A stretch of 43,091 nt of DNA from an uncultured Prevotella sp. (lineage in GTDB: Bacteria; Bacteroidota; Bacteroidia; Bacteroidales; Bacteroidaceae). The stretch is taken from the NCBI GenBank assembly GCA_905236165.1, contig CAJOOC010000102.1, forward strand, positions 1-43,091, given 5' to 3'. Position 1 is the stretch's first letter. Each line of letters begins with the position of its first letter. Below are positions 1-43,091 of this stretch, one piece after another. The position numbers and the translations under genes were made by a program. The notes beneath the pieces were generated by a model. The model saw only the letters and a program-made list of their open reading frames with translations. It was not told the origin of the DNA and did no database searches.

Positions 1-201
1 CGAGCCAATGACATAAGAGCCAAGCTCCCTGATACTGCAAGATGTTGGACGGGAATGTGCTACTTCGTCAAAAACGTGATGAAGTTCTTAAGGGAACTTT
101 GTCATGCCCTTACCGAAATATGGCAATTCATAATCTATATAGTCACTGGCGGGGGGAATGTCTGCATCTCTGTCTATGGGGCTCAATATTAATTCAGCGG
201 A
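1..201 (+). CDS. Possible 3' end of a CDS truncated by the window edge (RANDIRAKLPDTARCWTGMCYFVKNVMKFLRELCHALTEIWQFIIYIVTGGGNVCISVYGAQY*)
   Basis: Frame 1 is open from base 1 to TAA at 199-201; no family recognised. Confidence 0.25.
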
Positions 202-211
202 CACTAATTAA

Positions 212-367
212 GATTACCCTTTCCCGCAAAACCAAAACGGCGCAAGGCGCGAGGACGGGTCACATTTCGGCACCATCTCTGTCGAGTATTTCCATAACAC
301 CTCCTCGCTCATCGGCGTGGGTGCAATCTTTGGATACGGACAGCTGCAGGGACGCGGGCGTCTCTAA
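212..367 (+). pseudogene. Relic of an outer-membrane beta-barrel protein (DYPFPQNQNGARREDGSHFGTISVEYFHNTSSLIGVGAIFGYGQ...) running into a repeat module
   Basis: Short frame with beta-barrel-like alternating sequence; preceded by an in-frame stop; its tail is encoded by the GGGACGCGGGCGTCTC repeat. Confidence 0.4.
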
Positions 368-412
368 GATTGAACATTGAACATTAAGCTTTAAGCATTA
401 AGCATTAAGCAT
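364..412 (+). repeat. Heptamer tandem array (AAGATTG/AACATTR/AGCATTA)x7
   Basis: Seven consecutive 7-nt units, overlapping the stop of the relic ORF (TAA 365-367). Confidence 0.85.
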
Positions 413-426
413 TAACTTCGTCAACT

Positions 427-453
427 CAGGGACGTGGGCGTCTCGCCCGCGAC
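427..453 (+). repeat. Dispersed hairpin repeat A (CAGGGACGTGGGCGTCTCGCCCGCGAC)
   Basis: 27/27 identical to the reverse complement of 28985-29011; internal GGGCG-TCT-CGCCC hairpin. Confidence 0.85.
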
Positions 454-497
454 AGAAAAAAAATGCACACCCATCAGCGTAATATGCCTAACGGCAT

Positions 498-522
498 CGC
501 GGGCGGGACGCCCACGTCCCTG
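498..522 (-). repeat. Dispersed hairpin repeat A, inverted copy
   Basis: 24/25 match to the reverse complement of 427-451. Confidence 0.85.
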
Positions 523-679
523 GTCTCGGCACGCGCCCTGAATGAAGAAATACCAGAAAAGCATGACAATGTTTCAATATTCGTCAGTTCGTTTGACTAT
601 CGCCGAAGGTCTTGCGCTCCAGTAGGTGCTCAGGCGCAAGCGGAGTCCTCCGTCTTGGGTATGAAGAAAAATGCCAGCA

Positions 680-719
680 CTTTTTCTTGCATATCTCAAA
701 ACTTAATCGTACTTTTGCA
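680..719 (+). promoter_or_regulatory. Promoter module with TACTTTTG -7 box (710-717) for the rhodanese gene
   Basis: Bacteroidetes-type -7 box; 39/40 identical to the reverse complement of 1326-1365. Confidence 0.6.
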
Positions 720-751
720 GCAGAATTCTAAAAACTGAACGATTATAGCAG

Positions 752-1138
752 ATGAAAAGAGTGAAGATTGTTGCGTTGCTTCTGGCCCTCACAGGCATTA
801 CCACCGCCTGCGGGCAAAAGGGCTATGAAGATGCTGAGGTGGAGGAGTTTGCAAGACTTATGGAGGACTCTACGGTTATGGTGCTTGATGTAAGGACGCT
901 GGAAGAATACGGCGCGGGACACCTTAAGCGCGCCATAAATATAGACGTGAAGCAGGAGGGATTTGCTTCTACGGCAGAATTCATGCTGCCGAAGGAATGT
1001 ACCATTGCAGTCTATTGCCGCAGCGGACGACGCTCGGCCCACGCGGCAGAACTCCTTGCAGAGAAGGGGTATAAGGCCGTCAACCTGAAAGGAGGAATCC
1101 TATCATGGGAGAAGGCCGGCAAGGCGGTTGAACGGTGA
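752..1138 (+). CDS. Rhodanese-like domain lipoprotein
   Basis: Lipoprotein-like signal (MKRVKIVALLLALTGITTAC); rhodanese active-site loop YCRSGRRS. Confidence 0.9.
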   Translation: MKRVKIVALLLALTGITTACGQKGYEDAEVEEFARLMEDSTVMVLDVRTLEEYGAGHLKRAINIDVKQEGFASTAEFMLPKECTIAVYCRSGRRSAHAAELLAEKGYKAVNLKGGILSWEKAGKAVER

Positions 1139-1148
1139 TGATGGTGAT

Positions 1149-1172
1149 GTCTGCGATGGTATCGCAGACTCT
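1149..1172. repeat. Palindromic repeat B (GTCTGCGATGGTATCGCAGACTCT)
   Basis: 9-bp perfect arms with 3-nt spacer; second copy at 2285-2308. Confidence 0.8.
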
Positions 1173-1204
1173 TCAATAAAAGATAAGGGGCTGGTGATGA
1201 AGAT

Positions 1205-1277
1205 GTTGTCGTACGCGGATTCGAACCACGACAAACAGAACCAAAACCTGTTGTGCTACCATTACACCATACGACAA
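1205..1277 (-). tRNA. tRNA-Gln (anticodon TTG)
   Basis: Reverse strand folds as a cloverleaf: acceptor TTGTCGT/ACGACAA, anticodon loop TTTTGGT, T-arm GGTTCGAATCC. Confidence 0.93.
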
Positions 1278-1325
1278 GCAACCGTTTATGACTCTCGCTG
1301 CATAAAGTAAAAATGCGAAAGCGGG

Positions 1326-1365
1326 TGCAAAGGTACGATTAAGTTTTGAGATATGCAAGAAAAAG
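1326..1365 (-). promoter_or_regulatory. Promoter module with TACCTTTG -7 box for tRNA-Gln
   Basis: CAAAGGTA at 1328-1335 reads TACCTTTG on the minus strand; 39/40 inverted copy of 680-719. Confidence 0.65.
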
Positions 1366-1381
1366 ACAAAGTTTTTTTAGG

Positions 1382-1801
1382 ATGAAGATATTAATTATGA
1401 ATGGCCCTAACCTGAACCTGCTTGGTGTCAGGGAACCGGGTATCTATGGTAACAGTTCGTTTGAGAGTTACCTCCCATCATTGCGGGAGCGCTATCCTGA
1501 CATGGAATTGGAATATTTCCAGAGCAATGTGGAAGGTGAGATGATCAATAAGCTGCAGGAGGTAGGTTTCACTTATGATGGTGTGGTGCTGAATGCCGGT
1601 GCCTATACCCACACGAGTATCGCTCTCCATGACTGCATTCGCTCGCTGCGCTGCCCCGTGGTGGAGGTACATATAAGTAATGTACACACACGCGAGGATT
1701 TCCGCCACCACTCATATCTCTCGCCAGCATGCAAAGGCGTGATATGCGGATTCGGCCTGGACTCTTACCGCCTCGCTATTGAAGCGCTCATTTGCAAGTG
1801 A
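1382..1801 (+). CDS. aroQ: 3-dehydroquinate dehydratase, type II
   Basis: MKILIMNGPNLNLLGVREPGIYG and VEVHISNVHTREDFRHHSYLSPACKGVICGFG. Confidence 0.95.
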   Translation: MKILIMNGPNLNLLGVREPGIYGNSSFESYLPSLRERYPDMELEYFQSNVEGEMINKLQEVGFTYDGVVLNAGAYTHTSIALHDCIRSLRCPVVEVHISNVHTREDFRHHSYLSPACKGVICGFGLDSYRLAIEALICK

Positions 1802-1824
1802 AGAGTGAAGAGTGAGGTGTGAAG
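1797..1824 (+). repeat. Heptamer tandem array (AGTGAAG)x2-AGTGAGG-TGTGAAG
   Basis: Four 7-nt units; the first contains the aroQ stop codon (TGA 1799-1801). Confidence 0.85.
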
Positions 1825-1830
1825 TATCAG

Positions 1831-2631
1831 CTATGCCGCCCCCTCTCCTTGGGAGAGGGTTGGGGTGAGGTTTGTCCTGATTATCGTCAGTCCGTCGCGC
1901 AGAGGCAGAAGAACTTTCGACACACGAGCATCGTTGGCTATGTAGTCGTTGAAGTTGCGTATGCCCTTTGTCTGCGGGTCGGACGAATAGCCGGGGTCGG
2001 TGACGTGTCCATCCCACAACGTATTGTCGGCCATGATGAATGCCCCCGGGCTCATCAGCGGCAGCAACGTCTCATAGGTCTCGATGTATGTGCGTTTGTC
2101 ACCATCGAGGAAAGCCATATCGAAGGTGATATTCTCCGTTTGTGCTATGCGCGGTGCCTCTGTTATTGCATCGCCAATGATGAATGTCACCAGGTCGGCC
2201 CACGGGGACCCTTCTATCCAACGACGTGTGAAGGGTTCCTGCTCATCGTTTATCTCGAAAGTCCAAAGATGGGGGGGATTGGGTGTCTGCGATGATATCG
2301 CAGACTCTCCGACGGGCTCATTGATGAAAGAAGATTGAGAGCCTGCATTCAGTAGTGAGGCCAAGCCTTCGGCCATGCACAAAGCGGAATAGCCTGAGAA
2401 GGTGCCTACCTCTATGATGTTACGCGGGCGTATCATCTGAACGAGCATCTTTAGCAGGCGTCCCTGCAGATGTCCGCTTGCCATGCGTCCATGCAACATC
2501 TCTATGTTTGTGGCCCTCCACAGCCGATGCAGATAGTCGGGCTCGGCGTCGCTATGTGAGAGAACATAGTCGTCGAGCAATGCCTCGCCGCTGAGCGTAG
2601 TATGGTTGGGATTCTGAGTATGGCTCTTCAT
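1831..2631 (-). CDS. SAM-dependent O-methyltransferase (class I, methyltransf_3-like) carrying repeat-derived segments; open frame extends to 2661
   Basis: IIEVGTFSGYSALCMAEGL, DMAFLDGDKRTYIETYE, IMADNTLWDGHV; 3' end is encoded by REP module C. Confidence 0.9.
   Translation of the reverse strand: MKSHTQNPNHTTLSGEALLDDYVLSHSDAEPDYLHRLWRATNIEMLHGRMASGHLQGRLLKMLVQMIRPRNIIEVGTFSGYSALCMAEGLASLLNAGSQSSFINEPVGESAISSQTPNPPHLWTFEINDEQEPFTRRWIEGSPWADLVTFIIGDAITEAPRIAQTENITFDMAFLDGDKRTYIETYETLLPLMSPGAFIMADNTLWDGHVTDPGYSSDPQTKGIRNFNDYIANDARVSKVLLPLRDGLTIIRTNLTPTLSQGEGAA
1841..1871 (+). repeat. REP-like module C (CCCTCTCCTTGGGAGAGGG + TTGGGGTGAGGT)
   Basis: 8-bp arm palindrome plus TTGGGGTGAGG tail; related copies at 28932-28963 and 38423-38450. 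Confidence 0.85.
2285..2308. repeat. Palindromic repeat B inside the O-methyltransferase CDS
   Basis: GTCTGCGATGATATCGCAGACTCT; 23/24 identical to 1149-1172. Confidence 0.85.
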
Positions 2632-2641
2632 GAAATATTCC

Positions 2642-4486
2642 TTATCTGTTTCTTGACCCATAGGCTATGCGCCGATGTTGGAAGTCGGAGGCACGTTTCT
2701 CTGAGCTTGCCGACAGTTTCCCCGTCAGATACTTCTCCATTATGAGTCCTCCGATAGGCACACCGTAGTCGGCTCCGAAACCGCCGTTCTCCACATAGAC
2801 AGCAACGGCTATCTTGGGGTCGTTCATCGGTGCAAAGCCCATGAATACGGAGTGGTCCTGTCCACGGTTCTGGGCCGTTCCGGTCTTGCCGCACACCTCA
2901 AACGGCATACTGCCGAGAGCCTTACATGTGCCACCAAGGACGGAGCTTCGCATACCTGCCACAACGAGGTCATAGGCCTTTGCCGAAGCCTTGGTGTAGC
3001 GTTTGTTTGTATAAAGGGTGTCAAGAGGCTCGCCTTGAACGCTCTTCACCACATGCGGCGTATAGAAATACCCACGGTTGGCGATGGTAGCTCCGAGGTT
3101 GGCTATCTGCAATGGTGTGAGGTTCACCTCACCCTGACCAATGGAGATGGAGATGATGGTGAGGCCGTTCCACGACCCTTTGTAGGCATTGTCGTAATAG
3201 GTGCCATTGGGTATGAGGCCTCGTTTCTCGCCTGGCAGGTCGATGCCCAGCCTATAGCCGAATCCCATGCTCACCATATAGTCGCGCCATGTGTTCATGG
3301 CATTAAGCGGCTTACCGTATTTCTTGCGGTTACCTATCATATAGTACAGTCCCCAGCAGAAGTATCCGTTGCACGATGTGGAGAGAGCCCCTACGAGTGC
3401 TATCGGCGAGGAGTGACCGTGACAACCCACATGCAATCCTTTGTAAGAGAAGCCATGATGGCACGGGAAGGCTGTGGTAGGGCTGAGAATTCCCTCGGTG
3501 ATGAATGTGAGTGCCTGTGATGTCTTGAAGGTAGAGCCCGGGGGATACTGTCCCATGATGCTTCGGTTCAGCAGCGGTTTCCACACATCCATCTCCAGCG
3601 CATGATGACTCTTGCCGCGCTTGCGGCCTGTCATGAGACGCGGGTCGTATGACGGCGATGACACCATGCAAAGCACCTCCCCCGTCTTAGGGTCTAAAGC
3701 CACGATACTGCCTATCTTACCTTCCATGAGACGCTCTCCAAGAGCCTGCAGCTCGATGTCGATGCCGAGGGTGAGGTTCTTGCCTGCCACGGGCTTACGG
3801 TCGAACTTACCGTTCTGATAGCGCCCCTGCACCCTGCCTCTGGCATCACGCAGCAACACCTGCATGCCTTTCTCGCCACGCAGCTGCTTCTCATAGGAGC
3901 GCTCCACGCCAAGCTTTCCTATATAGTCACCCCGCTGATAATACTCGTCGGCATCGATGTCACGCTGAGACACCTCAGCGATGTCGCCAAGCACATGGGC
4001 TGCATAGGGATACTGATACTGGCGAAGGGTGCGTCGCTGTATGGAGAATCCAGCGAAACGATAAAGCTTCTCACGGAAGATGGCAAAATCTTTCTCATCA
4101 AGCTGCGTAAGAAACACCTGTTGTACGAATCGCGAATAGCCCGGATTCTTGGATCTATCCTTGATATCGGCCATGCGTTTGATGAAGTATTCCTTGGTAA
4201 TGCCAAGGGTATTGCAGAAGGCCAGCGTGTCAAGATGTTCGCCCACCTCGTTCATCACTACCATAACATCATAGGAGGGCTGGTTATACACCAGCAGTTT
4301 CCCGTTACGATCGTAGATTACGCCACGGGCAGGATAATCTATTTTCTTCAGAAAGGCATTCGAGTCGGCACTCTTACGGTAGTCTTCGCTCATCACCTGA
4401 AGAGCGAAAAGGCGGAGGATGTAGACGATAACGATAATCAGTGCTGCTCCCGCTATGACGTATTTACGGTAAGAGAAGTCGGGCAC
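2642..4486 (-). CDS. mrdA: Penicillin-binding protein 2
   Basis: PARGVIYDRNGKLLVYNQP, PPGSTFKTSQA, VCGKTGTAQNRG; next to mreD. Confidence 0.96.
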   Translation of the reverse strand: MPDFSYRKYVIAGAALIIVIVYILRLFALQVMSEDYRKSADSNAFLKKIDYPARGVIYDRNGKLLVYNQPSYDVMVVMNEVGEHLDTLAFCNTLGITKEYFIKRMADIKDRSKNPGYSRFVQQVFLTQLDEKDFAIFREKLYRFAGFSIQRRTLRQYQYPYAAHVLGDIAEVSQRDIDADEYYQRGDYIGKLGVERSYEKQLRGEKGMQVLLRDARGRVQGRYQNGKFDRKPVAGKNLTLGIDIELQALGERLMEGKIGSIVALDPKTGEVLCMVSSPSYDPRLMTGRKRGKSHHALEMDVWKPLLNRSIMGQYPPGSTFKTSQALTFITEGILSPTTAFPCHHGFSYKGLHVGCHGHSSPIALVGALSTSCNGYFCWGLYYMIGNRKKYGKPLNAMNTWRDYMVSMGFGYRLGIDLPGEKRGLIPNGTYYDNAYKGSWNGLTIISISIGQGEVNLTPLQIANLGATIANRGYFYTPHVVKSVQGEPLDTLYTNKRYTKASAKAYDLVVAGMRSSVLGGTCKALGSMPFEVCGKTGTAQNRGQDHSVFMGFAPMNDPKIAVAVYVENGGFGADYGVPIGGLIMEKYLTGKLSASSEKRASDFQHRRIAYGSRNR

Positions 4487-4488
4487 GG

Positions 4489-4971
4489 CTATATGGCGTC
4501 GATGAAAAGGATAAAGAGGAGTGTGACAAGGAGACTTCCCCCTATCGTCATAGCCAGATACTGCCAGTCAGCAAGACTGAAGGCATCAAGCATGAAGAAG
4601 ATGGTGCAGTATGTCAGGATGAGGCAAAAAGCATAGAAGGAAAACTTCCAGAACCCCATCGTCTTTATGGAAGGCTTGAAGTCTGGTCCGTCCTCGCGTC
4701 CCAGGAACAGTTCGAGGAAATATGACTGCATGAAGCCTACTGCCGTCAGAGCCGTCATGGCTAACCCATGAGTGTTAGAGAACATGTCTACCAGGGCTCC
4801 AAGTAAGAAACACAGTAACAACTTCTGCCACTTATGGAAATGACGAGGCAGCTGCAAGACGAAATAGACGTATATCATTGGTGTGGCCACACCCATGATA
4901 CGGACATTGTTGAAGAACAATGCCTGTAGGAGTGCGAGCACTATGATGTTTATGATATACCTTGCTTTCAT
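4489..4971 (-). CDS. mreD: Rod shape-determining protein MreD
   Basis: Small multi-TM protein between mreC and mrdA. Confidence 0.88.
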   Translation of the reverse strand: MKARYIINIIVLALLQALFFNNVRIMGVATPMIYVYFVLQLPRHFHKWQKLLLCFLLGALVDMFSNTHGLAMTALTAVGFMQSYFLELFLGREDGPDFKPSIKTMGFWKFSFYAFCLILTYCTIFFMLDAFSLADWQYLAMTIGGSLLVTLLFILFIDAI

Positions 4972-4978
4972 CCTTTGC

Positions 4979-5839
4979 CTATTGTCTTGTTACTACCTGT
5001 AGCGTATCCTGAGCGCGGCGCATCAGCTCAATATACTCCTCCACCTTGCCGTTGTCTATGACACACACATCGCGCAGCGTAGCAAAGTCGGTATACAGAT
5101 GTACCTGTAACCTGTATGACATACCGTCAGGTGAATTATACACATGCAGTATCTTTCCCACAGGAATGCCTGGAGGGAACACCGTGGAATAGCCTGAGGT
5201 AACGACACGCTCGTAAAGTTTGAACTTAGCATGACGCGGGATATCGTCGACGTATGCCTTGTTGCTCTCCCCGCCTGTCCAGTGGAGATATCCGAAGTAT
5301 CCGCGACGCTCTATCATACAGCTGATGCTCGAGCGGGAGTTGAGAACGGGAATGACAATGGAGTAATGGGGACCGGTCATGTATACTATTCCCACGACAC
5401 CGTTGCCCGACACTACGCCCATATCCTTGCGAACGCCGTCAGCCTCACCCTTATTGATGGTGATGAGATTGTCCTTGCCCGACACGCTGTTGTCTACCAC
5501 CTTTGCAGGTATTACCTTATAGTCGGCAAGAAGGCCTATCTTGCTCAGCTGCACGGAATCCTCGCCAAGGCGCTGCAGTTCTTTCTGAAGGCTCTCCACC
5601 TTGTGATGCAGCCATACGTTCTGATGCGTCAGCTCTTCATTGGCACGGGCGAGGTTAAAGAACGTCGTCACCTTCGACCTTCCCTCATACACCCATCCCA
5701 CCACGGTATTAGTGGTGGAGAGCCACGTTGCGCCTTGATAACGCCCGGAGGAGAACAATAAGGTAAGCCCTATCACCTCAAGGAGGATGAATAGGGCCCA
5801 ATGACAGTGGTCGCGTATGAAGTCTATAAGATTTCGCAT
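4979..5839 (-). CDS. mreC: Rod shape-determining protein MreC
   Basis: N-terminal TM, coiled coil, GVVGIVYMTGPHYSIVIPVLN; position in mre cluster. Confidence 0.94.
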   Translation of the reverse strand: MRNLIDFIRDHCHWALFILLEVIGLTLLFSSGRYQGATWLSTTNTVVGWVYEGRSKVTTFFNLARANEELTHQNVWLHHKVESLQKELQRLGEDSVQLSKIGLLADYKVIPAKVVDNSVSGKDNLITINKGEADGVRKDMGVVSGNGVVGIVYMTGPHYSIVIPVLNSRSSISCMIERRGYFGYLHWTGGESNKAYVDDIPRHAKFKLYERVVTSGYSTVFPPGIPVGKILHVYNSPDGMSYRLQVHLYTDFATLRDVCVIDNGKVEEYIELMRRAQDTLQVVTRQ

Positions 5840-5903
5840 CTATGCGCTGTTACCTTTATATGTTGTCCCCTACCCTGCCAGGGGGAAGGATGTTCTTGTC
5901 GTT

Positions 5904-6926
5904 CTATCTCATCAGGAAAGAGAAGTTATTGATGTTCTTCAGTGCTATGCCAGCACCAAGAGCAACGCTGCGAAGCGGATCCTCTGCAATGTGGAAAGGA
6001 ATGCCTATCTTCGACTCAAGGCGCTTGTCCAGTCCGCGCAGCAAAGCACCGCCGCCACTGAGCCAGATACCATTCTTCACAATGTCGGCATAGAGCTCAG
6101 GAGGTGTCACCTCAAGTGCTGAGAGCACTGCAGCATCAATCTTCGCCACGGTCTTGTCTATACAGTGGGCTATTTCCTGATAGCATACGTTGACCTCCAT
6201 AGGCAGTGCCGTGATGCGGTTAGGGCCATACACGGTATAGTCTTCTGGGGCATCGTTGCCCAAGTCAGCCAGTGCAGAGCCCACATTTATCTTGATACGC
6301 TCTGCCATACGCTCTGAAACGCGCATGTTGTGATGGCGTGACATGTACTCCTGAATGTCAGAGGTGAGCTCATCACCAGCAACACGTATGGAGGTGTTGC
6401 TCACGATGCCTCCAAGAGATATTACGGCAATCTCAGTGGAGCCGCCACCGATGTCTACTATCATATTGCCTTCAGGAGCCTCCACATCAATGCCGATGCC
6501 TACGGCTGCTGCCATGGGCTCGAAGATAAGATATACGTCACGTCCGTCGGCATGCTCGGCAGAGTCGCGGACTGCACGAAGCTCTACCTCTGTGCTGCCC
6601 GAGGGTACACCGATGACCATACGGAGAGACGGGGAAAAGAGATGACGCCCTGCAGGAACCATCTTGATAAGGCCGCGCATCATCATCTCACAAGCTGAGA
6701 AATCGGCAATGACACCATCTTTCAAAGGACGGATGGTCTTGATGCGGTCATTGGTCTTCTCATACATACTCTTGGCCACGTCGCCAACAGCTATCATCTG
6801 ATTGGTCTCGCGGTCTATTGCAACGACAGATGGCTGGTCTACCACAATCTTATCATCCTGCATGATGATAGTGTTGGCAGTGCCAAGGTCCATCGCTATT
6901 TCTCTGGTGAATGAAAAAAAACCCAT
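5904..6926 (-). CDS. mreB: Rod shape-determining protein MreB
   Basis: MDLGTANTIIM, IVDIGGGSTEIAVISLGGIV, LSGGGALLRGLDKRL. Confidence 0.97.
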   Translation of the reverse strand: MGFFSFTREIAMDLGTANTIIMQDDKIVVDQPSVVAIDRETNQMIAVGDVAKSMYEKTNDRIKTIRPLKDGVIADFSACEMMMRGLIKMVPAGRHLFSPSLRMVIGVPSGSTEVELRAVRDSAEHADGRDVYLIFEPMAAAVGIGIDVEAPEGNMIVDIGGGSTEIAVISLGGIVSNTSIRVAGDELTSDIQEYMSRHHNMRVSERMAERIKINVGSALADLGNDAPEDYTVYGPNRITALPMEVNVCYQEIAHCIDKTVAKIDAAVLSALEVTPPELYADIVKNGIWLSGGGALLRGLDKRLESKIGIPFHIAEDPLRSVALGAGIALKNINNFSFLMR

Positions 6927-6994
6927 TATTGGTGTAGGATATTATGTTATGGAGTATTTACAAATTAACGAAGCTATGAATTCCGATACTTGGA

Positions 6995-7597
6995 TTACTT
7001 ATTCGTTGAAACGAACCAGCTGTTGATAGCTGTGTCATAGTGAGAGCTTACGCCGAAGGCACGTGTGGCAAACATGCGACGCTGCTCAAGAGTGGTCTGT
7101 GCACCATTCTCCTTGAGGATATCGAGAAGCACGCCATACTCAGCCTTGGAAGGCACGATGACTACATCGTTAAAGTTCTTTGCTCCGGCACGTATGAGAG
7201 AGATACCGCCGATGTCTATCTTCTCAATGATATCTGCTTCTGAAGCACCTTCTGCCACTGTCTGCTCAAAAGGATAGAGGTCTACGATAACGAGGTCTAT
7301 CTCAGGTATCTCATACTTTGCCATCTGCTCCTGATCACTCTGCAGGCTGCGACGGCCAAGGATTCCACCGAACACCTTTGGATGAAGCGTCTTCACGCGT
7401 CCACCGAGGATGCTGGGATATGTCGTAACGTTCTCAACGGCCTCACACTCGTAGCCAAGAGACTCTATAAACTTCTGCGTACCACCTGTAGAAAGGAATT
7501 TCACTCCTTCTGAATTCAACTTTGCGAGCAGCTCGTCGAGGCCGTCCTTATGGAACACACTGACGAGAGCGGTCTTTATTTTCTTTACTTCGGACAT
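6995..7597 (-). CDS. purH: IMP cyclohydrolase (PurH N-terminal MGS-like domain only, 200 aa)
   Basis: KTALVSVFHKDGLDELLAKL, FLSTGGTQKFIESLG, TYPSILGGRVKTLHPKVFGGILGRR; stops at TAA 6995-6997 with no AICARFT domain. Confidence 0.9.
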   Translation of the reverse strand: MSEVKKIKTALVSVFHKDGLDELLAKLNSEGVKFLSTGGTQKFIESLGYECEAVENVTTYPSILGGRVKTLHPKVFGGILGRRSLQSDQEQMAKYEIPEIDLVIVDLYPFEQTVAEGASEADIIEKIDIGGISLIRAGAKNFNDVVIVPSKAEYGVLLDILKENGAQTTLEQRRMFATRAFGVSSHYDTAINSWFVSTNK

Positions 7598-7685
7598 GAA
7601 TATAAATTTTATAAATACGTAAAAAACAAACGGGGCTAAGGCAGCCTGCCTTAACCACTGGCGTGATGTCACTCTTTTTGCGGCA

Positions 7686-7693
7686 CAAAATTA
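7686..7693 (-). promoter_or_regulatory. -7 box TAATTTTG of the purH-mreB promoter
   Basis: CAAAATTA on +; -33-like CAAA at 7714-7717, 20-nt spacing. Confidence 0.55.
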
Positions 7694-7787
7694 CTAAAAA
7701 AGAATGATATACACAAATTTTGCAGACATATTTAATAAAAAGTACTCAAAACTTGACGTATTTGTTTGCCCTAAGGCACAAATGTAT

Positions 7788-7795
7788 TACCTTTG
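7788..7795 (+). promoter_or_regulatory. -7 box TACCTTTG for the RlpA-like gene
   Basis: -33 TTTG at 7765-7768, 19-nt spacing. Confidence 0.6.
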
Positions 7796-7822
7796 CAGAC
7801 GTATGGGCGCAGTGATGCCCCC

Positions 7823-8356
7823 ATGCAAAAGAGAAATCCCACCAAGCCTATGATATTTCTACAACATCATGCCCGTCATATTATGGCGGCCTGTCTGTGT
7901 CTGTCTATTTTCACTGTGCTGATGCTGCCAATGGCCTCACATGCGCAACAGAAAGGTAAGGCTTCCTACTACTCGCGTCGTGCCAACGGAGCACGCACCA
8001 GCAGTGGTGTTCGCCTGAACAACGACTCATTGGTATGTGCCCACAAAATGCACCCCTTTGGCACACTGTTGCTTGTAAAGAACCCCGCCAACGGCAAGGA
8101 GGTGGTGGTGAAGGTGATAGACCGCGGGCCACACGTTCGCGGACGTATCATCGACCTGTCATACGAAGCCGCCCGCAGGCTGGGCATCCTCGCTGCAGGC
8201 GTGGCGATGGTTGAAGTATCGGTATACGACCCCGACCTGCATGTGCCCATGCGGCCCAAGGACCAGTCGATGCCAGAGCTGGAACTGGAAATGACGGCAG
8301 AAAAGGACGAGGGTGATATTACCCCCGAATGGCAAAAAGACAAAAAAGCCAAATAA
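7823..8356 (+). CDS. RlpA-like septal ring lytic transglycosylase family protein (frame opens at 7793, but that overlaps the promoter)
   Basis: Signal peptide; GKASYYSRRANGARTSSGVRLNNDSLVCAHKMHPFGTLLLVKNPANGKEVVVKVIDRGPHVRGRIIDLSYEAARRLG. Confidence 0.93.
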   Translation: MQKRNPTKPMIFLQHHARHIMAACLCLSIFTVLMLPMASHAQQKGKASYYSRRANGARTSSGVRLNNDSLVCAHKMHPFGTLLLVKNPANGKEVVVKVIDRGPHVRGRIIDLSYEAARRLGILAAGVAMVEVSVYDPDLHVPMRPKDQSMPELELEMTAEKDEGDITPEWQKDKKAK

Positions 8357-8359
8357 AGA

Positions 8360-9811
8360 ATGAAAGAATATACTGATGCCGAACTGGCACAGATACTTGA
8401 CAAACCAATATTCCGCACCATCTCCGAAGTAGCCGACGAACTACAGCTGGAGTGCTATGTCGTGGGAGGTTACGTCAGGGATATTTTCCTTGAACGACCC
8501 TCCGATGACATTGACTGTGTCGTGGTTGGCTCAGGCATAGAGATGGCAACAGCCGTGAAGAAACGTCTGGGACGCCGTGCACACCTCTCTGTATTCAAGA
8601 ACTTTGGAACGGCACAGGTGAAGACAGGTCCTATGGAGCTGGAGTTTGTTGGAGCCAGGCGCGAGTCCTACCAACACGACTCAAGGAAACCCATCGTGGA
8701 AGACGGCACTTTGGAGGATGACCAGAACCGCCGCGACTTCACCATCAACGCAATGGCGATATGCCTCAACAAGGAGCGCTTTGGCGAACTCGTTGACCCC
8801 TTCGGTGGCCTTGACGACCTATGGGATGGCATCATCCGCACCCCACTCGACCCGGACATCACCTTTTCAGATGATCCGCTGAGGATGCTTCGCTGCATAC
8901 GCTTCGCCACGAGGTTCAGGTTCTATATTGAGGATGAAACCTTCGACGCGTTGCAGCGCAATGCTGAACGGCTGAAGATTATCTCCTTTGAGCGTATCAG
9001 CGAGGAGCTGAACAAGATTCTGATGACACAGACTCCCAGCAGAGGCTTCGTCGACATGCAGAGGGCGGGGCTGTTAGAGCTCATCCTGCCTGAATTGTCG
9101 GCTATGGACATGGTGGAAGAGCGCAACGGCAAGGCTCACAAGAACAATTTCTTCCACACGCTGGAGGTACTTGACAACGTAGCCGCAAGCACCGACGGCA
9201 CAACAGATATTCCTGACAAGGAACACATACTGTGGCTGCGTTGGGCTGCATTGCTCCACGATATCGGCAAGCCAAAGAGCAAACGCTGGGACAACTTGCA
9301 GGGATGGACTTTCCATGCACACAATACCATAGGTGCCAGAATGATACCAGGAATCTTCAGACGGCTGAAGCTCCCCCTTGACATGAAGATGAAGTATGTA
9401 CAGGCATTGGTGGAACTGCACATGCGACCTATCAACATCGCCGACAATGAGGTCACCGATAGCGCTGTGCGCAGGCTCGTCAATGATGCCGGCGATTATA
9501 TCGACGACCTGCTGATACTCTGCGAGGCCGACATTACGAGCAAGAACGAGGTGCGCAAACGTAACTTCAGGAACAACTACCAGCTCGTGCGTGAGAAGAT
9601 TGAAGACCTGAAGGAACGCGACTTCAAACGCCTTCTGCAGCCCGTCATTGACGGCAATGAGATTATGGAGCTCTTCCACCTGCCCCCGTCGCGCGAGGTG
9701 GGGATACTGAAGCAGTACCTGAAGGATGCCGTGCTTGACGGCATCGTTGAGAATGAGCGCGACCCCCTCATGGCTCTTCTGCTGGACAAAGCAAAGGAAA
9801 TGGGGATTTAG
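8360..9811 (+). CDS. cca: CCA tRNA nucleotidyltransferase / HD-domain protein
   Basis: VGGYVRDIFLERPSDDIDCVV, RRDFTINAMA, LLHDIGKP. Confidence 0.92.
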   Translation: MKEYTDAELAQILDKPIFRTISEVADELQLECYVVGGYVRDIFLERPSDDIDCVVVGSGIEMATAVKKRLGRRAHLSVFKNFGTAQVKTGPMELEFVGARRESYQHDSRKPIVEDGTLEDDQNRRDFTINAMAICLNKERFGELVDPFGGLDDLWDGIIRTPLDPDITFSDDPLRMLRCIRFATRFRFYIEDETFDALQRNAERLKIISFERISEELNKILMTQTPSRGFVDMQRAGLLELILPELSAMDMVEERNGKAHKNNFFHTLEVLDNVAASTDGTTDIPDKEHILWLRWAALLHDIGKPKSKRWDNLQGWTFHAHNTIGARMIPGIFRRLKLPLDMKMKYVQALVELHMRPINIADNEVTDSAVRRLVNDAGDYIDDLLILCEADITSKNEVRKRNFRNNYQLVREKIEDLKERDFKRLLQPVIDGNEIMELFHLPPSREVGILKQYLKDAVLDGIVENERDPLMALLLDKAKEMGI

Positions 9812-9868
9812 GCCATGGCGTAAGTTTCAGCATAACAATACATGGTCTGCTATAGCATTGCAGCGAAA

Positions 9869-9903
9869 AGAGGTTGCCACGATATCGTAGCAACCTCTTT
9901 TTG
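9869..9903 (+). terminator. Rho-independent terminator after cca
   Basis: AGAGGTTGC...GCAACCTCT stem followed by TTTTT. Confidence 0.75.
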
Positions 9904-9958
9904 TTATTGTCTATGGAGCCGTGGTTCACCTATTTGCCATGCTCCTTAGTCTGCAGTA

Positions 9959-10963
9959 TTACTTCGCTAACTTTCCGTTAGAGCCCAGCACATCAACAAT
10001 CTTATGGATGTACATCTGCTTCATTGCATCGCGGGCTGGGGTGAGATACTGACGTGGGTCGAAGTGACCAGGGTTCTCAGCAAGATACTTACGGATAGCA
10101 GCGGTCATAGCCAGACGTGAGTCAGAGTCGATGTTGATCTTACAAACAGCCGACTTTGAAGCTTCGCGCAGCTGCTCCTCTGGAATACCTACTGCATCAG
10201 GCAGCTTGCCGCCATACTCGTTGATAGTGTCGACGCAGTCCTGAGGAACGGAAGAAGAACCGTGGAGCACGATTGGGAAGCCAGGAAGCTTCTTCTCTAT
10301 CTCGTGAAGGATGTCGAATGCAAGTGGTGGAGGCACGAGCTTACCAGTCTTTGGGTCGCGTGTGCACTGCTCTGGTGTGAACTTGTATGCACCGTGAGAG
10401 GTACCGATAGAGATTGCGAGAGAGTCGCAGCCTGTGCGTGTTGCGAAATCGATAACCTCCTCAGGCTTAGTGTAGTGAGACTCCTCAGAAGCCACTTCAT
10501 CCTCTACACCGGCCAGCACACCCAGCTCAGCCTCTACTGTTACGTCAAACTGATGAGCATACTCTACCACCTTCTTTGTGATGGCGATATTCTCTTCGTA
10601 AGGCAGTGAAGAGCCGTCGAACATTACTGAAGAGAAACCTGTGTCGATACAGTCCTTACAGGTCTCAAAGCTGTCACCATGATCCAGGTGAAGTACTATC
10701 TCTGGGTTCTCGCAGCCGAGCTCCTTGGCATAAGCCACAGCACCCTCTGCCATGTAGCGCAGGATGGTTGGGTTAGCGTATTTGCGAGCTCCGCGTGACA
10801 CCTGCATGATAACAGGAGACTTTGTCTCTACAGCAGCCATCACGATAGCCTGCATCTGCTCCATTGTGTTGAAGTTGAAAGCCGGAATAGCATAGCCGCC
10901 GGCAACAGCGCGCTTGAACATCTCACGAGTGTTAACAAGGCCTAAGTCTTTGTAATTTACCAT
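9959..10963 (-). CDS. fba: Class II fructose-bisphosphate aldolase
   Basis: AIPAFNFNTMEQMQAI, LHLDHGDSFETCKDCIDTGFSSVMFDGSSLPYEENI, VLHGSSSVPQ. Confidence 0.95.
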   Translation of the reverse strand: MVNYKDLGLVNTREMFKRAVAGGYAIPAFNFNTMEQMQAIVMAAVETKSPVIMQVSRGARKYANPTILRYMAEGAVAYAKELGCENPEIVLHLDHGDSFETCKDCIDTGFSSVMFDGSSLPYEENIAITKKVVEYAHQFDVTVEAELGVLAGVEDEVASEESHYTKPEEVIDFATRTGCDSLAISIGTSHGAYKFTPEQCTRDPKTGKLVPPPLAFDILHEIEKKLPGFPIVLHGSSSVPQDCVDTINEYGGKLPDAVGIPEEQLREASKSAVCKINIDSDSRLAMTAAIRKYLAENPGHFDPRQYLTPARDAMKQMYIHKIVDVLGSNGKLAK

Positions 10964-11018
10964 AGTTTCTTTATTCTTAAAAAGTTATCAAATACTTCAC
11001 AAGTCAATATGATAACTG

Positions 11019-11026
11019 CAAAATTA
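11019..11026 (-). promoter_or_regulatory. -7 box TAATTTTG for fba
   Basis: CAAAATTA on +; CAAA at 11047-11050, 20-nt spacing. Confidence 0.55.
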
Positions 11027-11124
11027 GCAAATAATTTCATACCTCACAAATTATTTGCTCGAAAAAGTCTCAGGGCTTGGATAAATTCGGCTTTTTGCTA
11101 ACTACGCTTAGCATTCATGCGGTG

Positions 11125-12036
11125 TCAGTTAAGCCTAAGTTTCGTCACCTTCACCTCTTCGTGAAGGAACATGGCGGCACACTCCTTGAAGCGCTCCGGC
11201 GATTCCGTAGTATAGTAGCGTATTGTGCCTCCCTCTGAACAATTGGCCGACATCTCCGGGTGACGAAGCAGATAGTCTTCCAGGGCCGCAGCTACGTATT
11301 CTCCCTGCGGCATGATGCTTATCCCCTGCGGCACTGCCTTGCGCAATGCGCCCATCAACAATGGATAATGGGTGCATCCCAGAAGGATTGTGTCGATAAG
11401 GGGGTCTTTCTCTAACAGTTGCTGTATGCGCTTCTTTACGAAGAAGTCTGCTCCCTCGCTGTCTGCCTCACCGGCTTCGACGATGGCAGCCCAAAGGGGG
11501 CAGGCCTGTCCCGTCACCGTGATGTCGGGATAGAACTTGGCTATCTCAAGCGAATAGCTCTTGGAGCGTATGGTACCCTCCGTTGCCACTATGCCTACGT
11601 GGCGCGTTGTGGTAAGCTTTCCCACCACCTCCACCGTAGGTCGTATCACACCCAGTACCCTGTATCCGGCCTGCTCCATTGTAAGGCTGCCTGCCAGCTT
11701 CTTGGCCTCGGGCGCGGTGAGGCCTTCACAATAGGAGCGGAGAATGTCAGGATAGCTAATCAGCGGCTGCGTGAGGTCATTCTGCTGAATGGTACGCAGT
11801 GCCTTTGCCGATGCGGTGTTACATCCCAGGACGACAAGGCGGCAACCCATGCCGAAGAGTGTCATCACGGCCTCTCGTGTAAATTCATATACCACGTCAA
11901 AGGAGCGTGAACCATATGGTGCACGGGCATTGTCGCCGAGATATATGAAGTCCCGGTGCGGCAGGCGGCGACGCAACTGCTGCAGTATCGTCAGACCGCC
12001 ATAACCAGAGTCGAAAATGCCTATAGCTCCTGGCAT
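11125..12036 (-). CDS. murI: Glutamate racemase
   Basis: GIFDSGYGGLTIL, YLGDNARAPYGSRS, VLGCNTASAKALR, LLGCTHYPLL. Confidence 0.96.
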   Translation of the reverse strand: MPGAIGIFDSGYGGLTILQQLRRRLPHRDFIYLGDNARAPYGSRSFDVVYEFTREAVMTLFGMGCRLVVLGCNTASAKALRTIQQNDLTQPLISYPDILRSYCEGLTAPEAKKLAGSLTMEQAGYRVLGVIRPTVEVVGKLTTTRHVGIVATEGTIRSKSYSLEIAKFYPDITVTGQACPLWAAIVEAGEADSEGADFFVKKRIQQLLEKDPLIDTILLGCTHYPLLMGALRKAVPQGISIMPQGEYVAAALEDYLLRHPEMSANCSEGGTIRYYTTESPERFKECAAMFLHEEVKVTKLRLN

Positions 12037-12059
12037 CGTGGGGGGATGGGATGGTTGGA

Positions 12060-12554
12060 CTACTTGAGCTTACTTGTGATATTCTCAGAGTAGTTAGGGT
12101 TGATGTAAGGACATGCCTTGCTATCGGTATCGATGATGAGCATGTATTCCTGCTTTGACGTCAGAGCCTGGATTGCAGCATTGATGCGTTCCAAAGCAGG
12201 AGCGAGGGCGCCCTCTTCGGCCTCCTTGAGGCGCTTCTGAGAGTCCTTCTTGAACTGCTCATTACGGTTGAGGAGCTCCTGCAGGTCTGCCTGACGCTTC
12301 TTTTTGATGGCCGCATCGAGGAGGGACTGTTGCTCAAGGAACAGCTCATATCTCTCCGTAAACTCCTTCTGTGCGGCATCGAGTTCAGACATTGCCTGCT
12401 GCCGCTGCTTCTCCACCCCCTTCATGGCTGCCTGATAAGTGGCATCAGCAGCAAGGACGGCACGGGTGGAGTAATAACCTATCTTCGCCTGCTGCGCCAT
12501 TGTCATGGTGCAACAAGCGAAGATAATTGTCGTTATCAGTATTAATCGTTTCAT
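12060..12554 (-). CDS. OmpH/Skp family periplasmic chaperone
   Basis: Signal peptide, KIGYYSTRAVLAA and coiled coil; in tandem with two paralogues. Confidence 0.85.
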   Translation of the reverse strand: MKRLILITTIIFACCTMTMAQQAKIGYYSTRAVLAADATYQAAMKGVEKQRQQAMSELDAAQKEFTERYELFLEQQSLLDAAIKKKRQADLQELLNRNEQFKKDSQKRLKEAEEGALAPALERINAAIQALTSKQEYMLIIDTDSKACPYINPNYSENITSKLK

Positions 12555-12556
12555 TC

Positions 12557-13057
12557 TTACTTAAGCTTGTTAATCTCAGCCTTCACTTCTGAAGTAACAT
12601 CCTTTGAGCCTGTGCCAACATAGAGAGCGGCGCTCTGCTCAAAAATATATGTGTACTGTCCGGCCTTGCCTACATTCTGTATAGCCGTCATAATCTTCTG
12701 CTGGATAGGCTGCATCTTCTCCTGCTGCTGCTTCTGGAACTCCTGCTGGTTCTGCTGTGCGGTCTGCTGGATCTTCTGATACATCTCCTGCAGCTTAGCC
12801 TCCTGTTCCTCCTGAGCTGAAGCACTCATGGTAGCCTTTGCCTTGTCATACTCCTCAGCCTTACGCTGTAACTCTTCCTGCATAGCCTTGAGGTCATTCT
12901 CATACTGCTGCGCAATGGCCTGCAGTTCACCATTAACCTTGGTCAGTTCAGGGAGGGTTGTCATGATAGCCTGCGAGTCAACGTGGCCGAACTTCTGTGC
13001 ATTTGCGCTAAGAGTCAGTGCAAACATTGCAACGAGTGCGATGATAGTTTTTTTCAT
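12557..13057 (-). CDS. OmpH/Skp family periplasmic chaperone
   Basis: Signal peptide, KFGHVDSQAIMTTLPE, Q-rich coiled coil. Confidence 0.9.
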   Translation of the reverse strand: MKKTIIALVAMFALTLSANAQKFGHVDSQAIMTTLPELTKVNGELQAIAQQYENDLKAMQEELQRKAEEYDKAKATMSASAQEEQEAKLQEMYQKIQQTAQQNQQEFQKQQQEKMQPIQQKIMTAIQNVGKAGQYTYIFEQSAALYVGTGSKDVTSEVKAEINKLK

Positions 13058-13115
13058 TGTTGTTGTTATGAATTTTGTTGTTGTTTGTTAATACCTTATT
13101 TATATATATAATAAA

Positions 13116-13649
13116 TCAATATCCCAGTTTCTGCAGCACCTCATTTGAGATATCTATCTTTGGCGAGGCATAGATGATGCCATTGTCGGCAGCACGGTCT
13201 ATGACCATCTGATAGCCACGAAGCTCCGATACCTCCTTGACGGCATTGTATATCTCCTCCTGTATTGGCGACATGAGGCTCTCACGCTTCTTGAAGAGCT
13301 CGCCTTCCGGTCCGAAGTACTTCTTCTTCAGGTCGGCAGCCTCTTTCTCTTTCTGGGTTATGGCATCCTGACGCGCCACTTTCTGTTCCTGTGAGAGGAA
13401 CACCACCTCATTCTGATAGTTACGGTACATCGTAGCCGCCTCTGTGTTGAGAGCCTCCACCTCAGCCTGCCAGCGCTTGCTAACCTGGCTGAGCTGCTCG
13501 CTGGCACGCTCATAGGCAGGGATGTTCTTCAGTACATACTCCATATCGATGAGAGCATACTTCTGTGCTGACGCCTGAAGGATGAACAGCGATGAGCCGA
13601 GTGCGAGCATCACCGCCATCATCATTATTTTCTTTGTTGTCGTTTTCAT
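13116..13649 (-). CDS. OmpH/Skp family periplasmic chaperone
   Basis: Signal peptide, KYALIDMEYVLKNIPAYE; upstream of paralogues, downstream of bamA. Confidence 0.9.
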   Translation of the reverse strand: MKTTTKKIMMMAVMLALGSSLFILQASAQKYALIDMEYVLKNIPAYERASEQLSQVSKRWQAEVEALNTEAATMYRNYQNEVVFLSQEQKVARQDAITQKEKEAADLKKKYFGPEGELFKKRESLMSPIQEEIYNAVKEVSELRGYQMVIDRAADNGIIYASPKIDISNEVLQKLGY

Positions 13650-13676
13650 TGTTTTGTCTGTATTATGAGTTAAACA

Positions 13677-16331
13677 TCAGAACTCCTGTCCAAGTACGAA
13701 ATGGAAGTTGCTTCCGCCCCTCTTTCCTGATACCTTGTCGAAACCGTAGGCCCAGTCCAGACCCATCAGTCCCACCATAGGCAGGAAGATACGCACGCCA
13801 AAGCCTCCGGAGCGCTTCATGTCGAAGGGGTTGAAATCGGAGATGTCCGTCCATGCATTACCAGCCTCAAGGAATCCCAGACCGTATATCGTTGTATTAC
13901 CCAAGAGGAACGGGTATCTTATCTCCACCCCGAAGCGGTCGTAAGCATATCCTGAAGAACCATATGGCGTCAGCGAGCCGTTTTCATATCCTCGCAGGCC
14001 TATGGTCTCTTCGGAATAGCTGCTGGAGTAGCCTGACATTCCGTCACCACCCATATAGAATGTTTCGAATGGCGACTTGTTAAATTCATTGTAATGACCA
14101 AGTATACCTATCTCTGCGCGGGTCATGAGCACGAAGCACTTCTGTCCTGACGTGAGTGCTGTGAATGTCCTTGACTTGAACTTCCACTTGTGGTACTCTA
14201 TCCAGCGATACTTCTCCTGCAACTCCGCATTGTAGGTCTTTGACTGAGGATTCGTTGCCAGATGTTCATAGTCTTTCTCTATCAATGAAGACCATGGTGG
14301 CGTTATTGCCAATGAAAGTGTGAATTCAGAACCCGTGCGTGGGAACAGCTGGTTGTCAGTGGAGACTCGCGAGAGCGAGATGCCGAGGTTCAGGTTGTTA
14401 CTGTTACCGTTCTGCATCAGGAAGTTGTATCTCCAGTTCTTTATCATATAAAGGGTATAGGAGAGGTTGAGCGACAATGTGAAATAGTCGTCAGGCCATC
14501 TGAGTCGCTTGCCCCAGCCTACGCTTCCTCCGAGCAACTGTATGTACTTGTCCGGGTCATAGTAGTTCTCGTAGTTGGAGTAGCCGTATGTGGAGCTATA
14601 TCCTGAGTAGTAGCTGTACAGGCCGGAGTTATACCAGTTGGAGTTGTAGTAGTTACTGTTCACGTCGGTCTGTTTTGAATAGAACAAACCCACAGAGAAC
14701 TGTATCGGTCGCTTACCTCCGAACCATCCCGTATTGTACGAAATGTTGTATGACTGATAGTACGTACCGTTGGTCTGTGCGCCCAATGCCAGCTGCTCAC
14801 CGTCACCGATAGGCATGATGCCGCGGTGTTCCTTGTTCTTGCGGAAGAGGTTGGCCATTGAGAAGTTGTTCAGTTTCAGGCCCACCTTACCTATCACACC
14901 GGTCTGTCCCCATCCTAATGAGAACTCCACCTGGTCGTTCGACTTCTGCTCCAGATCCCAGTTGATGTCCACCGTACCGTCTTCATAGTTCGGTTTCACG
15001 TCGGGGTTGACCTTTTCCTGGTCGAAGTGTCCCATTGATGCTATCTCACGTGCGGAGCGCATCAGGGCGTCCTTAGAGAAGAGGTCGCCCGGCTTTGTGC
15101 GCAGCTCACGGCGCACCACCTTTTCATAGAGCCTGCTGTTACCTGTGATGCGTACATGTGAGATATGTGCCTGCGGACCTTCCTGTATTCTCATCTCCAG
15201 GTCTATGCTGTCCCCGTCAACATTTATTTCCACGGGCGTGAGGTCATAGAAGAGGTATCCGTGGTTCCAATAGGCGTTACCTACGGCGTCATCATCATCC
15301 TTGAGGCGTTTGTTCAGGAGTGTCTGGTTGTAGATGTCACCCTTCTTCATACCCAGCAGGGCTGAGAGATAGTCGGTGGTATATACGGTATTGCCCACCC
15401 ATGTGATATTACGGATGTAGTATTTCTCGCCTTCCGAGATGTTGAAATAGATGTCCACGTGCCTGTCGTCGGCAGGAATGACGGTGTCTCGCAGTATCAC
15501 CGCATCGCGATAGCCCCGTTCATTATAGAAGGAGATGATGTTATTCTTGTCCTCCTTGTATTTCTCCGGAGTATATTTCTTTGACTTCAAGAAGCCCCTG
15601 AGGGTGTTCACCTCATGCAGTTTCTTCAGCGCGCCGCCTCCGAAGATGCCTCCCTTGAGCTTGCTGGCCTTAAAGTCCTTTATGCCGTCAATGAAGATAT
15701 AGCGTACCTTCGTCTTCTCTTTCTTGTCGATGTCTACGTCGAGGATTATATGGTTCTTCTCGGTCACGTCGTCTCGCTGGCGTATTATCACCTCACAGTT
15801 ATTGAAGCCCTTGCCCTCAAAATATCTCTTTGCCAGTATCGTGGCGCGTGATATCATGTTCGGTGTCACCTGCGAGCCCTTCAGCAGACCCAGTTTCTGC
15901 TCCATGTCCTCACGCTCTGACTTCTTCTTTATGCCAAGATAGTTAATCTGGCTCACGCGGGGACGGGTTTTGAGGTGTATGCCGATATATATGGAGTCAC
16001 CTACGATAGAGTCGGCAGCAATCTTCACCTCAGAGAAGAGTCCGTGCTTCCAATAGCGCTTCACGGCATCGGTGACCTCCGTGCCGGGGATGCTGATTTC
16101 CTGACCTACCGAGAGGCCGGAGATACTCGTCAGCATATAGTCCTCATAGCCGTCAACGCCGTTAACGCTTAGCTTGGCTATGGTGTATGTCTTCACCGCA
16201 CCGGCGTAGGATATCTCAGGGTTCACCTGCACCTCTACGGCTTCCTGTGCAATGGAATGAAAGATAAGAGCCGTTGATTGTATCATCAGCAACACGGCAA
16301 GGGCAATTATCCTCATTGGTTTGATATTCAT
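13677..16331 (-). CDS. bamA: Outer membrane protein assembly factor BamA
   Basis: POTRA-like repeats, C-terminal beta-barrel (GGDGMSGYSSSYSEETIGLRGYENGSLTP), terminal F. Confidence 0.96.
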   Translation of the reverse strand: MNIKPMRIIALAVLLMIQSTALIFHSIAQEAVEVQVNPEISYAGAVKTYTIAKLSVNGVDGYEDYMLTSISGLSVGQEISIPGTEVTDAVKRYWKHGLFSEVKIAADSIVGDSIYIGIHLKTRPRVSQINYLGIKKKSEREDMEQKLGLLKGSQVTPNMISRATILAKRYFEGKGFNNCEVIIRQRDDVTEKNHIILDVDIDKKEKTKVRYIFIDGIKDFKASKLKGGIFGGGALKKLHEVNTLRGFLKSKKYTPEKYKEDKNNIISFYNERGYRDAVILRDTVIPADDRHVDIYFNISEGEKYYIRNITWVGNTVYTTDYLSALLGMKKGDIYNQTLLNKRLKDDDDAVGNAYWNHGYLFYDLTPVEINVDGDSIDLEMRIQEGPQAHISHVRITGNSRLYEKVVRRELRTKPGDLFSKDALMRSAREIASMGHFDQEKVNPDVKPNYEDGTVDINWDLEQKSNDQVEFSLGWGQTGVIGKVGLKLNNFSMANLFRKNKEHRGIMPIGDGEQLALGAQTNGTYYQSYNISYNTGWFGGKRPIQFSVGLFYSKQTDVNSNYYNSNWYNSGLYSYYSGYSSTYGYSNYENYYDPDKYIQLLGGSVGWGKRLRWPDDYFTLSLNLSYTLYMIKNWRYNFLMQNGNSNNLNLGISLSRVSTDNQLFPRTGSEFTLSLAITPPWSSLIEKDYEHLATNPQSKTYNAELQEKYRWIEYHKWKFKSRTFTALTSGQKCFVLMTRAEIGILGHYNEFNKSPFETFYMGGDGMSGYSSSYSEETIGLRGYENGSLTPYGSSGYAYDRFGVEIRYPFLLGNTTIYGLGFLEAGNAWTDISDFNPFDMKRSGGFGVRIFLPMVGLMGLDWAYGFDKVSGKRGGSNFHFVLGQEF

Positions 16332-16388
16332 TATATTTATTGTATTGTTTCGTCGTTGGTTCGTCCTGCGGAGGCTCTTTCATGCGTC

Positions 16389-17120
16389 TTACGCCTTGTC
16401 CGCATTTTCCTCCTCCACCTGTGCCTCGGTCTTTCCAAAGCGTCGCTGCTTGTTGCTGTAGCTTTCTATAGCCTCCAGGAGGTGACTCTTGTTGAACTCC
16501 GGCCAGTAGACCGGCGTAAAGTACAGCTCAGAGTATGCTATCTGCCACAACAGGTAGTTGGAGATGCGCACCTCTCCACCTGTGCGTATCAGCAGGTCGG
16601 GGTCTGGCATGAAGCTTGAGTTCAGGTGTGTTGACACCGTTTCCTCCGTTATCTCATCCGGGCTCAGCTTGCCGGCAGCCACCTCTTTGGCTATCTGCTT
16701 CACGGCATCGGTCAACTCCCAGCGAGAGGAATAGCTGATGGCGAAGGTCACCGTCATGGTGCTGAAGTCCTTGGTCTCCTCTTCCATATCCTCCAGGTGC
16801 TTCCTTACCTGTGCCGGCATTCTGGAGCGGTCGCCTATCCACCTCATCCTTACGTCGTTCTTTACAAACAATTCGTCCTTCAGCTCTGACAATATCAGCC
16901 CCATCAGGGTTGCCACCTCATCGGCGGGTCGGCCCCAGTTCTCAGTGGAGAAGGCGTAGAGCGTGAGGTATTTCACTCCCAGCCTGACACAGTCGGCAAT
17001 GATGGTCTTTGCCGTTTCAGCACCTTCCACATGTCCGGCACTGCGCGCCTTGCCACGTTCCATAGCCCAGCGCCCGTTGCCATCCATGATGATAGCTATA
17101 TGTTGAGGTATCTTGTTCAA
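16389..17120 (-). CDS. uppS: Isoprenyl transferase (undecaprenyl diphosphate synthase), TTG start
   Basis: IPQHIAIIMDGNGRWAMERGKARSAGH; start is TTG at 17118-17120. Confidence 0.95.
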   Translation of the reverse strand: MNKIPQHIAIIMDGNGRWAMERGKARSAGHVEGAETAKTIIADCVRLGVKYLTLYAFSTENWGRPADEVATLMGLILSELKDELFVKNDVRMRWIGDRSRMPAQVRKHLEDMEEETKDFSTMTVTFAISYSSRWELTDAVKQIAKEVAAGKLSPDEITEETVSTHLNSSFMPDPDLLIRTGGEVRISNYLLWQIAYSELYFTPVYWPEFNKSHLLEAIESYSNKQRRFGKTEAQVEEENADKA

Positions 17121-17157
17121 ATTAACGAATTAACAAATTAGCAAATTAACGAATTAA
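17118..17157 (-). repeat. Octamer tandem array (NTAATTYG)x5, last unit supplying the uppS TTG start
   Basis: Minus strand: TTAATTCG-TTAATTTG-CTAATTTG-TTAATTCG-TTAATTTG then AACAAG. Confidence 0.85.
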
Positions 17158-17176
17158 GAGATAGGCACACGGCTGA

Positions 17177-17917
17177 TTACTCTTTGTGGCATGTGGAGCA
17201 CTTTGCCGAGAAGCTGTATGTCAACGCCAGCATTAGTGTGGAATAACAGTCTGTATTCTTGAACAGCCCGCTGCTGTTTATGCCGTATGGGTCTTTCATC
17301 CCGTCCAGCTGATCTGACAGCGAGAAGTGCATCTGCCAGTCGAGTGAGAGGTTCAGGCGATCTCCGATGCGGTATTTCACTCCTATGCCTACGGGCACGT
17401 TGGCGGTGAAGACATTCTTCGAGTTGCTCTCCGCATTGCCCTCGCTCGACATGTCCCATACGCGGTTCTTGTTGCTTGCGTATGTGGCTCCGAGGCCTAT
17501 GCTTATGAATGGCGCCACGCGACGGGCTCCGCGATACTCCTTACCTGTGCCGTATGGCCAGAAGTTGTATTCGTAGGTTATGGAGAGGTCGGCCAATGAG
17601 GTCTCAAAGGAGTAGTTCAAGTCCTTGATGAGCTCATAGTGGGTCTTCACGTCTGTTGCCTTTCCCTTGAGCTGCGTGTACATTCCGCTTACACGGAAGG
17701 CCATGTGCGGATTGGGGGTCACGCGCAGCACCACCGCTCCTGCCGGCTGCATATTGCTGAACAGCCCGCTGCTGAAGTCGCCATAGTAGGTGGTCATGCC
17801 GGCACCGCCGCCTATCTCCGCGCGGTATTCCACGTCGTCCTGCGCCTTGGCCTGAACGGTAAGGAAGGCTGCCAGGATGCCGGTAAGTAATATGTGGATA
17901 TGAAAGCGGGATTTCAT
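17177..17917 (-). CDS. Outer-membrane beta-barrel protein (DUF6089/porin-like)
   Basis: Signal peptide; EIGGGAGMTTYYGDFS, PFISIGLGATYAS; next to uppS/bamA. Confidence 0.8.
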   Translation of the reverse strand: MKSRFHIHILLTGILAAFLTVQAKAQDDVEYRAEIGGGAGMTTYYGDFSSGLFSNMQPAGAVVLRVTPNPHMAFRVSGMYTQLKGKATDVKTHYELIKDLNYSFETSLADLSITYEYNFWPYGTGKEYRGARRVAPFISIGLGATYASNKNRVWDMSSEGNAESNSKNVFTANVPVGIGVKYRIGDRLNLSLDWQMHFSLSDQLDGMKDPYGINSSGLFKNTDCYSTLMLALTYSFSAKCSTCHKE

Positions 17918-17997
17918 TTACACCTTATTTATATATATGGGGCCTCACGTTCTGTTACGGATGTTTGGCCACAGGGGCCGTCTCCGTTCCGACTCTT

Positions 17998-19455
17998 TTA
18001 CTTATGCCCTCTCCATAACTCACCGTTGCCTATGACGATGAGGTTGCCGTCGTTGTCAGTCATCACCATACCTACCTTTCCGCTGACGTAGTTCGCAGGC
18101 ATTGTCAGCTCTGAACTGCTCCAGGTAGTGCCGTTGTCGTATGACACATACAGCGTGCCAAAGGCCGTCTTGCTGCTATCGTAGTAAGCGGTGCCGCCAA
18201 AAGCCACCATGCAGTCCTTGAGGCCTGTCACGGTGAGCCGCTCCATCTTGGGCAGGCGAACGGGATAGTTGATGCCTGTCTGTATGCAGCAGGTCCATTT
18301 CTCCTGCAGCGCTGGCGACACGTTGTCGAGGTCTATCACCTTGCTCCATGTTGTGGCATACTTATAGTAGTCGTCGCCCATGGAGTTGTCTTCGTCGCAT
18401 GTGCCCACGAAGGTGACGCGAGGCAGTTTGTTCTCCAATGTCGTTGTCACAATGCTGTTGATATTTGCTGTGGGCAGACGGTAGTCGTTGTTAATGAATT
18501 CTGTGACATCGGTCTCTTCGCCGCTCCATGATATTCCGCCATCAGCCGACACATACATCTGTCGTGCTCCTTCATACAGGGCGTAGAGACGTCCCGCACA
18601 ACCTCCGAGGAGCGTCACGCTGGCGGGCATACCTGTCTGAACGGTGGTAAGGAGCTTTTCTCCTGAGGGAAGCAGCTTTGTCAGCACACCCTCGCTCCTG
18701 TCATAAATCATCACCGTGTCGCCGCTTGTAACGATATTGCCGGCGTTGGCGGGCAGGTCTACCATCACCTTCTCCCAGCTCTTTCCTCCATTGACAGAGG
18801 TAATGAGGGAACTTGTTCCGCTGGCATCATATCCCAGGATATACATCGCCTTGGATGTTGTGACGCCCTTCATGCCCGTGAATGCAGAAATCACAGCCTT
18901 GCTGTCAGCATCGTTGATGGCTGAAGAAGACCACATCAGGGTGCCGTGAGTAACCTGGTATGCGCTGATACGCACCTTATAGTCGCGCGTCATAGTACCG
19001 TCGCTCGACACTACGCGCAATGTGCGCTCCTTTGAAAGGTCGAGGGAGTCGGTACTGGAATAGTATGTATATACCGTCGGGTCGTCGAGGTCCTGAAAGT
19101 ATATGAGTCCGTTGTTGAGGGTTGTCAGCGAACATACCACCCTCGACAGGTTTGTGCCGTATATCAGCGAGTCGCTGTTGTAGACGGTGTTGGTATTCTG
19201 GTTGATTCGGACGGGATATGCGCTTCCGCTGTAAGACGAGGTGATGGTGTATGTGGAATCTGCCCCGCTTGTTGTTGTGACGTGGTAGGTACGTGTATAT
19301 TTCACCGTCCCGAGGGTGAAGCCCGTCAGAGCGGTGTCGCTGTAGTAGGTCGTCTCAGTATCGCTACCCACGCATGCCGTCATTGCCGACAGTATGGCCA
19401 GCACCATTACGGCCTTTGTGAAGATATTGATATACAATGGTTTCTTTATTCTCAT
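17998..19455 (-). CDS. Secreted lipoprotein with BNR/sialidase-like repeats (DUF6242-like)
   Basis: Lipobox (ILSAMTAC); NGGKSWEKV, ADGGISWSGE, DNGTTWSSSE. Confidence 0.75.
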   Translation of the reverse strand: MRIKKPLYINIFTKAVMVLAILSAMTACVGSDTETTYYSDTALTGFTLGTVKYTRTYHVTTTSGADSTYTITSSYSGSAYPVRINQNTNTVYNSDSLIYGTNLSRVVCSLTTLNNGLIYFQDLDDPTVYTYYSSTDSLDLSKERTLRVVSSDGTMTRDYKVRISAYQVTHGTLMWSSSAINDADSKAVISAFTGMKGVTTSKAMYILGYDASGTSSLITSVNGGKSWEKVMVDLPANAGNIVTSGDTVMIYDRSEGVLTKLLPSGEKLLTTVQTGMPASVTLLGGCAGRLYALYEGARQMYVSADGGISWSGEETDVTEFINNDYRLPTANINSIVTTTLENKLPRVTFVGTCDEDNSMGDDYYKYATTWSKVIDLDNVSPALQEKWTCCIQTGINYPVRLPKMERLTVTGLKDCMVAFGGTAYYDSSKTAFGTLYVSYDNGTTWSSSELTMPANYVSGKVGMVMTDNDGNLIVIGNGELWRGHK

Positions 19456-19495
19456 TTATATGTGCGCACATTCGCGCGTTTATGCAAATTTGGTG

Positions 19496-19503
19496 CAAAG
19501 GTA
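19496..19503 (-). promoter_or_regulatory. -7 box TACCTTTG upstream of the 19455 gene
   Basis: CAAAGGTA on +. Confidence 0.55.
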
Positions 19504-19509
19504 CATATA

Positions 19510-19541
19510 AAATCCCGAAAAACGAATGTTTCTCGGGATTT
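19510..19541 (-). terminator. Terminator-like hairpin downstream of the SDR gene
   Basis: AAATCCCGA...TCGGGATTT 9-bp stem. Confidence 0.65.
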
Positions 19542-19592
19542 ATTATGATATTTATTGAATAAAGTGACCTATTTTAGGTTTTCTTTGCATAT

Positions 19593-20402
19593 TTACTTAG
19601 GCTGCTTGCCGATATATGCAAGGATGCCTCCGTCAACATAGAGCACATGCCCGTTGACAGCGTCAGAAGCCTTTGAAGCAAGGAATACGGCGGGGCCTCC
19701 GAGCTCTGATGGATCGAGCCAACGGCCTGCTGGTGTCTTTGCGCAGATGAAAGAGTCGAATGGATGACGTGAGCCGTCTGGCTGGCGCTCACGCAGAGGA
19801 GCTGTCTGAGGTGTAGCGATGTAGCCTGGGCCAATGCCGTTACACTGGATGTTGTACTCACCGTACTCTGAGCAGATGTTGCGTGTGAGCATCTTCAGGC
19901 CGCCCTTTGCTGCTGCGTAGGCAGAAACGGTCTCACGACCGAGCTCTGACATCATAGAGCAGATGTTGATAATCTTACCCTCCTTGCGCTCCATCATCTC
20001 TGGCAGAACGGCAGCAGAGCAGATGTAAGGTGCTACGAGGTCGATATCGATAACCTGCTGGAACTCAGCGCGCTTCATCTCGTGCATTGGGATGCGCTTG
20101 ATGATACCGGCATTGTTCACGAGGATGTCAATCTGGCCTACCTCCTGATGGATCTTCTCAACGAGAGCCTTTATGGCTTCCTCGTCGGTAACGTCGCAGA
20201 CGTAGCCCTTGACGTTGGTGATGCCTGCCTCTTTGTAGTTGTCAAGGCCGCGCTGCAGGGCTGCCTCGTTGATGTCGTTGAAGATAATCATGTTTGCGCC
20301 GGCTGCTACGAAGGCCTTTGCAATATTGAAACCAATACCGTAAGATGCACCTGTAATCCAGGCGTTCTTTCCCTCAAGGGAGAAATTTGATAAGTTAGCC
20401 AT
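19593..20402 (-). CDS. SDR-family oxidoreductase, gluconate 5-dehydrogenase-like
   Basis: GKNAWITGASYGIGFNIAKAF, LVNNAGII, YAAAKGGLKMLTRN. Confidence 0.9.
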   Translation of the reverse strand: MANLSNFSLEGKNAWITGASYGIGFNIAKAFVAAGANMIIFNDINEAALQRGLDNYKEAGITNVKGYVCDVTDEEAIKALVEKIHQEVGQIDILVNNAGIIKRIPMHEMKRAEFQQVIDIDLVAPYICSAAVLPEMMERKEGKIINICSMMSELGRETVSAYAAAKGGLKMLTRNICSEYGEYNIQCNGIGPGYIATPQTAPLRERQPDGSRHPFDSFICAKTPAGRWLDPSELGGPAVFLASKASDAVNGHVLYVDGGILAYIGKQPK

Positions 20403-20491
20403 GTTGTTTTAAGGGTTTAAGGGGATTTGTTTTCTGTTTAGTTTATGGTATATGGGCCGATGGCGATACCGTCGGCCCATGTTGTTGCGGA

Positions 20492-22000
20492 TTAGTCCTT
20501 TATGTACTCGCTGAAGTCCGTGAGGTGCATATCGCCCTTTCTGCGCAGCGTGTCGTGCATAGCGAAGGCACAAGGCAGGTTGTGATGCGTCTGACCACCT
20601 GTAGCGATGTTGAGATACTCACGCAGGAGCGGCCTGTAGTCGGGGTGTGCACAGTTCTCGATAATCAGCTTTGCGCGCTCCAATGGTGCACGGCCTCTGA
20701 GGTCGGCGATGCCCTGTTCGGTGATGATGACGTTCACGTCGTGCTCCGTGTGGTCCTGGTGGCTGCACATAGGCACGATAGAGGAGATGAGACCTCCCTT
20801 TGCCGTAGATGCGCAGGTAAAGATAGAGATGTAGGCGTTGCGCTCAAAGTCACCTGAGCCGCCGATACCGTTCATCATCTTTGTGCCGCTGATGTGGGTA
20901 GAGTTAGCGTTGCCGAAGATGTCTACCTCTATAGCGGTGTTGATGGCGATGACGCCCAGTCGGCGTATCACCTCGGGTGAGTTGGATATCTCCGACTGAC
21001 GGATGGTGAGGTGTTTGGCGAAGTGGCCGATGTTGTCGTACACGTGCATGAGGCACTCATTGTCTACCGTCAGCGAACATGTGGAGGCGTCCTTCACTCG
21101 ACCGTTGAGCATCATGTCGACGATGGCGTTCTGCAGCACCTCGGTGTACACGTTGAAGTCAGGCACGTCCTTGTCCTGTCCCAGCGCTGCGAGGATAGCG
21201 TTGGCAGTTGTTCCCACACCGCTCTGCAGAGGCAGGAACGTTGATGGGATGATGCCGCGCTTCATATCGCTCAGCAGGAAGTGGGCTACGTTGGAGCCTA
21301 TCTGGTCGGTGATGGGGTCCGTGCCCTTGAAGGAGCGTGCCTCATCGGGGATATTGCACTCTACCACACCCACTACCTTCTTCTTGTCTACCTCAAGATA
21401 AGGCTTTCCGATGCGGTCGCTCACCTTCGTAATCATGATGGGCTGACGCATTGGCGGGTCAAGAGGCTGATAGACATCGTGAAGCATACCCACGCCCTCG
21501 CTGTGGAAGGTGTTCAGCTCTATGATGATTTTCTCTGCCAGCATGGCTACGGTTGGGGCGATGCCTCCGGCAGAGGTAAGGAAGACACGGTACTTATCGC
21601 CGGCATCCTCTATCTTGCAGACCTCCAGAATACCCCAGTTCAGCGGACCATAGAAGCCATAGCGCAGCTCCTGAGCCATGTGGGAGAGGTGAAGGTCGTT
21701 GTATCGTATCTCGTTCTTGTTAACGCAAGAGCGGAAGTCCGCATTCGTCGTATACGGGGCGCGGAAATCTATCGCCTTTGCGGCGGCAAGGTCGCCATCG
21801 GTGCTCTGACCGGTGGAGGCTCCTGTGAATACACTTACCTTGAACGGGTTACCCTTTTCGTGTTCCTGAGTAGCGAGCTTCGCAAGCTCTTTTGTCGTTG
21901 CCTTTGGTGCTCCTGCGGGTGTGAATCCTGAAAGTCCCAGGGAGTCACCATTCTTAATCATTGAGGCCGCTTCGAGAGCGGTGATTGTTGTGTATGACAT
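20492..22000 (-). CDS. Acetyl-CoA hydrolase/transferase family protein (succinate/acetate CoA-transferase-like)
   Basis: GDSLGLSGFTPAGAPKATTKEL, GIGGSGDFERNAYISIF, ITEQGIADLRGRAPLERAKLII. Confidence 0.92.
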   Translation of the reverse strand: MSYTTITALEAASMIKNGDSLGLSGFTPAGAPKATTKELAKLATQEHEKGNPFKVSVFTGASTGQSTDGDLAAAKAIDFRAPYTTNADFRSCVNKNEIRYNDLHLSHMAQELRYGFYGPLNWGILEVCKIEDAGDKYRVFLTSAGGIAPTVAMLAEKIIIELNTFHSEGVGMLHDVYQPLDPPMRQPIMITKVSDRIGKPYLEVDKKKVVGVVECNIPDEARSFKGTDPITDQIGSNVAHFLLSDMKRGIIPSTFLPLQSGVGTTANAILAALGQDKDVPDFNVYTEVLQNAIVDMMLNGRVKDASTCSLTVDNECLMHVYDNIGHFAKHLTIRQSEISNSPEVIRRLGVIAINTAIEVDIFGNANSTHISGTKMMNGIGGSGDFERNAYISIFTCASTAKGGLISSIVPMCSHQDHTEHDVNVIITEQGIADLRGRAPLERAKLIIENCAHPDYRPLLREYLNIATGGQTHHNLPCAFAMHDTLRRKGDMHLTDFSEYIKD

Positions 22001-22034
22001 TTACTATACGTTTGTTATAATGAAAATTCGCGTG

Positions 22035-22042
22035 CAAAGGTA
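22035..22042 (-). promoter_or_regulatory. -7 box TACCTTTG for the CoA-transferase gene
   Basis: CAAAGGTA on +; CAAA at 22062-22065, 19-nt spacing. Confidence 0.6.
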
Positions 22043-22125
22043 ATAAAATTGCACGAAACTACAAAATTTGTGCATCTTTTTTCATTAAAAAAACGAAAAA
22101 TGTTGCTCAATATATAAATAATGTG

Positions 22126-22133
22126 TACCTTTG
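22126..22133 (+). promoter_or_regulatory. -7 box TACCTTTG for greA
   Basis: TACCTTTG with TTG at 22103-22105; implies a ~145-nt leader. Confidence 0.6.
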
Positions 22134-22286
22134 CACTCACTTTTAGGCACCTCCGTGTCGATGTGAGGCACGTGAGGCAATGATTTACGGACGGCCCCAT
22201 TAGTCACGGGGTTGTCTCTCTTTTTGGTCTTTAAGGCCACCCCTATTCGTGGGCAAACAACAGAAAAACTAAATAAATAAAGAATT

Positions 22287-22751
22287 ATGGCTTACATGTC
22301 AAAAGAAGGCTACGAACATCTCGTAGCAGAACTGCAGCGCCTTGAGGCGGTAGAGATGCCCAAGGCCAGTGCCGCCATTGCAGAGGCACGCGACAAGGGA
22401 GACCTGTCGGAGAATTCAGAATATGATGCTGCCAAGGAAGCGCAGGCTCACCTTGCCGAGAAAATCAACCAGATAAAGGCCGCTATTGCCGATGCAAAGA
22501 TCGTAGACAAAAGCCGCCTGAACACGGATGCTGTGCAGTTGCTCTCCAAGGTTGAGATGACCAACCTCAACAACAACGCCAAGATGACCTATACCATCGT
22601 CAGCGCCAACGAGGCCAACCTGCGCGAGGGCAAGATAAGCATCGAGACCCCGATAGCCAAGGCCCTGCTCAACCACAAGGCCGGCGAAACCGTAGAGGCA
22701 AAGATACCCAACGGCGTGATGCGACTGAAGATTGAGAGCATCTCTTATTAA
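22287..22751 (+). CDS. greA: Transcription elongation factor GreA
   Basis: SKEGYEHLVAELQRLE, ARDKGDLSENSEYDAAKEAQ. Confidence 0.96.
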   Translation: MAYMSKEGYEHLVAELQRLEAVEMPKASAAIAEARDKGDLSENSEYDAAKEAQAHLAEKINQIKAAIADAKIVDKSRLNTDAVQLLSKVEMTNLNNNAKMTYTIVSANEANLREGKISIETPIAKALLNHKAGETVEAKIPNGVMRLKIESISY

Positions 22752-23239
22752 GCCTTTCGGCAAGGCTGCATGAGGCGCTGATTTTTGTCAGAGTTTTCAT
22801 GCATTCTGGAAAGAGAAAGTCCAGAAACATGGCAAAAATACACCCCGAAAACGCCAAAGATGCCCTTTGAGGAGGTAAAAGACGGTCTTTTAGGTGCTCA
22901 AAGTTGCCCTTTTACACCCTAAAAGTGACCCTTTTACAAGGTAATAGAGCCTCCGTTACGGCACTTTTTCAGGCCAGAAACGCTGCCTTCGGAGAACCCG
23001 CTACTGATTATCAAGCAGTTACAAACCATCGCTATTTCGCCGAATTTGAAGCCGAAGGAGAACTTGCTGGAAAATATCGCGCTGTAGAGCATGATAAAAG
23101 TCAAAAGTTTCCTACTTTCTGGACTTTTAGGTTGCCTCCGGATGATGAACGAAGCAGGCCTCAGGCTAAAAGCAGGTTGCCCTTTCAGGGCGCACTTACG
23201 AAACTTGATTATAAACCAACAAACAAAAAAACATAAACT

Positions 23240-23638
23240 ATGGACATATTTTCAAAGATAGCCGCTGGCGAGATACCCAGCTACAAGTGTGCAGAAAACG
23301 AAGAGTTCTATGCCTTTCTCGATATCAACCCCGTAGTGAAGGCCCACGTGCTCGTCATCCCACGCCGTGAGGTGGATTATATCTTCGACATGGACGACGA
23401 CGAGACAGCGCGCTACTTCGTCTTTGCCAAGAAAGTGGCAAAGGCCATCAAGGCTGCCTTCCCATGCAAGAAGGTGGGAATGAGCGTCTTCGGACTCGAA
23501 GTGGCACACGCCCACATACACCTCATGCCAATGGACACCGAGGGCGATATGGACTTCCGCCGCAAGAAGCTGTCCCTGCCAGAGGAAGAGATGAAGGAGA
23601 TTGCCGCGAAGATATATGGCGAGTTCCAGAAACTCTAA
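23240..23638 (+). CDS. HIT family protein
   Basis: MDIFSKIAAGEIPSYKCAENEEFYAFLDINPVVKAHVLVIPRR and HAHIHLMP. Confidence 0.95.
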   Translation: MDIFSKIAAGEIPSYKCAENEEFYAFLDINPVVKAHVLVIPRREVDYIFDMDDDETARYFVFAKKVAKAIKAAFPCKKVGMSVFGLEVAHAHIHLMPMDTEGDMDFRRKKLSLPEEEMKEIAAKIYGEFQKL

Positions 23639-23685
23639 GCCCCCGAAACATCCAAACAACCAACACACAAACAACAATCCTGACA

Positions 23686-26007
23686 TTGAAGAGATTAGCA
23701 GCCATACTATTAGCATCACTCACGACGCTTGCCCTCAACGCCCAGACAACCGGCGGCAACAACAAGACCACCGGGAAATCCGGCACCTCCGGCATCTCCG
23801 ACCAGATGCTTGACGAGATACAGGTGACGGGTACCAAGTCGACCATGAAACTGAAGGTGGATCGCAAGGAGTTTGATGTATCGAGCATGATTACCACCGA
23901 CGGCCTTACCGCAACCGAGGTGCTTGAGACCATACCCTCCGTTGAGGTTGACAACGACGGCAACGTTTCCCTGCGCGGCAACAGCAGCGTGGAGATACGC
24001 ATCAACGGACGCAACAGCGGCCTCAACAGCGACAACCAAGGGCAGATACTGCAGCAGCTGCCGGCAGAGAGCATCGAGAAGATAGAAATCATCGACAACC
24101 CCTCGTCAAAGTTCTCCGCCGAAGGCTCGGCAGGCATCATCAACATCGTGCTGAAGAAAGACCGCAGGGCAGGCTATTACGGCTCTGCGCAGGCGGGCAT
24201 CAACACCCGCTCAGGAGTGCGCGGCTCGTTCAACATCAACTACTCCTCGTCAAAGCTCGACGCCTACGCCAACGTGGGCTACCGCCACCGCGAGAACACT
24301 GGGCGCAACGAGAGCGAGCAGGACAACCTCGTTAACGGTGTGCCCACAAGCTTTGAGCGCCACTACAAGGAAAACTCCAGCACCGGCAATAACCTCTTCA
24401 GCCGGGCAGGAGTAACGTGGCACGTTGATTCAAAGAACGACCTCTCCCTCAGCGGAATGCTCATGACGGGCAAGAACAAGAACAACTCCACTACACCTTA
24501 TTATTATGGTTACTATGTAAACAGCGCCAACTATGGCAGTTTCGTGGAGGGTCAGGAGATGCTCTACAAGATAAGGACGCGTGATGAGCACAGCAGCGGC
24601 CCGATGACGATGTTCAACATGGAGTTCAACTATCGGCACAACTTCGCCCTCAGCCACTTCATCGACTTCATCGTGTCGCACAACAGGTGGAATGCCGACA
24701 ATGATAATATCTATCAGGACAGTATCACCAACCTTGCGTCATACGATTCCCAATACAAGCAGGAGAGCTATCAGAGCCGGCCGCTGAACATCAAGAACAA
24801 CAACACCGAGATACGTCTCGACTACGAGAACAGACTCAGCGAGGCCATGAAGGTGGAGGCCGGATACAACGGAAGGCTGAGCAGGGAGAACACTCCGCAG
24901 CAGAGCTATGAGGCACCGAACTGGGACGGCACAGGGCTCGTTGAGGACCATCTCTACTACAACCGTTTCATCTACAACCTCGATGTGCACGCGCTCTACG
25001 CCACGCTGTCCTACAACTACAAGAAGATGGGCGTGATGGCAGGCCTCAGAGGCGAATACTGGAGGGTGAACACAGAGTCGTATGACTGGGATCAGGACCA
25101 CGGAACAAAAGAGAAAGACCCTGCATTCAAGAAGGACTACTTCCAACTCTTCCCCAGCATCTTCATGTCATACCAGCTGACGGAGACACAGCAGCTGCAG
25201 CTCAACTACACACGCCGCCTGCGCCGACCCTGGGGAGGAGAACTGAACAACTTCCGCAACACCTCCGACGCATCCATAACGAGCTACGGCAACCCGCTGC
25301 TGACGCCGGAATACAGCAATTCCTTCTCGCTCAACTACCTGAAACAGTGGAATCAGCACTCGCTCCTCGTATCGGCATACTACCGCCCCACGAGCGACGT
25401 CATACAGCGCATCAACTACCGCAACAGCACCGACGGCATGATGTACAGCACGCCGCAGAATGTGGCCAAGAGCACCAGCACAGGTATTGAGCTGACGGGC
25501 AAGAACAAGATAGCACGCATCATTGACCTTACAACCAACGTCAACCTCTACTACTACAAGCTCGACGACTTCAGCTACGACATAGAGGGACAGACCGTGA
25601 CGGGCAATGCACGCGACAATTTCACCTGGAACGCACGCATCATAGCACAGCTCACGCTACCATGGGACATCAGCATGCAGATAAGCGGCAGATACAACTC
25701 GCGTCAGGTCATAACACAAGGATACCGGCCAGCACAGATAAGCATGGATGCTGCGGTGAAGAAGAACTTCTTCAACCGGGCACTGGTACTGTCTATCAAC
25801 TGCCGCGACGTGTTCAACAGCCGCAAATGGGAGAGCTACACCAGCAGCGACACCTTCTCGCGATACTCTCTCAACAAGCGCAGAAGCAGAACAGTAAACT
25901 TCAACCTCACATGGAACTTCGGCAATTCACTGGGCAAGAAGAAACGTGAGGCACAGAACAATGAAAACGAAGAAGAAGAAATGTCTGTGGGAGGCTACGA
26001 CATGTAG
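23686..26007 (+). CDS. Outer-membrane beta-barrel / TonB-dependent receptor-like protein, probable TTG start
   Basis: TTG at 23686 gives signal peptide MKRLAAILLASLTTLALNAQ; plug-like EVLETIPSVEVDNDGNVSLRGNSSVEIRINGR; the ORF-track start at 23464 lies inside the HIT gene. Confidence 0.88.
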   Translation: MKRLAAILLASLTTLALNAQTTGGNNKTTGKSGTSGISDQMLDEIQVTGTKSTMKLKVDRKEFDVSSMITTDGLTATEVLETIPSVEVDNDGNVSLRGNSSVEIRINGRNSGLNSDNQGQILQQLPAESIEKIEIIDNPSSKFSAEGSAGIINIVLKKDRRAGYYGSAQAGINTRSGVRGSFNINYSSSKLDAYANVGYRHRENTGRNESEQDNLVNGVPTSFERHYKENSSTGNNLFSRAGVTWHVDSKNDLSLSGMLMTGKNKNNSTTPYYYGYYVNSANYGSFVEGQEMLYKIRTRDEHSSGPMTMFNMEFNYRHNFALSHFIDFIVSHNRWNADNDNIYQDSITNLASYDSQYKQESYQSRPLNIKNNNTEIRLDYENRLSEAMKVEAGYNGRLSRENTPQQSYEAPNWDGTGLVEDHLYYNRFIYNLDVHALYATLSYNYKKMGVMAGLRGEYWRVNTESYDWDQDHGTKEKDPAFKKDYFQLFPSIFMSYQLTETQQLQLNYTRRLRRPWGGELNNFRNTSDASITSYGNPLLTPEYSNSFSLNYLKQWNQHSLLVSAYYRPTSDVIQRINYRNSTDGMMYSTPQNVAKSTSTGIELTGKNKIARIIDLTTNVNLYYYKLDDFSYDIEGQTVTGNARDNFTWNARIIAQLTLPWDISMQISGRYNSRQVITQGYRPAQISMDAAVKKNFFNRALVLSINCRDVFNSRKWESYTSSDTFSRYSLNKRRSRTVNFNLTWNFGNSLGKKKREAQNNENEEEEMSVGGYDM

Positions 26008-27292
26008 CATGCTGCGACTGTGGCTCCTGCCACTTACCATAACGCTGCTGTGGGCCTGCTCCGCAACGGAGACGCCACGCACCGACAACGGGCAGTATGC
26101 ACAGAGCATAGCAACAGAACTGCAGAACACCGACTCCCTGCTCACCATAGCGAGAGCCACCGACAAGGACGTGCGCTACTACCTGCGCACACACACCGTG
26201 CTCGACAACGGCTTCGACATCGTGGCAGGCTTCGAAAACAAGCAGAAGCACCGCCTCGACTCCCTGCTCCAACGCTACGAGCAGCTGCTGAAGGCAACAG
26301 AATTCCAGGCCCTGAACCTCGCGGGCCACACCACACACCGCTGGCAGGAAGAGCCACAGCGCTCACCACTCGACAGCCTCGGCACATACAGCGGAGACAG
26401 AGACATCACCGGACAACCCTCCGGATACGGCATCTTTCAGGGATACGACGGAGAATACTACGAAGGAGAGTGGCAACACGGAGAGCGCGACGGCGTGGGA
26501 ATGTCGGTAACGCCCGGCAAGAGACTAAGGCTGGGAGAATGGAAAGACAGCAAGTTCCTCGGAGAACGCATCACCTATACGCCCGACCGAACCTATGGCA
26601 TCGATATCTCACGCTATCAGCATGAGCAGGAGAAGATGGTATCGAAACGCGTGAAGGTGCGCAGAGGAAGGTATGTGACGAAGAAAGTAAAGACCGTAGT
26701 ACACCACAGCATCGACTGGGACAGGCTGCGCGTCACCTCACTCGGCACCTATTCCAAGAAGAAGATAGTAGGAGAGGTGGACTATCCCGTCAGCTTCATC
26801 TACATAAAGGCCACAGAAGGCACCACGGTGAGGAACGCCTACTTCGCTACCGACTATGCCAATTCGCGCAAGCACGGTTACAAGACCGGCGCATACCACT
26901 TCTTCTCGACGAGGACAGCGGGCAAGAGTCAGGGATACTATTTCCTGCAAAACACGAGATACAACAAGGGAGACCTCCCCCCCGTGCTCGACATAGAGCC
27001 CACCGATGCACAGATAAGGAGCCTCGGAGGCGTGAGATTCCTCTTCGCCAACGTCAGAGGATGGATACACGTAGTGGAGAAGAAACTGGGAGTGAAGCCC
27101 GTGCTGTACGTCAGCAACCGCTTCGTAAACAAATATCTCGTGCAGGCTCCTGACCTGCTCCACAACTACGACGTGTGGATAGCACGCTACGGAGAGTTCA
27201 GGCCTGACGTGAACCTCATCTCCTGGCAGCTCTGTCAGGACGGAAGAGTAAGGGGAATCTACGGGCCCGTTGACATCAGCGTAATGTTTTAA
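25961..27292 (+). CDS. GH25 lysozyme-like muramidase with MORN-like repeat
   Basis: YGIDISRYQ...IDW, FIYIKATEGTTVRNAYFATDYANSRKHGYKTGAYHFF, VLDIEP; MORN-like YYEGEWQHGERDGVGM; overlaps the 3' end of the preceding gene. Confidence 0.9.
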   Translation: MKTKKKKCLWEATTCSMLRLWLLPLTITLLWACSATETPRTDNGQYAQSIATELQNTDSLLTIARATDKDVRYYLRTHTVLDNGFDIVAGFENKQKHRLDSLLQRYEQLLKATEFQALNLAGHTTHRWQEEPQRSPLDSLGTYSGDRDITGQPSGYGIFQGYDGEYYEGEWQHGERDGVGMSVTPGKRLRLGEWKDSKFLGERITYTPDRTYGIDISRYQHEQEKMVSKRVKVRRGRYVTKKVKTVVHHSIDWDRLRVTSLGTYSKKKIVGEVDYPVSFIYIKATEGTTVRNAYFATDYANSRKHGYKTGAYHFFSTRTAGKSQGYYFLQNTRYNKGDLPPVLDIEPTDAQIRSLGGVRFLFANVRGWIHVVEKKLGVKPVLYVSNRFVNKYLVQAPDLLHNYDVWIARYGEFRPDVNLISWQLCQDGRVRGIYGPVDISVMF

Positions 27293-27306
27293 TACACTAT
27301 ACTATC

Positions 27307-27642
27307 ATGCAAGAAACAAGACAAAACAGAATAAGCCGCCTCCTGCAGAAAGAGCTGAGCCTCATCTTCCAGGGGCAGACAAGGCAGACACACGGAGTGA
27401 TGATCAGCGTCACACGCGTGAAGATATCGCCAGACCTCAGCATCTGCACAGCATACCTCAGCATCTTCCCCTCAGAGAAAGGAGAGGAGATACTGCAGAA
27501 CATACAGAAGAATACATCGCAGGTGCGATACGAACTGGGGCAGCGCGTCAGGAACCAGCTCCGCATCATACCTGAGCTGCGCTTCTTCATCGACGACTCA
27601 CTCGACTATCTTGAGAAGATAGACGACCTGCTGAAGAAATAA
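27307..27642 (+). CDS. rbfA: 30S ribosome-binding factor RbfA
   Basis: RISRLLQKELSLIFQ, ISVTRVKISPDLSICTAYLSIFP, LRIIPELRFFIDDSLDYLEKIDDLLKK. Confidence 0.93.
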   Translation: MQETRQNRISRLLQKELSLIFQGQTRQTHGVMISVTRVKISPDLSICTAYLSIFPSEKGEEILQNIQKNTSQVRYELGQRVRNQLRIIPELRFFIDDSLDYLEKIDDLLKK

Positions 27643-27670
27643 TTCGTTAATTTGTAAATTCGATAATTTG
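27639..27670 (+). repeat. Octamer tandem array (NTAATTYG)x4 bridging the rbfA stop and the permease TTG start
   Basis: ATAATTCG-TTAATTTG-TAAATTCG-ATAATTTG; contains the rbfA TAA and the permease TTG. Confidence 0.85.
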
Positions 27671-28897
27671 AACCGCGTCAGCCTACACATAGCCCAGCGC
27701 TACCTCTTCTCAAAGAAGCGCACCAACATCATCAACGTCATATCGGGCGTCAGCGTAGTCGGTGTAGCCATTGCCACTATGGCGATGGTAGTAGTAATGA
27801 GTGTCTTCAATGGTTTCAGCGACCTCGTAGCCACATTCTTCACCGCCTTCGACCCACAGCTCAAGGTAGTGCCGGCAAAGGGGAAGACCTGCCCAGCCGA
27901 CAATGCAAAACTCATGGAGATACGCAGCATGGACTGCGTTGACCTGGTATCAGAGACCATCGAGGACCAGGCGCTGGCCATCTACGGCGACAGACAGTCG
28001 ATGGTCAAGATAAAAGGCGTTGACGACAACTTCGAGAAACTCACACGCATCGACGACCTCTGCTATGGCGAAGGCATCTATGAACTGCATGCTGCCGACC
28101 TGCAATACGGCATCGTAGGCATCAGGCTGGCCAATACCCTCGGAATGTCGGCACACTGGAAGGGCTACATGCACGTCTATGCACCCAACCGCACAGGGCA
28201 GCTCGACCTGATGAACCCCATGGAGGGCTTCATCGTCGACTCTCTGATGTCGCCGGGAGTGGTCTTCTGCGTCCAGCAGGGCAAATACGACAAGAACTAC
28301 ATCCTCACCTCCCTGCCGTTTGCACGAATGCTTTTCCAGTGTGACGGAGAGATATCCGCCCTGGAGATAAAGCTGAAGCCCGGAGTCAACATAGCCGGTG
28401 CCAAGGCCGACATGGAGAAGATTCTGGGCGAGGACTTCGTCGTGCAGGACCGCTACGAACAGCAGTCCGACACCTTTAACATAATGAAGATAGAGAAACT
28501 GATGGCCTACATCTTCCTCACCTTCATTCTCGTGGTGGCTTGCTTCAACATCATAGGCTCGCTGACGATGCTCATCATCGACAAGAAGAAAGATACCGAG
28601 ACCCTGCGGGCACTCGGGGCACGCGAGTCGCTCATCAAGAACATCTTCATCCTCGAAGGCTGGATGATAAGCATCGTGGGAGCCGTGATAGGCGTGCTGC
28701 TCGGACTGGGGCTCTGTCTGGCACAGCAGCAGTTTGGCATAGTGTCTTTAGGAGAGCAGAGCGGAGCATTCATCATCGATGCTTACCCCGTCAGCGTGCA
28801 CTATAGCGACGTGGCGCTAATCTTCATCACAGTATTAATCATAGGCTTCCTCTCCGTGCTATATCCTGTGAAATACGCTACAAAAGAAGGAAAATAA
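27668..28897 (+). CDS. ABC transporter permease, LolC/LolE/FtsX family, TTG start
   Basis: LHIAQRYLFSKKRTNIINVISGVSVVGVAIATMAMVVVMSVFNGF, FNIIGSLTMLIIDKKKDTETLRALGA. Confidence 0.92.
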   Translation: MNRVSLHIAQRYLFSKKRTNIINVISGVSVVGVAIATMAMVVVMSVFNGFSDLVATFFTAFDPQLKVVPAKGKTCPADNAKLMEIRSMDCVDLVSETIEDQALAIYGDRQSMVKIKGVDDNFEKLTRIDDLCYGEGIYELHAADLQYGIVGIRLANTLGMSAHWKGYMHVYAPNRTGQLDLMNPMEGFIVDSLMSPGVVFCVQQGKYDKNYILTSLPFARMLFQCDGEISALEIKLKPGVNIAGAKADMEKILGEDFVVQDRYEQQSDTFNIMKIEKLMAYIFLTFILVVACFNIIGSLTMLIIDKKKDTETLRALGARESLIKNIFILEGWMISIVGAVIGVLLGLGLCLAQQQFGIVSLGEQSGAFIIDAYPVSVHYSDVALIFITVLIIGFLSVLYPVKYATKEGK

Positions 28898-28931
28898 GGA
28901 AAGCCCCACCCCGGCCCAGCCATTAAGGGGA

Positions 28932-28963
28932 AGCCCCACCCCGACCCTCCCCAAGGGGGAGGG
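28932..28963 (-). repeat. REP-like module C, inverted copy
   Basis: AGCCCCACCCCGACCCTCCCCAAGGGGGAGGG; palindrome CCCTCCCC-AAG-GGGGAGGG; a degenerate partial copy precedes it. Confidence 0.75.
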
Positions 28964-28966
28964 GGA

Positions 28967-28983
28967 AGTGAAGAGTGAAGAGT
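28967..28983 (+). repeat. Heptamer array (AGTGAAG)x2.4
   Basis: AGTGAAG-AGTGAAG-AGT. Confidence 0.75.
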
Positions 28984-28984
28984 T

Positions 28985-29011
28985 GTCGCGGGCGAGACGC
29001 CCACGTCCCTG
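28985..29011 (-). repeat. Dispersed hairpin repeat A
   Basis: Exact 27-nt reverse complement of 427-453. Confidence 0.9.
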
Positions 29012-29026
29012 CCCTCAGAGGTAATC

Positions 29027-29058
29027 ATAATTTGTTAATTCGTTAATTCGTTAATTTG
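29027..29058 (+). repeat. Octamer tandem array (NTAATTYG)x4 just upstream of the ATG at 29064
   Basis: ATAATTTG-TTAATTCG-TTAATTCG-TTAATTTG. Confidence 0.85.
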
Positions 29059-29063
29059 AAAGG

Positions 29064-32000
29064 ATGATACAAAACATTGAGATCTTCTATCCCTGTCCTA
29101 ACGGCGGGGGCATGGCCTCCACAGACAGCCTGTGTGAGATTGCCGATGCAGCAAAGACCGAATACATCTTCATATCCACAAAGAACACCCCCGTCACCCT
29201 GGGACAACGCGCCACAGAACGACTGTTGCGAGTAGCACAGGAGACGGAGGCACTCATGGTATATGCCGACCACTATTCCATGACTGACGGAAAACGCGAA
29301 CAGCACCCGGTAATAGACTATCAGGAGGGAGCTATCCGCGACGACTTCGACTTCGGTCAGCTACTCTTCGTAAAGACATCCACGTTGCGCGACTTCGTAA
29401 AGCAGCAGAAGACCGACTATGCCTATGCCGGACTGTACGCCCTGCGTCTGTATATTCAAAGGTGCGGCACCATTTTCCATCTCAATGAGTATCTCTACAC
29501 GGAAGAGGAACACGACACGCGAAAGAGCGGTGAGAAACAGTTTGACTATGTCAACCCCAAGAACCGCAGCGTTCAGATGGAGATGGAGCATGCCGCCACA
29601 TACCATCTCGAACAGATAGGAGCCAAGGTTGACACCACAACCCGCTTGGAGCCAGACTTCGGCGAGGAGCAGTTTGACGTGGAGGCATCCGTCGTCATAC
29701 CAGTATTCAACAGGGAGAAGACCATTGCCGACGCCGTCAGGAGCGCACTGGCACAGAAGGCTAAGTTCCGATACAACGTCATTGTGGTGGACAACCATTC
29801 TACCGACAACACCACATCCATCCTGCAGCAACTGGTGCAGGAGGAGACCGAAAACGGCACCAACCGCCTCATACACCTCATACCCCAGCGCACAGACCTC
29901 GGCATAGGAGGCTGTTGGAACGAGGCCATCAACTCCGACCATTGCGGACGGTTCGCCGTGCAGCTCGACAGCGACGACCTCTACAGCGGTTCCGACACGC
30001 TCCAGAAAGTGGTGGATGCCTTCTACAGACAGAAGGCCGCTATGGTCATAGGAGCATACCGCATGTGCGACTTCGAACTCAACACCCTGCCCCCAGGTAT
30101 CATCGACCATAGAGAATGGACCGACGAGAACGGGCCCAATAACGCCCTGCGCATCAACGGACTGGGAGCACCACGTGCCTTCTTCACACCGCTGATAAGG
30201 GAAATAGGCTTCCCCAACACCAGCTACGGAGAAGACTATGCCTTGGGACTGGCCTTCAGCCGCTCCTTCCGCATTGGACGTATATACGAAGAGGTATACC
30301 TGTGCAGGCGATGGGGCGGCAACAGCGATGCAGCCCTCAGCATAGAAAAGGTGAACGCCAATAATATATATAAGGACAGGTTGCGCACGATGGAGATACA
30401 CGCACGCAAGCTGATGCACGAAGGCAAGATGCCACCGATGGAGTCTGACTCCCTGACACGCTTCTTCAACCGCCAGCTGGAGCGATGGGACGATGCGCAC
30501 CAGCGATACAACGACCTGCAAAAGGTACAGATACGACAGTTGGGAGAACTGAAGGCACAGTTCAACCCCGCCAGAATCGTCTCCACAGGAGCACACATCG
30601 ACAAGGCGTCATTGACAAAGCGGGCATGCTTCCTATGTCAGGTGAACAGGCCCGACAAACAGCTGAAGAAGCAGATAGACAGCGACTTCGAGATTCTCGT
30701 CAACCCCTACCCCATCCTGCCGCAGCACTTCACCATCCCATTGCTGGAACATAAGCCGCAGAGCATCTTCAACTACTTTGAGGAGATACGCCGCATACTG
30801 CGCAAGCACTCCAACCTCATGGTGTTCTACAACGGTCCGAAGTGCGGAGCTTCCGCTCCCGACCACATGCATCTGCAAGCCGGCACATCGGGGATAGTAC
30901 CCATACAGACCGACTGGCAGCGGCTCGTGCGCACCATGCAGCCCATAGAAGAGAATAATGAAGGAGAGAGCATCTCGCTCATGACGGACTATGTCTGTCC
31001 CGTCTTCGTCATTCGCACCACACACAGCGAGACAGAGCGACGCTACTTCCGACGCCTATACCGCGCCATGGTAAACGGTGCCGACGAGCCAATGATGAAC
31101 ATCGTAGCATGGCAACACGACGGAGAGTACACCACCCTCGTCTTCCCACGCAAGAAACACAGACCCGCCTGTTACCCCGACGGCAGCAATCAGGGCAGCG
31201 ACACGCTCATGATTAGCCCGGGAGCCATCGATATGGCCGGACTCATCATAACGCCCAGAGAAGAAGACTTTAACAAGCTGGATGCCCGGCGCGCTGCCGA
31301 CATTCTCGCAGAAGTAAGCGTCAGCAAGGAAGAGGCAGAGCAGATAGCAGCCCTCTTCAAGGAAGACCTGCCACACAAGGCGAAGGAGACCGTCAAGCGC
31401 CTCAAGCGCTTTGACAGCATGCCCGACGTAAAGGTAGGCATAGTGAGCGCTACTCAGCTCACCTTCACCCTGAACGGCGACTATACCGCCAAGGGCGAAG
31501 AGATTACTGGCAAGCAGACAGTAAGCATATCAGAGGGCACCATCCTATGGCGCGGCACACAGTATCAGGAACTCATTTTCCGTCCGCAACAGAAGCAGCA
31601 GCAGAATGCCAACACCGATGCGGCCACAACGCCGTCATTCACCATTGAGGATGTCACCATCGGCATCAACTTCCACTGGGAGAGACAGCAGAGGCAGACC
31701 TTCATAGGAGCGCTGCGCCTCGTGCCGGAAGAGAATAAGATATGCGCCATCAACGAACTGCCCGTAGAGCGATACCTTGAAAGCGTGATATCCTCAGAGA
31801 TGGCAGCCACAAGCAGCCTCGAACTTCTAAAGGCACATGCCGTGATATCACGCTCTTGGCTGCTGTCGCAGATAGAGCGAAGGAAAAGGCTCAACGAGGC
31901 TTCCAACAGCTTCTTCTCGTTCGTGAAGAAAGACGATATGCTCATTCGCTGGTATGACCGTGAAGACCACACCATCTTCGATGTCTGCGCCGATGACCAC

Positions 32001-32684
32001 TGTCAGCGCTATCAAGGCATCACCAATGCAGCTAATCCGCACGTCATCAATGCCGTCAAGGCAACACGCGGACAGGTGCTGGCCTACAACGGCGAGATAT
32101 GCGACGCACGCTTCTCAAAATGCTGCGGAGGAATAACCGAGGAGTATCAGTATTGCTGGGAGAATATCTCCAAGCCTTACCTCGTCTCAGTTCACGACCC
32201 TTATTGCAACACTCAGGACAAGAAGATACTATCCGACATCCTCAACGACTACGACCAGGAGACGACAGACTTCCACGACTGGCTCGTCACTTACACCCAG
32301 GAGGAGCTCTCCGCCCTCATCAGCAAGAACATGAAGATGGACTTCGGGCGCATCAAGGCGCTGGAGCCATTGGAGAAAGGCAAGAGCGGACGTATCTCCC
32401 TGCTCAGGATTGTAGGCGAAAAGTGCACCTTCACCATCGGTAAGGAGCTGGAGATACGCAAGGTGCTCAGCGAGACCCACCTGTACAGCTCCGCCTTCAA
32501 CGTTGCAACGCCAAAGACCGATGCCGACGGTTACCCACTGCGATTCATCCTCAACGGACGCGGATGGGGACACGGCGTGGGACTGTGCCAGATAGGCGCC
32601 GCAGTAATGGGAGCGAAAGGCATACCTTACAACGATATCCTGTCACATTACTACACCGGTGTAACAATCGAAAAAGTGTGGTAA
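29064..32684 (+). CDS. Fusion protein: GT2-like glycosyltransferase + HIT/GalT-like (DUF4922-like) + SpoIID/LytB domain
   Basis: [22 protein letters not shown]...[11 protein letters not shown] (GT2); [12 protein letters not shown]...DHMHLQAG (HIT-like); [32 protein letters not shown]...[15 protein letters not shown] (SpoIID). Confidence 0.88.
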
Positions 32685-32697
32685 TCAGCACTTTTTT
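32671..32697 (+). terminator. Terminator overlapping the 3' end of the fusion gene
   Basis: AAAAAGTG...CACTTTTTT stem with T-tract. Confidence 0.6.
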
Positions 32698-32730
32698 GCA
32701 AAAATATTTGGTCATTTCGAGAAAAAGTAG

Positions 32731-32738
32731 TACCTTTG
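32731..32738 (+). promoter_or_regulatory. -7 box TACCTTTG for rpsO
   Basis: -33 TTTG at 32707-32710, 20-nt spacing. Confidence 0.65.
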
Positions 32739-32813
32739 CACCCGCAAAATCGGAGGGGTGTCGCCGATGCCCCGAAAAAGCATGCTGCATTCGATGATGT
32801 CGTGACGGCTATA

Positions 32814-32876
32814 GTGACTGGGCCACACACCCATCAGAAGGATGTAATAGTAAAAACAGTTTTACTACACAGTCAC
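32814..32876 (+). promoter_or_regulatory. Structured rpsO 5' leader (candidate S15 autoregulatory element)
   Basis: Closing stem GTGACTG (32814-32820)/CAGTCAC (32870-32876) enclosing TAGTAAAA-ACAG-TTTTACTA (32848-32867); ends 16 nt before the ATG. Confidence 0.5.
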
Positions 32877-32892
32877 ACCACAAAACAAAGAA

Positions 32893-33162
32893 ATGTATTT
32901 AGACAGTTCAAAGAAGACAGAGCTCTTCGGCCAGTATGGCAAGTCTGCTACTGACACAGGTTCTGCTGAGAGCCAGATTGCACTCTTCACCTTCCGCATC
33001 AAGCACCTCACAGAGCACCTGAAGGCCAACCACAAAGACTACAAGACAGCACGTTCACTCACCAAGCTCGTAGGAAAGCGTCGCTCTCTGCTTGACTATC
33101 TTTATGATCGTGACATCAATCGTTATCGCGCTATCGTAAAGGCTCTCGGTCTGCGTAAGTAA
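32893..33162 (+). CDS. rpsO: 30S ribosomal protein S15
   Basis: TGSAESQIALFTFRIKHLTEHLKANHKDYKTARSLTKLVGKRRSLLDYLYDRDINRYRAIVKALGLRK. Confidence 0.98.
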   Translation: MYLDSSKKTELFGQYGKSATDTGSAESQIALFTFRIKHLTEHLKANHKDYKTARSLTKLVGKRRSLLDYLYDRDINRYRAIVKALGLRK

Positions 33163-33218
33163 AAAGCGTAACAACAGACCCTCCCCACTATGGCAGCAGC
33201 GGGAGAAATAACAATCAT

Positions 33219-33258
33219 AAATCCCGCAGAAGCTACGGCTCTTGCGGGATTTAATTTT
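33219..33258 (+). terminator. Terminator after rpsO
   Basis: AAATCCCGCA...TGCGGGATTT stem then T-rich. Confidence 0.75.
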
Positions 33259-33271
33259 ATTCCACCATTAC

Positions 33272-34564
33272 ATGTATCTCTTCACATCAGAATCAGTCTC
33301 CGAAGGCCATCCAGACAAGGTGGCCGACCAGATTAGCGATGCCCTGCTCGACCAGTTCCTGGCATACGACAGCAAGGCACATTGCGCCATAGAGTCATTC
33401 GTCACCACAGGACAGGTAGTGCTCATGGGCGAAGTGACGTCAGAGGCCTACATCGACCTTCAGACCATAGCGCGCAAGACCATCAACCGTATCGGCTACA
33501 CCAAGTCTGAGTATCAGTTTGACGGTAACTCCTGCGGCATCCTCTCTGCCATCCATGAACAGAGCGGCGACATCAACCGCGGTGTCTCACGCGCCATCGA
33601 CGAAGAGCAGGGGGCAGGAGACCAGGGAATGATGTTCGGTTATGCCACCAATGAGACAGACCGCTACATCCCCGTGACCCTCGACCTTGCACATCTCATC
33701 ATGAAAACTCTTGCCGAGATACGCAAGGAAGGCAAGGTGATGACTTATCTGCGTCCCGATGCAAAGAGTCAGGTGACGGTGGAATATAGCGACGACGGCA
33801 TACCACAGGCCATCAACACCATCGTCGTATCCACACAGCACGATGACTTCATCCGGCCCACCGACGACAGCGCTGAAGCCCAGCAGGCTGCTGACGACAA
33901 GATGCTCGCACAAATCAGAGCCGACGTCCTTAACATACTGCTGCCACGCGTCAAATCTATTCTGAACGACGAGAAGACCCTCGCACTCTTCCGTGATGAC
34001 ATCAAGGTGCTCGTCAACCCCACCGGAAAGTTCGTCATTGGAGGACCTCACGGCGATACCGGCCTTACCGGGCGCAAAATCATCGTTGACACCTATGGTG
34101 GTCGCGGCGCACACGGAGGCGGTGCCTTCTCAGGCAAAGACCCCTCGAAGGTAGACCGCTCGGCTGCCTATGCAGCACGTCACGTGGCAAAGAACCTCGT
34201 GGCAGCAGGAGTATGCGACGAGGCTCTCGTACAACTATCATACGCCATAGGAGTAGCAGAGCCCGTCAGCGTATATGTCAACACCTTCGGAAAGAGCCAC
34301 GTCAACATTACAGACGGCGAGATAGCCCAGAAGCTGACACAGCTCATCGACTTCCGCCCCAAGGCTATAGAACACTCCCTGAAACTTAGGCAGCCCATAT
34401 ACCTTGAGACAGCCGCCTACGGACACATGGGACGAATGCCCAAGACCGTGAAGAAGGTGTTCACCTCTCTCTATCATGAGACAAAAGAGATGGAAGTGGA
34501 GCTGTTCACCTGGGAGAAGCTCGACCTCGTGGAGACATTCCAGAAGGCCTTCATCAAAGAATAA
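33272..34564 (+). CDS. metK: S-adenosylmethionine synthetase
   Basis: [64 protein letters not shown]. Confidence 0.98.
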
Positions 34565-34636
34565 TACGCACAACGGACTCCGAACAGGCTCGCATGAGCC
34601 CACGACTCTCGGAGCACAAGAAACAGTACTTGGCAA

Positions 34637-35500
34637 ATGGCAAACGGTACTTGGTCTGACTCACTCCTGTATAACGACACTTACGTAGCACATTCCGGCC
34701 ACTACCACCCCGAGGTGTCAGGAGCGCGCAACGGTGAGGCAGGCATACCCGTGAACACGTCAATGCATACCGACAGCATTATCCTCACGGCGCTGTTCTT
34801 CTGCGTGCTCGTCACCATTGCCACCGTGCGCAAGTCGTGGCGCTACACACGCTACATGCTCTTCAACATCTGGCATACGGTGCGCGGCGATGCCTACGAC
34901 CTGCGAGAGTCTATCAAGCAGGAGCGCCACCACTGGCCACTGTTGATCATTACGCTCATCATGGTAGCCACAGTGACATACATCGGCCTACACACCTATA
35001 TGCATTGGGATGCCGGCACGCTGTATGACTACGACGAGCAATGCATCACCATAGGTGAAGCTAAGATATTCATGCCAAACGTAATGCGCTACACAGCCAT
35101 ACTGCTTCTGCTTGCACTATGGCGGGGATTCTTCTACCTACTGCAGCATGCGGTGAACAGGTTCATCTTCAGCAGGGACAACAGAAGGATATGGAACATC
35201 ACCATGCGCTTCCTGTTCGCCATGCAGGGCATATTGATACTGCCCATAGTCATTGTGCACTACCTCTTCGGAGCATCTACTTTAGTATCAGTAGCATACA
35301 CTGTTTTTATTCTCATACTGACAAGATTTAACAGGTTTATTAGGACTTATTCCATCTTTTTTGGGAAAAAGAGGCAGATTTTCAGGTATTTTTTGTACCT
35401 TTGCGCCTTTGAAATACTCCCTTTGGCAATATTGGCAGGCTTAATGACTATCATTAGCCCTATAAGCCACAACATAATTACTCTAGCAGTAACACAATAA
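34637..35500 (+). CDS. Multi-TM protein, DUF4271-like
   Basis: Several hydrophobic TM segments; directly upstream of hemD. Confidence 0.75.
   Translation: MANGTWSDSLLYNDTYVAHSGHYHPEVSGARNGEAGIPVNTSMHTDSIILTALFFCVLVTIATVRKSWRYTRYMLFNIWHTVRGDAYDLRESIKQERHHWPLLIITLIMVATVTYIGLHTYMHWDAGTLYDYDEQCITIGEAKIFMPNVMRYTAILLLLALWRGFFYLLQHAVNRFIFSRDNRRIWNITMRFLFAMQGILILPIVIVHYLFGASTLVSVAYTVFILILTRFNRFIRTYSIFFGKKRQIFRYFLYLCAFEILPLAILAGLMTIISPISHNIITLAVTQ
35396..35403 (+). promoter_or_regulatory. Possible internal -7 box TACCTTTG for hemD
   Basis: Exact -7 match inside the 3' part of the DUF4271-like CDS; no well-spaced -33 TTTG. Confidence 0.35.
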
Positions 35501-35538
35501 CATAAACTCAAACAAAGAGCACATTCAGGACACCAACG

Positions 35539-36288
35539 ATGGTAAAAAAGATTTTGATTTCCCAGCCCAAGCCCTCAAGTGACAAATCACCTTACTACGA
35601 TATCGCACGCGATTTCAATGTAGAGCTGGTCTTCCGTCCTTTCATCAAGGTAGAAGGTATGACGCAGCAGGAGTTTCGAAAGCAGAAGGTAGACATAACC
35701 AAATACACCGCCATAGTGTTCACGTCACGTCATGCCATCGACCACTTCTTCCAGCTTGCCAAAGACATGCGCATCACTATGCCCGAGACAACAAAGTATT
35801 TCTGCGTCACTGAGACCATAGCGCACTATATACAGAAGTATGCACCATATCGCAAGCGCAAAGTGTTCTTCGGAGAGACTGGCAAGGTTGACGACCTCAT
35901 ACCTGCTATGGTGAAACACAAGTCTGAGAAATATCTGGTGCCATTGAGCAACGTCTCTTCCGACACCATCTCAAAGATGCTTGATGCCAAGGGACTGACC
36001 CACACCGAGTGTGTCATGTATCGCACCGTAAGCAACGACTTCACACCTGAAGAGGTAAAGTCCTTCGACTATGATATGGCCCTCTTCTTCTCTCCCGCAG
36101 GCATCAAGGCACTTGTGGAGAACTTCCCCGACATGAAGGCCGGCGACATCATGATAGGCACCTTCGGACCATCCACCGCAAAGGCCGTGAAAGAAGCCAA
36201 CCTTCAGTTGGACCTGGAGGCACCTACCGATCGCTACCCATCGATGACAGGAGCATTGCGACACTTCCTGCAGGAGATGGAAGACTAA
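35539..36288 (+). CDS. hemD: Uroporphyrinogen-III synthase
   Basis: ILISQPKPSSDKSPYYDIA, AIVFTSRHAIDHFFQLA, DMALFFSPAGIKALVENFP, GTFGPSTAKAVKEANL. Confidence 0.9.
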   Translation: MVKKILISQPKPSSDKSPYYDIARDFNVELVFRPFIKVEGMTQQEFRKQKVDITKYTAIVFTSRHAIDHFFQLAKDMRITMPETTKYFCVTETIAHYIQKYAPYRKRKVFFGETGKVDDLIPAMVKHKSEKYLVPLSNVSSDTISKMLDAKGLTHTECVMYRTVSNDFTPEEVKSFDYDMALFFSPAGIKALVENFPDMKAGDIMIGTFGPSTAKAVKEANLQLDLEAPTDRYPSMTGALRHFLQEMED

Positions 36289-36305
36289 ATACAGGATAAA
36301 GCCTA

Positions 36306-36773
36306 ATGCTCAACCCCGAACGAGGCGACTATGAGACGCTTGCCGTTTCAAGGAGCATCCTGAGCGGGTCTACGAAGTTAATGCTGAAAGCTGAAAAGAT
36401 GATTAAAGACCAACGTTTCCCAAAGTCACAGCGTCTGTGCCACACCAAGCTCATCGAACAGCTCTTTGAGCCTGCAGGCAGCAAATCGTTCACAGCCTTT
36501 CCGCTAAGGGCGGTATTCAGGGCTGTCGACAGTGACGAGACACAGGTGCTCATCTCCGTACCCAAGCGGCTCTTCAAACACGCTGTGGACCGCAACAAGG
36601 CAAAGCGACTCATCAGGGAGGCCTACCGCACCAATAAAGACCTACTGCCGGCAACGCCTCATATGCACATCGCATTCCTGTGGCTGGACAACAAGCACCA
36701 TCCATCCCACGTCATCATTGCTAAAACAAAAAACCTATTGCACAGAATGGCCGAGACATGCACAAAATCCTGA
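36306..36773 (+). CDS. rnpA: Ribonuclease P protein component (true start may be a downstream Met)
   Basis: [45 protein letters not shown]; overlaps yidD. Confidence 0.92.
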
Positions 36774-36979
36774 GCGCACCACTGTTGGCGCTCATCATCT
36801 TCTATCAGCGCTGCATCAGTCCCTTCACACCGCCATCATGCCGCTTTACGCCGACATGCTCGCAGTATGCGAAGGAAGCATTAATAAAATACGGCCCCAT
36901 AAAAGGACTATGGCTCGCAATCAAACGCATATGCCGATGCCACCCTTGGGGAGGCTCAGGCTATGACCCAGTGCCGTAG
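36758..36979 (+). CDS. yidD: Membrane protein insertion efficiency factor YidD
   Basis: [61 protein letters not shown]. Confidence 0.96.
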
Positions 36980-36981
36980 GA

Positions 36982-37009
36982 AGTGAAGAGTGAAAAGTGA
37001 AAAGTGAAG
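36982..37009 (+). repeat. Heptamer tandem array (AGTGAAR)x4 after the yidD stop
   Basis: AGTGAAG-AGTGAAA-AGTGAAA-AGTGAAG. Confidence 0.88.
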
Positions 37010-37010
37010 T

Positions 37011-37029
37011 ATCGGCTTCACCGGAGCTC
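37011..37029 (+). repeat. Spacer module D (ATCGGCTTCACCGGAGCTC)
   Basis: 18/19 identical to 38402-38420. Confidence 0.8.
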
Positions 37030-37040
37030 ATGCCGGAAGG

Positions 37041-37072
37041 CTAATTCGTTAATTCGTTAATTTGTTAATTCG
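37041..37072 (+). repeat. Octamer tandem array (NTAATTYG)x4 before the tyrS ATG
   Basis: CTAATTCG-TTAATTCG-TTAATTTG-TTAATTCG; ATG at 37079. Confidence 0.88.
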
Positions 37073-37078
37073 ACATAT

Positions 37079-38377
37079 ATGAAGAATTTCATTGAAGAAC
37101 TAAAATGGCGCGGAATGCTCGCGCAGATTATGCCTGGAGCAGAAGAGTTGCTTCAGAAAGAAATGGTTACAGCCTACCTGGGCACCGACCCTACGGCTGA
37201 CTCCCTACACATCGGACACCTTTGCGGCATCATGATGCTGCGCCATCTGCAGCATTGCGGACATAAGCCCATCATCCTCGTCGGTGGTGCCACAGGTATG
37301 ATTGGCGACCCATCAGGCAAGTCACAGGAACGCAACCTGCTCGATGCCGAGACACTCTACCACAACCAGGAGTGCATCAAGGCACAGGTGGCTAAATTCC
37401 TCGACTTCGAAAGCAAGGAGCCCAATGCAGCCGAGATGGTCAACAACTACGACTGGATGAAAGATTTCACCTTCCTCGACTTCGCACGCACTGTAGGCAA
37501 ACACATCACAGTAAACTATATGATGGCAAAAGACTCCGTACAGCAGCGTCTTAACGGCACAGCTCGTGACGGACTCTCTTTCACAGAATTCACATACCAG
37601 CTGCTGCAGGGCTATGACTTCCTGCACCTCTACCAGACCAAGAACTGTAAGATGCAGCTGGGCGGCAACGACCAGTGGGGCAACATGACTACCGGCACAG
37701 AGCTCATTCGCCGCACCTTGGGCAACGACCAGGAGGCTTATGCCCTCACCTGTCCTCTCATCACAAAGGCCGACGGAAAGAAGTTCGGCAAGACTGAGAG
37801 CGGCAACATCTGGCTCGACCCTAAGCGCACATCTCCATATAAGTTCTATCAGTTCTGGCTCAACGTCTCCGACGATGATGCGGAGAAGTACATCAAGATC
37901 TTCACCAGCCTCGACAAAGCAACCATCGACGACCTTGTAGAGGAACACCAGCAAGACCCGGGCCGACGCATCCTGCAGAAGCGCCTGGCAGAAGAGGTGA
38001 CAGTACTCGTTCACGGACAGGACAACCTCAACACCGCTATCGAGGCCAGCGGCATCCTCTTCGGAAAGTCTACAAAGGAAAGCCTTGAGAAACTCGACGA
38101 GCAGACATTCCTTGATGTCTTCGACGGCGTAGAGACATTCACACTCCCTGCCGACCAGCTCGGACAGCCAGCAATTGAGCTGCTGACGCGTGAGGACGTG
38201 AAGGTGTTCCCATCCAAGGGCGAGATGCGCAAGATGGTACAGGGCGGCGGCGTCTCCATCAACAAAGAGAAGCTCACCGACCAGAACCGCCCACTCACAG
38301 AGGCAGACCTCCTCGGCGGCAAATATATCCTTGCGCAGAAAGGCAAGAAGAACTACTACCTCATCAGCGTTAAGTGA
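37079..38377 (+). CDS. tyrS: Tyrosyl-tRNA synthetase
   Basis: [44 protein letters not shown]. Confidence 0.97.
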
Positions 38378-38400
38378 AGAGTGAAAAGTGAATAGTGAAG
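38373..38400 (+). repeat. Heptamer tandem array (AGTGAAN)x4 containing the tyrS stop
   Basis: AGTGAAG-AGTGAAA-AGTGAAT-AGTGAAG; TGA 38375-38377 in the first unit. Confidence 0.88.
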
Positions 38401-38401
38401 A

Positions 38402-38420
38402 ATCGGCTTCGCCGGAGCTC
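38402..38420 (+). repeat. Spacer module D (ATCGGCTTCGCCGGAGCTC)
   Basis: 18/19 match to 37011-37029; CGGC-TTC-GCCG mini-hairpin. Confidence 0.8.
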
Positions 38421-38422
38421 TC

Positions 38423-38450
38423 TCTCCTATGGGGAGGGCTGGGGTGGGGC
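38423..38450 (+). repeat. REP-like module C (degenerate)
   Basis: TCTCCTATGGGGAGGGCTGGGGTGGGGC. Confidence 0.7.
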
Positions 38451-38451
38451 C

Positions 38452-38508
38452 TTAATTCGTTAATTTGCTAATTCGTTATTTGTTAATTCGAATCGTTTTG
38501 TTAATTCG
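38452..38508 (+). repeat. Octamer array (NTAATTYG) with imperfect units, forming the FNT N-terminus
   Basis: TTAATTCG-TTAATTTG-CTAATTCG-TTATTTG-TTAATTCG-AATCGTTTTG-TTAATTCG. Confidence 0.8.
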
Positions 38509-39097
38509 CAACACCCTACCCCTGTCCATCCTGGCAGGCATCTGCATCTCAATAGGATGCGTCGTGAACCTCAGAACAGGTGGTGTGGCCGGAGCCGTAC
38601 TCTTCGCCTTCGGCCTCACCACCGTAGTATATTATGGTCTGAAGCTTTATACGGGCACAGCGGGCTTCATACGCCGTAAGGGCGACTGGTCTATGCTACT
38701 CACCGTGCTGGGCGGCAATATCCTCGGATGCCTGCTCACAGCATGGCTCATAGCCTACGCACAGCCCGACTGCATAGAGCCTGCATCAAAGATTCTGGCA
38801 GGACGAATAGAGAAGGGGCCATGGGCTTGCGCCCTGCTTGCCGTAGGATGCGGATTCATCATGACAACGGCGGTAGAGTTTGCAAGAAAAGACAAGATGC
38901 TGCCACTACTGCTGGGAGTACCCGTCTTCATCCTGTGCGGCTTCACCCACTCCATAGCTGACGCCTTTTATTTCCTCGTCTCCCCCAAGGAGCTATTGCT
39001 TCAGCCGGAGGTGATGGTGATATACGTCAGTGAGGTGCTCGGAAACTTCGTAGGCTGCAACCTGTACCGCTGGACCACATTGTCTGTCCAGCGTTAA
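38465..39097 (+). CDS. Formate/nitrite transporter (FNT) family protein; TTG start at 38465, 38480 or 38498
   Basis: SILAGICISIGCVVNLRTGG, GNILGCLLTAWLIA, FILCGFTHSIADAFYF, EVLGNFVGCNLYRW; no ATG start available near the N-terminus. Confidence 0.82.
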   Translation: MLIRYLLIRIVLLIRNTLPLSILAGICISIGCVVNLRTGGVAGAVLFAFGLTTVVYYGLKLYTGTAGFIRRKGDWSMLLTVLGGNILGCLLTAWLIAYAQPDCIEPASKILAGRIEKGPWACALLAVGCGFIMTTAVEFARKDKMLPLLLGVPVFILCGFTHSIADAFYFLVSPKELLLQPEVMVIYVSEVLGNFVGCNLYRWTTLSVQR

Positions 39098-39105
39098 GGC
39101 AGGTA

Positions 39106-40566
39106 TTAATCTAACCCACATAACTCCTTACCACCGACAAACAGCCGATGTCCGTTGCTCTTGATACGCGAAGTGTCGCCCTTCAACGATGTGACGTAAG
39201 AGTCGGCTGAGAGGCTCCATGTGCAGTCATCGCCAATAATCACATTTACCGTTCCCGTCTCCGTTGACACGCTCTCGCCTGCTGCATTGGTGATACTGCC
39301 GCTGACAGAGCCATTGAAGGTAGAACCGTCGGCCAGGGTCAGTGTCAGCTCAGAGTCGCTGCCCACAAGTACAGCACCCTCTAACAGCTGTCGGCTCGCA
39401 TTGAGCGTAGCCTTGTTGCTGGCTCCCTGCCACCCGTCAGCACATACCGACAGCAGCACACCCTCCTCATCATCGTTCGTCAGTTTCACTCCATTAAGCA
39501 TGATGATAGCATTCGTGTTGGTAACATGAAAAAGATGTCCCTTTCTGTTGGTCAGCGAACCGCCATTCATCGTGAAGTGAGAATTGCCGCTGTCTGCATC
39601 GCCTGAGAACGACTGGTATATCATGATGGCATCCAGGAACTGAGCATGCCCGTTGCGACGCGTATTGCTCACTGTCATCTCGCAGTTGTTCAGCGTGATG
39701 CTGTTCTTGCCCTCTATGCACACGCCCTCTGACATATTCGAGGTAAGCATGGCATCCGTTACCGTCACATCGGCTGTGGAATAGATAACGGGTGAACCCA
39801 GGCCGTTACTGGTATAGCTACCACCTTCTACTGTCACTACGCCGCCACCACGGTCGGTGCGAATAGGAGCCGATGACCTGCCGCTGGTGTTCACTGTCAG
39901 GTTCCTGGCCTCCATCATGCCACCGCCGGTAGTCATGATGCCGCCAGAGCCGTCACCAGTAGTGGTAATCTTGGTATCCTCGATGATAACCGTAGTACCG
40001 TCACCTTCGCCGCCGTTACGACCGCCGTTGCCGCCGTAGGAGAATACGCCGTTGGCACCTGTGCCGTTGCTGGTGATCGTACCGCCACTGATGGTCGTGG
40101 TGCTGCCGCCCTTTACCAACACCGCTGCATTAACACCATAGAAGCTACAGTTATCGCCGCCATCCGAGCTGCCTGTCTTGCTGACAGCAGGCTGTAACAC
40201 TTTCACCGCCTCCTTAGTGGAAATAAGCAGGGCACACTCATCTGCCTTATCGCTCTGATATGCCTTTCCGGTTTCGGTAGTGGCAGCAGTCACCTCGGTA
40301 GCTCCGGCATATTTCACATCCTTGCTGCGTGAGCCCGGACGGCCAGGCATACCGCCAGGCATGTCGCCCATAGGAGGACGCTTGCCCCTTGGTGGGCGCT
40401 GACCCTGGGGACGCTCTCCCTTTGAAAACTCCTTATGAGGGCCTTCAACCTGTGGCATCTCTACGAAGTCATTGTCACGCTGAGGTATTTCCTCCTGTGC
40501 CAGCATCGAAGCCGACACAAAAAACATACTGATAATAATCAAAACAAATTTACTCATTGTTGTCAT
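39106..40566 (-). CDS. Secreted beta-helix-like surface protein with PG/RP-rich N-terminus
   Basis: Signal peptide; repeated T/N/G-rich rungs (GGTITSNGTGANGVFSYGGNGG, GGSYTSNGLGSPVIYSTADVTVTDAML). Confidence 0.75.
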   Translation of the reverse strand: MTTMSKFVLIIISMFFVSASMLAQEEIPQRDNDFVEMPQVEGPHKEFSKGERPQGQRPPRGKRPPMGDMPGGMPGRPGSRSKDVKYAGATEVTAATTETGKAYQSDKADECALLISTKEAVKVLQPAVSKTGSSDGGDNCSFYGVNAAVLVKGGSTTTISGGTITSNGTGANGVFSYGGNGGRNGGEGDGTTVIIEDTKITTTGDGSGGIMTTGGGMMEARNLTVNTSGRSSAPIRTDRGGGVVTVEGGSYTSNGLGSPVIYSTADVTVTDAMLTSNMSEGVCIEGKNSITLNNCEMTVSNTRRNGHAQFLDAIMIYQSFSGDADSGNSHFTMNGGSLTNRKGHLFHVTNTNAIIMLNGVKLTNDDEEGVLLSVCADGWQGASNKATLNASRQLLEGAVLVGSDSELTLTLADGSTFNGSVSGSITNAAGESVSTETGTVNVIIGDDCTWSLSADSYVTSLKGDTSRIKSNGHRLFVGGKELCGLD

Positions 40567-40615
40567 CTCTTCTAAGGTAGGTTCTATTAATTCCTGCTAT
40601 TCTTTATAACAACTG

Positions 40616-40623
40616 CAAAATTA
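40616..40623 (-). promoter_or_regulatory. -7 box TAATTTTG for the beta-helix protein
   Basis: CAAAATTA on + in the AACTGCAAAATTA context also seen upstream of fba. Confidence 0.5.
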
Positions 40624-40720
40624 CGGCTTTTGACCTGTCTGGTAAAAAATAATCAGCGAAGCACCCGAATCTTTCAACAAAACATTGACATCTCGGCAAA
40701 TTGTCAAATCTACAAACTAA

Positions 40721-40760
40721 AAAATCGCCAAGTGCTTGTTTTTAGCATCTTAGCGATTTT
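40721..40760. repeat. Imperfect inverted repeat / hairpin
   Basis: AAAATCGC...GCGATTTT with inner TGCT/AGCA pairing. Confidence 0.65.
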
Positions 40761-40906
40761 CTCAGTTGGGATACCCGGACAATTATATATGAAATTCGGC
40801 AAAATCGGGCAAAATTGAGTGAAATTGCTAATTGCTGATAATCAATGGATTACAAAGATTTTGAATTTTATTCAATTTTGAAAAATTGCATTAGGTTGCA
40901 AACAAT

Positions 40907-40952
40907 CCGAATATTTTCCGAATTTTTTCCGAATTTTTTTGGTTATATTCGG
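40907..40952 (+). promoter_or_regulatory. CCGAAT direct repeats at 11-bp spacing plus an inverted ATTCGG in the integrase promoter
   Basis: CCGAAT at 40907, 40918 and 40929; ATTCGG at 40947; -7 TAACTTTG at 40964. Confidence 0.6.
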
Positions 40953-40963
40953 AGAATTTTTCT

Positions 40964-40971
40964 TAACTTTG
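40964..40971 (+). promoter_or_regulatory. -7 box TAACTTTG of the integrase promoter
   Basis: TTTG at 40938-40941, 22-nt spacing; ATG at 40995. Confidence 0.55.
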
Positions 40972-40994
40972 CAATCGAATCAAATTATAATGTT

Positions 40995-42560
40995 ATGGCA
41001 AAAATTCAATTCAGACTTTCAAAAAAGGTTCTCACTGACTCCGGCAGAAGTGAGATTGTTATCAATTTCTCTCATCAGCATCTTAACATGAGGGCAAAAA
41101 GCGGGTTATTTGTTAATCCATCATTCTTTGAGTATTTTATCGATTGGAGACGGACAGAAAACAATGCAAAGAAATATGGACTCAGCATTAAGCGCACAAA
41201 TACGGATACTATCTCAGAGGAAAAAGCTGCGAAACTTGGATATGAGTTGCAAGAATGCGGGGACATCGTGATTCGGCAGAGACTTGAGAATCCTGATGTG
41301 ATATTCCATAGAGAGCAGAAGAAAAGACTTGATGCTCTCAGTAATGCCATTATGGATGCATTCACAAATCCCTCTCTTGATAAGGACTCACTCACAAAGG
41401 ACTGGCTCAAAGATATTGTTGAAAGATTTAATCATCCTGAGAAGTACCAGGATGCACCCATTGAGAAAAAGACTATCTATTCTATCATCGAAGAATATAC
41501 AAAAACGCCTGATAGAAAAACCAATCAGCCATTGGTAGAATCTCATGCAAGAGTGTTCTATGTTCTCAGCCGAGCAATTGCCCGATATGCTGGGTATGTA
41601 AGAGCAACAGACAACAGTCGCAAGGATTTTGAGTTTGATATTGACGATGTGACTCGTGAGGATATAGAAGATTTCACAGACTACCTGAGACACGAAAAGG
41701 AACTGGCTGAAGATAAGCCACGACTCTTTGAAAAGTTGTTGGCAGAGTATCCGCAATGCGTCAGGAAAGGCCGTAATGTCGTAGAGGGCAGAGGTGAGAA
41801 CACAATCATCAAAATGCGAGCTCGCTTAAAGTCAGTGTTCCTATATGCCAATATGAAGGGGTACACCGTCAACAGACCATTTGAGGGTGTGAAGATAGGA
41901 ACTGCAAAAGTTGGTACACCTATCTATATAACAATAGATGAACGCAATCAAATAGCGGATACTGATTTAGCCTCTATTTGGGAAACGATGCCAAAGAAAG
42001 AGAGGCAGCTTGCAAGGATGCCTATTAAGACTCTGATGGAGCAACGTGACATCTTCGTATTTCAATGCCTGATAGGTTGTCGAGTTGGTGACTTGCTCAA
42101 AATGACTGAGAGATACATTCATAATGGAATTTTAGTATATACACCTCACAAGACCTTGAACGAAGGTGAAGAGGCAGTCCAGGCGAGAGTACCGTTGCAT
42201 CCGAAGGCTCTAAGTCTCATTAGGAAATACCGAGGTGTGGACTCTAAAGGCCGTCTGTTTCCATTCATTACGGCTCAGAGATACAACGATGCCATTAAGC
42301 TTATATTCAAGATGGCGGGTATTACTCGCAATGTAGAAGTGAGGAATGCACGAACTGGAGAGACTGAGATTGTCCCTATCAATGAGGTTGCGTCAAGCCA
42401 TTTGGCGAGGCGTACATTTGTCGGTAATGCCTATTTCAAGGTGCATGACCCGAATCTGATTGGCAAGATGTCCGGCCATGTGGAAGGCTCTAAAGCATTC
42501 CAAAGGTATCGCAAAATAGAAGATTCTACCCTAAAAGAAGTTATTGATTTAATCGGTTGA
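40995..42560 (+). CDS. Tyrosine-type site-specific recombinase/integrase with phage integrase SAM-like domain
   Basis: CLIGCRVGDLLKM, SSHLARRTFVGNAYFKVHDPNLIGKMSGHVEGSKAFQRYRKI (R..HxxR..H..Y pattern). Confidence 0.92.
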   Translation: MAKIQFRLSKKVLTDSGRSEIVINFSHQHLNMRAKSGLFVNPSFFEYFIDWRRTENNAKKYGLSIKRTNTDTISEEKAAKLGYELQECGDIVIRQRLENPDVIFHREQKKRLDALSNAIMDAFTNPSLDKDSLTKDWLKDIVERFNHPEKYQDAPIEKKTIYSIIEEYTKTPDRKTNQPLVESHARVFYVLSRAIARYAGYVRATDNSRKDFEFDIDDVTREDIEDFTDYLRHEKELAEDKPRLFEKLLAEYPQCVRKGRNVVEGRGENTIIKMRARLKSVFLYANMKGYTVNRPFEGVKIGTAKVGTPIYITIDERNQIADTDLASIWETMPKKERQLARMPIKTLMEQRDIFVFQCLIGCRVGDLLKMTERYIHNGILVYTPHKTLNEGEEAVQARVPLHPKALSLIRKYRGVDSKGRLFPFITAQRYNDAIKLIFKMAGITRNVEVRNARTGETEIVPINEVASSHLARRTFVGNAYFKVHDPNLIGKMSGHVEGSKAFQRYRKIEDSTLKEVIDLIG

Positions 42561-42564
42561 AGGT

Positions 42565-43020
42565 ATGGAGAAAAGCAATGTTATAAGATGTTTTAATGAA
42601 GGCAAGCGTTATATTGAAACTTGCCTGGAGCAAATTGTGTCTTTGGAACAGAATGATGACAAGGAAATGCGAATAGCACTTAAGGGTGTATTCATGGTAA
42701 AAGTGTCATACAAGGCTGCTGAGAACTTTTGCAAAGTTGTAAGTTATGTTATTGATGGTAAAGATGGTGCACAACAAATGAAAGATGAATTGATTTGTCT
42801 GAAAGAAAAGTTAGTTCAATTATACAATGGTGCAGACAGACAGAATCTCTCCACTATAAAACATATTAGTGAGGTGATAATGGATGAAATCAAAGAGGTT
42901 GAAAAATGGACTGGATATAATAACTCAGGTGACAATTCAGAAACCGGCAATGATGAAGAGTTAAACAAGGAAGATATTGTCGAAAAAATTAAGAATTATA
43001 AGACATTACCTGTTGGATGA
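42565..43020 (+). CDS. Hypothetical protein, helical, likely co-transcribed with the integrase
   Basis: Starts 4 nt after the integrase stop; no recognised domain. Confidence 0.7.
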   Translation: MEKSNVIRCFNEGKRYIETCLEQIVSLEQNDDKEMRIALKGVFMVKVSYKAAENFCKVVSYVIDGKDGAQQMKDELICLKEKLVQLYNGADRQNLSTIKHISEVIMDEIKEVEKWTGYNNSGDNSETGNDEELNKEDIVEKIKNYKTLPVG

Positions 43021-43091
43021 ATTAAATTTGTAAAATATTTATGCTTAAAAAGTTGCACATATCATTGATTTTTAGTAACTTAGTGGTGTCA

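Follow-up and report, generated by a model that had tools for sequence, protein, structure and literature searches.

The stretch of DNA analysed here, 43,091 nt from an uncultured Prevotella sp. (the window), carries one short palindrome twice, once between genes and once inside the reading frame of an O-methyltransferase. The best-known in-frame palindromic insertions are those of Rickettsia, a genus of obligate intracellular bacteria whose genomes are reduced. The original prediction held that a 24-nt palindrome at 1149-1172 recurs at 2285-2308 with one mismatch, and the two sequences, GTCTGCGATGGTATCGCAGACTCT and GTCTGCGATGATATCGCAGACTCT respectively, indeed differ at one base. The palindromes proper span 21 nt (1149-1169 and 2285-2305), and dinucleotide shuffles give 0.01 expected matches in the window. 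The intergenic hairpin (1149-1169, minus strand) lies between a rhodanese-like ORF (752-1138, plus strand) and a tRNA-Gln gene (1205-1276, minus strand), and has a degenerate tag side at 1170-1179, which reads TTATTGAAGA on the minus strand. The intragenic copy, also on the minus strand, consists of a hairpin at 2285-2305 with 9-bp arms (GTCTGCGAT/ATCGCAGAC) and a 3-nt loop, a tail at 2282-2284 (ACC on the minus strand), and a tag side at 2306-2315 that reads CCGTCGGAGA on the coding (minus) strand, where column conservation in 56 copies gives the consensus NYGTCNGAGA.

The host gene (1831-2661, minus strand) encodes a protein of 276 aa with a Methyltransf_3 domain (Pfam PF01596, E 5e-40). Translation of this ORF reads YSALCMAEGL-ASLLNAGSQSSFINEPVGESAISSQTPNPP-HLWTFEINDE, which places the palindrome in frame within an odd stretch, as had been proposed, and alignment with 29 congeners defines that stretch as an insertion, with the extra residues between YSALCMAEGL and TFEINDE. 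The hairpin unit sits within the 30 codons of ASLLNAGSQSSFINEPVGESAISSQTPNPP (2272-2361, minus strand). From YSALC to INDE the DNA measures 150 nt in the window. Six relatives have 69, 87, 96, 102, 105 and 111 nt, so that the gene of the window is 13 to 27 codons longer here. The expected short join of a few residues between these motifs is seen in most relatives, and in some the loop is itself moderately extended; a loop of the same length lacking the palindrome was not found among them. The hairpin unit covers only ∼33-36 nt (∼11-12 residues) of the excess, and the remaining loop DNA has no clear origin; it contains GCAGGCTCTCAATC, which looks like an inverted arm and tag, a likeness on which we do not rely. 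The sequence match to solved relatives is interrupted at this point, that to 5lhm ending at query residue 100 and restarting at 135. From the alignment and the usual class I methyltransferase fold, the insertion would fall in the loop that links the first helix to the second strand and points away from the active site; a single-sequence AlphaFold2 model had a mean pLDDT of 37 and was set aside. A second repeat is seen at the end of the same gene (1843-1870), where it encodes the C-terminal tail TNLTPTLSQGEGAA, missing in congeners, and related sequences are present within other ORFs of the genome.

The two copies in the window belong to a dispersed family. The window's own genome, a draft of 2.5 Mb in 171 contigs (83% complete, 4.5% contamination), contains 60 forward matches with at most 3 mismatches, compared to 2 for a reversed-pattern control, and removal of duplicates leaves 56 distinct copies with different flanks. 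Outside this genome the family is rare. Among 60 relatives, three have one stray match each, with 2 mismatches, and in a forward count over 399 genomes of the genus more than one match was found only in the window's own genome (48) and in two others, G384 (14) and G194 (9). A scan of the GTDB collection (85,488 species), which may omit the window's own genome, returned only nine stretches with the tagged pattern, from a small number of MAGs classed as Prevotellaceae, Bacteroidaceae or Prevotella, several of them from goat rumen or sheep abomasum. No match was found in viral contigs and no family for the element in Rfam, and a literature search, which lacked most subscription journals, found no description of a Prevotella family of such palindromes.

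The genome-wide search for further in-frame copies showed that the methyltransferase is one case of many. Reading the contig stretches around the copies, we found ∼45% (27/60) in frame within genes, an approximate share because genes were called with a home-made codon score, which starts some of them upstream of the true start. As genes cover ∼90% of the sampled DNA, the palindrome is also depleted from coding sequence, yet far less than the other repeats of this genome, of which repeat A has 1/38 copies in genes, the AATTAAC repeat 0/60 and the TTAAGC repeat 0/41. Pfam domains were detected in 19 of 20 host ORFs scanned and are of many kinds, including TMP-TENI (ThiE-like), PrmC, SpoU methylase, phosphoglucomutase (PGM), ATP-grasp, MFS transporter and GT90, the glycoside hydrolase families GH43, GH67 (two copies in one ORF), GH2 (two) and GH95, alpha-amylase, a hybrid two-component regulator, an AAA protein and DUF proteins. 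Carrier genomes too have copies within long ORFs (for example L105, L099 and L155).

Alignments with orthologues make the inserts visible. The intervals in the MFS and PGM genes each differ by exactly 36 nt from both G384 and G194, and that in the GH43 gene by 33 nt from G014; the inserts in PrmC and SpoU methylase are less clear, as the loops there vary in length anyway. In all five genes compared (PGM, MFS, DUF5107, SpoU methylase and PrmC), the copy is absent from the G384 or G194 orthologue, so that these copies were gained or lost after those species parted, each species being represented by one genome. A further reading is that the palindrome is a chance sequence or an assembly artefact. 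Such an origin could be suspected from the draft state and contamination of the assembly; it is excluded by the shuffles, by recurrence of the family in independent MAGs from different species, and by hosts with conserved domains and different flanks, and we assign it a negligible probability.

Some of the loops seem to tolerate unrelated inserts, since the DUF5107 and SpoU methylase orthologues of G384 (L120 and L126) carry short repeats of other kinds (SPEGEG and PPLSQRGDGG...PPRPLERGLGG) in the loop where the window's genome has the palindrome. Within the window's genome, the GTGAAGAGTGAAG repeat is found in frame in genes in 5/21 copies (L165 6863; L178 2273; L185 7668 and 16484; L191 2803), encoding SSLFTLHSSL-like stretches, and simple repeats of the CGAAAACG type form long NENENGNGN or VIVPVPV tracts within ORFs (L186 7553-7640; L199 10532-10624; L171 10864-10944). 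Tolerant protein loops seem common to several unrelated repeats.

When the 56 copies are aligned on the palindrome, conservation beyond it is strong for one base on one side and for ∼ten bases on the other, which defines a unit of ∼33 nt. Written tag-first, the unit reads YGTC-NGAGA-[GTCTGCGAT-ANN-ATCGCAGAC]-A(C/T)C, with a hairpin of 9 bp and a 3-nt loop. The YGTC tag, seen on the complementary strand, has A in 53/56, C in 50/56 and R in 56/56 copies, with G (37) or A (15) as the last base. It is separated by the 5-nt spacer NGAGA from the stem, which begins G(T/C)C, and in the A(C/T)C tail the A is the only strongly conserved base. The arms pair perfectly in 40/56 copies. The second stem pair is C-G instead of T-A in seven of the 56, and G-T pairs occur in several, indicating that the hairpin itself is kept and not the sequence alone. 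The RNA fold of the unit has an energy of -13.7 kcal/mol against a shuffle mean of -6.6, yet the best shuffle is lower than the unit. Clean inserts measure 33 or 36 nt, and the unit is mostly without stop codons on either strand. In-gene copies are read in three frames, as ESAIxSQT, VCDxIAD or SLRYHRR, which indicates that no particular peptide is under selection.

Tag-first orientation coincides preferentially with the coding strand. This is so for 22/27 copies lying deep within genes (p = 0.0015) and for 15/21 intergenic ones flanked by co-directional genes (p = 0.08). Most frames are open on both strands, so that stop codons by themselves account poorly for the bias. Such a preference, together with a stem that tolerates G-T pairs, would fit copies retained because they serve a function, whether as a hairpin within transcribed RNA or as an extra peptide in the host protein. 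A peptide function was rejected on the ground that three reading frames are used, which yield unrelated peptides. Inspection by eye of the table of copy contexts showed no fixed position of the intergenic copies relative to starts or stops, the compared copies are missing in sister carriers, and most congeners lack the family altogether. Retention for function is therefore improbable.

Partial copies are one-sided. Upstream of the tag, 16/55 copies have a further, incomplete unit made up of tag and left arm (11 or more matches), and downstream 0/55 do. The spacing of these partial copies is a multiple of three in 10/10 genic and 1/6 intergenic cases, and codon-multiple spacing in genes is what selection on the reading frame predicts. 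Three pairs of neighbouring copies lie within 600 nt of each other, all in the same orientation, with no inverted doublets, and in G384 (L095 1500-1615) the palindrome occurs three times head-to-tail with a 47-nt period that includes flanking sequence. It is possible that replication errors at hairpins, in which stalling, slippage or a template switch copies the tag and arm, account for most growth of the family, with dispersal rare or old and no dedicated enzyme. The one-sided partial copies, the tandem triplication of the 47-nt unit and the failure to find an enzyme would all fit. However, slippage accounts for tandem growth and not for 56 sites with unrelated flanks, and it leaves the precise differences of 33-36 nt at separate genes unexplained, which makes replication errors an unlikely, though not implausible, main route of growth.

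One candidate for placing copies in trans is a REP-associated tyrosine transposase (RAYT), a type of enzyme whose substrates are single-strand hairpins bearing a 5′ motif (PMC6006769). The only RAYT found above the NCBIfam cut-off (88.5 vs. 80 bits; NF047646) is a protein of 208 aa encoded at L107 on contig C58. Its gene is flanked by repeat A, GGGACGTGGGCGTCTCGCCCGCGA, the genome's RAYT-associated REP, which is present in the window at 429-452 (plus strand), 497-520 (minus strand) and 28986-29009 (minus strand), and one of whose 38 copies in the sampled contigs lies inside a called gene. That this RAYT mobilises the palindrome in trans is judged decidedly unlikely. Repeat A has a different stem and is almost absent from genes, in published cases each RAYT is linked to a REP family of its own (PMC6006769), and the carriers G194 and G384 have only sub-threshold RAYT matches, though both drafts are incomplete. 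Thus, among the sequences searched, no cognate enzyme was linked to the palindrome.

On balance, the palindrome is probably a mobile hairpin element of the REP/RPE type, ∼33 nt long and non-autonomous, which forms its own family in a small Prevotella-related group and whose copies are placed in trans and filtered by selection. A trans-acting activity would place copies at many sites, with the hairpin most likely handled as single-stranded DNA. By eye, no consistent target-site duplications were seen around the copies. A lagging-strand route would predict a replication-strand bias, and the ratio of 30:33 obtained from GC skew shows none and counts against it, though a 20-kb skew in a draft assembly is a weak proxy. 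Selection would then purge insertions that disrupt reading frame or protein folding, and the survivors, 11-12 extra residues in variable protein loops, may be close to neutral as peptides. A unit near 33-36 nt that is mostly free of stops on both strands would allow many loop insertions to survive, and slippage or template switching probably adds the partial tandem copies. The coding-strand bias and the tag-side-only partial copies also form the basis of a rather unlikely variant, in which the family is adapted to coding sequence through its near codon-multiple length and few stops, with transcription guiding insertion or copying by an enzyme other than a known RAYT. If this were true, the palindrome would be a continuing supply of small in-frame loop insertions in proteins.

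That a separate family operates in Prevotella-like gut bacteria on a scale similar to that in Rickettsia suggests a recurrent process, in which short hairpin repeats turn into a source of protein loop insertions time and again. How palindromic repeats spread without a known transposase becomes a testable question, with the coding-strand bias and the one-sided partial copies as signatures that every mechanism has to account for, and ruminant metagenomes resolved at strain level could capture such events directly. For annotation, inserts of this kind can mislead homology searches and structure models.

The likeness to Rickettsia palindromic elements (RPEs) drawn in the original prediction is right in kind and extends to many genes. 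As in Rickettsia, the palindrome occurs in intergenic DNA as well as within genes, where it is in frame in proteins of unrelated kinds, and nearly half of the palindromic elements of R. conorii are inside ORFs (PMC10969869), a share close to 27/60. Compared with published descriptions, the Prevotella unit differs in its ∼33-nt length (the first RPEs reported were about 150 bp, PMC10969869; other described ones fall into CGTC-REP families), its stem, the 5-nt spacer after its tag, its 3-nt loop and the phylum of its host. The short elements RPE-4 and RPE-6 end in CGTC (PMC3733652), and the CGTC-REPs (CGTC-1 to CGTC-4, with TGTC and CCTC variants) have intragenic copies, are reported to lack a dedicated transposase and are found also in Bacteroidetes (PMC3733652). 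The palindrome resembles the latter in its unpaired YGTC tag at one end, 9-bp stem, short tail, intragenic copies and lack of a known transposase. In CGTC-REPs, however, the tag abuts a stem of 8-9 bp with AT in the first two positions, the loop is 4-5 nt, the tail is CCA and dimers are mostly head-to-head (PMC3733652, Table 1 for the tag), whereas the Prevotella unit has NGAGA between tag and stem, a stem starting G(T/C)C, a 3-nt loop, an A(C/T)C tail and head-to-tail neighbours. The GTAG/GTGG REPs associated with RAYTs (REPtrons and REPINs) share a small hairpin with a 5′ unpaired motif and in-frame loop insertions, the latter reported also inside genes of a tnpA-REP subclass known from Bacteroidetes (PMC6006769), while the Prevotella hairpin has the foot GAGA and the tag YGTC, forms no inverted doublets and does not flank the one RAYT above cut-off in the incomplete drafts searched. 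Since RPEs do likewise and intragenic REPs, also in loops, are known from several phyla (PMC3733652; PMC6006769), the kind of phenomenon is already known. The evidence supports a palindrome that works like RPE in-frame insertion, and does not imply an RPE by descent, as sequence, length, tag spacing and dimers differ from those described; we call it a separate, new REP/RPE-like family, so far found only in a few Prevotellaceae/Bacteroidaceae genomes.
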